Positions 1 through 64,000 of a stretch of 64,000 nt of DNA are shown here, in pieces (within the stretch, counting starts at the first letter, position 1; every line of letters starts with the position of its first letter). The DNA is taken from contig NZ_AP017560.1 of assembly GCF_003967015.1 (NCBI RefSeq), forward strand, positions 868,001 to 932,000. The letters are read 5' to 3'. The translations under genes were made by a program, and so were the position numbers. This stretch comes from Pseudanabaena sp. ABRG5-3. GTDB taxonomy: Bacteria > Cyanobacteriota > Cyanobacteriia > Pseudanabaenales > Pseudanabaenaceae. The notes beneath the pieces are model-generated. The model saw nothing but the letters and a program-made list of their open reading frames with translations, had not been told where the DNA came from and searched no databases.

Positions 1-598
1 CGATCGCCGAGCGCGTTGCCACAATTTTCTCAGCATTAACGATGTCGAAAATATTTAATTGATCAGCCGCAAGCAACTGCAAGTTACGAATATTGCGTGC
101 AGACAAAACAATGTTTTCTTCTTTTTGATCAGTAATGACCAAAACCTTGCTACCAGCAACTACACCCCAACGCTCAAGAGCTTGAGTGAGTTCCTTGGTC
201 TTAGGCTGTACGAGATTTACGGCAAAATCTTCAACTACGATCAAATCTGCTGCACGACCAGTGAATGCGGTGCGAAGAGCAAGACGACGCTCTTTGCGGT
301 TCATCTTGGTATCGTAATCTCTAGGTTTTGGTCCAAAAATTGCACCACCACCACGGGTTAGAGGAGAACGAGTCGAACCTGCACGGGCGCGACCAGTCCC
401 CTTTTGTCTGAAGGGCTTACGACCACCACCACGAACTTCGGCGCGGGTCTTGCTGCTGGCTGTACCTTGGCGGGCATTAGCGAGCTGTCTGACGAGGGCA
501 CGGTGTACTAGACCCTTTGCAGTTGCTTCTTTAGCAACACGCAATTCCAGATCTACCTCACCGACTTCCTTCCCTGTCCAATCTTTTACTATAGGCAT
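1..598 (-). CDS. rplD: 50S ribosomal protein L4 (partial, runs off left edge)
   Basis: Ribosomal protein L4, a 23S rRNA-binding protein of the large subunit. Translating the minus strand from the ATG at 596-598 ([20 protein letters not shown]) gives 199 codons with no stop before the window edge. The product contains the typical L4 region [19 protein letters not shown] followed by [14 protein letters not shown]4 is usually about 210 residues, so only the last few are missing. It follows rplC by 41 bp in the same direction, the rplC-rplD order normal for cyanobacterial S10-type operons. Family assignment is certain; the gene is incomplete only because the window ends. Confidence 0.95.
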
Positions 599-639
599 AA
601 CTTAAACTCTCTCGATCTCACGAACAAACTACTTAGTTC

Positions 640-1281
640 TTACTTAGCCTTGCCGACAATTACGGTAGGAATGACATTAAGCAATGCACCAGCTTTACCA
701 GGTACTGCTCCTTTAATTAGCAGCACGTTGTTCGCTGCATCGACCTTGACTATAGTTAGTTTCTTTACGGTGATTTGCTTACCGCCAAGACGACCAGCCA
801 TGCGCTTACCAGGATAAACACGACCAGGAGTTGTACCTGCACCTGTCGAACCAGGTTGTCTGTGGTTTTTAGAACCGTGAGCCATCGGACCGCGACCAAA
901 GTTGTGGCGCTTTTGATAACCAGCGAAACCTTTACCAATGCTAGTTCCAATCACATCAACGATGTCGCCATCCTTGAACTGACTTACATCTAAAGTTTGT
1001 CCGATGGTGTAGTTGCTTACATCATCTAAACGATATTCACGTAGGTGCTTAACAGGCTCTGCACCTGACGCTTTCAAATGTCCTAATTCTGGTTTGGTGA
1101 GTAGTTTCTCGCGGGTCTTGCCATAACCAACTTGAATAGCTTTATAGCCTTCTTTGGTATCAGTCTTGACCTGAGTTACGGTGATAGGACCTGCATGGAC
1201 AACGGTTACAGGAACAGCGTTGCCATCCGAATCGAATACTTGGGTCATCCCAAGTTTTGTGCCGAGAATTCCGACAGTCAT
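640..1281 (-). CDS. rplC: 50S ribosomal protein L3
   Basis: Ribosomal protein L3 (213 aa, normal bacterial length), an early-assembly protein near the peptidyl transferase centre. The N-terminus [17 protein letters not shown] and the central [20 protein letters not shown] segment are diagnostic. A GGAG Shine-Dalgarno lies about 10 nt before the ATG at 1279-1281. It is the first gene of the operon: nothing on the minus strand precedes it for nearly 800 bp, which fits cyanobacteria, where the S10 operon starts at rplC without rpsJ. Confidence 0.97.
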
Positions 1282-2071
1282 TAAAATTAGCTCCGCTTGC
1301 TTGTGGCTGCAAATTAAATAGGTTTTTCTTGCAGATTTTTGACAGGCTCAAAAGAGATCGGTTTCGATCTTAGTAAGGATGATTGTTTTTGAAGACTGGT
1401 TAAGGGACTTCGAGACGACTTACAAAAGATGTCTAACCAAATTGCTAGACTTGTGAAACACAATCTCTTGGGTTGGCGATAGACAACTAGAAACTTTTGG
1501 GTTTTTAGCTTGTTTATACCAATGCGTGACTCAGACTTAAGGAAATGTAGCGTTAGCTTCTTTTTCTTAGTTTCTGTTTTTAGTCACGATTAACAATCCT
1601 AACTCTATGCGAGATGTTTTGTCTATAGTTTCTTAAAGTTTTTTGAAAAACTACTGCAAGTATCTTTAGCCATCGTCCTGAGGTGATCGCTTTGTACGAA
1701 TTTATGTAAAACGAAAAATGGGTGTAAAAAGTTCTATGTCTTCTTATCTTCTTCGTTTTCTTCGCGATCGCTATACGGTGATCTGACAGCTAAAAAGTGC
1801 TTATAAGGTTTAGTTTATCTATTTAAGAGGGGTATCATGGTTGTAGTTTGGTATACAGATAAATTATTAGGATAAATAATAGCTATACAGGGTTTTGCCT
1901 GAGCGTGGAATTAATTGAGAATTTTATTTTGGCTATGCTAAAACCTTTTTATAGTCCAAGTTGGGGAGAGTCTTGGGGGTATTGGTAAAGTTATTTATTC
2001 AATAATTTCACTAATATTTAAAATCTGTTCTTGTTGATATGGACGATATGTGAATTAGGTGATGGAAAAAT
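1282..2071. other. 790-bp non-coding spacer, divergent between rplC and the bacteriophytochrome gene
   Basis: No convincing gene. The region must hold the minus-strand promoter and leader of the ribosomal operon and the plus-strand promoter of the 2072 gene, but I could not single out convincing -35/-10 pairs. A 12-codon reading frame at 1837-1875 has a good upstream AAGAGGGG but no other support. The part near rplC is long enough for a structured leader; I see no long perfect hairpin in it. Confidence 0.5.
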
Positions 2072-4879
2072 ATGGAAATAGCACAACCTATAAATTCAGG
2101 AATTTCTGAAACTTCAAGACCAGTTGGTTATCAAGCCTGCGATCGCGAACAGATTCACTTATTGGGACATGTTCAGTCCCACGGTGTGTTGTTGAGCATT
2201 CTTGAAGCAGATTTGCGAATAATGCAGGTTAGCGAAAACGCGCTTCACTTTTTAGGCAAGACTGCCACATCGCTGATTAATCAGCCTCTGAATGCCATAT
2301 TTTCACAGTCTCAGATTAATACTCTGTTATCTTTTACCACTCACCAAAATTTAGAAGTATTTAATCCAATTAAACTATCTGTTCAGATTCAGCGAAAGAA
2401 ATGCTGGTTTCAAGGCATAATGCACCGTGCTGATGGACTACTCATTTTAGAATTAGAACCTTTATCGGAAGACCCGACTCCTAATCTGGGATTTTATTAC
2501 CTAGCAAAATCTGCGGCGATTAATGTTAGAGAAGCGAAGGATTTTGATGAAATATCAGATTTACTAGTTAAAGAAATTCGGAAGATAACTGGATACGATC
2601 GCGTACTCATCTACAAATTTGATGTGGACAATAGTGGAGTTGTGATTGCTGAATCTAAAGCCGAAGAGCTAGAACCTTTGTTGGGATTGCATTATCCAGC
2701 CTTTGATATTCCTGAGCTTGCCCGTAAACTCTATTACAGAAATTGGTTGCGTCTAATTGTTGATTTAAACTGCCAGCCTGTACCAATTATCCCCCTCAAT
2801 AATCCCGTTACGCAGAACCCCCTTGATTTGAGCCTTAGTACCTTGAGAAGTGTTTCGCCATTTCATGTGAAATACTTGCAAAAAATGGGTGTTTCAGCTT
2901 CTTTAGGTATCTCTCTAATTAACTCAGGCAAGTTATGGGGATTGATTGTTTGCCATCATTATTCACCTAAGTATATAGACTATGAGACTAGAAAGACCTG
3001 TGAGTTTTTAGGACAAATCATGTCTGTAGAAATTGTCCATAAACATGAGCAACACCTTAAAAAAGCCCAAGATAATATCAAATTTATTCAAACTAAACTG
3101 AAGCAAGATATTCTGGAAGGCTATCAATTAGTTAATTACACTTTTCTTCAAGACATAGAGAAACTACTCGATTTAGTCAATGCTAACGGAGCAGTCATTT
3201 GCTTTGGCGATCGCATTTCTGAAGTTGGTACATGTCCACCGCCAACATTTATTTCTAATTTGTTGGAGTGGCTAGAGCAGAAGTCTCAAGATGTTTTTTA
3301 TACTAATTGCTTAAGTCAGTTATTGCCTGAAGCAATGGAGTTTAAAGATAGGGCAAGTGGACTATTATCTATTTCTATTAAGCTTAATCATACTTCTTAT
3401 CATATCATTTGGTTTCGTTCTGAAGTTGTCCAAACCGTTAACTGGGCGGGCGATCCGAGCAAATTCGTGGATCTTGATGATGATTTGGCTCCATCACCTC
3501 GTCGATCTTTTGAATTATGGAAAGAAACCGTTAGAGCTAAATCCTTACCTTGGGATGAAGTAGAAATTGAAGCTGCTTTAGAGTTGAGAGGTACGTTTAT
3601 GCTAGCAGCTTTAGAATTTTCACAACAGGCTCTAAGACAAGAGGCCGAACGCTCTGAAGTGGCAAATCAGGCTAAAAGTAGTTTTCTAGCAAGAATGAGT
3701 CATGAATTGAGAACTCCTCTAAATGCGATTTTGGGATGTACACAATTGATGAGTCGAGAAGATGGACTTACAGAAGCGCTTGGAGAATATGTCAAGATTA
3801 TCAGTCATAGTAGTGAACATTTGCTTAACTTGATCGATGATGTTTTAGAAGTATCTAAAATTGAAGCAGGAAAGATCATTCTGGAAGAGTCAATATTTGA
3901 TTTGCAGCTATTTCTAAATAATCTTCAGGAGATGTTGCAAATTAGAGCAAGAGATAAGAACTTGCAGCTGATTTTTGCGATTCATCCTAGAGTGCCGCAG
4001 TATATCAAAGCGGATGAGCGTAAAACTCGGCAAATTTTATTGAATCTTTTGGGTAATGCGATTAAGTTTACGAATAAAGGCTATATAATTCTTCGTGTTT
4101 CATTAGTAGATACAGATCAGGATATCTCTAGGTCAGTTATTCATTTTGAAGTAGAAGACACTGGATGTGGAATTGCTCCAGAAGAAATTAATAATTTGTT
4201 TGAAGCTTTTGTGCAGACGGCTTCAGGTCGAGCATCTCAGACGGGTACGGGTTTAGGTCTAGTGATTAGCCAACAGTTTGCAAGGTTTATGGGTAGCCAT
4301 ATTCAGGTGAGTAGTACTTTAGGTAAAGGTACAATTTTTCAATTTGAGCTGACTATTGAGAATGTGTCTGCTCCAGAGTTGAAGATAGAGCAGGAAGTTG
4401 ATGCTGCTAAGCCTCTAGCCATATTGCCATTAGCGGACATCCAGATAGAGCAAAATCAAAATATCCAACATATCACGGAGAAAATTACTGATCAGAATCA
4501 TAAGCGCTCCATGAGAATTCTGTTAGTCGAAGACAACACGTTTAATCAGATGATCGCTTTACGACTTCTAGCGAAATTGGGATATCATGCGGATTGCGCA
4601 ATGAATGGCTTAGAGGTGTTACAAGCCTTGCAAAATAAATCCTATGATTTGATTTTAATGGATGTGCAGATGCCAGAAATGGATGGTTTAGAGGCGACTC
4701 GTAGAATTCGGCTAATTGAGAAAGATGGAGATGCAGCTAGTAAAATCAAAATTGTGGCAATGACTGCAAATGCCATGAAGGAAGATCGAGAGAAGTGTAT
4801 CTTAATGGGAATGGATGATTTTATTAGTAAACCTGTGAGGATAGAAGATCTCAAAGGGGTGTTAAAAAAATTTGCTTGA
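2072..4879 (+). CDS. Bacteriophytochrome-type hybrid histidine kinase (PAS-GAF-PHY-HisKA-HATPase-REC)
   Basis: Red/far-red photoreceptor kinase of 935 aa. PAS_2 (about 20-130) begins with Cys23 in CDREQIHLLGHVQSHG, the place where biliverdin attaches in BphP-type phytochromes. The GAF domain (about 155-320) has PAFDIP (Asp212), SPFHVKYL (His265) and CHH (295-297). Phe264 occupies the position of the Cph1-type chromophore cysteine, so attachment should be at Cys23. The PHY domain carries the tongue motif PRRSF (475-479). HisKA has SHELRTPLN (His544), then a HATPase with GTGLGLVIS, then a receiver domain with phospho-acceptor Asp near 864 (LMDVQMPEMDG). The Ser usually found in PASDIP is Phe here. 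No bilin synthesis gene is adjacent; the next gene converges 3 bp away. The output partner is unknown. Confidence 0.93.
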   Translation: MEIAQPINSGISETSRPVGYQACDREQIHLLGHVQSHGVLLSILEADLRIMQVSENALHFLGKTATSLINQPLNAIFSQSQINTLLSFTTHQNLEVFNPIKLSVQIQRKKCWFQGIMHRADGLLILELEPLSEDPTPNLGFYYLAKSAAINVREAKDFDEISDLLVKEIRKITGYDRVLIYKFDVDNSGVVIAESKAEELEPLLGLHYPAFDIPELARKLYYRNWLRLIVDLNCQPVPIIPLNNPVTQNPLDLSLSTLRSVSPFHVKYLQKMGVSASLGISLINSGKLWGLIVCHHYSPKYIDYETRKTCEFLGQIMSVEIVHKHEQHLKKAQDNIKFIQTKLKQDILEGYQLVNYTFLQDIEKLLDLVNANGAVICFGDRISEVGTCPPPTFISNLLEWLEQKSQDVFYTNCLSQLLPEAMEFKDRASGLLSISIKLNHTSYHIIWFRSEVVQTVNWAGDPSKFVDLDDDLAPSPRRSFELWKETVRAKSLPWDEVEIEAALELRGTFMLAALEFSQQALRQEAERSEVANQAKSSFLARMSHELRTPLNAILGCTQLMSREDGLTEALGEYVKIISHSSEHLLNLIDDVLEVSKIEAGKIILEESIFDLQLFLNNLQEMLQIRARDKNLQLIFAIHPRVPQYIKADERKTRQILLNLLGNAIKFTNKGYIILRVSLVDTDQDISRSVIHFEVEDTGCGIAPEEINNLFEAFVQTASGRASQTGTGLGLVISQQFARFMGSHIQVSSTLGKGTIFQFELTIENVSAPELKIEQEVDAAKPLAILPLADIQIEQNQNIQHITEKITDQNHKRSMRILLVEDNTFNQMIALRLLAKLGYHADCAMNGLEVLQALQNKSYDLILMDVQMPEMDGLEATRRIRLIEKDGDAASKIKIVAMTANAMKEDREKCILMGMDDFISKPVRIEDLKGVLKKFA

Positions 4880-4882
4880 TGG

Positions 4883-5932
4883 TTATGCACCAAAGGCGAT
4901 CGCACTCCAGCGTTTTAACTTAATTAGCCGCCAGATACTGATGCCGATGAGCCATGACAATGTAGTGGCAAGAGGGACGTATAAAATACCACCAACTACT
5001 TCGAGGGGGGCGATCGCTCTTAAGATCCATACATGAATGAGATAGGTCGTAAAACTTGCACTAGCAAAGATTTTGTTGGAAAGTATTGCTTTGATAGGTT
5101 CTTTAATCTGCCAAGAGATTGTCCATAGTAAGAAGGTTAAAGTAACCAGAATTATCGTTGGTCTGGTGTAATGTCCAACTGCTTCCGCAGAGTTCTTAAG
5201 TATGGCAGTTGCATAGAACTCACCTAGTTCCAAAATTGCGGCGATCGCGAATAGATACCCCCATGTACGCGATCTCCATTGTGATACAAGTTGCTTACTC
5301 CATCCATGATCTTTAGCTAGCCAGATGCCAATTTGGAAATAAGGCAACCAATAAATCACATGATTTCCGTCGGGGAGAAAACTGGTAAGGTTTGGGAGTA
5401 ATCCAAACGTGGCGGAAATCCAACGCAAGCTAAATAGGGAAAACGCGATCGTCAGTAATATCCATAATTTCTTTACTGTAAAAGCAATGCGACGGAGGAA
5501 TGGATAACTTACATAGCATTGCAAAATGATGCCTAAGAAGTAAAGATGATAATCTCCCATACCTGTAGAGAGGGCTTGCCAGATCTGTTGGAATCGCTCT
5601 TGCCAATTGCCCATGAGGAATTGCGATCGACCGACGACATTGAGTAGAGTGAAGAGAACATATGGCGGGATGATACGCCAGAGGCGACGTTGAAAAAAAA
5701 TTTTTAAATCGAAGGGATGCTTCTCTTCTGATTTGGATAGGGCAAATCCAGATAGAACCACAAACATGGGGACAGTAAAGCGTCCAACTTGGTTAATGAA
5801 TGTATCAATGAAAATTTCAGGGTTAATCGTAACGGTATCCTTTACGCCAAACCACCAGTGATGGGAGGCATGAATGCTAATCACAATAGTGGTAGCGATC
5901 GCCCTTAGTAGATCCGAGAGTTCCCAAGTCAT
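4883..5932 (-). CDS. Acyltransferase family 3 membrane protein
   Basis: Integral-membrane O-acyltransferase-like protein (349 aa) of the acyltransferase-3 family, which typically moves acetyl or similar groups onto cell-surface sugars. Visible features: an N-terminal segment with histidines (SIHASHHWW), the family-typical RFTVPMFVVLSGFAL, then FFQRRLWRIIPPYVLF and several hydrophobic spans up to the C-terminus. It starts 3 bp after the DUF309 stop, so it is probably the last gene of a minus-strand operon. It converges on the phytochrome gene with only 3 bp between stops and no obvious terminator. The substrate cannot be deduced. Confidence 0.8.
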   Translation of the reverse strand: MTWELSDLLRAIATTIVISIHASHHWWFGVKDTVTINPEIFIDTFINQVGRFTVPMFVVLSGFALSKSEEKHPFDLKIFFQRRLWRIIPPYVLFTLLNVVGRSQFLMGNWQERFQQIWQALSTGMGDYHLYFLGIILQCYVSYPFLRRIAFTVKKLWILLTIAFSLFSLRWISATFGLLPNLTSFLPDGNHVIYWLPYFQIGIWLAKDHGWSKQLVSQWRSRTWGYLFAIAAILELGEFYATAILKNSAEAVGHYTRPTIILVTLTFLLWTISWQIKEPIKAILSNKIFASASFTTYLIHVWILRAIAPLEVVGGILYVPLATTLSWLIGISIWRLIKLKRWSAIAFGA

Positions 5933-5935
5933 AGT

Positions 5936-6349
5936 TTAATCATTATCGCTATTAGTGATTTTATATAATTGAGGAATAGGTAAATCTCCCTGATCAAGCT
6001 GTTTTAAAACATCGACAATTCCTTCTTTCCCACTTAACTGTACAGTTCTTAGTATCTGTAAACTCTCTGTTAATAAAGTCTCAACATCAATGGATTGATA
6101 TTCAGGAAGATAGGCAGGTAAGCGACTTGTACCTTCGCCTAAGAGAATGGTGGCTCCATGCCAATTTTGATTGCGGAGATGATATAAACCAACTGCGATT
6201 TGTAAGATTCCTTGATAAAAAGCCCGATCACTCTGCCAAGCATCATTCCAAATGGCTTCTAAGGTATCGTGACAGGTGTAATAGTCTCCATGATTAAACT
6301 GAGCAATCGCTTCGGCAAATAATGGATTTTCTCCTGTGGGATCAAACAT
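5936..6349 (-). CDS. DUF309 domain protein
   Basis: Small alpha-helical DUF309 protein (137 aa). The family hallmark is seen in HGDYYTCHDTLEAIWND, followed by FYQGILQIAVGLYHLRNQN and GATILLGEGTSRL. The biochemical function of DUF309 is not known. Its start overlaps the end of the upstream gene by 8 bp, indicating translational coupling, and the acyltransferase gene follows 3 bp later. Confidence 0.88.
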   Translation of the reverse strand: MFDPTGENPLFAEAIAQFNHGDYYTCHDTLEAIWNDAWQSDRAFYQGILQIAVGLYHLRNQNWHGATILLGEGTSRLPAYLPEYQSIDVETLLTESLQILRTVQLSGKEGIVDVLKQLDQGDLPIPQLYKITNSDND

Positions 6350-6851
6350 GGGTTATTACAGTAGTTAATACTTGGGAGATCGCCTGTTTTTGTTCGGCAT
6401 CATAGCCCCATCTTTCCAGAAAATCTACATATGCACCAGTGTTAGAAATCGCTGCTTCTTTGACCTGTATCGCAATTGTGCGAACTTCCGTAAGATCGAC
6501 TTTCTCTATTAAAAGTGCAGTCCGCTTAGCGACACGATGGGAACCATCGGCTTGTTCTATATTCCCTGATCGGCGATGGGTGATTGCCATCGCGGTAGAC
6601 ATTGCTAAATTTTTAACTAAGAGTTCAGCGATCGCCTTAGGAGCAGATTGCAAAGCCCGAATGACGCTAATATTAGGTGCATCAGCGAGATGCCACTCTC
6701 CTGTTAAGAAGCAGACAAAAAATCCTCGCGCTCCATTGACAGTTTGTACCAGTTTAGAAATTTCTGATTCTAATTGATCATCGCTTAGATCTTTGCGTAG
6801 GAGTATTTCTTCTGTGTAAGCGATCGCTTCTTCAAAGGTGATATTTTCCAT
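6342..6851 (-). CDS. Conserved hypothetical protein upstream of DUF309 gene
   Basis: Unrecognised soluble protein of about 169 aa, predicted mostly helical. The ATG at 6849-6851 (MENITFEEAIAYTEEIL) is preferred over the longer frame, whose upstream part passes through a hairpin (6889-6921); a GGGAAC stretch sits just upstream. The middle contains ARGFFVCFLTGEWHLAD and the C-terminal half VAKRTALLIEKVDL. It overlaps the DUF309 start by 8 bp. No signal peptide or membrane segment. Function unknown. Confidence 0.75.
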   Translation of the reverse strand: MENITFEEAIAYTEEILLRKDLSDDQLESEISKLVQTVNGARGFFVCFLTGEWHLADAPNISVIRALQSAPKAIAELLVKNLAMSTAMAITHRRSGNIEQADGSHRVAKRTALLIEKVDLTEVRTIAIQVKEAAISNTGAYVDFLERWGYDAEQKQAISQVLTTVITHV

Positions 6852-6888
6852 AAGTTCCCAGCTATAGAGTTTGTCATTTTGCCAATGC

Positions 6889-6921
6889 GATGATGTGCTG
6901 TACTGAACGCAGCACATCATC
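6889..6921. terminator. Hairpin between two minus-strand genes
   Basis: Perfect 11-bp stem (GATGATGTGCT with its complement) around an 11-nt loop. A T5 run follows on the plus strand only. On the minus strand it would sit between the 6945-7598 gene and the 6342-6851 gene, where it could attenuate read-through. Confidence 0.5.
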
Positions 6922-6944
6922 AGTTTTTAGGAATTCTGAATTCT

Positions 6945-7598
6945 CTATTTAATGTGATCTAAACAATGATTTGGTAAAAATGCTGTCCAGCCATTATCTA
7001 ACTTGACACGGCAGCTTACGCTAATCACTTGCTCAACGATCCCCTTATGATTGGCGTATTGCTGACGATTAGCGTTGACGATGACGTGATCGCCGACTTT
7101 AAAAGCTTTACTTTTTGCATTTAAATCTTGTTTCTTCTCCGCAACATTGGGAATTGCTGCTTTTTTGAGGGTCGGCGCGGAATGAAATGTTAGAGAAGCT
7201 GCCTGTTGACCATTGACCTGATAGTTATATCCCCTTCCTTGAATGAGCTGTAAACTGCCGATTTGGACATTGGCAAGATATTGGACGAACCGATCAACGG
7301 AAATTTCCATGGTTTCTGCTAAATCTTCAAACATCACAGGGTAGCTCCAAAAATTTTCACCGACTTGGAGATCCGCTAGCTCTTTCCAAGCATCGAATAG
7401 TTTTTGTCCAAATTGTGATGCGAGATTATCAGTGAGATCGCTCTGGGGCTTGGCAACAGAATTTGATGATGTACTACTAGATATCAGAGTTTCTAATGTT
7501 TTAAGAAGGTTTTGAGCAACGCGATCGCTTGCTTCTGTCCTCGCTCGAAGATATTCGAGAATCTGCTCAAACAAAGATTCACTAACATTAACAGCCAT
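6945..7598 (-). CDS. Hypothetical protein with C-terminal KOW/SH3-like segment
   Basis: Protein of 217 aa without a recognised family. The N-terminal two-thirds are helical and serine-rich around 45-60. The C-terminal 50 residues (FKVGDHVIVNANRQQ, then GIVEQVISVSCRVKLDNGW) read like a small beta-barrel of the KOW/SH3 type often used for nucleic-acid or protein contacts. ATG start at 7598. It points the same way as the downstream cluster but is separated from it by about 90 bp and a hairpin. The KOW reading is an inference from residue pattern. Confidence 0.7.
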   Translation of the reverse strand: MAVNVSESLFEQILEYLRARTEASDRVAQNLLKTLETLISSSTSSNSVAKPQSDLTDNLASQFGQKLFDAWKELADLQVGENFWSYPVMFEDLAETMEISVDRFVQYLANVQIGSLQLIQGRGYNYQVNGQQAASLTFHSAPTLKKAAIPNVAEKKQDLNAKSKAFKVGDHVIVNANRQQYANHKGIVEQVISVSCRVKLDNGWTAFLPNHCLDHIK

Positions 7599-7815
7599 AT
7601 GATTACTCGTACTAATCTTCTCTAAGAAATCTAAAAAATACTGGTTCCCACGCTGAGCAGATGAAAAGTACAGTTTCTAGACAACTTTTTCATATTCTCT
7701 AAAGTAACACCAATAAGTTAACACCAATTTGTCATTCATCCCTATGTTGCGATTTTTTTACACTTGGTGACGATTTTGTGCGATCCCCATTACCTGCTAG
7801 ACCTACTAGAATTTT

Positions 7816-8502
7816 TTAACCTTGGCTCAGCCCAGCTTCCCAATTTTTGGGCAAAGGTTCATGACAAAGCTGATGAATTACGGTAATGCGATCAAATAAC
7901 CAAGGATAGGTATAACGGTAGCTAGGAATTAGCCCCAATGGTGAGAGTAGCGCTGCTACAGTTAAATCCGCAACACTAAAGCGATCGCCGATTAAATAAC
8001 CATTTTGCCAACGCTCACTGAGCATTGCGATCGCCTCATCAATTTTTTGAGATGCCAACTTTGCGGAGTCTGCATTAATGCCATATTGCGATCGGACGAT
8101 CTCAATTACGATCTGGCTCATCCATGAGGGATCAATTTGCTTACCTTCATTAGCGCGAAATTGATAATAGACAAACCTTGCTGCTGTCCCAATAGATTCA
8201 TCAAAATAGTCCTCCAAGCGCAAGGCTTCTCTTTGTTGCTGATCATCTTCTAAATAAAGCGGTGGATTAGGCTGATAGTCTTCGAGAAAGCGAATAATTT
8301 CGGTGGAGTCCGCAACTACTGCGGGGCAATTTTTTTGTTGTGGTAGTAGGACAGGGACTGTCTTTTTGCCTGAAAGGGGCTTAACTCTAAGAATATGTAG
8401 TCCGGGAGTGAGGTTCTCGACTTGGTAGGGAATTTGTTTGTAGCCAAGAGCTAGTCTAGCTTTGCGGCAATAGTGAGAAGTACTAAACTGTAATAGAAGC
8501 AT
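7816..8502 (-). CDS. Glutathione S-transferase family protein
   Basis: GST-like protein (about 228 aa). The N-terminal thioredoxin-like half shows LLQFSTSHYCRKARLAL, a CxxC-less active-site region with a single Cys, then KTVPVLL and DSTEIIRFLEDY (the glutathione-contacting cis-Pro and ADS-type regions). The C-terminal half is helical with DRFSVADLTVAALLSPL. The ATG at 8500-8502 is chosen over a TTG three codons upstream. Substrate unknown. Confidence 0.82.
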   Translation of the reverse strand: MLLLQFSTSHYCRKARLALGYKQIPYQVENLTPGLHILRVKPLSGKKTVPVLLPQQKNCPAVVADSTEIIRFLEDYQPNPPLYLEDDQQQREALRLEDYFDESIGTAARFVYYQFRANEGKQIDPSWMSQIVIEIVRSQYGINADSAKLASQKIDEAIAMLSERWQNGYLIGDRFSVADLTVAALLSPLGLIPSYRYTYPWLFDRITVIHQLCHEPLPKNWEAGLSQG

Positions 8503-8550
8503 GAGTCTCAATTAAATTGACAAAATAGTGTTTAGAGGTCTGCGATTGAA

Positions 8551-8609
8551 TCAAGAACCAAATTTTTTGTAGCACGACGAAGTCGCACCACAAAAAAATC
8601 GGTTCTTGA
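8551..8609. repeat. Long imperfect palindrome upstream of the GST gene
   Basis: TCAAGAACC at 8551 pairs with GGTTCTTGA ending at 8609, with an inner A/T-rich stem and a GACGAAGTC centre. It lies in the divergent spacer before the 8941 gene. One of many such hairpins in the window. Confidence 0.65.
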
Positions 8610-8671
8610 TTTTTCCTGCACGTTTCTTATCACTGAACATTACAGCCCATTGTCTGTTCTAACAATTCTGT

Positions 8672-8783
8672 TCTATAGCAGTGAAAGTTTTGCTTAGGAC
8701 ATAAAACCCAAATAAAGGCGGCGCGAAGCGCTGCCTTTATTTGGGTTTTGATTTGTCCTAGCCATCTCTTTCATTGCTATAAC
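8672..8783 (+). repeat. Hairpin element, ATAAAACCC family (copy 1)
   Basis: Inner hairpin 8703-8749 with core GGCGGCGCGAAGCGCTGCC and one G-T mismatch; left flank ATAAAACCC, right flank TTTTGATTTGTCC. Outer partial inverted repeats TATAGCAGTGAAAG (8674) and CTTTCATTGCTATA (up to 8781) make it look like a small MITE. It sits between divergent genes, so it is not needed as a terminator for either. Confidence 0.8.
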
Positions 8784-8940
8784 AATTGCGATCACTATTG
8801 CTACTTACAGCGCTCTAAGTTGTCACTTTGTTATCTCTGGACTCATAAAAATTGCTGAATTTTGGATTGTATTCAAGCAAATTAGTAAATCATATGTTAT
8901 AGTCTCGACTAAATTTTTACAGTCGAAGGTGCTGTCGCCT

Positions 8941-9717
8941 ATGCAAGCCAATCCAGTCTCTAAACCTACAACTTCTCAATCTGGTTATCAGACTTCCCAA
9001 TCTGGTTATCAGGCCTCAGTGCCTGTCACTGTATATCGAGAACTGGCTGCGGAGTTGCAATCTACTCAAGCAAAGCTGTCTTTTTTTCAGTTGCAAAACG
9101 AGCAACTTACTAAGCAAAATCAAATGCTATTGCAAGAGTTTGAGGCGATCGCCCAAGCGACAGATCGAGTACAGTCAATTCTTACCCAATCAAATTTACC
9201 AGAATCAAAGCTGTCGGAAGTTTTAGCTGGTATCCGCGCCTCCTCGCAGATTAATCCTGCACCATCTCGGAGCAATCCTCAACCTCAAGGTCGTCCCCCT
9301 GCCGCTAAACCTCGTACTGCTGATAAACCTGCAACACAGGCTAGTCCACGTAGAGCGGCTGTACAGCAAACAACTAATGCAATTCAAGAAGCTATTTCTA
9401 GAGCGAGACAACTTGCTACTGATTCCACACCTCAAAGCTCTAACGAGCCAATGTTAGGCGAGGCACTTTATTATGATCGCTCTTTTGCCTCGTTTGATGC
9501 GCCTGCACCTACACCTGTTTCTGCACCTACGCCTAAAGTATTGCCCAAGCTAGAAATTCGTGAAGAAATTTCGTCACGTCCACTCCGCCATGAGTCAATA
9601 GAAGAAGCCAACGAATCAACAGGTTTAAGTGGTTGGGTCTTGACCTTAACTATTGTGGCGATCGTGCTAACTTCCTTTGGAGCTGGCTATTTGCTCATGA
9701 GACCATTTGTAAAATAA
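8941..9717 (+). CDS. Hypothetical coiled-coil protein with C-terminal membrane anchor
   Basis: About 258 aa. The N-terminus has a short tandem repeat (TSQSGYQT / TSQSGYQA), then a heptad-like segment (YRELAAELQSTQAKLSFFQL onward), a Pro/Ala/Ser-rich linker, and one C-terminal transmembrane helix (GWVLTLTIVAIVLTSFGAGY) ending in a short tail, LLMRPFVK. This resembles a tail-anchored protein facing the cytoplasm. The ATG at 8941 with GAAGGTG about 10 nt upstream is preferred over a GTG at 8929. No known domain; function unknown. Confidence 0.75.
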   Translation: MQANPVSKPTTSQSGYQTSQSGYQASVPVTVYRELAAELQSTQAKLSFFQLQNEQLTKQNQMLLQEFEAIAQATDRVQSILTQSNLPESKLSEVLAGIRASSQINPAPSRSNPQPQGRPPAAKPRTADKPATQASPRRAAVQQTTNAIQEAISRARQLATDSTPQSSNEPMLGEALYYDRSFASFDAPAPTPVSAPTPKVLPKLEIREEISSRPLRHESIEEANESTGLSGWVLTLTIVAIVLTSFGAGYLLMRPFVK

Positions 9718-9771
9718 ATTTGTGAGTTTTGAGATTGCCTATAGCAGTATCAAAACTTGGGTAGTCCTAAA

Positions 9772-9804
9772 AAGGATGGGCGGCGCTTCGCGCCGCCCAT
9801 CCTT
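9772..9804. repeat. Perfect 14-bp GC-rich hairpin
   Basis: Left arm 9772-9785 and right arm 9791-9804 are exact complements around CTTCG; the core GGCGGCGCTTCGCGCCGCC is the reverse complement of the core in other copies. Weaker outer arms (GGGTAGT near 9760 and ACTACC near 9815) surround it. A second, less perfect hairpin with GGTGCGAAGCGCTGC lies at about 9845-9882. Both sit just upstream of the 9895 start. Confidence 0.75.
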
Positions 9805-9894
9805 ATCTATGTAGCACTACCAAAACTCGTAAACTTTTTAGAAAAAGAGGTGGTGCGAAGCGCTGCTTCTTTTTTCTGTTTTAATGAAGGGGAT

Positions 9895-10995
9895 ATGTTT
9901 AGAAGATTCATGGATAGACGTAAGTTTTTAGTTTTAGGTGGTACAGCGATCGCGTCAATTGGGGGATGCCAATTTTCAAATCCTTTCGATCAACGCGATC
10001 GTCTCAAGATTGTGGGTTTACTAGGGGCAATCCCCAGTAAATTGATTAACCAATTTGAATCTGCATCACAATTCAAGACTGAATTTAAAGCTGAGAACTT
10101 ACCCTCGAAAATTTGGCAAGAACTCCAAACTTATCCCAATTCTAAAGACAAAATACCGAATGTAATTAGTATTGGTGATGGCTGGCTGGATCTAGCGATC
10201 GCTAATTCATTAATTCAACCGATCTCCCCTAACTTGCTCGAAAAAATTCCCCAATGGCAGAAGCTGAGTCCAATTTGGCAAAAAAGTGTGACGCGCAATA
10301 ATCAGGTCTGGGGAATTCCCTATCGCTGGGGGACAACAGCGATCGCTTATCGCAGTGACAAACTGAAATTTGATATTACCCAATGGTCTGATCTCTGGCG
10401 ATCGGAATTGAAACTGAAATTGACATTACCCGATGATGCAAGAGAAGTCATTGGGCTTGTATTAAAAAAGATGGGGCAATCCTATCAGCAGGAAAACTTA
10501 GTAGAACATCAGGATATTTTCGCCACACTGACTAGAGAACTGAAAAGTTTGAATTCACAGGTTTTAACCTATACATCTGAAAACTATTTGCAGTCTCTAT
10601 TAGCCGACGATACTCTGGCGGCAGTGGGTTGGACAAGTGATATGTACAAAGCTAAACGTCAAAATCCTGATCTCAAAGTGGTAATTCCTCAGGATGGAAC
10701 AGCACTATGGAGTGATATTTGGGTAATGCCTAAGGGAGATGCTCTAACTGCTGCCGCAGAATGGATGAATTTTTGCCTGACCCCTGCGATCGCTGCTCAA
10801 ATTACATCATTAACTGATGCAGTTAGCCCATCTAGTGAACTAGAGCAAGTGCCTGCCAGTGTTAAAGCTGATCCCATCAAATTTTTTCCGCAAGAGATTT
10901 TAGCTAAGAGTGAAGTCCTATCACCATTGTCGTCATCAACACTCTTGCAATATAAAGAGCTATGGACAAAAATGCGAGCAGGAACGCTATCTTAG
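9895..10995 (+). CDS. Tat-type extracellular solute-binding lipoprotein, PotD-like
   Basis: Periplasmic binding protein of about 366 aa resembling polyamine/PotD-type ABC-transporter binding proteins. The N-terminus has a twin-arginine motif (DRRKFLVL) followed by a lipobox (ASIGGC), so it is probably exported folded by Tat and lipid-anchored. Typical segments are WGIPYRWGTTAIAYRSDKL and ALWSDIWVMPKGA-like WSDIWVMPKG. The start at 9895 is set by AAGGGG a few bases upstream; the open frame continues back to 9757 only through two hairpin repeats. No permease or ATPase gene is next to it, so its transporter partner is elsewhere or absent. Confidence 0.8.
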   Translation: MFRRFMDRRKFLVLGGTAIASIGGCQFSNPFDQRDRLKIVGLLGAIPSKLINQFESASQFKTEFKAENLPSKIWQELQTYPNSKDKIPNVISIGDGWLDLAIANSLIQPISPNLLEKIPQWQKLSPIWQKSVTRNNQVWGIPYRWGTTAIAYRSDKLKFDITQWSDLWRSELKLKLTLPDDAREVIGLVLKKMGQSYQQENLVEHQDIFATLTRELKSLNSQVLTYTSENYLQSLLADDTLAAVGWTSDMYKAKRQNPDLKVVIPQDGTALWSDIWVMPKGDALTAAAEWMNFCLTPAIAAQITSLTDAVSPSSELEQVPASVKADPIKFFPQEILAKSEVLSPLSSSTLLQYKELWTKMRAGTLS

Positions 10996-11018
10996 TTGTC
11001 TTCAACGGGGACAACTAA
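10992..11018. terminator. Convergent hairpin after the binding-protein gene
   Basis: Stem TTAGTTGTC / GACAACTAA (9 bp) with a 9-nt loop, overlapping the stop codon and located between convergent genes. No T-run, so termination is only suggested. Confidence 0.4.
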
Positions 11019-11022
11019 GCAT

Positions 11023-12069
11023 TTAAGAATTATAGGGGTAGTTATAATCACTACGTTTGCGCCATTCTAGTTCGTTAATTACGGCTTTTTGCAAACATTC
11101 TTCCACAATAAACGGAGCATTCCGCCAGTTAATATCATCGCGTTGTAAAATCCACCGCACTTGTTCTATGGCTTCTTCTAGCTCTGCTTCAAAACGAGCT
11201 AGAGGCAATGGTGATTTTTTTAAATTCGGTGCTTCTACACAAACAGCGATCGCCTCTTTGAGGACAGCGACAACTTCTTTCCCATAAACTTCTCTTGCCC
11301 GTAATCTTAACTCTCGATACCCCTTTTCTGTAGTGGCGTACATCGTTGGTAAACGATTTAAAACATAGGCAGTTGTTTCACCCAAATCAACGGTTTCGAT
11401 GATGGCAGGATGGAGTTTTTGAATTTGATGATAGGCGAGGGACAGGACAAGTTTTTCCAAGACATTACTAAACTGATAGTTGACATCCACCATATAGGTT
11501 TGGAAGTCTCTTGCCTTTTGTTCATCTTTAGCTAAACTGGTTGAGGTCGCCATTGGTCTGCCTTTCCAAGAAATTTTAGGTGGTTTCTTGCCAAAAACGG
11601 TGTCATCTTTTCCTGTGATCGCGTCGCGCTTCCCTAATACCATGTAGGTATTACTCACTGAGCTTTTGAGTTTAATGGTGATCAAGGCATTCTCTAATGC
11701 TGTCGGAATATCCTTCCAAGACGCATTTTCAGCTCCTAAGATTTGTTGGAGTTCGGCAAGTGATCGCGCATGGTTCGCGACTTCCTGTGATGGCAAAGGT
11801 CGTGAATCTCGCAATGCATCTGGCTTGACACTGATGAGGGCGCGACGTACTGCGGATTCTATTTGTGGACGCATTTCGGTGGCGGCTTTCTTTCGCTGTC
11901 TCATCCAACCAGCTTTAGATGTGGCATACATGGGTGGAAGCCGATTGAGCGCATAGGCGGCAACTTCGCTCAAATTAATCTGCTCGCGTCGATATTGTGG
12001 TAAGTGCGAAATTTGGAGGTCAATTTCTGCAATTACTAGTTCCTCTATAGCATTTTTACAACTTTGCAT
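11023..12069 (-). CDS. Tandem ComFB-domain protein
   Basis: About 348 aa with two copies of a ComFB-like domain. The first has VAAYALNRLPPMYATSKAGW (about residues 38-57 from the ATG), the second TTAYVLNRLPTMYATTEKGY (about 235-255). Each copy begins with a conserved helix (NAIEELVIAEID; NVLEKLVLSLAY) and ends in an Arg-rich helix. Single-domain cyanobacterial ComFB proteins have been reported to bind cyclic dinucleotides and to act in motility or competence; whether this duplicated form does is inferred. The linker carries a GRP/K-rich stretch. ATG at 12069 is used; the frame extends five codons to a TTG. It stands alone, convergent with the PotD-like gene. Confidence 0.82.
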   Translation of the reverse strand: MQSCKNAIEELVIAEIDLQISHLPQYRREQINLSEVAAYALNRLPPMYATSKAGWMRQRKKAATEMRPQIESAVRRALISVKPDALRDSRPLPSQEVANHARSLAELQQILGAENASWKDIPTALENALITIKLKSSVSNTYMVLGKRDAITGKDDTVFGKKPPKISWKGRPMATSTSLAKDEQKARDFQTYMVDVNYQFSNVLEKLVLSLAYHQIQKLHPAIIETVDLGETTAYVLNRLPTMYATTEKGYRELRLRAREVYGKEVVAVLKEAIAVCVEAPNLKKSPLPLARFEAELEEAIEQVRWILQRDDINWRNAPFIVEECLQKAVINELEWRKRSDYNYPYNS

Positions 12070-12277
12070 ATCAAGCCGTCCCAAACCTAATATGAAATTT
12101 AAATGTTAATAAAATTAAAAACATTACTTTAAACTTAAACTAACTATAAACTTTTTGATAATTCCAAGCAGAAAAACTGTCATGCAAAATCAAGTACTTT
12201 GATGACATTTATTGTTTTTTAAATTTTCGTGATCGCTTCTCTTACCTATGGTTTTGGGTAATGCTGAGGCAACGTAT

Positions 12278-12520
12278 CTACTTACTGCGATCAATCCGAT
12301 AAAGCCATAGTACCAAAGCTAAGACCCCAATTTGTAAAGCAAAGTTTCCTAAATTAGCTTCCAATTGACCGTTGCCTGCAATAAGCCTAGTAAAGAAGAT
12401 TACTGCGCCAATAAAGCCTGAACCTGCAAAGGCAATGTAAATGAATATGCGTAGACCTCGGTAGGGCGATTTGGCTTCGCGCTTCAGCCGTTCGTATTGT
12501 TGAGGATTGAGCTTAGACAT
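12278..12520 (-). CDS. DUF3493 small membrane protein
   Basis: 80-aa protein with a soluble basic N-terminus (MSKLNPQQYERLKREAKSPYRGLR) and two transmembrane helices (FIYIAFAGSGFIGAVIFF; LGNFALQIGVLALVLWLYR). This matches the DUF3493 family, which is also found in the plant/algal photosystem II accumulation factors LPA1/REP27. A thylakoid assembly role is inferred from the family only. It lies downstream of pgl in the same direction with a hairpin between (12552-12582). Confidence 0.85.
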   Translation of the reverse strand: MSKLNPQQYERLKREAKSPYRGLRIFIYIAFAGSGFIGAVIFFTRLIAGNGQLEANLGNFALQIGVLALVLWLYRIDRSK

Positions 12521-12551
12521 AAGATTACATTGTGTAAAGTCTTGACGATAA

Positions 12552-12582
12552 GAGCAAAGGCGATGCTTACATTGCCTTTGCT
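12552..12582. terminator. Hairpin between pgl and the DUF3493 gene
   Basis: AGCAAAGGC at 12552-12560 pairs with GCCTTTGCT at 12574-12582; T-rich on the plus side and A-rich on the other, so it can stop or attenuate transcription in either direction. Confidence 0.55.
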
Positions 12583-12592
12583 TTTAGTTTTG

Positions 12593-13309
12593 TTAGTGAT
12601 TTTTTTGATTCATGGCTGTACGATCGCATAGCCAAATCGTATTACCAGTAATTAAACGTGAAGGATATTGGTTCACATCACCACTAGGTGCTAGCACTGC
12701 CTTGAGTGCTTTCGCTTTCGCCGCCCCCTCAATCATAAAAATAATTTCTTTAGCCCGATTAATGAGCGGTACTGTCAAGGTAATCCTTGGCTGCCCATCT
12801 TTTGAGCCGACCGTGACAAGGCGATCGCCAACTTTAAGGGCTGGTGTATGTGGAAATAATGATGCCGTATGTCCATCGTCACCCATGCCTAGTAATACCA
12901 GATCAAATTGAGGGATTTCACCTGCACTCACTCCAAAAAATTCTTGAATATGTTGCTCATACTGAGCCGCAGCGATCGCAGGATCATCTTTGTCCGTCGG
13001 AATCGCATGAATATTTGCGGCAGGAATGGCTACGCGATCGAGCCAAGCTTGACGGGTCATGCCTTCATTACTTTGGGGATCGGTGACAGGGACATAGCGC
13101 TCATCTCCCCAAAAAACATGCACCTTTGACCAGTCCCAATCCTTATTTGCTAAGAGTTCATATAAAACCTTAGGGGTGCTACCACCTGCGGCAACAATGG
13201 TAAATCTTTCACCCTTAGCGATCACCTCATCGTAGGCGATTTGACATAGCATCAATGCTCGGTTGGCAATTTCTGCGCGATCGTTCCAAATTTCTACTTG
13301 TCTAGCCAT
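12593..13309 (-). CDS. pgl: 6-phosphogluconolactonase
   Basis: Hydrolyses 6-phosphogluconolactone in the oxidative pentose phosphate pathway (about 238 aa). Diagnostic segments: TIVAAGGSTPKVLYELL (phosphate-binding loop), VHVFWGDERYVPVTDPQSNEG and LLGMGDDGHTASLFPHTP. The ATG at 13309 (MARQVEIWNDRAEIANRA) is preferred; the frame extends upstream to a TTG. Cytosolic. Confidence 0.93.
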   Translation of the reverse strand: MARQVEIWNDRAEIANRALMLCQIAYDEVIAKGERFTIVAAGGSTPKVLYELLANKDWDWSKVHVFWGDERYVPVTDPQSNEGMTRQAWLDRVAIPAANIHAIPTDKDDPAIAAAQYEQHIQEFFGVSAGEIPQFDLVLLGMGDDGHTASLFPHTPALKVGDRLVTVGSKDGQPRITLTVPLINRAKEIIFMIEGAAKAKALKAVLAPSGDVNQYPSRLITGNTIWLCDRTAMNQKNH

Positions 13310-13344
13310 AATTCTAAAGATACCTCTCAAAAATGTTTGGTGCT

Positions 13345-13398
13345 AATGTTCTGCCTTTAGTGATGTGGCGAAGCTATACCACTAAAGGCAAAACATTA
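13345..13398. repeat. Hairpin upstream of pgl
   Basis: TAATGTTCTGCCTTTAGTG pairs with CACTAAAGGCAAAACATTA apart from one bulge, around a centre containing GGCGAAGC. It lies in a 450-bp divergent spacer (13310-13765) that otherwise holds only a possible 9-codon frame at about 13531 and the promoter below. Confidence 0.65.
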
Positions 13399-13693
13399 AA
13401 TAACTTATGGGCGTAAACAGCACCATAGGATCAGGATAAGTGGTGTAGCGAGAAACTTTGCCCAATCTTTACTTTGTTGTTATACGGGGATCACTACAAT
13501 TGATACCTGAGCCTACGGAGGATGAACGATTATGAATGAATTAATGACACGTTTTATGTAGATATTTATCGAAGTTATCTGCGACACCAAAAGTGAAAAC
13601 TATTTGCCAGTATAGTCTGTAGGCTCTCTTGGCACTGTTCGCTATCTCAATCAATCTTGAGGGAGGTGTTTTTTATTTCATTTTGTGTGAATT

Positions 13694-13722
13694 TTGACAG
13701 TACTCACGTAGAAATGTACTAA
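13694..13722 (+). promoter_or_regulatory. Sigma70-type promoter for the 13766 gene
   Basis: TTGACA at 13694-13699 and TACTAA at 13717-13722 with exactly 17 bp between. Transcription would begin near 13729, about 37 nt before the ATG. Confidence 0.6.
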
Positions 13723-13765
13723 CCTATAGATTGTTAGGAAAATATTAAGGTTAAGGTAAACAAAC

Positions 13766-13975
13766 ATGTCACCTGCTATTATACGTCTCTTCTGGGACTC
13801 AGTTAACCAAGCACAGCCTAATCTCCTTTTGAATCTTGATGATGACGGTCTCATGAGCTGGTTAGTCGATCAAGTCAAGCAACGCTCTGCTCTTGATTCT
13901 CATCAGCAAAATGATCTTAGCCACTACATTAGCGATCGCCTACCATTGATCCGTGAAATGGCATATCAGAATTAA
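13766..13975 (+). CDS. Small conserved-looking hypothetical protein
   Basis: 69-aa acidic, helical protein (begins MSPAIIRLFWDSVNQAQPNL) with no membrane span or signal peptide. Support for being real: a good consensus promoter 40 bp upstream, an ATG start, and codon use similar to neighbours including a HIP1 site inside (AGCGATCGC). The family is not recognised; function unknown. Confidence 0.65.
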   Translation: MSPAIIRLFWDSVNQAQPNLLLNLDDDGLMSWLVDQVKQRSALDSHQQNDLSHYISDRLPLIREMAYQN

Positions 13976-14190
13976 GCCACTTCAACCTAATTTTCAAGTT
14001 AATTCGCAAGCTAATGTCAAGCTTTAATTACTGGGGAATCGTTCTCAAGGGGAACATCTAGGGGTTTCTATCGATGTCATGCTCTGAAGTGTTAGGATAC
14101 TTGCCTGAGCTTTGTAATCATTAATTTCACTGATTAATTTCATAGCTCCATAACCTATTCACAGTTATTTCTAGCGGTTATTTCTAGCGT

Positions 14191-15591
14191 ATGACATCTG
14201 CAAGAATTATTGACCTGTTACGTGGTGGTCAGATAAATGACTCCTACACACTTCGTGGCTGGGTAAGGACTAAACGAGAAGGTAAGGGAATAGCCTTCTT
14301 GGAGTTAAACGATGGCTCGTCGCTACAAGGGCTACAAATTGTTTTACCTCAGACAATTGATGGCTATGAAACGCTAATTAAACAAATAACTACAGGTGCA
14401 TCCATTGAGGTGTCAGGGACTCTAGTGGAGTCTATGGGGAAAGGTCAAAGGGTGGAAATGCAGGCTAATGCGATCGTTGTATTTGGCACTGCTGATCCTG
14501 AGACCTATCCTTTACAAAAAAAACGTCACTCGATCGAATTTTTACGGACGATCGCCCATTTACGTCCCCGCACGAATATGTTTGGGGCAGTATTTCGGGT
14601 GCGAAATGCCTGTGCTTTTGCTATACATAAATTTTTCCAAGAGCGTGGTTTTTTGTGGGTGCATACGCCAATTGTGACCGCTAGTGACTGCGAAGGGGCT
14701 GGCGAAATGTTTGGTGTGACTACATTTGACTTAAATAAAGTGGCAACATCGGGAAAGCCTGTGGATTTTTCGCAGGACTTTTTTGGTAAGCCCGCCTTCT
14801 TGACCGTCAGTGGTCAGCTTGAGGCAGAGATTATGGCAACTGCCTTTTCCAATGTCTATACCTTTGGTCCTACCTTCCGTGCTGAAAACTCGAATACTTC
14901 GCGCCACCTTGCTGAGTTTTGGATGATTGAACCAGAGATGGCATTCTGCGATCTCGAAGGCGATGCGGATCTCGCCGAAGATTTCCTCAAATACATTTTC
15001 AATTACGTTTTGGAAACTTGCCCCGAAGATATGGAGTTTTTCCAAGAGCGGGTGAATAATCAGGTGATGGCAAATGCTCGCAAAATCGTCGATGAAAAGT
15101 TTGAGCGAATTACCTACACTGAGGCGATCGCTATTCTCGAAAAGAGCAGCAAGACCTTTGAGTTTCCTGTGTCGTGGGGCTTAGATTTACAATCGGAGCA
15201 TGAAAGATTTCTCGCTGAGGAGCATTTCCAAAAGCCCGTTATCGTGATGGATTATCCCTTGGGGATCAAGGCATTTTATATGCGCGTCAATGATGAATCG
15301 GCAAGCGATCGCCAAACTGTGCGAGCTATGGATATTCTTGCACCGGGGGTTGGCGAGATCATTGGTGGTTCTCAGCGTGAGGAGCGCCTTGAAGTTTTGG
15401 AAGCAAGAATTCGCAGTGTCGGGCTAAATCCTGAGGATTACTGGTGGTATCTCGATTTACGTCGTTATGGTACTGTGCCTCACGCTGGATTTGGACTAGG
15501 TTTTGAGCGTTTAGTTCAGTTCATTACAGGCATGGGCAATATCCGTGATGTGATTCCATTTCCCCGTTTTCCTCAAAGTGCAGAATTTTAA
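14191..15591 (+). CDS. asnS: Asparaginyl-tRNA synthetase
   Basis: Charges tRNA-Asn (466 aa, class IIb). An N-terminal OB-fold ([20 protein letters not shown]) is followed by the catalytic core with [29 protein letters not shown]-like [20 protein letters not shown], and the C-terminal class II motif 3 in [19 protein letters not shown]; it ends [12 protein letters not shown], as AsnS proteins do. The ATG follows a 215-bp spacer. A MITE begins 3 bp after its stop. Confidence 0.96.
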
Positions 15592-15593
15592 AT

Positions 15594-15757
15594 AACTCAC
15601 CTTACGCAGAAGGTTATAAGACCCTCACCCCTAGCCCCTCTCCCAAAGGGGGAGAGGGGAAAAGAAAAATTCAAAACCACCTCTTGCTCCCCTTCTCCCG
15701 TTCTGGGAGAAGGGGTTGGGGGATGAGGGCGGATTTTCTATCTGCGTAAGGTGAGTT
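15594..15757. mobile_element. MITE-like element with 17-bp perfect terminal inverted repeats
   Basis: Terminal repeat AACTCACCTTACGCAGA (15594-15610) is matched exactly in inverse at 15741-15757. AAAT flanks both ends and may be a target duplication. The interior is C/G-rich with two hairpins (CCCTCACCCCTAGCCCCTCT and CTCCCGTTCTGGGAGA). No ORF. Similar CCCTCACCCCTAGCCCC sequences recur in many cyanobacterial genomes (family knowledge). Inserted 3 bp past the asnS stop. Confidence 0.8.
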
Positions 15758-15761
15758 AAAT

Positions 15762-15781
15762 AAAAGGCGCTATGCGCCTTT
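15762..15781. terminator. Short hairpin after asnS and MITE
   Basis: AAAGGCG-CTATG-CGCCTTT type hairpin with a T-rich right side; likely the displaced asnS terminator. The same AAAAGGCGC/GCGCCTTTT motif is used in the palindrome at 15794. Confidence 0.5.
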
Positions 15782-15831
15782 CGTCCTTCTTCAAGTCCAT
15801 CAACAATAAAAGGCGCATAGCGCCTTTTATT

Positions 15832-16783
15832 AGACCTCTTGCAGAACTGAAATTACGACTGTGGAGAGGAAGTTTTAGAGGTAGGAAGAGCAACTTCAAA
15901 GTTATAAATGGCAGCAATCAAATTACAACGTAAACCAAAACGACGACGGCGGTTACGATAAGGCAAAGAAAGAATTTTAAAAATCTTCAGACGACGATTA
16001 ACATGCTCAATCGCAATGCGTTGACGAGCAAGTTGGCGATTAAACTGCTTATCTTCCTTGGATAAAGAGCCATTTTTAGGTTTTTTGATAGGAATTAGGG
16101 AGTTGGGATGCAAATTTTGTAAACCTTGATAACCCTTATCCGCTAAACCTTGTGTCTGCTCGTGAAAACGAACCCCACTAGCTTTGAATAACGAAAAATC
16201 GTGCTGTTTGCCATTCCCGTAAGCGGTACAAATAATCTTGAGATCAGTCAGATTGAGTACCAGTTGAGCTTTGATGGCATGAAGCTTTTTCTTGCCACTA
16301 TAAAAATGTTTCTGGTGATGTATGGGACGTTCAACCTTTACCTCAGTTACATCAATGGCAATTAGGGCAGGAGGTTGCTCCTGCCACAATGACTTTTTTC
16401 CCGCTAACCGAAACTTCTCTGATTTAATTAAGACATTTTCTACTTTTTTGACAGTGCGGCAGATCGTTGATTCTGATACCTCCCAATCGTTAGCGATATG
16501 AAAATAGGGGCGATATTCGCGCCAATACTGCAAAGTAACTAAGATTTGATCTTCGAGACTTAGTTTGGCTTTCACCCCTCCTTTTCCTTTTCTTTTACTT
16601 TTGGCTGCTTGTTGCATTATTTCTATCATTTGCGCAAATGTTTCTCTTTTTACGCCAAATAAGCGTTTAAATTCTTCTCTTGATAGATTTTGACTTGCTT
16701 CGTATTTCATCGCTTATTTTTAGGACTAATGTAAAATTTCAAAGCCCACAAATCTAACATATTTTCGGTTCTGCAAGAGGTCT
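15832..16783 (-). mobile_element. IS5-superfamily insertion sequence, 952 bp
   Basis: Ends are inverted: AGACCTCTTGCAGAAC at both termini (16 identical bases, then one mismatch and GAAA). ATT direct repeats lie at 15829-15831 and 16784-16786. It carries a single full-length transposase gene. The 3-bp ANT-type duplication and transposase type fit the ISL2 group of IS5 elements as I know it. The ORF is intact, so it may still be active. Confidence 0.9.
15853..16710 (-). CDS. IS5-family DDE transposase
   Basis: 285-aa transposase of the single-ORF insertion sequence. An N-terminal helix-turn-helix-like part (LSLEDQILVTLQYWREYRPY, then WEVSESTICRTVKKVEN) is followed by a DDE nuclease domain: first Asp in LIAIDVTEVKVERP, second Asp in LADKGYQGLQ, Glu in IAIEHVNRRLKIF. 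HFYSGKKKLHAIKAQ between them is typical of the DDE_Tnp_4/IS5-like group. No frameshift or internal stop. Confidence 0.92.
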   Translation of the reverse strand: MKYEASQNLSREEFKRLFGVKRETFAQMIEIMQQAAKSKRKGKGGVKAKLSLEDQILVTLQYWREYRPYFHIANDWEVSESTICRTVKKVENVLIKSEKFRLAGKKSLWQEQPPALIAIDVTEVKVERPIHHQKHFYSGKKKLHAIKAQLVLNLTDLKIICTAYGNGKQHDFSLFKASGVRFHEQTQGLADKGYQGLQNLHPNSLIPIKKPKNGSLSKEDKQFNRQLARQRIAIEHVNRRLKIFKILSLPYRNRRRRFGLRCNLIAAIYNFEVALPTSKTSSPQS

Positions 16784-18116
16784 ATTGTTGATGGACTAAT
16801 TCGCCCATGATGTAGGTTGCGGCGATCGCACGGTCATCTCCCATAATGAGCGTGGCAAATAACTGATCGGATATTTCCGCTAGAGTAGGTGGATGCTCTA
16901 AATCGATCGGTTTATTTCTTAACGCCATAATTGGTGTTGAGCGCAGATTTAGCACCACGAAATCTGCTTCTTTGCCGATCTCGAAATTTCCCAATTTATC
17001 CTCAAGACATAATGCCCTTGCACCGCCCAAGGTGGCAAGAAATAGCGCTTGAAAGGCAGATAACTTTTGCGATCGCAACTGGGCAACTTGATAGGCGGCG
17101 CAAGCAGTCTTTAACATCGAAAAGCTCGTCCCTGCCCCCACATCAGTACCTAGCCCCACTTTTACAGGAGTTTCCTGTGACTTTGCCTTTTCAATTTTAA
17201 ATAATCCACTACCTAAAAACATATTGGAAGTTGGACAAAAAGCGATCGCAGATTTGGACTCCGATAATCTGGCGAATTCCTGATCCGTAAGCTGCACACC
17301 ATGGGCAAACACCGATCTTTCCCCAACTAAACCTGCACGATCATACACATCGAGATAGCCCTTGCTATCAGGAAATGTTTCCGCAACATAGGCAACTTCT
17401 TTGACATTTTCCGATAGATGCGTGTGTAAATACACATCAGGAAATTCAGCTAACAACTTACCGATATTAGTTAATTGTTCTGGTGTGGATGTCACGGCAA
17501 AACGTGGGGTGACGGCATAGAGTAGGCGATCACATTTATGCCATTTCTCGATTAACTGTTTTGTTTCTATATAAGATGACTCGGCGGTGTCGGTCAAAAA
17601 GTCTGGGGCATTACGATCCATCATCACTTTCCCCGCAATCATTCGCAAATTACGTCGCTGTGCTTCCTCAAAAAAAGCATCCGTCGATTGCGGAAAAATG
17701 GTTGTAAAGACTAGAGCCGTAGTTGTGCCATTTCGCAGTAACTCATCCAGAAATATCGAAGCGATTTTCGCTGCATAGTTGCGATCGGCGAATTTGCGTT
17801 CAGTGGGAAAAGTATAGGTACTCAGCCATTCCAATAACTGCTCACCATAGGAAGCAATCATTTCTGTCTGTGGAAAGTGAATATGAGTGTCGATAAACCC
17901 TGAGACAATAAGGTGATTGGGGTAATGGGTGATTGCTATATCTGCATACTGAATCGCTAAATCTGCATAGTTTCCGAAACCCTTAACTTTGCCATGCTCA
18001 ACCACTAACAGACCATCGGCAAAGTAGCGAATACAGTCAGCCTCAGGTTCATAAAATGGATCAGCGATCGCATCTAGGAAGCTAGCTCGAAATCCTTGGA
18101 TGGCTTGATTTTGCAT
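16782..18116 (-). CDS. guaD: Guanine deaminase
   Basis: Amidohydrolase converting guanine to xanthine (444 aa). Metal-site motifs: GFIDTHIHFPQTEM (HxH), LHTHLSENVKEV, FAHGVQLTD and LGTDVGAGTSFSM. The stop codon TAG is created partly by the IS: the last codons HQQ come from the gene and the stop spans the IS junction; before insertion the stop would have been TAA with the same protein. The RNase D-like gene ends 3 bp before this start, so the two form an operon. Purine salvage role; a nucleoside-type ABC transporter lies elsewhere in the window. Confidence 0.9.
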   Translation of the reverse strand: MQNQAIQGFRASFLDAIADPFYEPEADCIRYFADGLLVVEHGKVKGFGNYADLAIQYADIAITHYPNHLIVSGFIDTHIHFPQTEMIASYGEQLLEWLSTYTFPTERKFADRNYAAKIASIFLDELLRNGTTTALVFTTIFPQSTDAFFEEAQRRNLRMIAGKVMMDRNAPDFLTDTAESSYIETKQLIEKWHKCDRLLYAVTPRFAVTSTPEQLTNIGKLLAEFPDVYLHTHLSENVKEVAYVAETFPDSKGYLDVYDRAGLVGERSVFAHGVQLTDQEFARLSESKSAIAFCPTSNMFLGSGLFKIEKAKSQETPVKVGLGTDVGAGTSFSMLKTACAAYQVAQLRSQKLSAFQALFLATLGGARALCLEDKLGNFEIGKEADFVVLNLRSTPIMALRNKPIDLEHPPTLAEISDQLFATLIMGDDRAIAATYIMGELVHQQ

Positions 18117-18119
18117 AGT

Positions 18120-18743
18120 TTAATGGGCAAACACATCGGCATAGCCTAGTAAGTCTAAATATACAATTGTCGGAATATGTGCAAAACAGGCTTTGGCTAA
18201 GTCATAGCGGTTTTCTCGAGTCAACATATCAATGAGCTTACGGTATACAGGCAAGAGATATCGGACATCATTTGCCGCATACTTCAATTGCTCTTCAGAA
18301 AGTGCATGAACATTCCCCCAGTCTGAAGATTGGGAGGTTTTATCTAGCTCAACTTTTTCGAGTTCGCGTACTAGTTCCTTTAAACCATGTTTGTCGGTGT
18401 AGGTTCTAGCTAGCTTGCTAGCAATTTTAGTACAAAAAATTGGATGTGTCGCAATACTAAGATGAGCTTCCAGCATGGCGACATCAAATCTGGCAAAGTG
18501 AAAAACCTTCGTAACGTCAGGTGATTCCATTAAGTACTTAAGATTTGGTGCTTCCGTAATTCCCCGTCCAATTCTCACTAAGCTGACGCTCTCAGCATCA
18601 TTACAAATTTGAATTAAACATAGGCGATCTCGTCTAGGGATCAACCCCATAGTTTCCGTGTCAACGGCGATCGCTTCACAACTGAGATATTCTTGTAGGG
18701 TTTCAAAATCAATATCGTTATCAAAAATTTTAAAAGCTGGCAT
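18120..18743 (-). CDS. RNase D-like 3'-5' exonuclease
   Basis: 207-aa DEDDy exonuclease domain protein without the HRDC domains of full RNase D. Motifs: ExoI VDTETMGLIP, ExoII VFHFARFDVAML, ExoIII YAANDVRYLLPVY with the Tyr of the DEDDy class. It probably trims tRNA or other RNA 3' ends. Directly upstream of guaD (3-bp gap). Confidence 0.88.
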   Translation of the reverse strand: MPAFKIFDNDIDFETLQEYLSCEAIAVDTETMGLIPRRDRLCLIQICNDAESVSLVRIGRGITEAPNLKYLMESPDVTKVFHFARFDVAMLEAHLSIATHPIFCTKIASKLARTYTDKHGLKELVRELEKVELDKTSQSSDWGNVHALSEEQLKYAANDVRYLLPVYRKLIDMLTRENRYDLAKACFAHIPTIVYLDLLGYADVFAH

Positions 18744-18860
18744 CTTAATTTTTAAGTTAGATTCTTAGGTTAGCTCTAGCAATGTTATACAGCTTATATA
18801 CCTTTTATTCTCCTTTAAATTTGCCAAACTTTGACAAATCTATAAGACTTTGAGCAATTA

Positions 18861-18940
18861 AGTAGCTGTGGGCAATCAAATATAAAACCCAAAAGGCTGT
18901 GGCGCACGCGCAGCGTGCGCCACAGCCTTTTGATTATTTT
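18861..18940 (+). repeat. Hairpin element, ATAAAACCC family (copy 2)
   Basis: Exact 19-bp arms at 18891-18909 and 18913-18931 around GCA; core GCGCACGCGCAGCGTGCGC. Left flank ATATAAAACCC, with AGTAGCTGTGGGCAATCAAA further out; right flank GATTATTTT. Located upstream of both the RNase D-like gene and the 19598 gene. Confidence 0.8.
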
Positions 18941-18958
18941 AGTGAGATATTGAAATAA

Positions 18959-19013
18959 TTTTGGGAAGTTCACTCCAAAAGGTTTAACTTCCCAAAACTA
19001 TTTAGGATTGCTA
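18959..19013. repeat. Hairpin of the TCACTCC-loop type
   Basis: TTTTGGGAAGTT pairs with AACTTCCCAAAA around a loop containing TCACTCCAAAAGG; then CTATTTAGGATTGCTATA. The same loop and flank recur at 22346-22405 with a different stem. Confidence 0.7.
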
Positions 19014-19597
19014 TACAGCAACTTTGGTACATGGTTGGTCAAAATAAGAGTCTGATCTAGCAATCCTGCGTTAATTGTGATATTTAGTATTAATCTCAAT
19101 TTCCATCTATAACAGTTGACTGAAAAGTAACAAAGTTCTTGTTTAACTTCTCAGTACAATTTTTATCCAGCAAATACATGTAGTAAATGCTTGAGTATGA
19201 TGGCAATAGTTATACAATGTTTTTAGTAGTGCGCGTCTAGTAGTAAATTATAGTGATTTTGCCGTAAGCATAGGTAAATGTCAAAATCAAAAATTACCAA
19301 AACCAATTGTTAGGTTCTTAATATTTTTGGCGGATCTTCGACAAACTAAAAAATATTAAAACCTTATCCTAAGGAAAATGACTTACCTTAGAACACCTGC
19401 AATTGTGGTTCCTAAAATTTTTGCAAGGTTTATCTTAGCCTTTTACCCCAAAAATTTAGGGTGATGTTTTCATTATAACAAAATGAACTTTTTGATAGAT
19501 TTTTAAGTCATTCCTTAAGTCATCTTTATTTAATTAGTATAATGTTAATCAAACCTTAGGTTTGAGATATTTTACTGTTGCTGAGGAATATATCGAT
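19014..19597. other. AT-rich spacer upstream of the 19598 gene
   Basis: No gene seen. It contains an inverted TTAATATTTTT/AAAAAATATTAA pair (about 19319-19361), two copies of AAGTCAT near 19505-19520 and a -10-like TATAAT at 19538-19543, about 55 nt before the ATG. No HIP1 site noticed here. Confidence 0.45.
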
Positions 19598-20962
19598 ATG
19601 GCACAGTTTTATAATAACTATGAATCTGGAAATTCCCACGAACAAATTACAGATATAACTTCGAGTAGTCTTGAGCAAGCTCAGCAACATATCTATAATT
19701 TTTTTCTAGGCATTATCAAGCATTATCAGGCTGATGATGTCCTAAATCAATTTGAAAAATTATTTATTAAATATGAAGAAATTGATAGTGTTAAAGCCTA
19801 TTATGCCCTAGGTGAAATCATATTTTATAACAAAGAAGATGAGTTTAAAAATACACTTCTTCGCTGTTGCTATATCCTTAATAATAATTGGGCAATCAAT
19901 GGCAATATTAATCTTTGTCATCGATTAGTTGATCTTTTTTTGTCAAATTCTATTGGTATCCCAACTCGTATTCATAAACTTAAAAAGTTAAGAGAATGGC
20001 TCCAAAGATTTGTTCGATCTGAAGAATATAATACCTTGCGATCGCTTTCAGGTAGAGCAGGGGTAAGCAAGAGTTATCATAATTGGTCTGAGCGGTTTTC
20101 TGCTTATCTATTGACTTCAGAATACACAGATTGTAATAAACCAATCGAACAACGCCAATATGCCGAAACTTTGGCTCGCAAAGTCAAACGACAATTTAAG
20201 TTTGATTTGGCAATGTATACGGCACGGATTGACTCCAATCCAAATATTAACCCCCATCGTCCAAATCCTACGACATTAGGAGATGGTGTCCTGATCTTAA
20301 TCAAGAGGGTATTAAATAAACAGGGACATGAAGACTTGAGGTCTGTTGCCAAAAGATTTCGTCGTCAAATGAGTGATATGACTTTAGCGGAATTTAAAGA
20401 TCATCTCCTCTCATACTTAGGGATTTCACGGGATGACTTAGATATTCCTGAGGTGATGCGCTTAACTGTTGTGGAAAAGTTAAAGCATTTTCAAGAACAT
20501 CAAGATGAGGAATCAATTACGCTTAGTTCAATACATGTAGTGTGCAATCGTGTTTTGCAATATCTTTTGTTAAATGAGCGTCGTCACCCCTCTGACTTTT
20601 TGCAATTATCCTTGGAAAGTAATAACTTTCTTGGCTATGTGATTTTATTGCTTAAGGTTGTATTGATATGCCCTAGGAGTCGCTTGTATTTAGAAAGTTA
20701 TATCGCAGAATTAATTAAGTTCTACAGTTCTTATGATGAAGTGGAATGTCGTTCTTTTATTAACTTTTTAGATGTTGTAAATGTTACCCTAGCAATATTT
20801 GATGAGGATACTGACTATAGTTTGGTGAAAATGCGAAATCTTGAAACTGATTTTCCCGATGTAAATTTAGACAACTATCGTGTTTTCTCGCAATCAAAGA
20901 AATTAGTTGATTTAGCAAATAAACCACCTAGTTCACAGGATACGAAAACTTTGATTTCCTAA
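19598..20962 (+). CDS. Large hypothetical protein, helical, no recognised domain
   Basis: 454-aa protein (MAQFYNNYESGNSHEQITDI at the start). The ATG at 19598 is supported by GAGGAA about 9 nt upstream; the frame extends 12 codons to a TTG with no such signal. The sequence is mostly helical and leucine-rich, with a basic central part (ARKVKRQFKFDLAMY; RRQMSDMTLAEFKDHLLSYL). A hydrophobic stretch, NNFLGYVILLLKVVLI, could be buried or membrane-associated. I cannot assign a family. The long AT-rich upstream region sets it apart from neighbours. Confidence 0.7.
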   Translation: MAQFYNNYESGNSHEQITDITSSSLEQAQQHIYNFFLGIIKHYQADDVLNQFEKLFIKYEEIDSVKAYYALGEIIFYNKEDEFKNTLLRCCYILNNNWAINGNINLCHRLVDLFLSNSIGIPTRIHKLKKLREWLQRFVRSEEYNTLRSLSGRAGVSKSYHNWSERFSAYLLTSEYTDCNKPIEQRQYAETLARKVKRQFKFDLAMYTARIDSNPNINPHRPNPTTLGDGVLILIKRVLNKQGHEDLRSVAKRFRRQMSDMTLAEFKDHLLSYLGISRDDLDIPEVMRLTVVEKLKHFQEHQDEESITLSSIHVVCNRVLQYLLLNERRHPSDFLQLSLESNNFLGYVILLLKVVLICPRSRLYLESYIAELIKFYSSYDEVECRSFINFLDVVNVTLAIFDEDTDYSLVKMRNLETDFPDVNLDNYRVFSQSKKLVDLANKPPSSQDTKTLIS

Positions 20963-20965
20963 AAA

Positions 20966-21103
20966 AAAGAAAGATCTACACAAGGTGTAAGTAGCTAGGC
21001 ATAATTAAAAAATAGAGCCAAAACCTGTAGCGCACGCTGCGCGTGCGCTACAGGTTTTGGGGTTTTATATTTAATTGCGCCCAGCTACTTAGATCTTTCT
21101 TTC
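20966..21103 (-). repeat. Hairpin element, ATAAAACCC family (copy 3, reversed)
   Basis: Exact 20-bp arms at 21018-21037 and 21041-21060 around TGC. Flanks are those of the family in reverse: GGGGTTTTATAT on the right and AATTAAAAAATAGAGCC on the left. Outer arms AGTAGCTAGGCATAATTAAA and TTTAATTGCGCCCAGCTACT are nearly complementary, and AAAGAAAGATCT / AGATCTTTCTTTC closes the unit. Lies between convergent genes, touching the hydrolase stop. Confidence 0.82.
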
Positions 21104-22149
21104 TATGATGATACTGATTCTATCCATTCAAAAATACGATTCCATGCCCACCAACGATCGCGATCGCCATATTGGTGCTGACATTTTTTGCTGCTGACAT
21201 AACCCACATGACCACCGTATTGTGTGACTATGAGTTTGATTGCTGGATTGTCTTGAGCAATTTGTTCTAGATCAGGAATGATCGATGGATCAAACATCGG
21301 ATCATCTTGAGCATAAAGAATTAAAGTTGGCTTCTGAAGATGGGGCATGAAGTATAAAGGACAACTAGCATCATAATATTCCTCAACACTAGTAAATCCT
21401 AGTTTAGAGATCGTCAACTCATGATCAAATCCCCAAATGCTATTGGCGCGTTCGACCGCCTCTCGATCAATTGCTTCAGGGTGATTTTTTGCCATAACTC
21501 GCGCTAGTTTCTTCAGTTCACGGGCGATCGCCTTTTCTAAGAATTTACCCAGTTCATCTTTGACCAAATAAGTAAGCGATCGATTAGAGTCCACACTAGG
21601 ACAAATTACCGCACCACCTGCGATATCCGCAGAGGTAATTTCTAAATCACTACCCCAACTAGCGATCGATTCTCCTGCCTTCATTCCCCACAGTGCTAAC
21701 TGTCCGCCGAGAGAATATCCCGTTAGCCAAAATGGTGATGGACATCCTAACTGCTTAGCAGTATTGGCGATGCGAATGAAATCTTCGCCTTCATATAGTC
21801 CATCTGAGGTAAGAGTTGGTGACAGCTCAGCCGTTTTGCCATGGGCGCGCCAATCAAATAAAACCACTGCATAGCCTTTGTCAAAAGCCTTGCGACCAAG
21901 AACTTTGAGAAACCATTGATTATCTAAATCTCCTGTGATGCCATAGGTTCCTACTACTGTGCCTTTGGCATTGGGGGGAACTGCATATTTGCCAAAAATA
22001 GGAACTCCATTTGCACCCGTAAAAATATGCTCTTGGTAAATGGGTTCTGCTTCAATTGTGAAGTCTTCCCACTTTTGGCTTGCCCGCAAGGCTGTATAAA
22101 GAGTCATTAGCAACCCATTGGTTAAATGCCAAGGTGGTGTGTAGAGCAT
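21103..22149 (-). CDS. Alpha/beta hydrolase, YheT-like
   Basis: 348-aa hydrolase of the UPF0017/YheT type. Nucleophile elbow LTGYSLGGQLALWG (Ser in GYSLGG), acid in LILYAQDDPMFDP, and His in YGGHVGYV. An upstream VVLFDWRAHGKTAEL and YGITGDLDNQW help form the oxyanion region. Probably an esterase acting on lipids or short esters; substrate unknown. ATG at 22149; an alternative ATG 14 codons in is possible. Confidence 0.82.
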   Translation of the reverse strand: MLYTPPWHLTNGLLMTLYTALRASQKWEDFTIEAEPIYQEHIFTGANGVPIFGKYAVPPNAKGTVVGTYGITGDLDNQWFLKVLGRKAFDKGYAVVLFDWRAHGKTAELSPTLTSDGLYEGEDFIRIANTAKQLGCPSPFWLTGYSLGGQLALWGMKAGESIASWGSDLEITSADIAGGAVICPSVDSNRSLTYLVKDELGKFLEKAIARELKKLARVMAKNHPEAIDREAVERANSIWGFDHELTISKLGFTSVEEYYDASCPLYFMPHLQKPTLILYAQDDPMFDPSIIPDLEQIAQDNPAIKLIVTQYGGHVGYVSSKKCQHQYGDRDRWWAWNRIFEWIESVSS

Positions 22150-22190
22150 ATGAAGGCAATTCCTTGTTTACATTTCTTTACGTTTAACTA

Positions 22191-22439
22191 TATAGCAATC
22201 CTCAATCATTTTGAGATCTCTAACGTTGGGTAAAGAGAGCATCCGCAGGGTATACCAATTGAAAATTTCTATAGTAATCCTCAATGGATGATGAGAAAAA
22301 GGCATCTACATCAATTCCTAAAATCCTATCAATTATTAAGCAACTATAGGCAATCCTAAATAGTTTGTGGAAGCTCACTCCGAAGGGATGCGCTTCCACA
22401 AACTAAAAAAATCTACAAATGATTTGAGGCTGCTATATC
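22191..22439. repeat. Composite inverted-repeat element with TCACTCC-loop hairpin
   Basis: Outer arms TATAGCAATCCTCAATCATT (22191) and AATGATTTGAGGCTGCTATA (to 22439) are near-complementary. Inside, TAGTTTGTGGAAGC (22361-22374) pairs exactly with 22392-22405 around a loop with TCACTCCGAAGGG. Preceded by AATCCTAAATAG, as in the 18959 element. Located in the divergent spacer before the porin gene. Confidence 0.7.
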
Positions 22440-22644
22440 AAGCAATGAATTAGGATGAAAATGATAGATTTCTTAATTAATTTCACTGATTCTTTTTTTG
22501 TATTCTTAATGTACAATACGTGCAAATATTTTATTTTTAAACAAGCAGGATACTAAGGGGTGAAAAACATAGCTTCAAACCTATAGGGATCATTCTTATT
22601 ACTGTGCTTTGCTAGATTATTGTGAGTTTGTGGAGGCGGCTCAT

Positions 22645-24432
22645 ATGAATTATAGAGTTTATGTAGATAGACAAATATTGTTGCAGCTATTCGCATCTTC
22701 TTGGCAGGTTTTGCTACTTTTTACTTTGTCTATAATAGGATTTGATACAAATGCGATCGCTCAGACTAAATCAAAGCTGAACAACGATCAAATTAGTAAT
22801 CAAAAGGATGTCTCAAAATCTCAGATTACAGGAAAAGTAAATCTTCAAAACTCTCTGGTAAATCTCCAAGATTCTTCAAATATTGTTGTTTCTCCAAATG
22901 AAAATGCTGATACAAATATCTCGCAATCAGTGACATCGGTTTCTCAATTGAGTGATGTGCGATCGACGGACTGGGCATTTACGGCTTTGCAATCTTTGGT
23001 CGAACGTTATGGATGTGTTGCGGGTTATCCCGATTATAAATTTCGTGGTCAACAAGCTATTTCACGTTATGAATTTGCGGCAGGTTTAAATGCTTGCTTA
23101 GATAAAATTAATGAAGTCATTGCGACAGGTCTATCAGATAAAGCCGATAAAGAAGATCTTGCAACTATCCAAAAACTTCAAGAAGAATTTGCAACGGAGT
23201 TATCTGCTTTGCGTGGTCGGATAAATACTCTAGACTCAAAAACCACTGCCTTAGAAGCACAGCAATTTTCGACAACAACCAAACTCTTCGGTCAGGCAAT
23301 CTTTGGGTTGCAGGGGCGTTTTGGCAATACGGCTGATATTTTCCCGCGAGATGGTATTCGGACAGTAGGTGAAGTTGATCAAGGCACAAATCTAACTTTT
23401 GGCTATAACTTGGGACTCACATTCCTCACTCAGTTTGATTCCTTCAATCGCAGCATTCTCCTTGTGGGATTAAGTTCGGGTAATTTAGCTATTAATTCAG
23501 GGTTGCCATTGCGAGATAGTTACACATTACTGGGATATGAGGGAACGACTGCTAATCAAATCACTCTGTCCGATCTCTCCTATCGGTTTAAAGTTAGTAA
23601 TAATGCTGCTTTCATTATTGGTGCGGCTGGAGTTAGCCCTAGTGCTGTATTTCGTGGTCCTAATCGTGTGGAAAGTTCAGGAACTGGGCCAATTTCCGCC
23701 TTTGCTCAGCGCAACCCGATTTTAGGACTTGGTGCGGGTAGTGCAGGGATCGGGTTTGACTGGCAGATCAGCGATCGCATTAGTTTGCAGGGTGTATATG
23801 CCGCAGGTGATCCTGCTAATCCTACTACGGGAGGACTGACGGGTGGTTCGTATGTTACAGGGTTACAAGCTACGCTGATGCCAACGGACTCGATTGATAC
23901 AGCGCTTTATTACCTGCATTCATACACGACAACTGGCTCCCTCAATACTGGAATTGGCGATAGTGTAATTGGTCTGGGCTCAAGTTTTTTAACTGATGCG
24001 ATCGGAGCAACTCTCAACTGGCGGATTAGTCCCTATGTAACTTTAGGCACATGGGGTGGCTATACCAAATCTAATGCGGTTATTGGTGCTTCGGGTACGG
24101 TGGAAACTACGAACTGGATGGTCTATTTGAACTTTCCTGATCTGTTTAAGCAAGGGAATCTGGGGGGGATTTATATTGGACAACCGCCCAAAATTACGAG
24201 TAGTAATTTATCAATCGGTAATGTCCCTAGTTTTCTAAATAGTGCGGGATTTGCTAGCGAAGTAGCAGGTTCACAACCAGCTAGCACAACCCATCTAGAA
24301 CTTTTCTATGTACATCGACTGACCGATCGCATCAGCATTACCCCTGGGCTGATCTTTTTGTTTAATCCTCTTCAGACCTCAACAAGTGACACAGTCACGA
24401 TTGGCACAATTCGCACGACTTTCTCATTCTAA
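22645..24432 (+). CDS. SLH-domain OprB-type porin (iron uptake porin)
   Basis: Outer-membrane porin (about 595 aa) of the cyanobacterial iron-uptake/OprB type. An N-terminal signal segment ends near AIAQ. Then come a Ser/Asn-rich linker, an SLH domain (VRSTDWAFTALQSLVERYGC, followed by RGQQAISRYEFAAGLNACL) that anchors to peptidoglycan, a coiled coil (KADKEDLATIQKLQEEFATE) and a C-terminal beta-barrel ending in IRTTFSF with a terminal Phe. The ATG at 22645 with GGAGG 8 nt before it is preferred over an upstream TTG/GTG-type start. The CHAT gene follows 44 bp later. Confidence 0.9.
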   Translation: MNYRVYVDRQILLQLFASSWQVLLLFTLSIIGFDTNAIAQTKSKLNNDQISNQKDVSKSQITGKVNLQNSLVNLQDSSNIVVSPNENADTNISQSVTSVSQLSDVRSTDWAFTALQSLVERYGCVAGYPDYKFRGQQAISRYEFAAGLNACLDKINEVIATGLSDKADKEDLATIQKLQEEFATELSALRGRINTLDSKTTALEAQQFSTTTKLFGQAIFGLQGRFGNTADIFPRDGIRTVGEVDQGTNLTFGYNLGLTFLTQFDSFNRSILLVGLSSGNLAINSGLPLRDSYTLLGYEGTTANQITLSDLSYRFKVSNNAAFIIGAAGVSPSAVFRGPNRVESSGTGPISAFAQRNPILGLGAGSAGIGFDWQISDRISLQGVYAAGDPANPTTGGLTGGSYVTGLQATLMPTDSIDTALYYLHSYTTTGSLNTGIGDSVIGLGSSFLTDAIGATLNWRISPYVTLGTWGGYTKSNAVIGASGTVETTNWMVYLNFPDLFKQGNLGGIYIGQPPKITSSNLSIGNVPSFLNSAGFASEVAGSQPASTTHLELFYVHRLTDRISITPGLIFLFNPLQTSTSDTVTIGTIRTTFSF

Positions 24433-24476
24433 AAAATGGATTCTGAAAAATAGAGCAAAGTAGTAGAGCAAAGTTT

Positions 24477-25916
24477 ATGAAAATACGTTCGTTGATTTGG
24501 AAAACTGGATGTGCGGTTGTAATTGGCGTAATTTGCAGTGTTGCGCCCTCCTCTGTACCGAGGAGTACTGCCCAATATGGACCGCCTATTCCTCCTATTA
24601 GTCCTTCTCCCAGCAGTAGTTACAGTCCTACTCCCCTAGTGCCGCCGATTGGTTTCCCGACTAGCCCACCTGGAGTACTTTGCGATCGCTTAACAAACAC
24701 AATATGTAGTGGTACTCCTCCTACTCCTAATGTGCCTAGCATCGGTGATCTAGATAACAAAATAAGTAGAGAACTGTGTTCCTATGCAAAGTGTTCGACA
24801 CCTGTGCCAGTCACTCTTGCATTTGTTCAAGATGCACTACAAAGGTCAGCACAGGTTACAGATAGTGCCACTGCTTTGGTTTACCCCAATATTTTTCCTG
24901 ATCGTATAGAGATTTTAATCGTGCCGTCTTCAGGGAAAGAAATCCGTAAAGTTGTTCCCAATGTACAAAGTTCCGAAGTAACTGAAACAGTACAAGAATT
25001 TCTAAATTCTTTGCGTGATTCTAGTAATGATGATTACTTACCCCTAGCACAGAAGCTCTATAACTGGATAATCCGACCAATAGATGAAGATTTACAGTCA
25101 GAGGGAATCAAAACTCTAATTTTTGTGATGGATGGTTCTTTAAGGTCGATTCCGATTAGTGCTTTGCATGATGGTAATAAATTCGTAGTTCAGAAATATG
25201 CCACAGCAACCATCCCATCAATGGGTTTGGTTAATTTACAGTTACGCGATCGCCGCCGTTCGAGCATACTTATTATGGGATTGACTCAAGCCCAGCAAGG
25301 ATTTACGGCTTTGCCGAATGTGGAAGTTGAAACTAAGGTAATCGCCTCAAAGATTTTGCAAGGCAATCTGTTTCTCAATCAAGACTTTACGATTGAAAAT
25401 CTCAAGAATCAGCAAAGTAAAAACAACTATGGAATTGTTCATTTAGCGACTCATGCGCAATTTTTGAGCGATAACATTGATGGTGCTTTTATTCAATTTT
25501 GGAATGAACGGCTTTATCTTAACAATCTTCGTACAATTAGATTGGGAGAAGAGCCAATTGAAATGCTGACATTGAGTGCCTGTGAGACCGCAGTGGGGAA
25601 AAACTTAGGGCTTAGTGGTATGGCTCTTGTATATAAATCTAAGAGTGTACTTGCCTCACTATGGACAGTTAGTGATGCAGGCACTACGCCCTTGATGTTG
25701 TCTTTTTACAGTTATTACCCAACTTCTAAGAGTAAGGCGATCGCAATTCAGCAAGCGCAATTAAATTTATTAGAAGGAAAAGTACGGATTGAATCTGGAC
25801 AGATCAAGGGAGTTGGTAAATTACCTACAATTCCTCTTAATCAGGTTACAGGTGATATTGATCTCAAGCATCCGTACTTTTGGTCTTCCTTTGTTTTAGT
25901 GGGAAATTGGCTCTAA
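24477..25916 (+). CDS. Secreted CHAT-domain protease-like protein
   Basis: 479 aa. An N-terminal hydrophobic signal (TGCAVVIGVICSVAPSSV) is followed by a Pro/Ser-rich stretch (about 35-70) and a C-terminal caspase-like CHAT domain (about 190-475). Catalytic residues are visible as His in GIVHLATHAQFL and Cys in LTLSACETAVG; MDGSLRSIPISAL and KSVLASLWTVSD are also typical. Unusually it has no TPR repeats, which most cyanobacterial CHAT proteins carry, and it is predicted to act outside the cytoplasm. It forms a likely operon with the porin and is followed by a strong terminator. Substrate unknown. Confidence 0.87.
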   Translation: MKIRSLIWKTGCAVVIGVICSVAPSSVPRSTAQYGPPIPPISPSPSSSYSPTPLVPPIGFPTSPPGVLCDRLTNTICSGTPPTPNVPSIGDLDNKISRELCSYAKCSTPVPVTLAFVQDALQRSAQVTDSATALVYPNIFPDRIEILIVPSSGKEIRKVVPNVQSSEVTETVQEFLNSLRDSSNDDYLPLAQKLYNWIIRPIDEDLQSEGIKTLIFVMDGSLRSIPISALHDGNKFVVQKYATATIPSMGLVNLQLRDRRRSSILIMGLTQAQQGFTALPNVEVETKVIASKILQGNLFLNQDFTIENLKNQQSKNNYGIVHLATHAQFLSDNIDGAFIQFWNERLYLNNLRTIRLGEEPIEMLTLSACETAVGKNLGLSGMALVYKSKSVLASLWTVSDAGTTPLMLSFYSYYPTSKSKAIAIQQAQLNLLEGKVRIESGQIKGVGKLPTIPLNQVTGDIDLKHPYFWSSFVLVGNWL

Positions 25917-25949
25917 AAAAAGACCCACGCTTAGCGTGGGTCTTTTTTT
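25915..25949. terminator. Intrinsic terminator after the CHAT gene
   Basis: Stem AGACCCACGC / GCGTGGGTCT with loop TTA, A6 before and T8 after. Works on both strands, so it also serves the minus-strand tRNA gene. Confidence 0.9.
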
Positions 25950-25952
25950 TAA

Positions 25953-26039
25953 CGGAGAGAGAGGGATTCGAACCCTCGTTAAAGTTTCCCCTAAACAGCA
26001 TTTCCAGTGCTGCGCCTTCAACCACTCGGCCATCTCTCC
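25953..26039 (-). tRNA. tRNA-Ser (anticodon GGA)
   Basis: 87-nt cloverleaf on the minus strand. Acceptor GGAGAGA (26033-26039) pairs with TCTCTCC (25954-25960); discriminator G at 25953. D-arm GCCGAGTGGTTGAAGGC; anticodon stem CAGCA/TGCTG with loop CTGGAAA and anticodon GGA (26003-26005); a long variable arm as expected for Ser; T-arm GAGGGTTCGAATCCCTC. The CCA end is not encoded. Confidence 0.96.
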
Positions 26040-26158
26040 TCGCTTAATGTAACAGCAACTTTAAATAAGTTACTTATTTCATCGTGCGGATTTTAATCAT
26101 ACCAAAGCTTGGTACATATGCAAGAGTTGGAATCGTAAAAAAGCAAATTTTTTTGATA

Positions 26159-26194
26159 GTTTTTTTGTTTGCCCATATGGGCAAACAAAAAAAC
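26159..26194. terminator. Terminator of the fcl gene
   Basis: Perfect 16-bp palindrome GTTTTTTTGTTTGCCC with its complement around ATAT, ending exactly at the fcl stop; T-rich on the minus transcript. Confidence 0.8.
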
Positions 26195-27166
26195 TTATGT
26201 AGCGTGTTGGCGATACCAAGCGATCGTCTGGTTTAAACCTTGGCGAAAATCTACCTGTGCTGTGAATCCAAATGACTGCTTAGCGCGTTCGACATCAAGG
26301 CAACGGCGAGGTTGACCATTTGGCTTGTCTGTTTCCCAGACAATCTTGCCATCGTAGCCCATTAGCTCGGCAATCAAATGAATCAAGTCCTTGATCGAAA
26401 TTTCAGAACCTGTGCCAATATTGACAGGCTCAGATTCGTTATAAAGGGCTGATGCAAGGGTAATACCGCGTGCGGCATCCTCAGAATAGACAAACTCTCT
26501 CGTAGGTGTACCATCACCCCATACCGAAATAGTGCGATCGCCTCTTTGTTGAGCTTCATGAACCTTGCGAATCAGTGCAGGAATTACATGGGAGCTACGG
26601 GGATCAAAATTATCTTCAGGTCCATATAGGTTTACGGGCAGGAGATAAATGCCATTAAACCCATATTGCTGACGATAGGACTGTAACTGTACTAGCAGAG
26701 CTTTTTTGGCTACGCCGTAGGGGGCATTGGTAACTTCAGGATAACCATTCCAAAGATCTGATTCTTTAAATGGTACTGGGGTGAAGTTGGGATAGGCGCA
26801 GATCGTACCAACACAGACAAATTTCTGCACACCTGCTTGATAGGCGGCATGAATTAACTGTACGCCCATCATGAGATTATCGTAGAAAAGTTCTGCTGGT
26901 TTTTCACGGTTGAGTCCAATGCCACCAACATGCGCTGCAAGATGAATAATGAGATTTTGTTCTTGAACGACTTTTTCACAAACCGCTAGCGATCGCAAAT
27001 CATGATCTTTTGACCTTGGGACAGTGATCAAATCTGGGTTAGCGCCTGCGGCGACTAGTTGGGCAATTACCTGCTTACCTAAAAAGCCAGCACCACCAGT
27101 GACGAGAATCTTCTGATCTTTAAATTGATCTTGCTGTAGTTGAGAATTGGTTTGAGTTTCTGGCAT
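26195..27166 (-). CDS. fcl: GDP-L-fucose synthase
   Basis: Epimerase-reductase making GDP-L-fucose from GDP-4-keto-6-deoxymannose (323 aa). NAD(P)-binding ILVTGGAGFLGKQV, then AAHVGGIGLNREKPAEL, SSTCIYP-like VGTICAYPNFTPVPF and the catalytic YxxxK in APYGVAKKALL. The ATG at 27166 (MPETQTNSQLQQ) is chosen; the open frame continues upstream into the gmd terminator and gmd itself and has no start signal there. It lies after gmd, the usual order. Confidence 0.92.
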   Translation of the reverse strand: MPETQTNSQLQQDQFKDQKILVTGGAGFLGKQVIAQLVAAGANPDLITVPRSKDHDLRSLAVCEKVVQEQNLIIHLAAHVGGIGLNREKPAELFYDNLMMGVQLIHAAYQAGVQKFVCVGTICAYPNFTPVPFKESDLWNGYPEVTNAPYGVAKKALLVQLQSYRQQYGFNGIYLLPVNLYGPEDNFDPRSSHVIPALIRKVHEAQQRGDRTISVWGDGTPTREFVYSEDAARGITLASALYNESEPVNIGTGSEISIKDLIHLIAELMGYDGKIVWETDKPNGQPRRCLDVERAKQSFGFTAQVDFRQGLNQTIAWYRQHAT

Positions 27167-27211
27167 AGAAATTTCTGTAAAAAATTTAGAGCGATTTGTA
27201 AATAGTTGAAT

Positions 27212-27236
27212 AAAAACCCTGCAAAGCAGGGTTTTT
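27212..27236. terminator. Hairpin between gmd and fcl
   Basis: AAAAACCCTGC / GCAGGGTTTTT (11 bp) with loop AAA, T-run on the minus transcript. It can separate gmd from fcl expression. Confidence 0.8.
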
Positions 27237-27239
27237 AAA

Positions 27240-28310
27240 TTACCAGTTGGATGACTGTCCAGAACTTCGCAAGGTAGCAATATCTTGAGCGATCGTTCCT
27301 TTGGGATTCGGCAAGCCCAATGCTTCCAAATCCGCATCAACCATCAGTTCAACTAAACCCTTAAAGGTGACTTTGGGTTCCCATCCCAGCTTTTGTTTTG
27401 CCTTAGTGCAGTCACCCAATAGCAAATCAACTTCGGCAGGACGGAAATAGCGAGGATCGATCTCTACATAGTCTTCCCACTTGAGATTGACGTAAGCAAA
27501 GGATTCTTCGAGAAACTCACGCACAGAATGGGTTTCACCAGTCGAGATCACATAGTCGTCAGGCTTATCTTGCTGCAACATTAACCACATTGCCTCCACA
27601 TAATCCTTGGCATAGCCCCAGTCACGCTTAGAGTCGAGATTACCCAAGTAAAGTTTTTTCTGAGTACCTGCAACGATACGGGCGATCGCCCTTGTAATTT
27701 TGCGAGTAACAAAGGTTTCACCACGACGGGGAGACTCATGGTTAAACAAAATGCCATTGCAAGCAAATAGTCCATAGGATTCGCGGTAATTCACCGTTTG
27801 CCAATGGGCATATACCTTGGCACAGGCATAGGGACTACGAGGATAAAAAGGGGTCGTCTCACTTTGAGGTACAGCTTGGACTAAGCCATACATTTCTGAC
27901 GAACCTGCTTGATAAAAACGAATTTCTTTGTCATTACGTTGTTGATAATCCCTTAGAGCCTCTAGTAAGCGTAAAGTCCCCATCCCTACAGCATCAACGG
28001 TGTATTCAGGGGAGTCAAAACTGACACGCACATGGGACTGCGCTCCAAGGTTAAATACTTCATGAGGCTGTACAGCTTCCAAAATACGTCCTAAGGTTGT
28101 GCCGTCAGTCAAATCGCCATAGTGCAGAAATAATTTGGTTTCTGGTAGGTGCGGATCTTGATACATATGATCAATGCGATCGGTATTGATCGTTGAAGAA
28201 CGACGAATGATCCCGTGGACTTCGTATCCTTTAGCTAATAAAAGTTCTGATAAATAAGATCCATCTTGACCCGTAATGCCCGTGATTAAAGCGCGTTTGG
28301 ATGTACTCAT
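27240..28310 (-). CDS. gmd: GDP-mannose 4,6-dehydratase
   Basis: First step of GDP-fucose synthesis (356 aa). [18 protein letters not shown] (NADP loop), [16 protein letters not shown] (catalytic Ser-Ser-Glu region) and [16 protein letters not shown] (YxxxK), followed by [19 protein letters not shown] at 28310. With fcl it supplies fucose for surface polysaccharide. Confidence 0.95.
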
Positions 28311-28459
28311 GAAGTATGCTTTGAAAGAACTCTACAAGATTTTACTCGTTAGCATACCTAATAAATTCTCTAGTTTGTGAAGATTTCATAGTAATCAGTG
28401 AAAAGGCTTACATTGTTAGAGAAAAGACATAGCCTCTTCTAGATTTCATTATTAAGAAA

Positions 28460-30181
28460 CTATAAACATTTACCATCGATCAACATTTTTTCAAACTCAG
28501 GTGCGGGCAGTGGTGGACTAAAGAAATATCCCTGCATCTGATCACAACCATGTTCTTTTAAAAACTGTACCTGTTCTGCAGTTTCCACACCTTCGGCAAT
28601 AACTTGAAGTGACAAACTATGCCCCAAATCAATAATTGCTAAGGAAATGGTGGCATCGTGGCGATCTGTAGTTACATCTTGGATAAAGCAGCGATCAATT
28701 TTGAGTGTATTCACTGGAAAATGTTTGAGATAGCTTAGAGATGAATAGCCCGTACCAAAGTCATCGATCGCTACTTTTACTCCCATTTGCTGTAACTGCG
28801 ATAAAATGCCAATCGTAAATTCAGCATTTTGCATAATGATGCTTTCGGTGAGTTCCAGCTCCAAATGATGTGGCTCAGTACTGCTTTCCTGTAGTATTTT
28901 GCCGATAATTTCGATTAAGTTATTGTCGGGGCGAAAATGCTGACCAGATAGATTAACCGCAACAAATCCATAATGTATTCCTGATTCTCGCCATGATCGC
29001 ATTTGCTCACAAACTTCCCTAAGGACTAACTCACTTAAACGGAGAATTAGTCCTGTTTGCTCAGCAACGGGAATAAACTTGCTAGGCAGAATGATCCCTA
29101 GATCAGGATGTTGCCATCTGGCTAATGCTTCTGCACCAACAATTTGTCCTGATTGAAGATTGACTAGGGGCTGATAGAAGACTCGAAATTCATAGCGATC
29201 AAGGGCCCGATGTAGACTATTTGCTAACGCCATGTACTCCGAGGATTGGACATTTAGCTCAGAGCTATACAGTTTATAGCTATTTCTGCCGTGGGTTTTG
29301 GCATAGTACATTGCTAATTCGGCATTTTTGATTAACCCATCTACTTCTTGATGATCATCAGGAAAGATGGTGATACCAATGCTACTGGTAATGAAAACCT
29401 CATGACCATACAAGTTATAGGGACGGCTTAATAGATCTAAAATCTTTTGGGTTTCAAGTTTGATGCTCATCGGATCTCTAACATCAGAGATGATCATGGC
29501 AAACTCGTCGCCCTGCATTCGCGCTACCATATCGCAGGGAGCCGTATATCGCTTTAAACGTTCTGCGATCGCTTTGAACAATTGGTCGCCAATATCATTA
29601 CCAAGGGTGTTGTTAATGATATTGAAGTTATCCATATCCAAGAAGAGTAATGCTAGGGACTTATTGTTGATTTTGGCATGGAGTACGGCTTGGCTTAAAG
29701 ACTCATGAAACAAAATTCGATTAGGTAATTGCGTCAGTCCATCATGATGAGACAAATATTCAAATCTTGCGCCGACAGCTTTGATCTCGTCATAGTAATG
29801 CTCTTTAACGGAATTGTATTTTTGCAAGCGGGAGGCGATCGCCCCTAACAACTCCGCAGAAGTAAATGGCTTAGTGAGATAGTCGTCTGCCCCCATTTGC
29901 ATTGCTTGACGCATATCTGCCTTTTCCGTCATCGCCGTTAAAAATATAAACGGAATCATTGATGTTTTTGGTTCTTGGCGCAGTGCCATGAGCGTTCCAT
30001 AGCCATCTAGCTCTGGCATGGCGATATCGCAGATAATTAAATTTGGTAGATAGGTTTTGGCAGTCTGTACCCCCACGACTCCATTTTCAGCTCCTAATAC
30101 ATCGAATCCTTCATAGGAGAGCGTCTCCATGATCTCTTCGCGTAAAGCTTCTACATCTTCGATTACTAGAATCGTTGTCAT
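28460..30181 (-). CDS. REC-GGDEF-EAL response regulator
   Basis: 573-aa two-component output protein for cyclic di-GMP. The receiver domain (1-120) has Asp52 in LIICDIAMPELDG. The GGDEF domain (about 145-310) has the signature altered to RMQGDEF (221-227), losing the first Gly, and no RxxD inhibitory site (APCD in its place); cyclase activity is therefore doubtful. The EAL domain (about 325-570) looks intact: EALARW at 351, ELTES, DDFGTGYSSLSYLK and KIDRCFIQD. Predicted net output is phosphodiesterase. It starts 61 bp after the photoreceptor kinase stop on the same strand, so the two are a likely kinase-regulator pair. Confidence 0.92.
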   Translation of the reverse strand: MTTILVIEDVEALREEIMETLSYEGFDVLGAENGVVGVQTAKTYLPNLIICDIAMPELDGYGTLMALRQEPKTSMIPFIFLTAMTEKADMRQAMQMGADDYLTKPFTSAELLGAIASRLQKYNSVKEHYYDEIKAVGARFEYLSHHDGLTQLPNRILFHESLSQAVLHAKINNKSLALLFLDMDNFNIINNTLGNDIGDQLFKAIAERLKRYTAPCDMVARMQGDEFAMIISDVRDPMSIKLETQKILDLLSRPYNLYGHEVFITSSIGITIFPDDHQEVDGLIKNAELAMYYAKTHGRNSYKLYSSELNVQSSEYMALANSLHRALDRYEFRVFYQPLVNLQSGQIVGAEALARWQHPDLGIILPSKFIPVAEQTGLILRLSELVLREVCEQMRSWRESGIHYGFVAVNLSGQHFRPDNNLIEIIGKILQESSTEPHHLELELTESIIMQNAEFTIGILSQLQQMGVKVAIDDFGTGYSSLSYLKHFPVNTLKIDRCFIQDVTTDRHDATISLAIIDLGHSLSLQVIAEGVETAEQVQFLKEHGCDQMQGYFFSPPLPAPEFEKMLIDGKCL

Positions 30182-30242
30182 GATTTTATTTTTTCTATCA
30201 AAGTTTGTAGCTTAAAACGAGCAGATAGCAACTCTGCTGATT

Positions 30243-33047
30243 TTAACCCGTAGATATAGGTAACTTGACTCGCACGGTAGTACCTTGATTTTCAACACTA
30301 GTAAGTTGAATTGTGCCACCGAGAATGTCAATTGAATTTTTGATAATTGCCATTCCTAAACCCGTTCCTGCAATCATACCAACATTATGAGCGCGATAAA
30401 AATGCTCAAATATCTTTTCTTGGTCAACTTCAGGTATGCCAATTCCTTTGTCTTGAAATTCTAATAATAGCTTAGGGATCCGATCATTAGTCTGGGAGAT
30501 GCTGAAATAGACCTCCACACTATTTGGGGAATACTTAATCGCGTTAGACAATAGATTGGAAATAATTTGTTTGAAAAACTTAGTGTCAATTACGATGTTA
30601 GTAGGTGTATTGATGTTTTTAAAAATGATTTTATGCTTACCATTTCCTAGTAGTTTTGTCTGTTCAATTATTTCTAAACAAAATTTTTCTAGGTTAATTG
30701 TCTCGCCCCGTACTTCAAATTTTCCTGATTCAGTCTTGCCAATAACTAGTACCTCCTCTAATAGGTTAGTCATGCCTTTAACTTCACGTTGGATTTTATC
30801 AATTCTTTCTAGCTTTTTATCCTCTGACATCTTATGTCCATAGTTGCGGAGTAAATCGCTTGCTGTTTGGATAGTAGCAAGGGGAGTCCGAAACTCATGG
30901 GAAGCTCTAGAAATAAATTGAGATTTTAGTTCGTTTAACTCTTTCTCTTTTCGTAAAGCTCTTTCAAGTTGACTGAGGCTTTGCTCTAGTTGTTGAGTAC
31001 GATCAGCAACCTGTCGCTCTAGATTTTTGTTGAGATCTTGGACTCTTTCAAATAGTTTGACCTGCTGAATAGCGATTGCCACATGATTAGCTAATTGCTT
31101 GAGTAAATCAAGCTCAAACTCTTCCCACTGACGGGCTTCTAAACATTGATGGGCAATGAGCAGACCCCATAATGTATCTCCAAAGGAAATTGAAGCGACA
31201 ATATTTGCTTTGACTTGAAAACATTGTAAAAGCTCTTTGTGGCAAGGGCTTAAATCGGAAATCTCAACATCATTGATACTGGAAATCGTATGATTCTTAT
31301 AACTTTGGGCATATTCTTGATTAAAACAAGGATCGTTAATTGATTTTCCAAGAATCGATAATGATGAATCGTTGACAGCTTCGACAACAAATGTACCACT
31401 CCAATCATCTTGAAATTGGTAGATAGCTACACGATCAATGCGTAATAGCTCCTGAGTCTCTTTAACAGTAATTGCTAAAATTTGATCAAGGTTTAATTCA
31501 CGTTGAATCTTAAGTAAAATTCCATTTAGTAAGCGTTCTCTTTCACTTTGATATAGTAGTTGGGTTTCAACTCTTTTGCGCTCAGTAATATCATAATAGC
31601 TACTTAAATACATCCTTTTTCCTTTATATGTCATGATCCTTGTGGATACTAAAACATCTTTGAATGTACCGTCTTTATGACATATACGGGTTTCAACGGT
31701 ATTTGCTCGACCAGTTTCTTGAAGTTGTTGTAATCTTTGTAAAGCTTTGTCATGTTCGCTGCGATCGGGATATAAGAAATTTGTGAAATCTTGACTCGCA
31801 TTTGCTTCGCTGATCGTATAGCCCGTGAGATTTTCCATCCCAGAATTAAAAATTGAAAAATATCCTAGGTCATCACTAAAGGTGATACCTTCCTTAATAG
31901 AAGTAAGGACTGTTCTCAATCGCTCTTCACTTTCTAGTAATCTTTGGGTAGATTTTACTTGCTCTGTAATATCGGTTTGAATGCCGATATAGTTGGTGAG
32001 TTCACCATGATCATTAAATACTGGCGCAATATACAGATCATTCCAAAAGGGTGAACCATCTTTGCGATAGTTGAGCAATACAGCGTGACATTCCCGTTGT
32101 TCTTGAATAGCTTGATGTAGATCTAAAATGCCAATCTGATTGCGATCGCCGCCTTGTAAAAATTTACAGTTACGTCCAATCACCTCAGCCGCACTGTAGC
32201 CTGTAATCCTCTCGAAGCTAGGATTGACATAGATCATCGGGTTGTCTGGTTGAGTGGCATCAGTAATCACAATTCCGTTAGAACTTGCCGCGATGGCCCG
32301 TTCGCGTAATTTCAAGGATTCATCTATGCGGTTGCGTTCAGAAACATCTCGTAAAGAAGCAACTACATATACCATCCGATCTTCATCTATGGTTTCTGAT
32401 ACGCGCATTTCTGCCGAAGTGGTCTTGCCTCGGTTGAGAATATCGATATTGGTACTTTCTCCAGCAACTATAGGCAGACCAAAACTTTCGCCGACGATAT
32501 CTTCAGCTTTACAACCAAAAAGTTCTTCAGCAGATTGGTTAACGTAGCGAACAATGCCTTCGCGATCAACCACTACAAAAGCATCAGAAACAGAACTTAC
32601 TAAATGACTAAATTTTTGATCATTGGTATGTTTAGTTAGAGATTTTGATCGCGATAAATTGGTAATATCCTGACAAGTTCCGATAATTTGCTGTGAATTG
32701 TCGCTATCACAAGTTTTGAGGGATAAAGAAATTAAGAGAAGCCGATTGGTGATCAGATTGAGTTTCGCCTCATACTCAACCCGTTGTTGTGATCGCAAGC
32801 ATTCACTGATATGGCTGTTTAATAGCTGAGTAAATTCTAAGGGTAAGCATTCATGGGGCTGTAAACCTATGAGATCAACGGTTTGATCAATACTGCGTTC
32901 CCCAAACACAAAATGGACAAAGGGAAGATTGGTGATCGCAAAGCGCAGCGTAAAATTGGGATCATTATTATTGCTTGATCCTTCTGGGTCTGGCTCAACA
33001 GTCAAGACAAAAATTCCGCATTGAATATGATCTAGGATATTTTGCAT
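30243..33047 (-). CDS. Photoreceptor histidine kinase with LOV and DXCF-cyanobacteriochrome GAF domains
   Basis: About 934 aa, soluble. Order: N-terminal PAS-like region (1-130), PAS (about 145-235), LOV (about 245-365), PAS (about 375-490), GAF (about 505-665), coiled coil, HisKA and HATPase. The LOV domain has GRNCKFLQG with the photoactive Cys at 295, plus the flavin contacts Asn326 (LLNYRKDG), Asn336 (FWNDL) and Gln357 (YIGIQTDIT). The GAF has both cyanobacteriochrome cysteines: Cys574 in the DPCF motif and Cys602 in SPCHKELL, followed by VKANIVASI and LWGLLIAHQC. The kinase has His717 in SRASHEFRTPLA and GTGLGMAII. The ATG at 33047 follows AAGGA by 10 nt; a GTG lies three codons upstream. 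A REC-GGDEF-EAL gene follows. Confidence 0.9.
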   Translation of the reverse strand: MQNILDHIQCGIFVLTVEPDPEGSSNNNDPNFTLRFAITNLPFVHFVFGERSIDQTVDLIGLQPHECLPLEFTQLLNSHISECLRSQQRVEYEAKLNLITNRLLLISLSLKTCDSDNSQQIIGTCQDITNLSRSKSLTKHTNDQKFSHLVSSVSDAFVVVDREGIVRYVNQSAEELFGCKAEDIVGESFGLPIVAGESTNIDILNRGKTTSAEMRVSETIDEDRMVYVVASLRDVSERNRIDESLKLRERAIAASSNGIVITDATQPDNPMIYVNPSFERITGYSAAEVIGRNCKFLQGGDRNQIGILDLHQAIQEQRECHAVLLNYRKDGSPFWNDLYIAPVFNDHGELTNYIGIQTDITEQVKSTQRLLESEERLRTVLTSIKEGITFSDDLGYFSIFNSGMENLTGYTISEANASQDFTNFLYPDRSEHDKALQRLQQLQETGRANTVETRICHKDGTFKDVLVSTRIMTYKGKRMYLSSYYDITERKRVETQLLYQSERERLLNGILLKIQRELNLDQILAITVKETQELLRIDRVAIYQFQDDWSGTFVVEAVNDSSLSILGKSINDPCFNQEYAQSYKNHTISSINDVEISDLSPCHKELLQCFQVKANIVASISFGDTLWGLLIAHQCLEARQWEEFELDLLKQLANHVAIAIQQVKLFERVQDLNKNLERQVADRTQQLEQSLSQLERALRKEKELNELKSQFISRASHEFRTPLATIQTASDLLRNYGHKMSEDKKLERIDKIQREVKGMTNLLEEVLVIGKTESGKFEVRGETINLEKFCLEIIEQTKLLGNGKHKIIFKNINTPTNIVIDTKFFKQIISNLLSNAIKYSPNSVEVYFSISQTNDRIPKLLLEFQDKGIGIPEVDQEKIFEHFYRAHNVGMIAGTGLGMAIIKNSIDILGGTIQLTSVENQGTTVRVKLPISTG

Positions 33048-33145
33048 AATAGCCACATCCTTTACCAGCTATCGCGGTTATAGTAATTCTACCTCGCCAA
33101 ATTACTCAGGGCTTTATAATTTAAGATCATTTACTAACTTCTCTT

Positions 33146-33340
33146 ATGTCTTTAACGCTCTCAGTTCCTTCGATCGGTTGTGCTAGCTGCATCGAAACTA
33201 TTACCAAAGCGATCCAATCTGCTGATACTTCAGCATTGGTGACGGGTGATCCTGCTGCTAAAACAGTTAATATTGAGACCCAGTTACCTGAAGCGCAAAT
33301 TCGTGAACTAATTGCGATCGCAGGTCATAAGGTTTCCTAA
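33146..33340 (+). CDS. Heavy-metal-associated domain protein (copper-chaperone-like)
   Basis: 64-aa single HMA domain protein. Metal site GCASC (GxxSC) at residues 11-16 in PSIGCASCIETITKAI, with the ferredoxin-like fold spacing (VNIETQ, then ELIAIAGHKV). This is like Atx1-type copper chaperones, although the usual MxCxxC Met is replaced (SIGCASC). Convergent with moaC 17 bp away. Confidence 0.82.
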   Translation: MSLTLSVPSIGCASCIETITKAIQSADTSALVTGDPAAKTVNIETQLPEAQIRELIAIAGHKVS

Positions 33341-33357
33341 AATTCAGCAGATTAAGC

Positions 33358-33870
33358 TTAAAGATCACAAAAGGCTCCCCTAGGTGCATTAAAGTCTCCT
33401 GACTTCCCGCCACTTTTATGCAATAACCTTGCATTGGAGATAACCATTGTTTTGTCTAAGGATTTTGCCATATCGTAAATGGTTAAAGCCGCGATCATAA
33501 CTGCGGTCAATGCCTCCATCTCTACTCCCGTCTCAGCCTTGGTCTTGACATCTGCCTCGATCTGATATCCAGGAATATTTTCATCGAGGATGATTTTGAC
33601 ATCCACACTGGTTAAGTTGAGGGGATGACACATGGGGATTAAGTTAGCAGTTTGCTTTGCTGCCATAATACCTGCGAGCCTTGCTGTTCCTAAGACATCT
33701 CCTTTGGGGACATCTCCTGCTTGGATGGCATCTAAGGTTGTTGTTTTCATGGATATTTCGCAAACTGCGATCGCCCGTCGTACCGTTTGCGGTTTATGAG
33801 TCACATCCACCATTTGAGCATTACCACTTTGATCAAGATGAGCGAGTGACAGAGGAGTATCCGTATCCAT
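33358..33870 (-). CDS. moaC: Cyclic pyranopterin monophosphate synthase
   Basis: Molybdenum-cofactor biosynthesis step converting the 3',8-cyclo-GTP product of MoaA to cPMP (170 aa). Conserved [20 protein letters not shown], then [19 protein letters not shown] and [12 protein letters not shown] at 33870. No other moa gene adjacent. Confidence 0.94.
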
Positions 33871-33937
33871 AAAAGATTTGCCGAAATTAGCACAATAATA
33901 AAAAACAAAGTTTTTAAGAATTTGCTAATACTTAAGC

Positions 33938-34030
33938 AAGTAGGATGAATTTCATATAAAACCCTAAAACCTGCGGTGCAAGCACAGATTGCGCCGCAGG
34001 TTTTGATCTGTTTTTTTAGTTATCCTACTT
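33938..34030 (+). repeat. Hairpin element, ATAAAACCC family (copy 4)
   Basis: Arms 33966-33981 (AAAACCTGCGGTGCAA) and 33989-34004 pair with a single wobble. Left flank ATATAAAACCCT, right flank GATCTGTTTTTTTAG. Outer AAGTAGGAT (33938) / ATCCTACTT (34022). Divergent spacer between moaC and tsaE. Confidence 0.8.
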
Positions 34031-34079
34031 ACTGAGTATCAATAAACTCTTTCTCTAGTACAAAAGTCTACCCGAATAT

Positions 34080-34643
34080 ATGCCTGAGACCATAACGATT
34101 GAGGTTTATGCAGATAATCTTCATGCTACCCAAGCGATCGCTACTCAACTTGCTCAATTAGTTCAAGCAGGTACAATTATTTTGCTGGAGGGCAATCTTG
34201 GTAGTGGCAAAACTACCTTTATGCAAGCTTTTGGTTATGCGCTTGGTATTAACACTACGATTGCTAGCCCCACGTTTACCCTTATTGATGAATATATCGA
34301 AGGTCGTCTGCCGCTTTACCATATTGATCTCTACCGACTAGAGCCATCTCAAGTTCCTAGTCTCCATTTAGAAGAATATTGGCGAGGCGAAGATTTTCCC
34401 CTCGGTGTCGTAGCGATCGAATGGGCAAGTAAGTTACCCAGCATCCCAGCCGAGCATCTCAAGATCAATCTTTCAGCGCCGATGCAATCATCCTGTAACA
34501 AAAATGAAGATCTTTATCTATCCCAAACAGACATCACTTTAGATGAAGATTTTATAGATAATTTGCCGAGTGATCGCCTAATTCAACTAATCGCACAGGG
34601 TGCAACCTATGTTGAACTTCTTAAACAGTTCCAACTTGCGTAA
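34080..34643 (+). CDS. tsaE: tRNA t6A biosynthesis ATPase TsaE
   Basis: P-loop ATPase (187 aa) required with TsaB/TsaD for the t6A modification of tRNA. Walker A in LLEGNLGSGKTTFMQAF; then TTIASPTFTLIDEY and LYHIDLYRLEP; YWRGEDFPLGVVAIEWASK. It is longer than the common 150-residue form by about 30 residues at the C-terminus. A YrdC/TsaC gene for the same pathway is at 55181. Confidence 0.92.
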   Translation: MPETITIEVYADNLHATQAIATQLAQLVQAGTIILLEGNLGSGKTTFMQAFGYALGINTTIASPTFTLIDEYIEGRLPLYHIDLYRLEPSQVPSLHLEEYWRGEDFPLGVVAIEWASKLPSIPAEHLKINLSAPMQSSCNKNEDLYLSQTDITLDEDFIDNLPSDRLIQLIAQGATYVELLKQFQLA

Positions 34644-34748
34644 AATGCGTCAGTGAAACATAACGCACTATCTAAAGAACTCATGAGTTAAGAACTTATG
34701 GGTTACGCGATCGCCAAACTATCCTCTACTCGCAATTAACTTGCTTAA

Positions 34749-34928
34749 TTAACTGTCTTTATCTTGAGTTTTGGCGGAATCATCTTCTCCTTGTCCCTTT
34801 ATCTCATCTTGAAACCCTCTCAAAGCTTGCCCCACACTACGCCCGATCTCAGGGATCCGCTTGGCTCCGAAAATTGCCACCCCCACAAGCGAAATTACAA
34901 CTAACTCTGGCCAGCCAATTCCAAACAT
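34749..34928 (-). CDS. tatA: Sec-independent translocase subunit TatA/E
   Basis: 59-aa twin-arginine translocase component found by reading the minus strand. MFGIGWPELVVISLVGVAIF is a single membrane helix, followed by the amphipathic helix with GAKRIPEIGRSVGQALRGF (family FGxxKLPElgrslG pattern) and a charged tail ending QDKDS. AAGGAG lies just upstream of the ATG at 34928. Convergent with tsaE. Relevant to the Tat-type lipoprotein at 9895. No tatC nearby. Confidence 0.93.
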   Translation of the reverse strand: MFGIGWPELVVISLVGVAIFGAKRIPEIGRSVGQALRGFQDEIKGQGEDDSAKTQDKDS

Positions 34929-35074
34929 TGCTCTTACATCTCCTTAAACGTATCTGCTATCCTTTTATACAGCCTTTTGTAAGCAAAAGACCTACAAAGA
35001 ATTGTGCAAAGATTGATTTTGCAAGTCTTTCCATAATTCTTGGGATAATGATTAATAAACATACCTAAAAACTA

Positions 35075-35602
35075 ATGGAATCAACCATTATTTGGACACT
35101 TGGCAGCACTGATCCTAATGCTGAGGCAAATCTTGCCCGCATTGCCCAATGGTGGACATCCCTTGCTGGTCAAGAAATTATTTGGCAACAACGCCCGATT
35201 AATGAAACTACTGATCGAGAGGCGATTGACTGGAGTAAACAAGCACTTGATGAAAACTTTGTGCTTCAAACTCCTACACTCCGAGGTATTACTCTCTATT
35301 GGTACAAGCCTAACAGCCCTGAAGAACGCAATATCTCAGTTAGTTATCTCAAACTCGATCTCTTCAACCAGCAATTAGATGTCCTGCCATCATCAGGCAG
35401 AAATTATCAACTACGTATTACCCTACCCAAAATTGTCTACCAAAAAATCCAAGTCACTGATCCTCAATTTGGTAGTCTTGTTCAGCCTAATGGTGATACA
35501 GTTCTGCTCCTACGCGATGAAAATCAGCGTCTTGAAATTCAAATTAACCTCAATGCTGTAAATGTTGCGTTACTTCAACAAAAACTTGCTGCAAATTTAT
35601 AA
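35075..35602 (+). CDS. Hypothetical protein, cyanobacterial
   Basis: 175-aa soluble protein, not recognised. N-terminus MESTIIWTLGSTDPNAEANL; the rest is predicted mixed alpha/beta with many polar beta strands (QLRITLPKIVYQKIQV; GDTVLLLRDENQRLEIQINL). No signal peptide. Clean ATG, and it fills the space between tatA and the TerB-like gene with the same strand as later genes. Confidence 0.7.
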   Translation: MESTIIWTLGSTDPNAEANLARIAQWWTSLAGQEIIWQQRPINETTDREAIDWSKQALDENFVLQTPTLRGITLYWYKPNSPEERNISVSYLKLDLFNQQLDVLPSSGRNYQLRITLPKIVYQKIQVTDPQFGSLVQPNGDTVLLLRDENQRLEIQINLNAVNVALLQQKLAANL

Positions 35603-35770
35603 GAAATTTTGTCCTTTGGCGATGAAAGCTCGTATAAATTTGAGAACTACAATTGTCGTTAATATTAATGAATATTAATGAAGTACGGAATCTTTTAATA
35701 GTATCCACCCTATGCTTTGCCCTATTATCTGTTGATATTTGGCAAATAAGTTTGACTTGCGGGTAAATCT

Positions 35771-36256
35771 ATGACACTTCAAGAACTCCCCCCTCCGATT
35801 AGTCCCCGTCAGATGGATATTCTTCGTGCAGTTGCAGCAATGGCTTGGGCTGATGGCAAGCTGGAACCTGACGAAATTCGTCTGATGCTGGATGAGTTTG
35901 CGATGTTATTTGCCAAGACTGAGACAGAGCGCAATTCCCTAAAAAGTCGTCTTAGAGAATACTTAGGGCAAAATATTCCTCTAGAGGAAGTTGTCCCACA
36001 TATCAAAAGTGTTGAAGATCGCAAACTTACTCTGAGACTTGGCTATCAGGTTATTCAAGCTAGTCGGCGTAGTCCTAACGAGCCAAGAGTAAATCTTGAT
36101 GAGGCAGCAGCTTACCAAAGACTGGTTAGAATCCTTGATTTGCCATCGGATATGGTTGCTGATATCGAAGCATCGATTGTTCCTCCAGAGGAGTCTCAGG
36201 CTAATGGAATTATCAAATCGCTAGCATTAAGACTACATAAGCTGCTGAATAGCTAA
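35771..36256 (+). CDS. TerB-like protein
   Basis: 161-aa helical protein of the TerB/tellurite-resistance-like superfamily. Hallmark acidic helix AVAAMAWADGKLEPDEIRLM (metal-binding Asp/Glu pattern) and a second half with ASRRSPNEPRVNLDEAAAY. In cyanobacteria such stand-alone TerB proteins have no firm function. ATG at 35771, followed 131 bp later by a Crp/Fnr gene. Confidence 0.82.
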   Translation: MTLQELPPPISPRQMDILRAVAAMAWADGKLEPDEIRLMLDEFAMLFAKTETERNSLKSRLREYLGQNIPLEEVVPHIKSVEDRKLTLRLGYQVIQASRRSPNEPRVNLDEAAAYQRLVRILDLPSDMVADIEASIVPPEESQANGIIKSLALRLHKLLNS

Positions 36257-36387
36257 TTACCGAGACGACTAAGTCATTGTGCTGATTGGCAATGCCTTCG
36301 TTACAAACTCAGATAAAGTGATTACTTACAGTAAATTTTTACACACAATACCTATAGCAAAGTTTTTAGGGACTACGAGCAGCTACT

Positions 36388-37080
36388 ATGCGGGATGGAA
36401 CTGATCTTCAGCAAAAAATTATGTCCGCCCCATTCTTTATGGGGTTGCCTGATGAGGCGGTGATAAGGGCAACCGCTCATATGGTTACGCGCACCCATCC
36501 AGCAGATCAGGTGATTTTGCTAGAAAATGACTGGGGTAACTCGGTATATTTTATTTTGAGTGGCTGGGCAAAAATTCGCACCTACAACCTTGACGGGAAA
36601 GAAATCACCCTCAATATTCTTGGTTTTGGTGAAATGTTTGGTGAAATGGCTCCCCTCGATCAAGTACCCCGATCAACGGATGTAATTACGCTTACACCAA
36701 CAACTATTGGTAGCCTTCCTGCTTCTGATTTTGTGCATCTGATTGAAACGGAACCGACCGCAGGTATTCACCTAGCGAGACTAATGGCAAAACGATTACG
36801 TCAAGTTAATCGACGTTTACGTTTACGTGAAGCTGATAGTACATCACGTGTTGCTGATGTACTGCTATTTTTGGCAGAGGGTCAAGGCACTAAAGGTACT
36901 AGTGGTATGGAAATACCTAATTTGCCTCATCGTGAACTGAGTAGTTTAAGTGGTTTGGCTAGGGAAACTGTAACTCGTGTACTTGGTAAGCTAGAGCGTA
37001 AAAATTTGATTCAACGTATCCCCGATCGCGATGTTTTATGTATTCTTAACCCTGAAGGTTTGGAAGCTTTGATGGTTTAA
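36388..37080 (+). CDS. Crp/Fnr-family transcription regulator
   Basis: 230 aa. The cNMP-binding domain (about 15-130) keeps an FGEMAPLDQVPRSTDV phosphate-binding-like cassette with Gly-Glu and Arg. The long dimer helix is LMAKRLRQVNRRLRLRE. The C-terminal winged helix has PHRELSSLSGLARETVTRVL. A weak ribosome site precedes the ATG at 36388; an internal ATG at 36421 is an alternative. Whether cAMP or another ligand binds cannot be told. Just upstream of murC (76 bp). Confidence 0.88.
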   Translation: MRDGTDLQQKIMSAPFFMGLPDEAVIRATAHMVTRTHPADQVILLENDWGNSVYFILSGWAKIRTYNLDGKEITLNILGFGEMFGEMAPLDQVPRSTDVITLTPTTIGSLPASDFVHLIETEPTAGIHLARLMAKRLRQVNRRLRLREADSTSRVADVLLFLAEGQGTKGTSGMEIPNLPHRELSSLSGLARETVTRVLGKLERKNLIQRIPDRDVLCILNPEGLEALMV

Positions 37081-37156
37081 CCATAAGCCTAGCTTTGCTG
37101 TACTACCTTGGAATCTGTTATTATTAGGCTCGTTATTTGGTAGGTAAAAAGTATAA

Positions 37157-38539
37157 ATGCTGAATCCAGTTGATTTCAGCGGTAGACCGTTTCATTTTGT
37201 GGGTATTGGTGGGATCGGCATGTCAGCGATCGCCTATATCTTAGCAAAGCAAGGCTTTACGGTTTCTGGCTCAGATCTTAGTAGCAATCGCATCACTCAA
37301 AAACTACAGGATCTCGGTGTCAAGGTCTTTAAAGGACATCACGCAGACAACATCGATTTGGCAAATGTGCCTCAAGTTGTCTGTTCTACGGCAATCAATC
37401 AACAGAATCCCGAATTTCAAGTAGCCCTAGCTAATGGACTGCCAATTTTACATCGTTCAGATTTGTTGGCAGCATTGATCGAGCAATTTCAAGGTATTTC
37501 GATCGCAGGCACACATGGGAAAACTACAACCAGCAGCTTAGTTGGCTTTTTACTGCTTAAAGCTGGAGTTGACCCCAGCATTATCATCGGCGGAGAGGTG
37601 AGTGCATGGCAGGGCAATGCGCGTCTCGGCAATGGTAAATACTTGGTTGCCGAAGCTGACGAGTCCGACGGCACTTTGGTAAAGTTTTTATCTCACATTG
37701 GCGTAATTACCAATATTGAGCTAGATCACCCCGATCATTACCATAGTCTCGAGCAGGTTGTTGAGATTTTTCAAGCCTTTGCTAAACGCTGTGAGGTGAT
37801 GGTTGGTTGTATTGATTGCCCAACAGTCAAAGCCCATATCAAGTCTGATATTACCTATAGTCTGAGCGATCCTAGTGCTGACTATACAGTGACGGATGTA
37901 CATTACACTCCGTCTGATACGCAAGCAGTGGTAATTGAGCGTGGTCAGCCCTTAGGCAAACTTTCTTTGGGACTGCTTGGTAAGCATAATTTGAGTAATA
38001 CTCTAGCGGCGATCGCTGTGGCGCGTTATGTGGGTGTGGAATGGCAAGCGATCGCTGATGCACTTCCTGATTTTGTGGGTGCGAGCCGTCGGTTTGAAAT
38101 TAAGGGTGTTCAAGATGGGATTACCTTTGTTGATGACTATGCCCATCACCCCAGCGAAATTATTGCGACTCTTGCTTCGGCAAGACAGCAAAATACGAAT
38201 AGCCGCGTGATTGCTATTTTTCAGCCCCATCGCTATAGTCGCACCCTGAGATTTTTGGATGAGTTTAGTCAGTCCTTTGGTGATGCTGATGTAGTAGTGG
38301 TCACAGATATCTACGCGGCAAGTGAACCCAATGATGGCAAGATCACGGGTGAGCAAATGGCAAAAGCGATCGCTAATATCCGCGATCAGGTGCATTATCA
38401 GCCCACGCTTAAGGATGTGCAAGACTTTTTAGTGAATAACCTAAAGTCGGGCGACTTAGCTGTATTTCTCGGTGCTGGTAATCTCAATCAGGCGATCGCC
38501 CCCACTATGCAGGAAATAGCAACAGCTATCAAAGCCTGA
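37157..38539 (+). CDS. murC: UDP-N-acetylmuramate--L-alanine ligase
   Basis: Adds L-Ala to UDP-MurNAc (460 aa). N-terminal FHFVGIGGIGMSAIAYIL, ATP loop SIAGTHGKTTTSSLVGF, NIELDHPDHYHS and VDDYAHHPSEI. Followed by murB, forming a peptidoglycan operon. Confidence 0.97.
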   Translation: MLNPVDFSGRPFHFVGIGGIGMSAIAYILAKQGFTVSGSDLSSNRITQKLQDLGVKVFKGHHADNIDLANVPQVVCSTAINQQNPEFQVALANGLPILHRSDLLAALIEQFQGISIAGTHGKTTTSSLVGFLLLKAGVDPSIIIGGEVSAWQGNARLGNGKYLVAEADESDGTLVKFLSHIGVITNIELDHPDHYHSLEQVVEIFQAFAKRCEVMVGCIDCPTVKAHIKSDITYSLSDPSADYTVTDVHYTPSDTQAVVIERGQPLGKLSLGLLGKHNLSNTLAAIAVARYVGVEWQAIADALPDFVGASRRFEIKGVQDGITFVDDYAHHPSEIIATLASARQQNTNSRVIAIFQPHRYSRTLRFLDEFSQSFGDADVVVVTDIYAASEPNDGKITGEQMAKAIANIRDQVHYQPTLKDVQDFLVNNLKSGDLAVFLGAGNLNQAIAPTMQEIATAIKA

Positions 38540-38602
38540 TCGCAAATTCTGAGATTGGTTTGCAGATCGCAAGCTTTTCTATCATTAGAACTAAATCTTT
38601 CT

Positions 38603-39499
38603 ATGTCTATCGATTTACCAGACCAAACGCCAATCCGTGATCATGTTTCCCTTGCGGGATTGACCTCAATGAAAGTTGGAGGCGCGGCGGAATATTTCAT
38701 CTCGCCACGTTCTAGCGATGAGTTGGCGGCTAGTTTGGTATGGGCAAGCGATCGCCAGTTGCCGATCACAATTATTGGTGCAGGTAGTAACCTTCTAATC
38801 AGTGATGACGGCTTAGAAGGGCTAGTAATTTGTACCAGACATTTGCGGGGCATCGAGTTTGATGAACAAACTGGACAGGTTACTGCCGCCGCAGGTGAGC
38901 CTGTGGCTCGTTTAGCCATGCAAGTGGCAAGTCATGGTTGGGTTGGCTTTGAATGGGCGGTTGGTATTCCGGGGACTGTGGGGGGATTGGTAGTAATGAA
39001 CGCAGGGGCGCAGGGGGGATGTGCGGCTGATTGTGTTGTGGAGGTGCAGACAGTGACATTAACTGGTGAAACTAAGCTGATTTATCCACAGGATTTGGAT
39101 TTCAGTTATCGCACCTCAGCTTTGCAAGAATCATCATATCTAGTGACAGGAGCGACCCTCAAATTTCAAACTGGTGGCAAACCAGAAGCGATCGCTGCCG
39201 ATACTGAGGCAAAACTCAAAGCAAGACATTCTACCCAGCCATACCATTTACCCAATTGTGGCAGTGTGTTTCGTAATCCTCTGCCCCAATTTGCTGCCAA
39301 ATTGATTCAAGACGCAGGACTGAAGGGTTATCAAATTGGTAATGCCCAAATTTCGGAGTTACACGCTAACTTCATCGTCAACCTTGGCAATGCAAAAGCC
39401 CAAGATATTTTCGGTCTCATAGAACACATTAAAACTGTAATTAGCGATCGCTATGGGGTGGTACTGGAAACCGAAGTAAAGATGCTCGGTAATTTCTAA
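38603..39499 (+). CDS. murB: UDP-N-acetylenolpyruvoylglucosamine reductase
   Basis: FAD enzyme that reduces UDP-GlcNAc-enolpyruvate to UDP-MurNAc (about 298 aa). TSMKVGGAAEYFI, GAGSNLLISDDGL, WAVGIPGTVGG, then HLPNCGSVFRNP (catalytic Ser) and SELHANFIVNLGNA (catalytic Glu). ATG at 38603 (MSIDLPDQTPIRD); the frame reaches a TTG at 38555, which is less likely. Confidence 0.95.
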   Translation: MSIDLPDQTPIRDHVSLAGLTSMKVGGAAEYFISPRSSDELAASLVWASDRQLPITIIGAGSNLLISDDGLEGLVICTRHLRGIEFDEQTGQVTAAAGEPVARLAMQVASHGWVGFEWAVGIPGTVGGLVVMNAGAQGGCAADCVVEVQTVTLTGETKLIYPQDLDFSYRTSALQESSYLVTGATLKFQTGGKPEAIAADTEAKLKARHSTQPYHLPNCGSVFRNPLPQFAAKLIQDAGLKGYQIGNAQISELHANFIVNLGNAKAQDIFGLIEHIKTVISDRYGVVLETEVKMLGNF

Positions 39500-39567
39500 T
39501 CACATCTGAATATCTAGGGGTTGCCAAATTGCTTATTCACCTATAGATAGATTTAAGATTCTAACTA

Positions 39568-39596
39568 TTTACAATACTCAACACTTACCCTAATCT
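39568..39596 (+). promoter_or_regulatory. Probable psbA core promoter
   Basis: TTTACA at 39568-39573, 17-bp spacer, TAATCT at 39591-39596; predicted leader of about 65 nt. An AT-rich tract (ACATATAAATTTT) in the leader resembles the AU-rich sites described in other psbA leaders. Confidence 0.45.
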
Positions 39597-39665
39597 AATT
39601 AATAAGCGCAAGCTTACATATAAATTTTCATAACTTATTCATTCCCAATAGGATTATTTGCAATC

Positions 39666-40748
39666 ATGACAACAGCAGTACAAAGACGTGAAAGCGCGTC
39701 ACTGTGGGATCAATTTTGCAATTGGGTCACCAGCACCGAAAACCGCCTCTACGTAGGTTGGTTCGGCGTAATCATGATCCCTTGCTTACTCGCAGCGACC
39801 ATTTGCTTCGTAATCGCCTTCATCGCAGCACCTCCCGTTGACATCGACGGTATCCGTGAACCAGTAGCAGGTAGCTTGCTATTCGGTAACAACATGATTT
39901 CTGGCGCAGTTGTACCTTCTTCAAACGCAATTGGCCTGCACTTTTACCCCATTTGGGAAGCAGATAGCCTTGATGAATGGCTATACAACGGTGGACCTTA
40001 CCAATTGGTAATTTTCCACTTCTTGCTCGGAATTTTCTGCTACATGGGACGTGAATGGGAATTGTCATACCGCCTCGGTATGCGTCCTTGGATCGCAGTA
40101 GCATACTCCGCCCCCGTAGCAGCAGCAACCGCAGTATTCTTGATCTACCCAATCGGACAAGGATCCTTCTCTGACGGTATGCCTTTGGGTATCTCTGGTA
40201 CATTCAACTTCATGATCGTATTCCAAGCAGAACACAACATCTTGATGCATCCTTTCCACATGTTGGGAGTAGCAGGTGTGTTTGGTGGTTCCTTGTTCAG
40301 TGCAATGCACGGTTCCTTGGTAACCTCCAGCTTGATTCGTGAAACCACCGAAAACGAAAGCCAAAACGCTGGTTACAAATTCGGACAAGAAGAAGAAACC
40401 TACAACATCGTTGCAGCTCACGGCTACTTCGGTCGCTTGATTTTCCAATACGCTTCTTTCAACAACAGCCGTCAATTGCACTTCTTCTTGGCACTATGGC
40501 CAGTAGTCGGCATTTGGTTCACCGCATTGGGCGTAAGCACAATGGCGTTCAACTTGAATGGCTTCAACTTCAACCAATCTATCTCTGATAGCCAAGGTCG
40601 TGTTGTACCTAGCTGGGCAGACGTAATCAACCGCGCAAACTTGGGTATGGAAGTAATGCACGAGCGTAATGCTCACAACTTCCCTCTCGATTTGGCTGCT
40701 GTTGATGTTGCTCCTGTTGCTATGAGCGCTCCTGCTATCAACGGTTAA
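39666..40748 (+). CDS. psbA: Photosystem II reaction-centre protein D1 (Glu130 form)
   Basis: D1 core subunit of PSII, 360 aa with the usual processing extension. All key positions read correctly: Tyr161, Asp170, Glu189, His190, His198, His215, His252, Ser264, His272, His332, Glu333, His337, Asp342 and cleavage after Ala344. Residue 130 is Glu ([10 protein letters not shown]), the variant associated with high-light D1 isoforms in other cyanobacteria. The ATG at 39666 has AGGA about 13 nt upstream. Followed by a strong terminator, so it is a single-gene unit. The codon bias is visibly different from neighbours (highly expressed). Confidence 0.98.
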
Positions 40749-40772
40749 TCTTCGAGTTTACTCTCTAAAAAC

Positions 40773-40803
40773 AAAAAAGCAACCCCCTAGGGGTTGCTTT
40801 TTT
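40773..40803 (+). terminator. psbA terminator
   Basis: AAAAAAGCAACCCC / GGGGTTGCTTTTTT (14 bp) with loop CTA and a T-run on the plus strand. Confidence 0.9.
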
Positions 40804-40878
40804 GTGCTTTATGATCGCTTAATTAAAGAATTAAAGAAGTGTCAACTTCTTACAAGACTATTAATTAGGAGTAATATC

Positions 40879-41502
40879 ATGCCAGTTGTGGCAGTGATCG
40901 ACTACGACATGGGCAATTTGCACTCAGCCTGCAAAGGTTTAGAGATTGCAGGGGCAACCCCAGTTGTTACTAATAATCCCATAGAGCTAAATAAAGCCGA
41001 TGGTATTGTTTTACCAGGGGTAGGCTCTTTCGATCCCGCAATGCACAAACTACGGGCAAATCATCTAGAACAACCAATTAAGGATGCGATCGCTGTGGGT
41101 AAGCCTTTTTTAGGAATTTGCTTAGGGATGCAGATCTTGTTTGAAAGTAGCGAAGAGGGGCAAGAATCAGGCTTAGGAATTATTCAAGGTCAGGTCAAAC
41201 GATTTATTCATGAGCCAAATGTGACAATTCCGCATATGGGTTGGAACCAGCTAGCGCTTACTCAAGCTGCTTGCCCACTTTGGCAGGATTTGGGCAATAG
41301 TCCTTGGATGTATTTTGTTCATTCCTATTACACTGCGCCTTTTGATAATCGGGTGACTGCGGCAACGACAACCCACGGTAGCCAGACTGTGACTGTGGCG
41401 GTCGCGAAAGATAATGTCATGGCAGTGCAGTTTCATCCTGAAAAATCATCCACTGACGGGATACATTTACTATCAAACTTCGTCAGAATGATTAGTGCGT
41501 AG
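40879..41502 (+). CDS. hisH: Imidazole glycerol phosphate synthase subunit HisH
   Basis: Glutaminase half of IGP synthase in histidine biosynthesis (about 207 aa). VVAVIDYDMGNLHS, catalytic Cys in FLGICLGMQILFES, and the His/Glu of the triad in MAVQFHPEKSSTDG. The ATG at 40879 follows AGGAG 11 nt upstream; the open frame begins 25 codons earlier without support. HisF is not adjacent. Confidence 0.95.
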   Translation: MPVVAVIDYDMGNLHSACKGLEIAGATPVVTNNPIELNKADGIVLPGVGSFDPAMHKLRANHLEQPIKDAIAVGKPFLGICLGMQILFESSEEGQESGLGIIQGQVKRFIHEPNVTIPHMGWNQLALTQAACPLWQDLGNSPWMYFVHSYYTAPFDNRVTAATTTHGSQTVTVAVAKDNVMAVQFHPEKSSTDGIHLLSNFVRMISA

Positions 41503-41528
41503 CATAATAGTAGAGTCTTGAGAGATTT

Positions 41529-42056
41529 ATGAAGATCCAAATGATCAAAAAACTGGGTATTGTTTCTTGTCTAGCTGTGGCTTGTGCTGTGGTTTCGCCG
41601 TCTGTAGTTCGTGCTCAATCCAATGCAGGATTTATTCTATTTGGTGGAATTAAAGATAGCGCACTTGACTATTGCCTTGATAGTGGCAGTAGTGGACGTA
41701 GCGATCGCTATTACCTAGAAGTTAAACCACAAAAGTTTAAAGTTTCTGAAGTTATTATTACCTATCCTGATCATTTCACTGGCAGCTTTGACACTTCGGA
41801 TATCAAATTGCGTGTAACTGATCAATGTCGTGGGGGCAAAGATTTAGAACTTGAATCGGTAACTTGGGATAAAGAAACTCGCCGCATTACGATCATCCCT
41901 AAAGAAGCTATTCCTTCTAAAACAGCGTTGAGAGCTGTTTTATCCAATGTGAGAAATCCAGACTATAGTGGTTTTTATCAATTTGATGGCAGAGTTATGC
42001 GTGCTGATGTACCAGTACCTGTGTATGTTGGATCTTGGGTCATTACCTTGGACTAA
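41529..42056 (+). CDS. DUF2808 exported protein
   Basis: 175-aa protein with a cleavable signal peptide (KKLGIVSCLAVACAVVSPS, then VRAQ) and a DUF2808 domain with YYLEVKPQKFKVSEVIITY and FYQFDGRVMRADVPVPVYVG; two Cys (about 54 and 106) could form a disulfide. DUF2808 proteins are common, periplasmic and of unknown function in cyanobacteria. It starts 27 bp after hisH. Confidence 0.85.
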   Translation: MKIQMIKKLGIVSCLAVACAVVSPSVVRAQSNAGFILFGGIKDSALDYCLDSGSSGRSDRYYLEVKPQKFKVSEVIITYPDHFTGSFDTSDIKLRVTDQCRGGKDLELESVTWDKETRRITIIPKEAIPSKTALRAVLSNVRNPDYSGFYQFDGRVMRADVPVPVYVGSWVITLD

Positions 42057-42083
42057 AAGGTTTTCTAAGCTGACAGGAAATTT

Positions 42084-42112
42084 GAAAGGGGGACGCTTAG
42101 CGTCCCCCTTTC
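42084..42112 (+). terminator. Terminator after the DUF2808 gene
   Basis: GAAAGGGGGACGC / GCGTCCCCCTTTC (13 bp), loop TTA. Confidence 0.85.
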
Positions 42113-42143
42113 TCGATTATTTAAATATTGTGCAAATTGAAAT

Positions 42144-42938
42144 ATGAATATTCTTATTAGTAATGATGATGGCATTTATGCTCCTGGGGTAAGAGCTTTA
42201 GCTGAGGCACTTAGTGATACTGAACATCGGATTACGGTGGTTTGTCCTGACCGTGAGCGCTCGGCTACTGGTCATGCGCTCACTTTGCAAGAGCCTTTAC
42301 GAGTTGATCAAATTTCTGGTGTCTACCCCCAAGGTATTGAAGCTTGGGCTTGTTCAGGTACACCTTCGGATACGGTGAAATTAGCACTTGATGCACTGCT
42401 AGTTGAGCGCCCCGATCTAGTTTTATCAGGAATTAATCGTGGCGCAAATTTGGGAACTGATGTTTTGTACTCTGGTACAGTATCGGCAGCAATGGAGGGC
42501 GTATTAGAAGGTGTGCCAAGTATTGCCTTTAGCCTTTCGAGCTTTACGCATTTGGACTATAGTGCAGCTGCTAACTTTGCGAAAAAAATGGTACAGGCGA
42601 TCGCAGATTATCCTCTCGAAGAACCTATTTTATTAAATGTGAATATTCCTGCGATCGCGGAGGAAGATATTTGTGGTGCTGTGGTTACTCGCTTAGGTAT
42701 TCGCCGCTATCGTGATCAATTTGAAAAGCGCATTGATCCACGCGGTAAAACTTACTATTGGTTGTCAGGAGTAATTATTGAAGAGGAAGCAGAGCCAGAT
42801 ACTGATATTCAAGCGATTAGAGATAATTACATCACGATTACACCGCTTAAATATGATTTGACCTATGCTGCTGCTATGCCTTTTATGAACACATGGACTG
42901 ACAAATTAGCCCATTTAGCGAATTTCGTAACCAAATAA
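42144..42938 (+). CDS. surE: 5'/3'-nucleotidase SurE
   Basis: Survival protein nucleotidase (264 aa). Metal-binding NILISNDDGIYAPGVRAL, then VVCPDRERSATGHALTL, SGTPSDTVKLAL, SGINRGANLGTDVLYSGTVS. Overlaps the convergent ubiD gene by 24 bp at the 3' end. Confidence 0.96.
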   Translation: MNILISNDDGIYAPGVRALAEALSDTEHRITVVCPDRERSATGHALTLQEPLRVDQISGVYPQGIEAWACSGTPSDTVKLALDALLVERPDLVLSGINRGANLGTDVLYSGTVSAAMEGVLEGVPSIAFSLSSFTHLDYSAAANFAKKMVQAIADYPLEEPILLNVNIPAIAEEDICGAVVTRLGIRRYRDQFEKRIDPRGKTYYWLSGVIIEEEAEPDTDIQAIRDNYITITPLKYDLTYAAAMPFMNTWTDKLAHLANFVTK

Positions 42939-44432
42939 ATTGGGATCAGCAGCATCAAGCTTAATATCTGCTAAGCCATATTCAGCCCAACGTCTTGTGA
43001 CCATATTCGCCACATTGGGATCGCTCTCTAAAGGATCACCCCAATCGCGATCGGTTTCAGGATAGATTTTAGTTGTCGCATCAATGCCCATCCGTCCGCC
43101 CAGACCTTCCTTCTCACAGGCAAAGTCGAGGGAATCGAAGGGATTGTCGGGTAGGATGAACACATCGCGGGTGGGGTCAACCTTAGAACTGAGTGCCCAA
43201 ACGACTAAACGCGGATCACGAATATTGATCGTATGGTCAACCACAATCACAAATTTAGTGTAAGTAAACTGGGGCAAGGCACTCCAAAAGGCAAGGGCGG
43301 CGCGGCGGGCTTGTCCGGGATAAGCCTTTTTGATAGAAATAATGGCTGCCTTATAGGAAAGTGCTTCCATTGGCAGGAAGAAATCGGTAATTTCGGAAAC
43401 TTGCTGACGGAGAATGGGGGTATAGATGCGATTTAGGGCGATCGCCATCATTGCTTCCTCCTTGGGAGGTAAGCCGCTAAAGGTGGTGAGATAGATCGGA
43501 TCTTTGCGATGGGTCATACAATGAAAACGAATCAGAGGTGCTTGGTCATTAATGCCTCCGTAATAACCCATGTGATCACCAAAAGGTCCATCGGTTCCCA
43601 CTTCATGCGGTGTAATCGTTCCTTCTAAAACATACTCGGCACAGGCAGGAACTTCTAAATCGAGGGTTTTGCATTTGGTAAGCTGTACGCCTTCATTGCC
43701 ATAGAGTCCCGCAAAAATCCATTCTGATAGATCCACAGGAATCGGCGTTGCCGCCGCCATGATTAAGACTGGATCAACTCCGATCGCGATCGCAATTTCT
43801 AGTTTTTTGCCTGCTTCAGTTGCTTTGCGTAAATGTCGCGCACCACCCCGCACTGATAGCCATTGCACGGTCATCGTATTTTTTGACTGTTGCTGCAAAC
43901 GGTAAACTCCCACATTCGGAATCCCATTCTCAACATCTTTGGTGATCACTAGCGCCAGTGTCACCGCCCGCCCGCCATCTTTGGGATAGGGTTTGAGAAT
44001 GGGAATCTGATCGAGATCCACCTCATCGCTTTGCAATACGACTTCTTGACAGGGAGCATTCCCAAAGAGAAGCTTTTGCGGACGGGACTTTACTACATCA
44101 AAGAGAATCTTCCCAAATTCGATCGCCTGTGAAATTTTCTTCGGTGGCTTTGGGCTTTGTAACTTGCCTAATTTTTCACCCAGAACTTCTAATTCCGATT
44201 GCTCTTTCATGCCCATTGCCCAGCAGACTCGCTCTACTGTCCCCAATAAATTTACAGCAACAGGTACGCTATATCCCTTGACATTCTCAAATAGCAGTGC
44301 GGGTCCCCCCGATTGCAACAGGCGATTGCTAATCTCAGCAATTTCTAACTGGGAATCAACTTGGGCTTTGACACGATGTAGTTGTTTGCGCTCTTCGAGC
44401 AGTTTGAGAAATGATCGTAGGTCACGGGTCAT
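42915..44432 (-). CDS. ubiD: UbiD-family decarboxylase
   Basis: Prenyl-FMN-dependent decarboxylase (505 aa). Typical: VNLLGTVERVCWAMG, GNAPCQEVVLQSDEVDL, ATPIPVDLSEWIFAGLYG, GTDGPFGDHMGYYGG and MMAIALNRIYTPI. In cyanobacteria the UbiD homolog serves plastoquinone ring modification; this gene is assumed to do the same. Its 3' end overlaps surE by 24 bp. Confidence 0.9.
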   Translation of the reverse strand: MTRDLRSFLKLLEERKQLHRVKAQVDSQLEIAEISNRLLQSGGPALLFENVKGYSVPVAVNLLGTVERVCWAMGMKEQSELEVLGEKLGKLQSPKPPKKISQAIEFGKILFDVVKSRPQKLLFGNAPCQEVVLQSDEVDLDQIPILKPYPKDGGRAVTLALVITKDVENGIPNVGVYRLQQQSKNTMTVQWLSVRGGARHLRKATEAGKKLEIAIAIGVDPVLIMAAATPIPVDLSEWIFAGLYGNEGVQLTKCKTLDLEVPACAEYVLEGTITPHEVGTDGPFGDHMGYYGGINDQAPLIRFHCMTHRKDPIYLTTFSGLPPKEEAMMAIALNRIYTPILRQQVSEITDFFLPMEALSYKAAIISIKKAYPGQARRAALAFWSALPQFTYTKFVIVVDHTINIRDPRLVVWALSSKVDPTRDVFILPDNPFDSLDFACEKEGLGGRMGIDATTKIYPETDRDWGDPLESDPNVANMVTRRWAEYGLADIKLDAADPNLFGYEIR

Positions 44433-44497
44433 AGGGCTGTGGGGGAATGCTTAGGCAATTAGTCAGTACCCTATTGTAACTAAATGTTACGTCCTTT

Positions 44498-44818
44498 CTA
44501 TAAACCTAGACTTTTGGCATACTCACAGTCAGCATTTGCACCTTCGGCATCGCCGAGCTTAGCCTTAGCCATGCCGCGATTGAAATAGGCGGGGGCAGCA
44601 TCGGGAGCTAACTCGATGACTTTGGTGTAATCCTCGATCGCCCCTGAATAGTCCTTAATTTCTGAGCGATCGTAGGCGCGGTTGTAATAAGCCTCTGCAT
44701 AATTGGGATTGATCTCGATCGCTTCGGTATAGTCGGAGATCGCCCCAGCATAGTCGCCATTTTCCGCCCGTTCCATGCCGCGATCATTGTAGGCTTCAGC
44801 AGAATTTAGTTTTTCCAT
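44498..44818 (-). CDS. TPR repeat protein
   Basis: 106-aa protein with about three tetratricopeptide repeats: ERAENGDYAGAISDYTEAIE, SEIKDYSGAIEDYTKVIELA and AYFNRGMAKAKLGDAEGANAD. No signal peptide. Likely a protein-protein adapter; partner not known. Confidence 0.85.
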   Translation of the reverse strand: MEKLNSAEAYNDRGMERAENGDYAGAISDYTEAIEINPNYAEAYYNRAYDRSEIKDYSGAIEDYTKVIELAPDAAPAYFNRGMAKAKLGDAEGANADCEYAKSLGL

Positions 44819-44886
44819 TTCCTTTTGCCTTTTCCCTCAAGATGTCAAAATAACTTTACCCTAAGTTCAAATATGCTGATCGATCT

Positions 44887-46302
44887 ATGAATTCCAAGCT
44901 TAAACTACCCATGCCCAAGTTTTTGCAAACCTTGCGATCGTGGTGGCTCAGCAGTCAAGCTAAATTTTTTCAACTAATTAGCCCCTTGCAAGCATGGCGC
45001 GAAGGTAGTCGCTTGTTAAGTGCTAAATTTTTGGGCGGATTGCTAGTGGTGATGCTGGCGACTTTGCCCTTTTTAGAAAATGCTCAGACGGGGGTAATCG
45101 GTGCAGCCGTGGCGATCGCATGGTTCTTACTATGGCTTAGCGATCGCCGTGACGAGCAGGATCAATCAGTACCAATTTGGACAGCCATTCATACGCCTTT
45201 AATTGCCTATTGGGCGATCGCTTTAATTGCCACCTTAATATCACCTGTGCGGGTAGCGGCTGCCGATGGCATGGTGAAGCTAACGCTGTATATGCTTGCC
45301 TTTGTGTCAATGAGTCGGTTAATGCGCTTGGGATGGCGATCGATTTTTATTGGTGCATATTTAGGATCAGCACTAGTCGCCAGCGCCTATGGTGTGCAGC
45401 AATGGTATCTCGGCGCACCCGAACTCGCCACATGGACAGATCCTACTTCAGAGACCGCAGGTGTTACCCGTGTTTATAGTTTTCTCGGTAATCCTAATTT
45501 ATTTGCAGGTTATCTAATGCCAGCGTTACCCTTGGGCGCGATCGCTGCCATTCATTGGCGTGGTTGGGGCTTGAAGGCTTTAGGAATTATCACGGCAATT
45601 TTTGGGGCGTTTTGCATTACGCAAACCCAAAGTCGGGGCGGACTTATGGGCTTAGCGGCGGCAAGCTTGACGCTAGTTTTATTGTTAGTATATTGGTGGG
45701 GCAAGCGGTTGCCAAAGTGGACTTTTCCTGCGGTCTTTGGGGGTATGGCTGGGGCGATCGCGATCGGTACAATTCTCGTTCCCACTTTACGCAAACGGGT
45801 ATTTAGTATTTTCGGAACCGATGATAGTAGTAATGCCTTTCGGGTGAATGTTTGGCAATCGGTTTTCAATATGATCAGAGCCAAGCCAATTTTAGGGATT
45901 GGACCAGGGAATAAAGCTTTTAACCAAATCTATCCGCTCTATCAGCGATCGGGCTATAGTGCCTTGGGGACTTATTCAGTGCCATTGGAAATCACTGTAG
46001 AAACGGGAATAGTCGGTGTGATTTGCTATGGTTGGTTAGTTTTTACAGTCTTCCGTCAAGGTTTACTGGGATTAAATCGTTTGAGAAGCGATCGCGATTC
46101 GAGTGGTTTATGGATTATTGCGGCGATCGCGACTTTAGTAGGAATGCTGGTTCATGGTTTAGTCGATACGGTCTGGTATCGTCCTCAAGTGCAGCTACTC
46201 TGGTGGTTAGCGATCGCGATTATCACTAGTTTTTACATCACAGGGACGAAAGCTGAGATCAAAGAGGAAGAAGTTCTCCAAGGAGATAACACTGGGCATT
46301 GA
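44887..46302 (+). CDS. ictB: IctB-type membrane protein (O-antigen ligase fold)
   Basis: 471-aa polytopic membrane protein with about 10 spans. It shares the IctB signature: the SPVRVAAADGMVKLTLYML region, VYSFLGNPNLFAGYLMPAL, TQSRGGLMGLAA, and PILGIGPGNKAFNQIYPLYQ. IctB was first tied to inorganic-carbon accumulation in Synechococcus; the fold is that of O-antigen ligases/Wzy, so the real substrate is unclear. A soluble basic N-terminus precedes the first span. Confidence 0.88.
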   Translation: MNSKLKLPMPKFLQTLRSWWLSSQAKFFQLISPLQAWREGSRLLSAKFLGGLLVVMLATLPFLENAQTGVIGAAVAIAWFLLWLSDRRDEQDQSVPIWTAIHTPLIAYWAIALIATLISPVRVAAADGMVKLTLYMLAFVSMSRLMRLGWRSIFIGAYLGSALVASAYGVQQWYLGAPELATWTDPTSETAGVTRVYSFLGNPNLFAGYLMPALPLGAIAAIHWRGWGLKALGIITAIFGAFCITQTQSRGGLMGLAAASLTLVLLLVYWWGKRLPKWTFPAVFGGMAGAIAIGTILVPTLRKRVFSIFGTDDSSNAFRVNVWQSVFNMIRAKPILGIGPGNKAFNQIYPLYQRSGYSALGTYSVPLEITVETGIVGVICYGWLVFTVFRQGLLGLNRLRSDRDSSGLWIIAAIATLVGMLVHGLVDTVWYRPQVQLLWWLAIAIITSFYITGTKAEIKEEEVLQGDNTGH

Positions 46303-46320
46303 ATTAATGGTTAAGTAACT

Positions 46321-46376
46321 AAAGAATAGATTTTTGGTGGTATGGCTTCGCTGTACCACCAAAAATCTAATTCTTT
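46321..46376. terminator. Hairpin between convergent ictB and thiO
   Basis: 15-bp perfect stem AGATTTTTGGTGGTA (46328-46342) with 46354-46368, plus an outer AAAGAAT/ATTCTTT; loop contains GGCTTCGCTG. Touches the thiO stop. Bidirectional terminator or a repeat of the local hairpin type. Confidence 0.65.
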
Positions 46377-47403
46377 ATTGAAAAATAGAGTCTTTAATGC
46401 CGTCAATAACAAAATCAGAGATTAATTTAGCGGTGATTGGGGCAAAGAGAATTCCATTACGATAATGACCTGTTGCCAAAATCAAGTTTTCATAATCACT
46501 TGCTCCTAAAATCGGAATTTCATTAGGAGCATGGGGACGGAACCCCCACCATGTCTCGGTAATAGGCATATTTGCGATCGCAGGATAAACAGCGATCGCT
46601 CTATTCAATAGCTGCGCCAACCCTGCGGCGGTATTTCCCTGTGCAAAGCCATTATCTTCAACCGTTGCGCCAATGACAATCTTGCCGTCCTGACGTGGCA
46701 CGATATAGCAACTTGGTGCATAAATTACGCGCTGCAACTGCCGATCACGATCAAAAACAGACAACATTTGTCCCTTAATTGGTTTAACGGGTAAAGGCAA
46801 TAGCGATCGCGTCCATGCACCTGTCGCCAAAATATAGCGATCGCCCTGCAAGTTCCCAACACTAGTATCGAGATGTGTAACTCTTTGAGCATCGCGCACA
46901 ATTTGATATACCGTTACTCCTTCGAGGATTTTGATCGAGAGAAATCGTGCCGTGGCTAATAGGGCTGTGGCAAGTTTGCGATTATTGACCTGTCCATCTT
47001 CTGGCAGCCAAAGAGAACCTAAAACGGATTCCCCTAACCCTGATTGCCGTTTATGGGATTCTTCACGATTGATATATTTGGGATGTTGTGAAATTATTTG
47101 GCGATCGCTTTCTTCAAGACTGGGGGCAATCATACCGCAGCACCAATAGCCGCAATCTAGACCTGATAAGCGCATCAGATTGGCAATCCATTTGGGATAC
47201 ATATCACGGCTACGAATGCCAAAGTCTAATAGTGTCCCTTCAAGACGCTCTGCTTCAGGCGCTAACATTCCCGCCGCCGCCCATGTTGCACCCTTGCCGC
47301 AAATCTCGCGCTCAATGACAGTAACATTTGCCCCCTTTTGGGCAAGGGCGATCGCTGTCGCCAAGCCAATAATGCCACCACCAATTACTAAAACGTCAGT
47401 CAT
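46375..47403 (-). CDS. thiO: Glycine oxidase ThiO
   Basis: FAD amine oxidase (342 aa) making iminoglycine for the thiazole part of thiamin. VLVIGGGIIGLATAIALAQ (FAD loop), GATWAAAGMLAPEAE, LATGAWTRSLLPLPVKPIKG and PETWWGFRPHAP-like TWWGFRPHAPNEIPIL, then ATGHYRNGILFAPITA. No thiG/thiS beside it. Confidence 0.9.
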   Translation of the reverse strand: MTDVLVIGGGIIGLATAIALAQKGANVTVIEREICGKGATWAAAGMLAPEAERLEGTLLDFGIRSRDMYPKWIANLMRLSGLDCGYWCCGMIAPSLEESDRQIISQHPKYINREESHKRQSGLGESVLGSLWLPEDGQVNNRKLATALLATARFLSIKILEGVTVYQIVRDAQRVTHLDTSVGNLQGDRYILATGAWTRSLLPLPVKPIKGQMLSVFDRDRQLQRVIYAPSCYIVPRQDGKIVIGATVEDNGFAQGNTAAGLAQLLNRAIAVYPAIANMPITETWWGFRPHAPNEIPILGASDYENLILATGHYRNGILFAPITAKLISDFVIDGIKDSIFQ

Positions 47404-47423
47404 TCCATTTCATCCTTTTACTT

Positions 47424-47450
47424 CTTACCTCACGCAAAACGTGAGGTAAG
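47424..47450. repeat. Perfect 11-bp hairpin upstream of thiO
   Basis: CTTACCTCACG / CGTGAGGTAAG around CAAAA, between the methyltransferase stop and thiO start. The ACCTCACG part resembles the MITE end at 15594 only loosely. Confidence 0.6.
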
Positions 47451-47500
47451 TATCTATCCTTCTACTTAGATATATGCCACATACAAAGCATGGGCATATG

Positions 47501-48151
47501 TTAATCACAACGAGTTGCTACTACAGCATAAAACGGATCGCTGCTAGCCATACCAAGCATTGCTAAAAATGGTGAACTTGGTGGTACATTTGCCACTAAT
47601 TCAGGTTTTGTAAATCCTTTGGGAACAGATGCGAAATATTTATAGACCAGTTTTGTGCGATCGCTTTCGGAACCATCACGCCATGCCTGAATTGCCTTTT
47701 GATAAAACATTCGATTGGAGAAACTAATAATTGCGATTCCCCCAACTTTGAGAATGCGATGAATCTCGGCAAAAATGGCTTCGGGATATTGTAAGTACTG
47801 CACTGAGACAGTGTTTAGCAATGCATCAAAGGATTGATCGGCAAAGGGTAATAATTGCTGCTTGTTCAAATTTTGGACAAAATAATGATTTAAGCGTGGA
47901 TTTTTGGCTAGTTCCTCAGCATTGAGTCCATGCCCTTCAATATGAGCAAATTCCATTTCTGGCGGCAAGTGTGATACCCAACTGCTCATCAGGTCAAGAA
48001 TGCGTGTATTTGGCTGCAAGCGCTGGCGATATAGCTCCGTAAGCTGCTCAATAAAGCGATCGTCTACATGGGTGACAAAGCGTGGATATTCATAAAATAG
48101 TCCATCGTCGGAGTTATCAAGCTTTGTTCGTTGTTCAGAAACAAGTTGCAT
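47501..48151 (-). CDS. SAM-dependent methyltransferase
   Basis: 216-aa class I methyltransferase (type 11). RILDLMSSWVSHLP replaces the usual glycine-rich motif I; then PFADQSFDALLNTVSVQYL and ILKVGGIAIISFSNRMFY. Substrate unknown. Ends 97 bp upstream of thiO on the same strand. Confidence 0.82.
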   Translation of the reverse strand: MQLVSEQRTKLDNSDDGLFYEYPRFVTHVDDRFIEQLTELYRQRLQPNTRILDLMSSWVSHLPPEMEFAHIEGHGLNAEELAKNPRLNHYFVQNLNKQQLLPFADQSFDALLNTVSVQYLQYPEAIFAEIHRILKVGGIAIISFSNRMFYQKAIQAWRDGSESDRTKLVYKYFASVPKGFTKPELVANVPPSSPFLAMLGMASSDPFYAVVATRCD

Positions 48152-48191
48152 GGTTATTTAGCGGGATAGATATCAACATGGGATCTAAATC

Positions 48192-48306
48192 TATAGCTAT
48201 AGCCAAGTAAGTTAAGACATAAAACCCAGAAGAGAGTTGCGGCGCTTTGCGCCGCAACTCTCTTCTGGGTTTTGTTTTTGTCCTAACATAACTGGCTATG
48301 GCTATA
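48192..48306 (+). repeat. Hairpin element, ATAAAACCC family (copy 5)
   Basis: Exact 24-bp arms 48221-48244 and 48250-48273 around CTTTG, core TTGCGGCG...CGCCGCAA. Left flank GACATAAAACCC, right flank GTTTTTGTCC. Outer arms TATAGCTATAGCCAAGTAAG and CATAACTGGCTATGGCTATA are near-complementary. A separate short hairpin AAAAGGGAAGT/ACTTCCCTTTCT follows at 48307-48338. Confidence 0.82.
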
Positions 48307-48418
48307 AAAAGGGAAGTAGATGTACCACTTCCCTTTCTATTTGTTTTTATGGCATTTTTCAGTCTGTTGAAGTAAGTGTTTGTGTCCCTATCTTTACTGA
48401 GAACACAATCCCTGTAAT

Positions 48419-49708
<1,290 letters not shown>

Positions 49709-49875
49709 CTATTCCTTGTAATGATTAAGTGAAACTATTCGCAACAATCTTACAGTTTTGCGATGCCCCATTTCTCAAATGTTAGGTTTTGATTAAAAAA
49801 ATTGACAAATTTGGCATTTACTCCGTTGATTTGTAGCCTTTAAATCACCCTCATTGCTACGAAATTATCATAAAG

Positions 49876-50244
49876 TTATTCAATTCCCAAAACTAGAGCA
49901 TCAAGCTTTCTAATTCTTTCAACCATTATCTTCATCACGCTAAGCGCAAAATATGGAGTTTGTTGCACTAAAAAAGTAAAGCGTTTCTCATCAATCGGAA
50001 CCAACTTACATTCTGTTTTGGCGATCGCTGTAGCACTTCTTGGGGAGGCACTGATGAGAGCCATTTCTCCAACAATGCCACCAGCACCAGTGATATCTAG
50101 CAATTTACCATCTATAGAAATTTCTACTTCACCTTCAAGCACTGCATACATGCGATCGGCGATCCCACCTTTTTGGAAAATTATTTCTCCTGCTGGAATT
50201 GTAATGAAGTTTTTTTCGTTTTTAAATAAATCAATCGTTGTCAA
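49876..50244 (-). CDS. Stand-alone cyclic-nucleotide-binding domain protein
   Basis: 122-aa single cNMP-binding domain. Beta-roll FITIPAGEIIFQKGGIADRM; the phosphate-binding cassette GEMALISASPRSATAIA keeps the Glu and Arg expected for a nucleotide binder. No DNA-binding or output domain. The start is a TTG with GGAG 7 nt upstream. An adenylate-cyclase-type gene is at 53017, so cAMP is a reasonable ligand guess. Confidence 0.85.
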   Translation of the reverse strand: MTTIDLFKNEKNFITIPAGEIIFQKGGIADRMYAVLEGEVEISIDGKLLDITGAGGIVGEMALISASPRSATAIAKTECKLVPIDEKRFTFLVQQTPYFALSVMKIMVERIRKLDALVLGIE

Positions 50245-50270
50245 AATATAGCTCCGTTTTGTTAAGACTT

Positions 50271-50375
50271 TAAGTAGCTGGGCGCAATTAAATATAAAAC
50301 CCTAAAAGCTGTGGCGCACACTGCGCGTGCGCCACAGCTTTTGGTTCTGTTTTTTTAATTACGCCTAGCTACTTA
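50271..50375 (+). repeat. Hairpin element, ATAAAACCC family (copy 6)
   Basis: Exact 16-bp arms 50304-50319 and 50327-50342, core GTGGCGCAC...GTGCGCCAC. Left flank TATAAAACCCT, right flank GTTCTGTTTTTTTAATT. Outer arms AAGTAGCTGGGCGCAATTAA (50272) and TTAATTACGCCTAGCTACTT (to about 50373) are almost complementary. Confidence 0.82.
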
Positions 50376-50481
50376 TCTGAAAATGAATAAACACAAAGTT
50401 CATTTACTTATCATGATTTAAGATGGTCACATCAAAGTTAAGGAACAGTTAATTTATAGCGCTTTGTTCTCAAACCCAAAC

Positions 50482-50532
50482 CAAGAAAATTTTTAAAAGC
50501 GTTGCGAAGCAACGCTTTTAAAAATTTTCTTG
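50482..50532. repeat. Perfect 24-bp hairpin next to copy 6
   Basis: Arms 50482-50505 and 50509-50532 pair exactly around GAA; core GCGTTGCGAAGCAACGC. Outer weak arms near AACCCAAACC and GGTTCTTGGG. A second hairpin within 250 bp in the same spacer. Confidence 0.78.
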
Positions 50533-50551
50533 TGGTTCTTGGGATCGAAAG

Positions 50552-50986
50552 CTACTTAGCATATTTACCAATTATCTCTGCCAACTCTGGAACCGAGTCT
50601 TCAACATGTTTCTTAGCAGAATCACGAAACTTCTCATAGACTCCTCTCACCAGTTGAATCTTGACATTTTTAGCTTTTGTATCAGTGACAGCTAACAATG
50701 CATCTGCGGTGCGAGACTTATTCGCTTTCAGATATTCTACAGGTTCACCTTGTTGGAGTCCTTCTTCCCAAATGGGATCAATTTCGGTAAAGCATGGTTG
50801 CGAGAGCGAATCAACTACACCATAGATATAATTAGGTTTAAGTCCCTTGAGCGCAGCAAAGGCGGTTTTGAGCGCGATCCCACTCACTCCTGTTTTGCCA
50901 GCCAGTTGTGCATCGATCATCTCGCAGCATTCTTGGACAATTAATGGTTTGTTATCAGGGGTTAACAGATTTTCACTTAGTCCCAT
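50552..50986 (-). CDS. Hypothetical protein, about 144 aa
   Basis: Soluble helical protein starting MGLSENLLTPDNKPLIVQEC, with GKTGVSGIALKTAFAALKGL and a basic second half (NKSRTADALLAVTDTKAKNV). Similar proteins exist in cyanobacteria and actinobacteria but I know no function. Good ATG; 31 bp before the DUF92 gene end on the same strand. Confidence 0.75.
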   Translation of the reverse strand: MGLSENLLTPDNKPLIVQECCEMIDAQLAGKTGVSGIALKTAFAALKGLKPNYIYGVVDSLSQPCFTEIDPIWEEGLQQGEPVEYLKANKSRTADALLAVTDTKAKNVKIQLVRGVYEKFRDSAKKHVEDSVPELAEIIGKYAK

Positions 50987-51017
50987 TGCACTTCTTCTAA
51001 ATATAAAAATTTGCGAT

Positions 51018-51764
51018 TTATAATCTCATAATTGTGGCAATCAAAACCGCGATCGCTGCACCAATTGTTGTATTAATTCCATTAACTAGTTCATTCGTGA
51101 GCCAGTCATATTTTTCTTGCAAAGTTGCGCCGATCAAGCTTTCGATATTGGTGGCAATGAAAGCGGCGATCGCACACCAAAGCAAATCCCAAGGGCTAGC
51201 TAATAAACTCACCGCCCAGCCAATCACCGCAATCAAGAGTGAACCAACGATCCCTGCAATTGTCCCTTCGAGACTGACCGCACCCTCAGTCCCTGCGGGA
51301 ACAGGTTTAAGTGTGGTAATCAAAAATGTACTTTTGCCATATGCCTTGCCAATCTCGCTGGCGGTTGTGTCGGCGAGCTTGGTACTGAGGCTTGCTACAT
51401 AGGCGAGTAACCACAGAGGACTTGACGCGATCGCATAACCAATGGCACAAACCGCACCCGTCGCCGCCGAACCCCATAAATTTTCAGGTCCCCTTGCCCC
51501 GTCGCGTTTTTCGGCAATGCCTTTAGCTTCTTTGATATCCTTGCCGATGCGAGTTACCCCAGAACCTACGATCAGATAGCTTAAAATAACTACATAACCT
51601 TGCCATCCTAAACAGCCCCAGAGCACAATCCCTAAAATCCATGCGTGGTAAATTCCTGCTGTGGTTAAAACTTTGCGAGGTAAGAATAGGGCGATCGCAC
51701 CCAGAACAGTATTTAGGGCGATCGCGATCAACCAAGCCTGTGAAATGGGGAAACTATTTATCAT
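51018..51764 (-). CDS. DUF92/VTE6-like membrane protein
   Basis: Polytopic membrane protein (about 248 aa) of the DUF92 family. GNGxRxxxQVxA-like segments are replaced here by RKVLTTAGIYHAWILGIVLW, GARGPENLWGSAATGAVCA and KLADTTASEIGKAYG. Plant VTE6 of this family phosphorylates phytyl phosphate for tocopherol; the cyanobacterial homolog is thought to do the same. ATG at 51764 chosen; TTG three codons upstream. Confidence 0.82.
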   Translation of the reverse strand: MINSFPISQAWLIAIALNTVLGAIALFLPRKVLTTAGIYHAWILGIVLWGCLGWQGYVVILSYLIVGSGVTRIGKDIKEAKGIAEKRDGARGPENLWGSAATGAVCAIGYAIASSPLWLLAYVASLSTKLADTTASEIGKAYGKSTFLITTLKPVPAGTEGAVSLEGTIAGIVGSLLIAVIGWAVSLLASPWDLLWCAIAAFIATNIESLIGATLQEKYDWLTNELVNGINTTIGAAIAVLIATIMRL

Positions 51765-51816
51765 GGCAGTCAATCTTAGAAAAGTGAATAAGTAATAATT
51801 GGCTCTAAAAGTACAG

Positions 51817-51849
51817 GTTTATTTCCACGCCAAAGGCGTGGAAATAAAC
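51817..51849. repeat. Perfect 15-bp hairpin in the leader of the DUF1361 gene
   Basis: GTTTATTTCCACGCC / GGCGTGGAAATAAAC with loop AAA, ending 36 nt before the ATG at 51886. Confidence 0.75.
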
Positions 51850-51885
51850 ACAACCCTATATTCAACATACTACGGAGGAAAAATA

Positions 51886-52518
51886 ATGACAGAAGCTTTT
51901 GAACAATTTTTAGGAAATTTTCGGTGGATGGGGTGGAACTTATTTCTAGCCATAATTCCTTGTGTACTTAGCTTTATCTTATTTACGAAGCGATCGCCAA
52001 AGCGCTTACCTAAAAATGCTATGTGGTGGTTAGGGCTAATAACTTTTATCCTATTTCTGCCCAATGCCCCTTACATAATTACCGATATTATTCATTTTGT
52101 GGATGATGCCCGCACACCTGAGATTTCCGATAATGGTGTGATTTTTCTGATCATCCCTCAATATACTATCTTCATCCTATTGGGCTTCCAATGTTATGTG
52201 CTCTCTTTGATCAAACTTGTTCATTACCTAGGCTGGTTGAAGCTGATCAGAAATATTACTTTCATGGAAATCAGCATGAACTTTATCTGTGCTGTTGGCG
52301 TGTATTGGGGAAGATTCAATCGCTTAAATAGTTGGCATGTACTGACACAACCAAGAAGAGTTTTGGAAACAGCCATTAGCAATCTCGAAAATCCTAATTT
52401 CTTCTTTGGCACAATCTTGTTTTTTGTGATCTTTACAAGTCTCTACTACATTTTTAAATGGATTAATTTAGCGATCGCCTTCTACTGGCACAATCGATCC
52501 AATCAAGTTTCAGTATAA
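51886..52518 (+). CDS. DUF1361 membrane protein
   Basis: About 210 aa with six to seven transmembrane helices. Family signature LPNAPYIITDIIHFVDDART and WGRFNRLNSWHVL. Function unknown. ATG at 51886 with GGAGG 9 nt upstream; the frame upstream passes through the hairpin and is not used. Ends in a terminator shared with the next, convergent gene. Confidence 0.88.
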   Translation: MTEAFEQFLGNFRWMGWNLFLAIIPCVLSFILFTKRSPKRLPKNAMWWLGLITFILFLPNAPYIITDIIHFVDDARTPEISDNGVIFLIIPQYTIFILLGFQCYVLSLIKLVHYLGWLKLIRNITFMEISMNFICAVGVYWGRFNRLNSWHVLTQPRRVLETAISNLENPNFFFGTILFFVIFTSLYYIFKWINLAIAFYWHNRSNQVSV

Positions 52519-52547
52519 AAAAAGGGACGCTTTGCGTCCCTTTTTTT
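52517..52547. terminator. Bidirectional terminator
   Basis: AAAAAAAGGGACGC / GCGTCCCTTTTTTT (14 bp) with loop TTT between convergent genes. Confidence 0.9.
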
Positions 52548-52947
52548 ATTTGATTAAGGATTCCCCAAAAGTGCGAATTGTCGGTAAGGTATCCGTAAAC
52601 CATCCCAGCCCTAAACCCGCACCAGCAATCAGGGCAAGTACAAAGAAATTCCAACCACGATTATTCATAAATGCGCGTAGCTCCGTTCTTGCTACATACA
52701 TCAGCATTGCCCAGACTACGCTAATGCCAAGGGATAATGCAAATTGATCTTTTTTGATAAATACAAAAATCACTGCCGCGATCGCCCAACCCACTGAAAA
52801 TAGCCACTCTGCACCAAAGGCGATCGCTCCAGCAGGAATCCAGATCCGCCAATCAGCTTTGTGAATCGATAGCAACCACCCGTAAGCAATATAACCAACT
52901 AATACAAGAGCTAGCGACAATATTGGAAGTTTTCGTAAAGTACGCAT
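52546..52947 (-). CDS. Hypothetical four-helix membrane protein
   Basis: 133 aa with about four membrane spans (LPILSLALVLVGYIAYGWLL; GAEWLFSVGWAIAAVIFVFI; LSLGISVVWAMLMYVA; FFVLALIAGAGLGLGWF). Not recognised. Stop inside the terminator at 52546. Confidence 0.75.
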   Translation of the reverse strand: MRTLRKLPILSLALVLVGYIAYGWLLSIHKADWRIWIPAGAIAFGAEWLFSVGWAIAAVIFVFIKKDQFALSLGISVVWAMLMYVARTELRAFMNNRGWNFFVLALIAGAGLGLGWFTDTLPTIRTFGESLIK

Positions 52948-53016
52948 ATCTTATATCTCCAGAGCAAGAAATTTCGCGGTTTTTGAGGGAACGTTTTAAA
53001 TGAACGCTTGCCTATT

Positions 53017-54312
53017 TTATGCCTTTATCCCTTTAATTAGATACATATCAATTTCCCCCATATTTTTCGCTAAAATCTTGCCTCGATGTTCTACATCAAA
53101 GGAATCTTTAACTAGCTCATAGGTTGCTTGGGAAATATTAATGCGTCCAGCCACCCCCGACGATTCGATTCTAGAGGCTAAATTAACCGTATCGCCCCAA
53201 ACATCATAGACAAACTTTTTCTTCCCAATTACGCCACTGAGCAACTCCCCTGAATGAATCCCAATCCGCGTATCCCAATAGGGTAGATTTTGCTTCAATT
53301 TTTGTTGTTTGCGTATTTCCATAAACTTCTGAATTTGCAAAGCCGCAAGCACCACATCGAGAGGGTGGGTAAGATTTGGTTTAGGAATTCCACCACAGCA
53401 CATATAGCTATCGCCAATTGTTTTGAGCTTTTCTAAGCCATATTGCTCAATAATGCGATCAAAGTAAGAGAAACAGTAATCTAACTCCTCAACTAAACTC
53501 TCAGGAGTCATTAATTTTGCTATTTTAGAAAAATTCTCAAAATCGGTAAAGAGAATGGTTGCGGAAGAATGATAAACAGGATTTACCCTACCAGTAGATT
53601 TTAATTCATCGGCGATTTGGGCAGGTAAAATATTCAGCAAAAGATTGTCGGACTTGAGCTTCTCCTTCTCAATTTCTGAATAAAGTAAGTTTAAATCTTC
53701 AAAAGAATTCGCATTACGAATTGCTGATGATAGTTGCAAAGCCAGTAAATAGCCAATGCGGAGATCTTCTTGATTATAAGCCTGCGGTCGAGTAGAGCCA
53801 AAAAGAATGACTCCAAGAATTTTTTTGGAACTCTCAAGGGGCAAAATAATTTGTGAAGTATATTGATTTAAAAAATCCGTAGGATCAGCCTGCTTAATGA
53901 GCTGGGCTTGACCAGTTTTTAGAGCTTTGTGAAAACTATTATTGTTCGCAATGAGAGATTCCTCAAACTCCACTGGATTACCAATTAACTTAATAAACCT
54001 ACCCGAATTATCTTTGAGCAGATAAACACTCAGATGTTCAAAGTCCAGTAACCACTTAGCTTGCTTACCCACAACTCGCAATATTTCATCAAGATTAAGA
54101 GAGCGGTTGATGGCAGTTGCAACTTCATTGACAGCAGCAATTCTCACAGAAAGGGCTTGAGCTTCTGCTAGGAGACTACGGGCTGTTACTAGAAGTTCTT
54201 CTCGATCTAAGTGTTCAAGTTCTTTCCCACTAGAGAAATTCGGTGAAAAATTCATTCCGAAAGACATTCTCCCCAATAGTGGTGTTGCAATTTGCTTATC
54301 ATCTTTTGACAT
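53017..54312 (-). CDS. GAF-domain class III adenylate cyclase
   Basis: 431 aa: coiled region, GAF (about 55-205), then a class III cyclase domain (about 235-425). Metal Asp residues in ILFTDFENFSK and TIGDSYMCCGG; the adenine-selecting Lys in EKLKTIGD and Asp in YDVWGDTVNLASR fit adenylate rather than guanylate cyclase. Transition-state NxxxR in NLASRIESSG. The GAF lacks cysteines that could hold a bilin. Probably makes cAMP in response to a small ligand or redox signal. Confidence 0.9.
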   Translation of the reverse strand: MSKDDKQIATPLLGRMSFGMNFSPNFSSGKELEHLDREELLVTARSLLAEAQALSVRIAAVNEVATAINRSLNLDEILRVVGKQAKWLLDFEHLSVYLLKDNSGRFIKLIGNPVEFEESLIANNNSFHKALKTGQAQLIKQADPTDFLNQYTSQIILPLESSKKILGVILFGSTRPQAYNQEDLRIGYLLALQLSSAIRNANSFEDLNLLYSEIEKEKLKSDNLLLNILPAQIADELKSTGRVNPVYHSSATILFTDFENFSKIAKLMTPESLVEELDYCFSYFDRIIEQYGLEKLKTIGDSYMCCGGIPKPNLTHPLDVVLAALQIQKFMEIRKQQKLKQNLPYWDTRIGIHSGELLSGVIGKKKFVYDVWGDTVNLASRIESSGVAGRINISQATYELVKDSFDVEHRGKILAKNMGEIDMYLIKGIKA

Positions 54313-54316
54313 CTAT

Positions 54317-54443
54317 ATAGCGTTTACCAACCTAGTGAGGTGCAGGTTGCCCCCCTTCGTCGGGGAAACCAACCTATGTACCTCGCTTGCTTGAAAAGCG
54401 CTATAGCGGTTTTCCAATGAGTATCTGCTCATTGGAAAACCGC
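54317..54443. repeat. Composite inverted repeat and perfect 16-bp hairpin
   Basis: TATAGCGTTT at about 54315 and AAAAGCGCTATA at 54394-54405 bracket a region with GGTTGCCCCC...CGGGGAAACC. Directly after it GCGGTTTTCCAATGAG (54406-54421) pairs exactly with 54428-54443. Lies between the AhpD-like and cyclase genes. Confidence 0.65.
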
Positions 54444-54454
54444 CAGCTCTTCAT

Positions 54455-54997
54455 TTATAGAGCATCAATTTCAAGGGCGATCGCATCGGTATAGCGATTC
54501 ACGCTAGAGAATAAATCTGCGGCAGCAACAACCTCAAAAATCTCTGAATCGTCCAATCCTAACGATCGCAATTTTTGGTAATGGGATTCATTAAGCGCGA
54601 GGGGATTTGTCCCCGCCAGTAAGCCAAATTTGATCACTGCCTTTTCGCGCTCTGGCAATGGGCAAGCATCAAAGTTAGAGACCAAAGTAGAGAGAACTTC
54701 TTCACTCATTCCCAAAGCTGAAAGCCCATGTAAATGGACTTTGAGAGCATAAACACTATTGTTTGCCTGAGAAATGGCAACCCCCACCATTTCCTTAAGG
54801 GTTCGTGGCACATCGCCTTGGAGAATCGTTGAGCGAAATTTTTTCCAGTTCGCTTCAAGGATATCGGGATTAATTGCCATGGACTTGAAAATATTAGGAA
54901 TAATCCCAAATCCTAGTTCTGACAAAATTTGATCATAGACCTCTTTGACTTTAGTATCGGTCACTTGGTCATATTCAACAATTGGAAAATGAGTCAT
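54455..54997 (-). CDS. AhpD/CMD-like protein lacking the CxxC
   Basis: 180 aa, similar in layout to carboxymuconolactone decarboxylase/AhpD peroxidase-related proteins (PNIFKSMAINPDILEANWKK; VGVAISQANNSVYALKVHLH; VISxxNxxRxLD-like EVVAAADLFSSVNRYTDA). The usual catalytic cysteines (ANGCxYCxxxH) are replaced by Ser and Ala in ANNSVYALKVH; the His remains. Thiol peroxidase activity is therefore not expected. ATG at 54997. Confidence 0.82.
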   Translation of the reverse strand: MTHFPIVEYDQVTDTKVKEVYDQILSELGFGIIPNIFKSMAINPDILEANWKKFRSTILQGDVPRTLKEMVGVAISQANNSVYALKVHLHGLSALGMSEEVLSTLVSNFDACPLPEREKAVIKFGLLAGTNPLALNESHYQKLRSLGLDDSEIFEVVAAADLFSSVNRYTDAIALEIDAL

Positions 54998-55130
54998 ATC
55001 GAAAATCTATATTTATAAAAACTGTTTGATTGCAATACATGAAAACTACCTGACAAGCCTTAATACATCCCTTTTACAAGCATAACAAAATTTTTGTTAT
55101 CCCTGTGACAGACAAAATGCTTATAGTCAA

Positions 55131-55177
55131 ATACAGGAATACGGATTTTGCCTGAAATAAAATTCACATTCCTGTAT
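55131..55177. terminator. Hairpin after the TsaC-like gene
   Basis: ATACAGGAAT / ATTCCTGTAT around a 27-nt loop, just beyond the 55181 stop. A weaker ATAACAAAA/TTTTTGTTAT sits at about 55082. Confidence 0.5.
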
Positions 55178-55180
55178 CTC

Positions 55181-55852
55181 TTAAAAAGGAGCTACCCCTA
55201 AGCCTTGACGTAAAACGATTGGATTCAGATCATCGGTTAAATCGAGGATGGTGGAGACTTCGTAGCTATGATCGGATCCATCATCAACGATGAAATCTAC
55301 CAGCTTAGAAAAGTGATCAAATAGTTCCATCTTTGGCAATTCGCACACATTACTCTGCTTAGTATTTTTGGACTGATGGCTAAAATCTTCCTCGTCGATA
55401 TCATCTTCCGTCAGATTTGCCGATGTGGAGATAATTGGATTTCCCAATGCTTCGATAATGGTTTGAGATACGCCATGATCGGGAACCCGAATCCCTGTAG
55501 TTTTGCGTTTAGGATTTAGCACCAACTTCGGCACAAGTTTTGTGGCTGGCAAGATGAATGTATAGGGGCCAGGCACGAGACTTTTCATGGTGCGATAGTT
55601 GGCATTAGAGACGATCGCATATTCTGAGATATTCGATAATGAGGAGCAGAGAAATGTCAGTGGTTTATCGTTTGACATTTGCTTGAGTTTGCGAACACGT
55701 TCCACGGCTGACTTAGACATCAAGTTACAACCGATCGCATAGACTGTATCCGTCGGATAGAGCATGATTGCGCCATCACGTAAAGCATTCACGATCTGAG
55801 CGATCGTCCGTGCTTGGGGATTGTCTGGATGCAGTCGATGGATAGTTGCCAT
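55181..55852 (-). CDS. tsaC: L-threonylcarbamoyladenylate synthase (YrdC/TsaC/Sua5-like)
   Basis: 223-aa YrdC-domain protein making TC-AMP for tRNA t6A. MLYPTDTVYAIGCNLMSKSA, KPLTFLCSSLSNIS, LVPGPYTFILPAT, RKTTGIRVPDH and NPIISTSANLTED. An Asp/Glu-rich insert (DDIDEEDF) sits after the SANL motif, then a C-terminal VSTILDLTDD. tsaE is in the same window but not the same operon. Confidence 0.9.
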   Translation of the reverse strand: MATIHRLHPDNPQARTIAQIVNALRDGAIMLYPTDTVYAIGCNLMSKSAVERVRKLKQMSNDKPLTFLCSSLSNISEYAIVSNANYRTMKSLVPGPYTFILPATKLVPKLVLNPKRKTTGIRVPDHGVSQTIIEALGNPIISTSANLTEDDIDEEDFSHQSKNTKQSNVCELPKMELFDHFSKLVDFIVDDGSDHSYEVSTILDLTDDLNPIVLRQGLGVAPF

Positions 55853-55872
55853 AGTTGAGCCTTGGATAGTTT

Positions 55873-55909
55873 TCTAGAAGAAAGCACGCATAGCGTGCTT
55901 TCTTCTAGA
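55873..55909. terminator. serS terminator
   Basis: Perfect 17-bp stem TCTAGAAGAAAGCACGC / GCGTGCTTTCTTCTAGA with loop ATA; overlaps the serS stop codon. Confidence 0.8.
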
Positions 55910-57179
55910 GGTATTGTCTGTTGAGGAGAGGTTGTAACACTTCAGGAATTAAGACGCTTCCGTCAGATTGCTGATAGTTTTCTAGAATCGCGGACATGGT
56001 GCGTCCGACTGCCAATCCTGAGCCATTAAGCGTATGCAGAAACTCTGTTCCCTTTTTGCCCTTACTCTTAAAGCGAATATTGGCGCGTCTAGCTTGGAAA
56101 TCGAGGAAGTTTGAGCAGCTAGAAATCTCACGATAGGTATTTGCGGAAGGCAGCCATACCTCAAGGTCATAGCACTTAGCAGCGCTAAAACCAATGTCAC
56201 CTGTGCAGAGTTCCAGTACACGGTAGGGAAGTTTTAAAGCTTGCAAAATTGATTCCGCATCGCGCACCAGTTTCTCATGCTCTTCCTCCGATTTTTCTGG
56301 ATGTACGAATTTAACCAGTTCCACTTTGTTGAACTGGTGCAAACGAATCAAGCCTCTGGTATCACGTCCATAGCTTCCCGCTTCGCGACGGAAACAGGGA
56401 GTATAGGCACAATGATGAACGGGTAAATTTTCTTCATCAAGGATTTCATCGCGATACAGATTTGTCACTGGAACTTCCGCCGTGGGAATCAGCCAGAGTT
56501 CATCTTCCGCACATTTGAATAGGTCTTCCGCAAACTTGGGTAATTGCCCTGTGCCTGTCATGCTTGCCGTATTCACTAAAAGTGGTGGCGCAACTTCCAC
56601 GTAACCATTAGCGGTATGGGTATTCAGCATGAACTGAATCAGTGCCCGTTCAAGGGCAGCTCCTGCACCTATGAGATTCACAAAGCGGGTTTGAGCAATT
56701 TTAACAGCGCGTTCAAAGTTGAGAATACCTAGCTTTTCTCCAATTTCCCAATGCGGCAGAATATCGGTGCGTGTAGTCTTATATTCATCGCCCCAACGTC
56801 GGATTTCCACATTTTCGGTTTCATTCGCACCGATAGGAGTAGTTTCGCTAGGCAAATTGGGCAGAGTCATCAAGATGGCATTGCTTTCTTCACGCAATGC
56901 TCTTTCCTTGGGTTCTAGCTCTGCGAGTTGTTGTTTGATTTCGGGCGATCGCGCTTTGAGTGCTTCAATCTCGGCGGCGGGTGCACCAGCTTTCATTTTG
57001 ATACCAACTTGCTTACCGATGTCATTGCTTTCGGCTTGCAAATGCGATCGCTGAGTTTCTAATGCACGAACTTCCTGCTCTAGTTCGACTAATCTACTAA
57101 TGTCGTAACCTTTGCCTCGACTGTTGAGGCGAGCCTGCACCTGTTCGGGCTGCGATCGCACGAGCTTAATGTCTAACAC
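55905..57179 (-). CDS. serS: Seryl-tRNA synthetase
   Basis: Class II synthetase charging tRNA-Ser (424 aa); an N-terminal coiled-coil arm (about 30-100) contacts the tRNA long variable arm. Motifs: [40 protein letters not shown] (motif 2), and [19 protein letters not shown] (motif 3). GTG start at 57179. Its cognate tRNA-Ser(GGA) gene is at 25953. Confidence 0.96.
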
Positions 57180-57324
57180 GGACTTTTATTTACCTAAACG
57201 CACTCAAAGCATCATACCCCACTGCATTACAGTTAAGGCGATCGTAAATTTTTAATCTGTTTTCACAGCAAAGCCAATATCATCATGACAATTCATGAAC
57301 TGCCCTGATGATATAGCTTTACTG

Positions 57325-57330
57325 TATAAT
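57325..57330 (+). promoter_or_regulatory. Probable -10 box of cysS
   Basis: TATAAT 36 nt before the cysS ATG; no good -35 is visible at the expected spacing. Confidence 0.4.
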
Positions 57331-57365
57331 TACCTCGCGCTTAGATAATCAAAAAACTCAAATTC

Positions 57366-58808
57366 ATGACCCTTCGCATTTACAACACACTCACCCGTCG
57401 CAAAGAAGAATTTATTCCCCTCGAAGCAGGGATTGTGAAAATGTATGTTTGTGGTGTAACGGTCTACGACTATTGCCATTTGGGTCATGCCAGAGCCTAT
57501 GTCGTTTGGGACATGATTCGGCGCTATTTAACTACCAAATATCAAGTCAAATTTGTCCAAAACATTACGGATATTGATGACAAAATTTTGAGGCGGGCGC
57601 TAGAAAGAGAGACGACAATGCAGGCGATCGCTAATCAATATATTGCCACCTACGATGAGGATATGGCTAAGCTCAATATTGCCAAAGCCGATGACTATCC
57701 TCGTGCTACGGAAACAATTCCCGAAATTATTGACCTCATTCAGAAGCTAATCGATCACGATTATGCCTATGCTGCGGGTGGAGATGTTTATTACGCAGTG
57801 CAGAAATTTCCTAATTATGGAAAGCTCTCAGGGCGCAAGCTTGAAGATATGCAGGCAGGGGCAAGTGGTCGCGTTGATGAACAGGAAGAGCAAAAGCGCT
57901 ATCCCTTTGACTTTGCATTATGGAAAGCAGCTAAACCGAATGAACCATTTTGGGAATCACCTTGGGGAAAAGGTCGTCCAGGTTGGCATATTGAATGCTC
58001 GGCAATGGTGCGATCGCGTTTAGGAGATACCATTGATATTCATGCTGGCGGATCAGATTTACAATTCCCTCACCATGAGAATGAAATTGCTCAATCGGAA
58101 GCAGCTTCTCATCAGCCTTTAGCTAACTACTGGATGCACAATGGGTTTGTGAATATCGATGGCGAGAAGATGTCCAAATCGCTGAATAATTTCACAACTA
58201 TTCGTGATTTGTTTGGCTATTTCGATCCGATGGCAATCCGTTTATTTATCCTCCAAGCGCAATATCGCCAACCCATTGACTTTACTGAAGAAGCAATTAA
58301 TGCGGCTACTAAGGGCTGGGAAACGGTTCGCGATGGCATGTTATTTGCTGCGGATTTTGGTAAGCAACTAGGTTGGGCAAGTAGTGAAGTTCCATTAAGA
58401 GAGGATATTGCTGAGGCGATCGCTTGTTTTGAAGAAGCGATGAATGATGACTTTAATACTTCTGTGGCGATGTCCCATGTATTTGAATTAGCGAAAAAAT
58501 TGCGTGCCGAGCGCAACTCTCTTTCGCATTCAGGCAAGACTGCTGCGAGTTCGGAAGTTCTCTTTCAAGACTGGCAAGCCCTTAGCTATATGACCAATAT
58601 TTTAGGGTTTGTGGCAAATGTTAGCGATCGCCAAGTTCAGGAAGATGGTATCAGTGAGGCGGAAATTGAGGCTTTAATTCAGCAACGGATTGAAGCGAAG
58701 AAGGCGAAGAACTATAAAGAAAGCGATCGCATTCGCGACGAGCTAAAAGCGTTAGGTATTACCCTTGTCGATCAAAAGGATGGCACAACGCTCTGGCTCA
58801 GAGCATAG
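57366..58808 (+). CDS. cysS: Cysteinyl-tRNA synthetase
   Basis: Class I synthetase for tRNA-Cys (480 aa). Zinc Cys and HIGH-like site in YVCGVTVYDYCHLGHARAY, FVQNITDIDDKI, GWHIECSAM, HHENEIAQSEA and KMSKSLNN. Divergent from serS. Confidence 0.97.
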   Translation: MTLRIYNTLTRRKEEFIPLEAGIVKMYVCGVTVYDYCHLGHARAYVVWDMIRRYLTTKYQVKFVQNITDIDDKILRRALERETTMQAIANQYIATYDEDMAKLNIAKADDYPRATETIPEIIDLIQKLIDHDYAYAAGGDVYYAVQKFPNYGKLSGRKLEDMQAGASGRVDEQEEQKRYPFDFALWKAAKPNEPFWESPWGKGRPGWHIECSAMVRSRLGDTIDIHAGGSDLQFPHHENEIAQSEAASHQPLANYWMHNGFVNIDGEKMSKSLNNFTTIRDLFGYFDPMAIRLFILQAQYRQPIDFTEEAINAATKGWETVRDGMLFAADFGKQLGWASSEVPLREDIAEAIACFEEAMNDDFNTSVAMSHVFELAKKLRAERNSLSHSGKTAASSEVLFQDWQALSYMTNILGFVANVSDRQVQEDGISEAEIEALIQQRIEAKKAKNYKESDRIRDELKALGITLVDQKDGTTLWLRA

Positions 58809-58818
58809 TGTAAAACCA

Positions 58819-58865
58819 GCTTTAGAATTGTTTTCCTGCCTTCGGTGGGAAAACAATTCTAAAGC
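58819..58865. repeat. Perfect 18-bp hairpin after cysS
   Basis: GCTTTAGAATTGTTTTCC (58819-58836) and its complement at 58848-58865 around a loop with CCTTCGG. May end the cysS transcript, but lacks a T-run; just 23 nt before the next ATG. Confidence 0.65.
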
Positions 58866-58887
58866 CTGAATTATTGGAGCAAAAAAT

Positions 58888-59286
58888 ATGGATAAATATC
58901 AACAGGTTAGGGAAGTCGGTACAAATGGCGATAACTACGATCTGAGTACTGAAGATCTGATCGAACAGTTCCAATATTGGGATGCTCAGTATAGCATTGA
59001 ATTGAGTGATATCGAATTTGATGCCGTAACTGTCACTTTTAATAACTTGCCTGAGGATTTAACAGAGCTTGCCGTCGAAATTTATGAGTTCTGTCCAGAT
59101 ATCATCGATCAACATTTTGGTTGCATGGCTGATGCGATCGCTATTGCTGAAGAATTTAATCAACCTCTATCGGTCGAAATCCAAGTTTTGCTTAAAGATA
59201 TCGATCTGACTGATGAGGACTATGGTTTTGAGCTACTCAAGCGATCGTTAGAAATTAACAAGGCTGTGACACTATGGTGGGATTAA
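58888..59286 (+). CDS. DUF4253-like acidic protein
   Basis: 132-aa strongly acidic protein (DNYDLSTEDLIEQFQYWDAQ; LPEDLTELAVEIYEFCPD; ends AVTLWWD). The FCPDIIDQHFGCMADAIAIA region and overall layout resemble DUF4253, though I am not sure of the family. It overlaps the convergent methyltransferase gene by 4 bp. Confidence 0.72.
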   Translation: MDKYQQVREVGTNGDNYDLSTEDLIEQFQYWDAQYSIELSDIEFDAVTVTFNNLPEDLTELAVEIYEFCPDIIDQHFGCMADAIAIAEEFNQPLSVEIQVLLKDIDLTDEDYGFELLKRSLEINKAVTLWWD

Positions 59287-60581
59287 TCACAAAGTAACTT
59301 CTTTTTGATTCGCGACTCAATTACATGGGAATCAACGCCATATTTTTCTGCGGCTTTGGTCATTTTCAATCGCAACAATTCATCATTACTTAAATCGATC
59401 TTGTTTTGTGGCTGACTCAGATTTCCTCCAATTACCCGCCGCAATTGCTGAGCAACTGCTCTGGCTAATAGAGGTGGTACGGAATTCCCAATCTGGCGAA
59501 ACCCATGCCATTTCGTACTGTGAAAGCGAAACCAATCGGGATAGGAATGTAATCTCGCTGCCTCACGGACAGTAATGCAACGGGGGTGTTCAGGATGAAT
59601 TGGGCGAGGCGCAGTAAATGCTCCGCGATTACTAGGAGTCCCAGCCCTGAGTGTATTACAAATACCATGGGGATCGAGTTTTAGAAATCGACTAATTTTC
59701 TCGGTTTCACCATTGGCTGTGGCGCGAAAACGGGCGATCGATGTAGGACAATGGGCGGTACTGATACTAGATGTTAGTAATTGCGGATTATATGCGCGAG
59801 GATAGGATAGATTGCTCGGTTCTATCTGTAACCCTCGGAGATATTCACTATAAATACTTCGGGGCTTGTGGTATTCAGCAATGCACCAATCATGATCTTG
59901 AAGTTCTTGGTATTGAGAAATATCTGGTAAATCGGCGATCGCATCACTTACAGTTGGACTATTGGGTAAATTGATTAATTCTTTAGGAATGCGTTTGGCT
60001 TTAGCAGGTTTGGTAATGGGGAATGGGTAATTGGGAAGTGGTAAATCTTGGCGACAACCAATCAGAAACAGTCTTTCGCGATGTTGCGGTACGCCAAAAT
60101 GAGAAGCATTCAGAACTTTATAGGGTTTGATGATTTGGTATCCATTGTTCTCAAAATTGGCAATTACTTCTTCGACAAACTTACTGTGATTGCCTACGGT
60201 CAAACCCTTGACATTTTCCATCACGAAATATTTAGCGTTGAGTTCTATAACTAAACGCATGAAATGTGACACTAGCTCATTACGTGGATCGTCAAAGGCG
60301 CGTTTGCCCATTAGGGAAAAACCTTGACAAGGTGGCCCCCCAAAGACCACATCAACTTCGCGATCGCCTATTTCCGATTGTTGGCGAATATCATCCCCCG
60401 AAATATCAGTAACACTGGCACAAATCACTTTCCACATAGGGAAATTGTACTCATGGGTAGCGCAATGGATGGGATCAATCTCTACCGCCGCAAGGACATC
60501 AAAGCCTGCTTGCTCGAACCCCAATGTCATCCCGCCCGCACCCGCAAATAGATCCACCGCGATCGGTCGTTGATTTCCCAT
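59283..60581 (-). CDS. Solitary DNA (cytosine-5) methyltransferase
   Basis: About 432-aa m5C methyltransferase. All motifs present: I DLFAGAGGMTLGFEQAGF, IV GGPPCQGFSLMGKR (catalytic Cys), VI FVMENVKGL, VIII QHRERLFLIGC, IX TVREAARLHSYPDW, X QIGNSVPPLLARAV. No endonuclease gene adjoins it. It resembles the solitary cyanobacterial methylases, of which the Synechocystis enzyme modifies CGATCG, the core of HIP1; HIP1 is abundant here, so the same target is likely but unproved. ATG at 60581; frame starts at a TTG three codons upstream. Confidence 0.92.
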   Translation of the reverse strand: MGNQRPIAVDLFAGAGGMTLGFEQAGFDVLAAVEIDPIHCATHEYNFPMWKVICASVTDISGDDIRQQSEIGDREVDVVFGGPPCQGFSLMGKRAFDDPRNELVSHFMRLVIELNAKYFVMENVKGLTVGNHSKFVEEVIANFENNGYQIIKPYKVLNASHFGVPQHRERLFLIGCRQDLPLPNYPFPITKPAKAKRIPKELINLPNSPTVSDAIADLPDISQYQELQDHDWCIAEYHKPRSIYSEYLRGLQIEPSNLSYPRAYNPQLLTSSISTAHCPTSIARFRATANGETEKISRFLKLDPHGICNTLRAGTPSNRGAFTAPRPIHPEHPRCITVREAARLHSYPDWFRFHSTKWHGFRQIGNSVPPLLARAVAQQLRRVIGGNLSQPQNKIDLSNDELLRLKMTKAAEKYGVDSHVIESRIKKKLLCD

Positions 60582-60650
60582 AATCGGCAAGACATCTACA
60601 TATCAGCATAGATAATCTATCCTATAGCAATGAAAGCCTTGCTGAGGAAA

Positions 60651-60705
60651 TAAAAACCAAAAGATGATTGCGGCGCGAAGCGCCGCAATCATCTTTTGGT
60701 TATGT
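60651..60705 (+). repeat. Hairpin element, ATAAAACCC family (copy 7)
   Basis: Exact 21-bp arms 60655-60675 and 60681-60701 around CGAAG; core GCGGCGCGAAGCGCCGC. Left flank ATAAAAACC; CTATAGCAATGAAAG upstream (60622) matches the outer arm of copy 1. Between the methylase start and the permease stop. Confidence 0.82.
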
Positions 60706-60720
60706 ATAGCACTTTGCACA

Positions 60721-60748
60721 AAAAAGCCTTGCATTGCAAGGCTTTTTT
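60721..60748. terminator. Terminator after the nucleoside permease operon
   Basis: AAAAAGCCTTGCA / TGCAAGGCTTTTTT palindrome ending 3 bp before the permease stop; T-rich on the minus transcript. Confidence 0.88.
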
Positions 60749-60750
60749 GT

Positions 60751-61677
60751 TTATTCGTTTGTGCCTAATGCTCCTGGTGAACCACTTAAAGTTCTACGGG
60801 GTGAACAGGTCGCGATCGTAATAATTAGTGTCATGATGTAGGGAGCGGCATTGAATAGATAGCGGTAGGAGCTAATGCCCACTGCTTGCAAGGAAGGACC
60901 GATCGCTTGAGCGCCACCAAACAATAGTGCAGCCCATAAGCAATGAATTGGTTGCCATCTCGCAAAAATCACCAGTGCAACCGCCATTAAACCCTGTCCG
61001 CTAGAAATACGCTCAGACCATAGTCCGGGGTAATAGAGCGATAAACTTGCACCACCAATTCCTGCCAAGAAACTGCCTGCCACGATCGCGCCAGTGCGTA
61101 CACCTACAACTGAAATTCCCATTGCTCTAGCAGCACTAGGACTATCGCCCACCGCGCGCACGTACAAGCCCCAACGAGTTGAACTAAAGAACCATTGCAT
61201 TATCGGCGCGATCGCAATACCAATTAGCAACAAAGGACTAATTTTAAGCGCATCCTGCACCTGTGGATAGCTGCTCCAATTGCCTAGCTCAAATACAGGC
61301 AAGGGAATCGCTTTAGGCTGAATAAATGCCTTGCCAAAGAAAAATGCAATCCCACTACCAAAGATAATCATGGCGATGCCAACGGCGACATCACTCACCC
61401 TTGGACGCTGTGATAACCAAGCATGGATTAATCCCAGTCCCACACCAGCCATCCCTGCGGCAAGCACACCCAACCAAGGCGATTTAGTCAAATAGGAAAC
61501 CGCGTAGGCAGCCATCGCCCCTGTGAGCAATGTCCCTTCCAGTCCAAGATTGATTTTGCCAGCTTTTTCCGTAAGACATTCACCCAAGCTGACAAATAGA
61601 AACGGTGCACTACCTCTAAATGTACCTGCAACAATTGCCAGAGGCACGCTCATCCAACCAAGTGTATCGTCTGTCAT
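60751..61677 (-). CDS. ABC transporter permease, nucleoside type (second permease)
   Basis: 308-aa inner-membrane permease of the BPD_transp_2 class, like the NupQ/YufQ proteins of BMP-dependent nucleoside uptake. LGECLTEKAGKINLGLEGTL, RPRVSDVAVGIAMIIFGSG, RAVGDSPSAARAMGISVVGV and IVAGSFLAGIGGASLSLYY. Ends with a strong terminator; the partner permease is 141 bp upstream. Confidence 0.88.
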   Translation of the reverse strand: MTDDTLGWMSVPLAIVAGTFRGSAPFLFVSLGECLTEKAGKINLGLEGTLLTGAMAAYAVSYLTKSPWLGVLAAGMAGVGLGLIHAWLSQRPRVSDVAVGIAMIIFGSGIAFFFGKAFIQPKAIPLPVFELGNWSSYPQVQDALKISPLLLIGIAIAPIMQWFFSSTRWGLYVRAVGDSPSAARAMGISVVGVRTGAIVAGSFLAGIGGASLSLYYPGLWSERISSGQGLMAVALVIFARWQPIHCLWAALLFGGAQAIGPSLQAVGISSYRYLFNAAPYIMTLIITIATCSPRRTLSGSPGALGTNE

Positions 61678-61718
61678 TGTTTTTTATTCCTAGCCAAATA
61701 CCAATCACCAATTATGCC

Positions 61719-61752
61719 AATTGACAAAAGTGTGACTACACTCTTGTCAATT
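61719..61752. promoter_or_regulatory. Inverted repeat between the two permease genes
   Basis: AATTGACAAAAGTGT and ACACTCTTGTCAATT pair with one mismatch around GACT. Could be an operator or processing site; unproved. Confidence 0.4.
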
Positions 61753-61777
61753 AAAAAACAGACCTATTAAGGGTTTT

Positions 61778-61810
61778 AAAACAAGAAATGGCTTTGCCAT
61801 TTCTTGTTTT
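61778..61810. repeat. Perfect 15-bp hairpin between permease genes
   Basis: AAAACAAGAAATGGC / GCCATTTCTTGTTTT with loop TTT, immediately after the upstream permease stop; may attenuate or stabilise the transcript. Confidence 0.6.
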
Positions 61811-61818
61811 GGTATTAC

Positions 61819-62907
61819 CTAAACAACAGTTGCCGAAGCATCAATCTTTACTTCAGGCTCACGATCTTTAAAGAAGTCTAAACGACCGTAAAGAGATTCA
61901 CTAAAGAGAATTGCAAGGAATACAATGCCTTGGAAGAGGAGAACTGTTGCATCGGGTAATCCAAATGATCGCTGTAAGGCGCTACCACTTGCCAAAATGC
62001 CACCCATTAACACAGCAACGAGTACTGCTACTAGAGGATTTTGTCTCGCGATAAAGGCAACCAGAATACCGCTATAGCCGTAGTCAGCATTGAGGGAAGC
62101 GTTAGCACTGCCATGAATCGCCGCAATCTCTACCATCCCCGCTAAACCTGCACAGGAACCACCCAAAAAAGTCACAATTAAGGTGAGTTTACCTACGGGC
62201 AATCCCGCAATTTTAGCAGCACGGATATTGCCGCCTACGGTACGAACGGCAAAGCCAAAGGTGGTGCGATGAATTAGAAAATAGGCGATCGCACAGGCAA
62301 CTAAGCCATAAATCAATCCATAATGCACCCGCGAGTTAGGAATGCTTTGCAGCATATTTACCGCCGCCAGAGGGAAACTGGATGGTTTATTTAAGCTGGA
62401 AGGATCGCGCATGGGGCCTTCAACTAAGGTATTGAGGACAGCGATCGCAATGTAGTTCATCAATAAACTACTAATGGTTTCGTTTACACCTCGGTAATAC
62501 TTAATCGCACCGACAAACATCACCCAAAGCCCACCTGCGATTAGCCCAGCCATTGCCATTGCAATCTGTACCATGATCGGCGGTAATGAGGACAAGGCTA
62601 AACCCATCGCGATCGCTCCTAAACCGCCAACGATTAGTGCGCCTTCGTTACCAATGATTGTCAATCCCAGCATGGCAGGTAAGGCTGTGCATAAAGATGT
62701 CAGCATCAGAGGAGCAGCCCGAATTAATGTACCTTGCCACGAAAAACTATTACCAAAGGCAGATTGATAGATCGTGCCGTAAATAGCGATCGGGTTCTTG
62801 CCTTGCACAGCACAGAAAATCCCGAATACAACTAACGAAGCAAGTACTGCTCCAATTGGAATGAGAATATTCTCAGATGTTGAGCGCCAGCGATCGCGTA
62901 AATTCAT
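61819..62907 (-). CDS. ABC transporter permease, nucleoside type (first permease)
   Basis: About 362-aa membrane permease, the YufP-like partner. RAAPLMLTSLCTALPAMLGL, IIGNEGALIVGGLGAI, GVNETISSLLMNYIAIAVL, TFGFAVRTVGGNIRAAKIAG and YSGILVAFIARQNPL. ATG at 62907 with AGG just upstream; the frame reaches a TTG seven codons earlier. C-terminus is soluble (DFFKDREPEVK). Confidence 0.88.
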   Translation of the reverse strand: MNLRDRWRSTSENILIPIGAVLASLVVFGIFCAVQGKNPIAIYGTIYQSAFGNSFSWQGTLIRAAPLMLTSLCTALPAMLGLTIIGNEGALIVGGLGAIAMGLALSSLPPIMVQIAMAMAGLIAGGLWVMFVGAIKYYRGVNETISSLLMNYIAIAVLNTLVEGPMRDPSSLNKPSSFPLAAVNMLQSIPNSRVHYGLIYGLVACAIAYFLIHRTTFGFAVRTVGGNIRAAKIAGLPVGKLTLIVTFLGGSCAGLAGMVEIAAIHGSANASLNADYGYSGILVAFIARQNPLVAVLVAVLMGGILASGSALQRSFGLPDATVLLFQGIVFLAILFSESLYGRLDFFKDREPEVKIDASATVV

Positions 62908-62946
62908 ATACCTATAGCTGTTTTGCAATGGTTAATATCCCAATGG

Positions 62947-62977
62947 CAAAGAAGAAGCGCATTGCGCTTCTTCTTTG
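62947..62977. repeat. Perfect 14-bp hairpin between BMP gene and permease
   Basis: CAAAGAAGAAGCGC / GCGCTTCTTCTTTG with loop ATT, beginning just beyond the BMP stop. A place to lower expression of the permeases relative to the binding protein. Confidence 0.65.
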
Positions 62978-62988
62978 GATGCTTGGAG

Positions 62989-64000
62989 TTAGCTCTTAAC
63001 GCTACCGATAACTCCTTCCACAAACCAATCCATCTTTTCAAGATCGAGATCAGTTTGCTTGTATTCTTTGCCCTTAGCAATCACGACCTTGCCAGTATTG
63101 TCCTTCATTTCACCAGCATAGATCACCATGCTGCCATCCATAAACTTTGCCATCACCTTCTCAGCTTCCTTCTTGGTCGCAGCACTCACCGCACTACCAA
63201 AAGGTGACAATTTACAGAACTTCTCCTTAAGACCACCGCGGACTAGGTGAGGAATACCTCCATCTGTAACTGATTTTCCAGCCTTAAACCATTCCACATA
63301 CTGAGTATATACACTCGTCCAATCCCATTCTGCACCAGTTAGATAGCCATTCGGAGCCAGCTTTGACTGATTAGCATGATATCCAGTACAGAAAATCTTA
63401 CGCTTCTCGGCAGTTTCCATGACTACCTTAGGACTGTCTACGTGACAGGTCAATACATCTACACCTTGGTCAACCATGCTATTCGCCGCTTCTGCTTCCT
63501 TCACAGGCACTGACCAATCACCTGTGAAAATAACTTGCACTGTTGCCTTAGGGTTAACGCTGCGTGCGCCAAGGGTATAGCTATTGATATTGCGAACTAC
63601 CTGTGGAATTGGCTTTGCTGCCACAAATCCTAACTTACCAGTTTTGGTAGTGAGTCCTGCAACCACCCCCGCAACATACTCAGCTTCATCGATATAGCCG
63701 TAGTAGCTGCCAATGTTTTTAGGATGCTTGCCTTCGGTATACATTCCACCGCAATGGAAGAACTGTATCTTAGGATTTTCTGCCGCAACCTTCAAAATAT
63801 GAGGATCAAAGTAACCAAAAGAGGTTGGGAAAAGAGCCGAGACCCCATTTTGGTTAATCATGCTCAACATCGTTTCTTGAACTGTGGCAGTCTCAGCAAC
63901 ACTGGCTTCACTCACAGTTTTGACATTAGGCAACTTAGCGATCGCCTGTTCACCTTCATAATGAGCTTGGCTATAGCCAAAATCATCTTTAGGTCCAACG
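62989..64000 (-). CDS. BMP-family nucleoside-binding protein (partial, runs off right edge)
   Basis: Periplasmic binding protein of the basic-membrane-protein (PnrA/BMP) family. The minus frame stays open past the window edge (starts VGPKDDFGYSQAHYEGEQAI at 63999), so the N-terminal signal/lipobox is outside. Family features: PTSFGYFDPHILKVAA, KNIGSYYGYIDEAEYVAGVV, KLGFVAAKPIPQVVRNINSY, DWSVPVKEAEAANSMVDQGV and HVDSPKVVMETAEK. It likely binds purine nucleosides. The permease genes follow; guaD in the same window would process guanine. Confidence 0.9.
   Translation of the reverse strand, partial: VGPKDDFGYSQAHYEGEQAIAKLPNVKTVSEASVAETATVQETMLSMINQNGVSALFPTSFGYFDPHILKVAAENPKIQFFHCGGMYTEGKHPKNIGSYYGYIDEAEYVAGVVAGLTTKTGKLGFVAAKPIPQVVRNINSYTLGARSVNPKATVQVIFTGDWSVPVKEAEAANSMVDQGVDVLTCHVDSPKVVMETAEKRKIFCTGYHANQSKLAPNGYLTGAEWDWTSVYTQYVEWFKAGKSVTDGGIPHLVRGGLKEKFCKLSPFGSAVSAATKKEAEKVMAKFMDGSMVIYAGEMKDNTGKVVIAKGKEYKQTDLDLEKMDWFVEGVIGSVKS

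Follow-up and report, generated by a model that had tools for sequence, protein, structure and literature searches.

Csx29 and separase, the best-matching solved CHAT proteases, work inside cells, and separase is a eukaryotic enzyme. Gingipains are secreted. In the accessible text of the respective sources, Csx29 is described as combining a pseudo-CHAT with an active CHAT domain (PMC10028731), gingipain R as binding the P1-Arg through an Asp (PMC4626109), and HetF of Anabaena as a CHAT protein and putative protease that loses its function upon active-site mutation and is linked to the cell-wall division machinery (PMC8406250). The open literature on cyanobacterial CHAT domains, as far as its accessible text extends, covers HetF, conflict systems and tables from annotation or proteomics work, and describes no exported CHAT protein.

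Here we analyze a porin gene followed by a CHAT gene in Pseudanabaena sp. ABRG5-3; the window denotes the whole 64,000-nucleotide stretch of DNA that was examined. The reading that we favor, giving it close to an even chance, is a two-gene cassette composed of a SomB-type porin and an exported CHAT protease acting in the envelope. The cassette would be lineage-limited; it occurs in some Pseudanabaena.

Organization of the porin–CHAT locus

The locus comprises the following features.

22645..24432, + strand: SLH/OprB porin, SomB-type, 595 aa (Pfam SLH and OprB, NCBIfam por_somb)
24433..24476, + strand: gap of 44 nt between the porin and CHAT genes, without terminator structure (folds no better than shuffles)
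24477..25916, + strand: CHAT-domain protein, 479 aa, apparently exported, no TPR match (Pfam CHAT; structure model)
24477..24572, + strand: export-type leader, residues 1–32, STA/Q junction by eye (sequence; Q33 invariant in 13/13; rule-based leader test)
24573..24674, + strand: Pro/Ser-rich spacer, about residues 33–66, fast evolving (codons 1–110, dN 0.13, dS 0.19)
24681..24794, + strand: four-cysteine module C69, C77, C101, C106 (Cys pattern across 14 short CHATs)
25041..25907, + strand: CHAT domain, residues 189–477, with His326, Cys369 and acidic Glu285 and Asp400 (Pfam; invariant residues)
25915..25949, + strand: intrinsic terminator right behind the CHAT gene (fold −23.4 kcal/mol, z −6.74)

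The porin gene starts at an ATG behind a GGAG ribosome site. Its product matches the Pfam SLH (residues 103–145, E 1.4e-06) and OprB (residues 169–595, E 1.7e-26) domains and the whole of NF033921 (por_somb, ‘iron uptake porin’; 418.7 bits versus a cut-off of 100, positions 1–485 of 485), and it begins with a Sec-type leader with an AIA/QT junction by eye. Iron control via Fur was considered and rejected: with a 19-base consensus on 12 upstream regions, between 43 and all 300 of the 300 shuffles did as well as the best match, and a Fur-like site upstream of the window's own porin gene was matched as well by 139 of 300.

The 44-nt gap folds at −0.3 kcal/mol, which is equalled by 197 of 200 shuffles, and holds no stable hairpin. 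Folding places a terminator only 3′ of the CHAT gene, where a 16-bp stem and T tract lie at the stop (25915–25949). A consensus scanner applied to positions 22150–26200 found neither a terminator nor a forward promoter, under a rule that can overlook a terminator stem that takes in its T tract. The porin and the CHAT protein would be made from a single transcript.

Export-type leaders among CHAT proteins

An earlier note on this DNA had claimed a signal peptide for the CHAT protein, and the N-terminus does look like an export leader: by eye, KIRSLIWK precedes a hydrophobic stretch and an STA/Q junction. The protein passes a rule-based leader test at a junction other than STA/Q, although this test is loose, as 44 of 154 control frames also pass. 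The proline-rich spacer, the catalytic His and Cys, the lack of TPRs and the 44-bp start distance described in the same note hold in the sequence and Pfam comparisons. No Pfam TPR model was reported at E≤1 for the 479-aa protein, which thus lacks the TPR array that defines TPR-CHAT proteases, and it showed no match to the TPS domain PF05860 at E≤1; TPRs are present in the four distant CHAT relatives tested. The four cysteines of the module are all present in 11 of the 14 short CHATs and all absent from the remaining three, which form one clade. This pattern corresponds to a single split in the tree and therefore to one event. Beyond these four, the catalytic Cys is the sole cysteine after the leader.

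A natural fusion was found in one genome (G032), where one CHAT copy carries a porin-type leader that scores 72 against the leader of the window's porin, the best of 500 shuffles reaching 31. Among ten porin leaders compared with this fusion, the two from G032 itself are weak matches (equalled by 1 and by 305 of 500 shuffles). The orphan CHATs of G014 and G013 fail the leader test, yet retain the four cysteines. From the leader, the four-Cys module and the fusion to a porin-type leader, we infer that the CHAT protein is probably exported. Both proteins would cross the inner membrane by means of their Sec leaders, and disulphides may stabilise the protease outside the cytoplasm.

Export-type leaders are common among CHATs of the ABRG5-3 genome, which has 41 CHAT matches: 18 of 29 CHAT frames examined pass the loose leader test versus the 44 of 154 controls, and elsewhere in the phylum 16 of 20 short CHATs pass. 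Outside the clade, the sequences with the best E-values lie at the C-terminal ends of large frames, and the three tested all carry a TPS domain. The suggestion in the earlier note that an exported CHAT protein would be unusual is not borne out, since leaders are common in this genome and the three relatives tested are TPS exoproteins. CHATs with export-type leaders are abundant in cyanobacteria, whereas Csx29 and separase are intracellular.

These relatives give weight to another reading, which we consider unlikely, namely that the protein is one of many exported cyanobacterial CHAT proteases that mature or release surface exoproteins, the porin being co-expressed with it and not acted on. Consistent with this, TPS or ShlB genes lie in the fetched stretch at eight of nine distant CHAT loci versus 0 of 37 control loci (from the same genus, and shorter than the CHAT loci), and porin-less CHAT copies exist within the clade. 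The TPS or ShlB surroundings of these relatives also speak for an envelope role in the cassette that we favor. However, no TPS or ShlB gene occurs in the window or at 11 clade loci (nine with pairs, two with orphans), so that the argument from envelope context fails at the pair itself; moreover, outside the family such a gene lies at just 4 of 20 short-CHAT loci, and a CHAT neighbor is kept by all 11 porins of the clade.

Conservation of the porin–CHAT pair

The earlier note had proposed a survey of whether the pair is conserved, and conservation is observed: 11 porin–CHAT pairs occur in 10 of the 26 genomes of the genus, all on the same strand and, counted on the longest frames, with gaps of 6–56 bp. 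Thirteen further CHAT copies show 56–90% identity. For 3 of the 14 CHATs in the clade a porin directly upstream is missing, two of these being in G014 and G013.

In a 43-row tree, the paired porins form one side of a branch supported at 100/100 against 32 others (19 others in a second tree); porin L179, which is split in two frames, was left out of both. All 11 porins of the paired clade have a CHAT partner, versus none at 33 other porin loci of the genus (the 32 tree porins and one split porin). The main splits of the CHAT tree are the same as those of the porin tree, an agreement expected for any two linked genes. The unit lies between the same two flanks in four genomes, and a clean empty site is present in 5 of the 15 pair-lacking genomes examined. 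The near relatives G014 and G013 carry the pair at another locus, which we count as one relocation; some 200 bp of sequence upstream of it look alike by eye, and in G014 a Mutator-type transposase lies nearby. As judged from these genome comparisons, the two genes are adjacent, inherited together and gained or lost together. Because the pair is co-inherited, we suggest that the porin and the CHAT protein work together in the cell envelope.

Outside the family, none of 20 short-CHAT loci, chosen among the matches listed, has an adjacent porin, and such CHATs can therefore work without one. At two loci (L103 and L104) a porin lies about 5 kb downstream of the CHAT gene.

The adjacency could also reflect co-transcription and joint movement of two neighboring envelope genes without any functional link. 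A co-evolving porin feature was not found by eye, the porin is absent beside 3 of 14 CHAT copies, and the genome holds many members of either family, with 41 CHAT matches and, at E≤1e-60, 14 porin matches. The retention of CHAT by all 11 clade porins, including at the second locus, and its absence from the 33 other porin loci nonetheless make this account rather improbable.

Candidate roles in the cell envelope

In the cassette that we favor, the CHAT protease would work on envelope proteins produced together with the porin or close to it, either in the periplasm or on the cell surface. The first candidate partner would be the porin itself or its peptidoglycan tether, and the outcome may be an adjusted outer membrane. 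Porin processing, as envisaged in the earlier note, finds no support in the sequences: when 11 paired porins were aligned with 19 unpaired ones, no cleavage site or special linker was seen by eye in the paired porins, the pre-SLH linkers being variable in both groups and the SLH/coiled-coil region common to both. The analysis gave no evidence for the envelope stress response suggested in the same note. A more specific version, which we regard as speculative and doubtful, is a separase-like protease dedicated to one porin, secreted along with it, kept close to it in the periplasm and activated by a change in porin state. If true, extracytoplasmic proteolysis would control outer-membrane permeability or tethering in cyanobacteria. 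The cassette, with its defined porin, offers a tractable partner for an apparently exported CHAT.

The possibility that a periplasmic CHAT senses porin disturbance, for example by a phage or predator, and responds with damaging proteolysis appears improbable. Putative conflict systems do contain CHAT domains (PMC10907252, PMC12691664, in their accessible text), and presence of the cassette is patchy. Against such a guard, and against the surface defence raised in the earlier note, neither the porin nor the CHAT protein matches any PADLOC family at E≤0.001; no inhibitor or third component was recognised in the unit, and leaders are common among CHATs of this genome.

The CHAT domain and its relation to described systems

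The CHAT domain matches PF12770 over positions 2–289 of 289 (193.5 bits versus a cut-off of 24, E 6.8e-57). All 13 close sequences of alignment A1, which left out the near-copy L068, share His326 and Cys369, and these two residues are joined by Glu285 and Asp400 in being the same across all 17 diverse sequences (alignment A2, the window protein plus 16 of 17 loci, L093 having been dropped as its CHAT is split in two frames). Compared with G029, dN/dS is 0.25 for the CHAT gene and 0.21 for the porin gene in a distance comparison that left out G013, with dN 0.028 and dS 0.207 over CHAT codons 111–479; both genes are under purifying selection. A non-catalytic scaffold binding the porin or cell wall, for which the pseudo-caspase first lobe of the CHAT region in Csx29 is a precedent (accessible text of PMC10028731), is very hard to reconcile with the four invariant residues and the low dN over codons 111–479.

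The structure model has a pLDDT of 78.8 and a pTM of 0.78, with residues 1–83 below a pLDDT of 50. Queried with alignment A1, the PDB yielded no sequence match at E≤1, and we therefore used fold comparison, taking as neighbors those ranked by Foldseek. We predict from the model that the CHAT protein is a cysteine endopeptidase with a separase/Csx29-like core. The modeled acidic residues suggest cleavage after Arg or Lys.

Csx29 (7y84_C) superimposes with a Z of 27.9 and an rmsd of 2.9 over 318 residues at 13% identity, and its H615 and C658 are separated by 43 residues, the same spacing as His326 and Cys369. It partners a Cas7-11 complex and carries a TPR array, whereas the window's protein lacks such an array and instead has a leader, a Pro-rich spacer and the four-Cys module. 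Separase (5fby_A) follows with a Z of 24.6 and 13% identity, and the modeled acidic residues are placed as in the separase model (PMC4626109, accessible text). The transmembrane anti-sigma factor DdvA (8rw5; Z 20.0) is a membrane-anchored regulator, and gingipains R and K are caspase-fold proteases of other architecture (Z 18.2–18.6, 8–9% identity). HetF, likened here by description, has TPRs, one transmembrane segment and a CHAT domain within residues 1–555; the accessible text describes no leader or porin partner for it (PMC8406250).

The CHATs of TPS exoproteins from the same genus share about 50% identity over residues 110–479 and sit on proteins of 1254–1778 aa with a TPS domain (three tested). 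In several of these types a helical hairpin precedes the CHAT domain by eye, where the window's protein has its four cysteines. On the porin side, the Synechocystis porins Slr1841 and Slr1908 combine SLH and OprB domains like the window's porin. A protease partner is not mentioned for them in the accessible text of PMC8707739, whereas the window's porin belongs to a separate clade in which a CHAT gene always adjoins.

The porin–CHAT pair and its conservation

The two genes lie on the same strand, separated by a 44-nt gap in which no stable structure was found, and a strong terminator stands just 3′ of the CHAT stop codon.

Features of the pair and its downstream flank
22645-24432, + strand: porin gene, SLH and OprB domains; fits the NCBI por_somb subfamily
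24477-25916, + strand: CHAT gene, CHAT domain at residues 189-477
Just past the post-CHAT terminator, − strand: tRNA-Ser gene

By eye, the N-terminus of the CHAT protein carries positive charge first, then a hydrophobic stretch and a junction between STA and Q. A Pro/Ser-rich spacer separates this leader from the CHAT domain, and no TPR was reported at E ≤ 1. The leader-like start, proline-rich spacer, lack of a TPR match and intergenic distance are as an earlier note had described them from the sequence, with Pfam now added.

A search of 38 family genomes (26 of them from the genus, ABRG5-3 counted) with the CHAT protein retrieved, besides the window's own copy, 13 short CHAT copies with 56-90% identity in nine other genus genomes. 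In all nine, the porin search showed a porin gene of 66-94% identity immediately 5′ of a CHAT gene, and reading-frame maps confirmed 11 pairs, that of the window included, on the same strand and with gaps of 6-56 bp. Three copies are unpaired: in genome G032 one CHAT gene stands between two pairs, and G014 and G013 both carry a porin-less CHAT gene besides their single pair, which leaves 11 of the 14 CHAT copies paired. No CHAT neighbour was seen at 33 loci of other porins fetched with their surroundings (all 31 at ≥54% identity among the matches listed, plus two at 45-47%), the downstream view of one (L201) ending 94 bases past the porin at a contig end. The survey proposed in the earlier note thus finds the pair conserved in ABRG5-3 and nine other genus genomes, and these sequence comparisons identify it as a real, lineage-limited unit.

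History, genomic sites and selection

When the 11 porins of the pairs are placed in a tree with 32 others, a branch supported at 100/100 separates them from the rest, a split also recovered with 19 other porins, and the 14 CHAT copies group together with 100/99 support. Both trees have the same main splits, (G026,(G025,G012)), then G024, then the rest, and differ in the placement of the G018 and G032 copies. Porin and CHAT pairwise distances correlate at 0.96 (45 pairs from 10 copies), as linked genes would in any case.

In ABRG5-3, G029, G024 and G032 the unit has an alpha/beta hydrolase gene on one side and fcl plus gmd on the other, flanking genes being named by similarity to those of the window, by eye for other genomes. 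It adjoins the hydrolase gene in four more genomes, where its far side is a contig end in G018 and G025 and different genes in G026 and G012. Of the 26 genus genomes, 25 yielded the hydrolase gene. Among the 15 that have it and lack the pair, five (G011, G028, G017, G021, G015) have it adjoining fcl and gmd, neither a porin nor a CHAT gene intervening; in the other 10 it has different neighbours or lies on short contigs. The near relatives G014 and G013 carry the pair at another locus, where the ~200 bp upstream look similar by eye, and retain a porin-less CHAT gene beside fcl and gmd. Two frames from the pair in G014 is a Mutator-family transposase, the intervening frame having no Pfam match.

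Two further frames of the window were recorded: 15853-16710 (− strand), IS-transposase-like by eye, and 19562-20962 (+ strand), of 466 aa and with no Pfam match at E ≤ 1. A frame resembling the latter adjoins the hydrolase gene in the pair loci of 8 of 10 genomes (by eye).

Four comparisons (ABRG5-3 with G029 and with G014, G025 with G012, G026 with G025) gave dN/dS values of 0.19-0.25 for the CHAT gene and 0.12-0.25 for the porin gene. Between ABRG5-3 and G029, dN and dS were 0.13 and 0.19 over CHAT codons 1-110, and 0.028 and 0.207 over the remaining 369, indicating that the CHAT part is constrained and the leader and spacer are freer.

Leaders and cysteines of the CHAT proteins

Twelve of the 14 CHAT copies passed a rule-based test for export leaders, a loose one that let through 44 of 154 control frames too. 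The failures are the porin-less copies of G014 and G013 (L067:5754-7214 and L068:4772-6232), which nonetheless keep the four cysteines described next. Two other features point towards export, these cysteines and a leader in G032. Past its leader, the ABRG5-3 CHAT chain contains only the catalytic Cys and four others. These four are all present in 11 of the 14 copies, a set compatible with two disulphides, and all absent in G026, G025 and G012; since these three form one clade, a single event would account for the distribution.

The middle CHAT gene of G032 (L066:9756-11246, − strand), between the two pairs, starts with a porin-like leader. Aligned with the ABRG5-3 porin leader it scored 72, against a peak of 31 in 500 shuffles. 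Ten porin leaders were compared with it: no shuffle reached the score of four of them, and 1 to 305 of 500 did so for the remaining six, G032's own two porins standing at 1 and 305. For eight CHAT leaders the range was 3 to 350 of 500. Apparently, a porin body was lost here and its leader left on the CHAT protein.

Export-type leaders and secretion genes at other CHAT loci

The earlier note had set the window protein against most described CHAT proteins, which act in the cytoplasm. The ABRG5-3 genome has 41 CHAT matches, and 18 of the 29 distinct frames read among them pass the leader test. A phylum survey, which scored at most four candidates per genome, found matches at E ≤ 1e-50 in 98 of 386 genomes, and 16 of 20 short CHATs from outside the family, chosen among the matches listed, pass as well (one of the four failures is a frame cut by a contig end). 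These counts do not support the contrast drawn earlier: judged by their leaders, exported CHAT proteins are not very unusual in cyanobacteria.

The best matches by E-value outside the 14 copies are ends of large frames, with a two-partner secretion (TPS) domain in all three tested against Pfam. TPS or ShlB genes occur in the fetched stretch of 8 of 9 distant CHAT loci from the genome collection, as against 4 of 20 short-CHAT loci and 0 of 37 control loci; the controls are from this genus and somewhat shorter and so differ from the distant loci in taxon and length. None was found in the window or at 11 loci of the 14-copy group (nine pair, two orphan).

At one locus (L073:6593-11017, + strand) a single chain combines a TPS domain, DUF4347 and a C-terminal CHAT domain, and a ShlB gene adjoins it on the opposite strand. 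Two Accumulibacter genomes and a beta-proteobacterial bin have a ShlB gene directly 5′ of a TPR-CHAT gene on the same strand.

ShlB plus TPR-CHAT loci, Candidatus Accumulibacter and beta-proteobacterial bin
L094:3057-7173
L096:3237-7179
L097:92-4358

All three TPR-CHAT genes have a leader-like start by eye, and a long repetitive frame lies upstream in both Accumulibacter loci. Another short, leader-bearing CHAT protein is encoded in ABRG5-3 itself (L075:5101-6690, contig C1, ~2466 kb; 529 aa, no TPR match), with no porin among its neighbours by eye; similar frames (474-569 aa, 47-52% identity to the window protein) occur in at least 17 of the 26 genomes of the genus and in one further genome. 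On contig C2, a cluster at ~100-158 kb holds 13 CHAT matches, where 4 of 5 minus-strand-side frames pass the leader test versus 1 of 7 plus-strand-side frames (frames read).

Fold and predicted specificity

A structure model computed from an alignment of the window protein with 16 of 17 CHAT loci has a mean pLDDT of 78.8 and a pTM of 0.78, residues 1-83 lying below 50. Foldseek ranked Csx29 entries first (E from 2.6e-16), followed by DdvA (9.1e-10) and separase (1.0e-9); VIA-align Z-scores were 27.9 for Csx29, 24.6 for separase, 20.0 for DdvA and 18.6 for gingipain R. His326 and Cys369 are 43 residues apart, the same spacing as that of H615 and C658 in Csx29 (PMC10028731).

In separase, modelling described in PMC4626109 attributes P1-Arg recognition to an acidic residue that follows the first strand and to the Asp with which a helix begins. 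Glu285 (in helix 281-293, past strand 264-268) and Asp400 (at the start of helix 400-413, past strand 390-394) are placed similarly in our model, as judged by their position relative to strands and helices. Because both are invariant in the 17 aligned sequences and separase-like in placement, we infer a cleavage preference for Arg or Lys.

Discussion

CHAT proteins with export-type leaders are a broad set, part of which adjoins genes for surface-protein secretion; the unit adds a porin as partner. The CHAT protease most probably acts in the envelope, with the porin as the first candidate partner. According to PMC8707739, SLH/OprB proteins of Synechocystis influence vesicle release and iron uptake, which makes outer-membrane stability a sensible read-out. 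We found no description of an exported CHAT protein in the open-access literature on cyanobacterial CHAT domains, seen in part and covering few subscription journals. One studied cyanobacterial CHAT protein, HetF of Anabaena, is presented in PMC8406250 as a membrane-anchored member of the divisome, an architecture other than that of the window CHAT protein.
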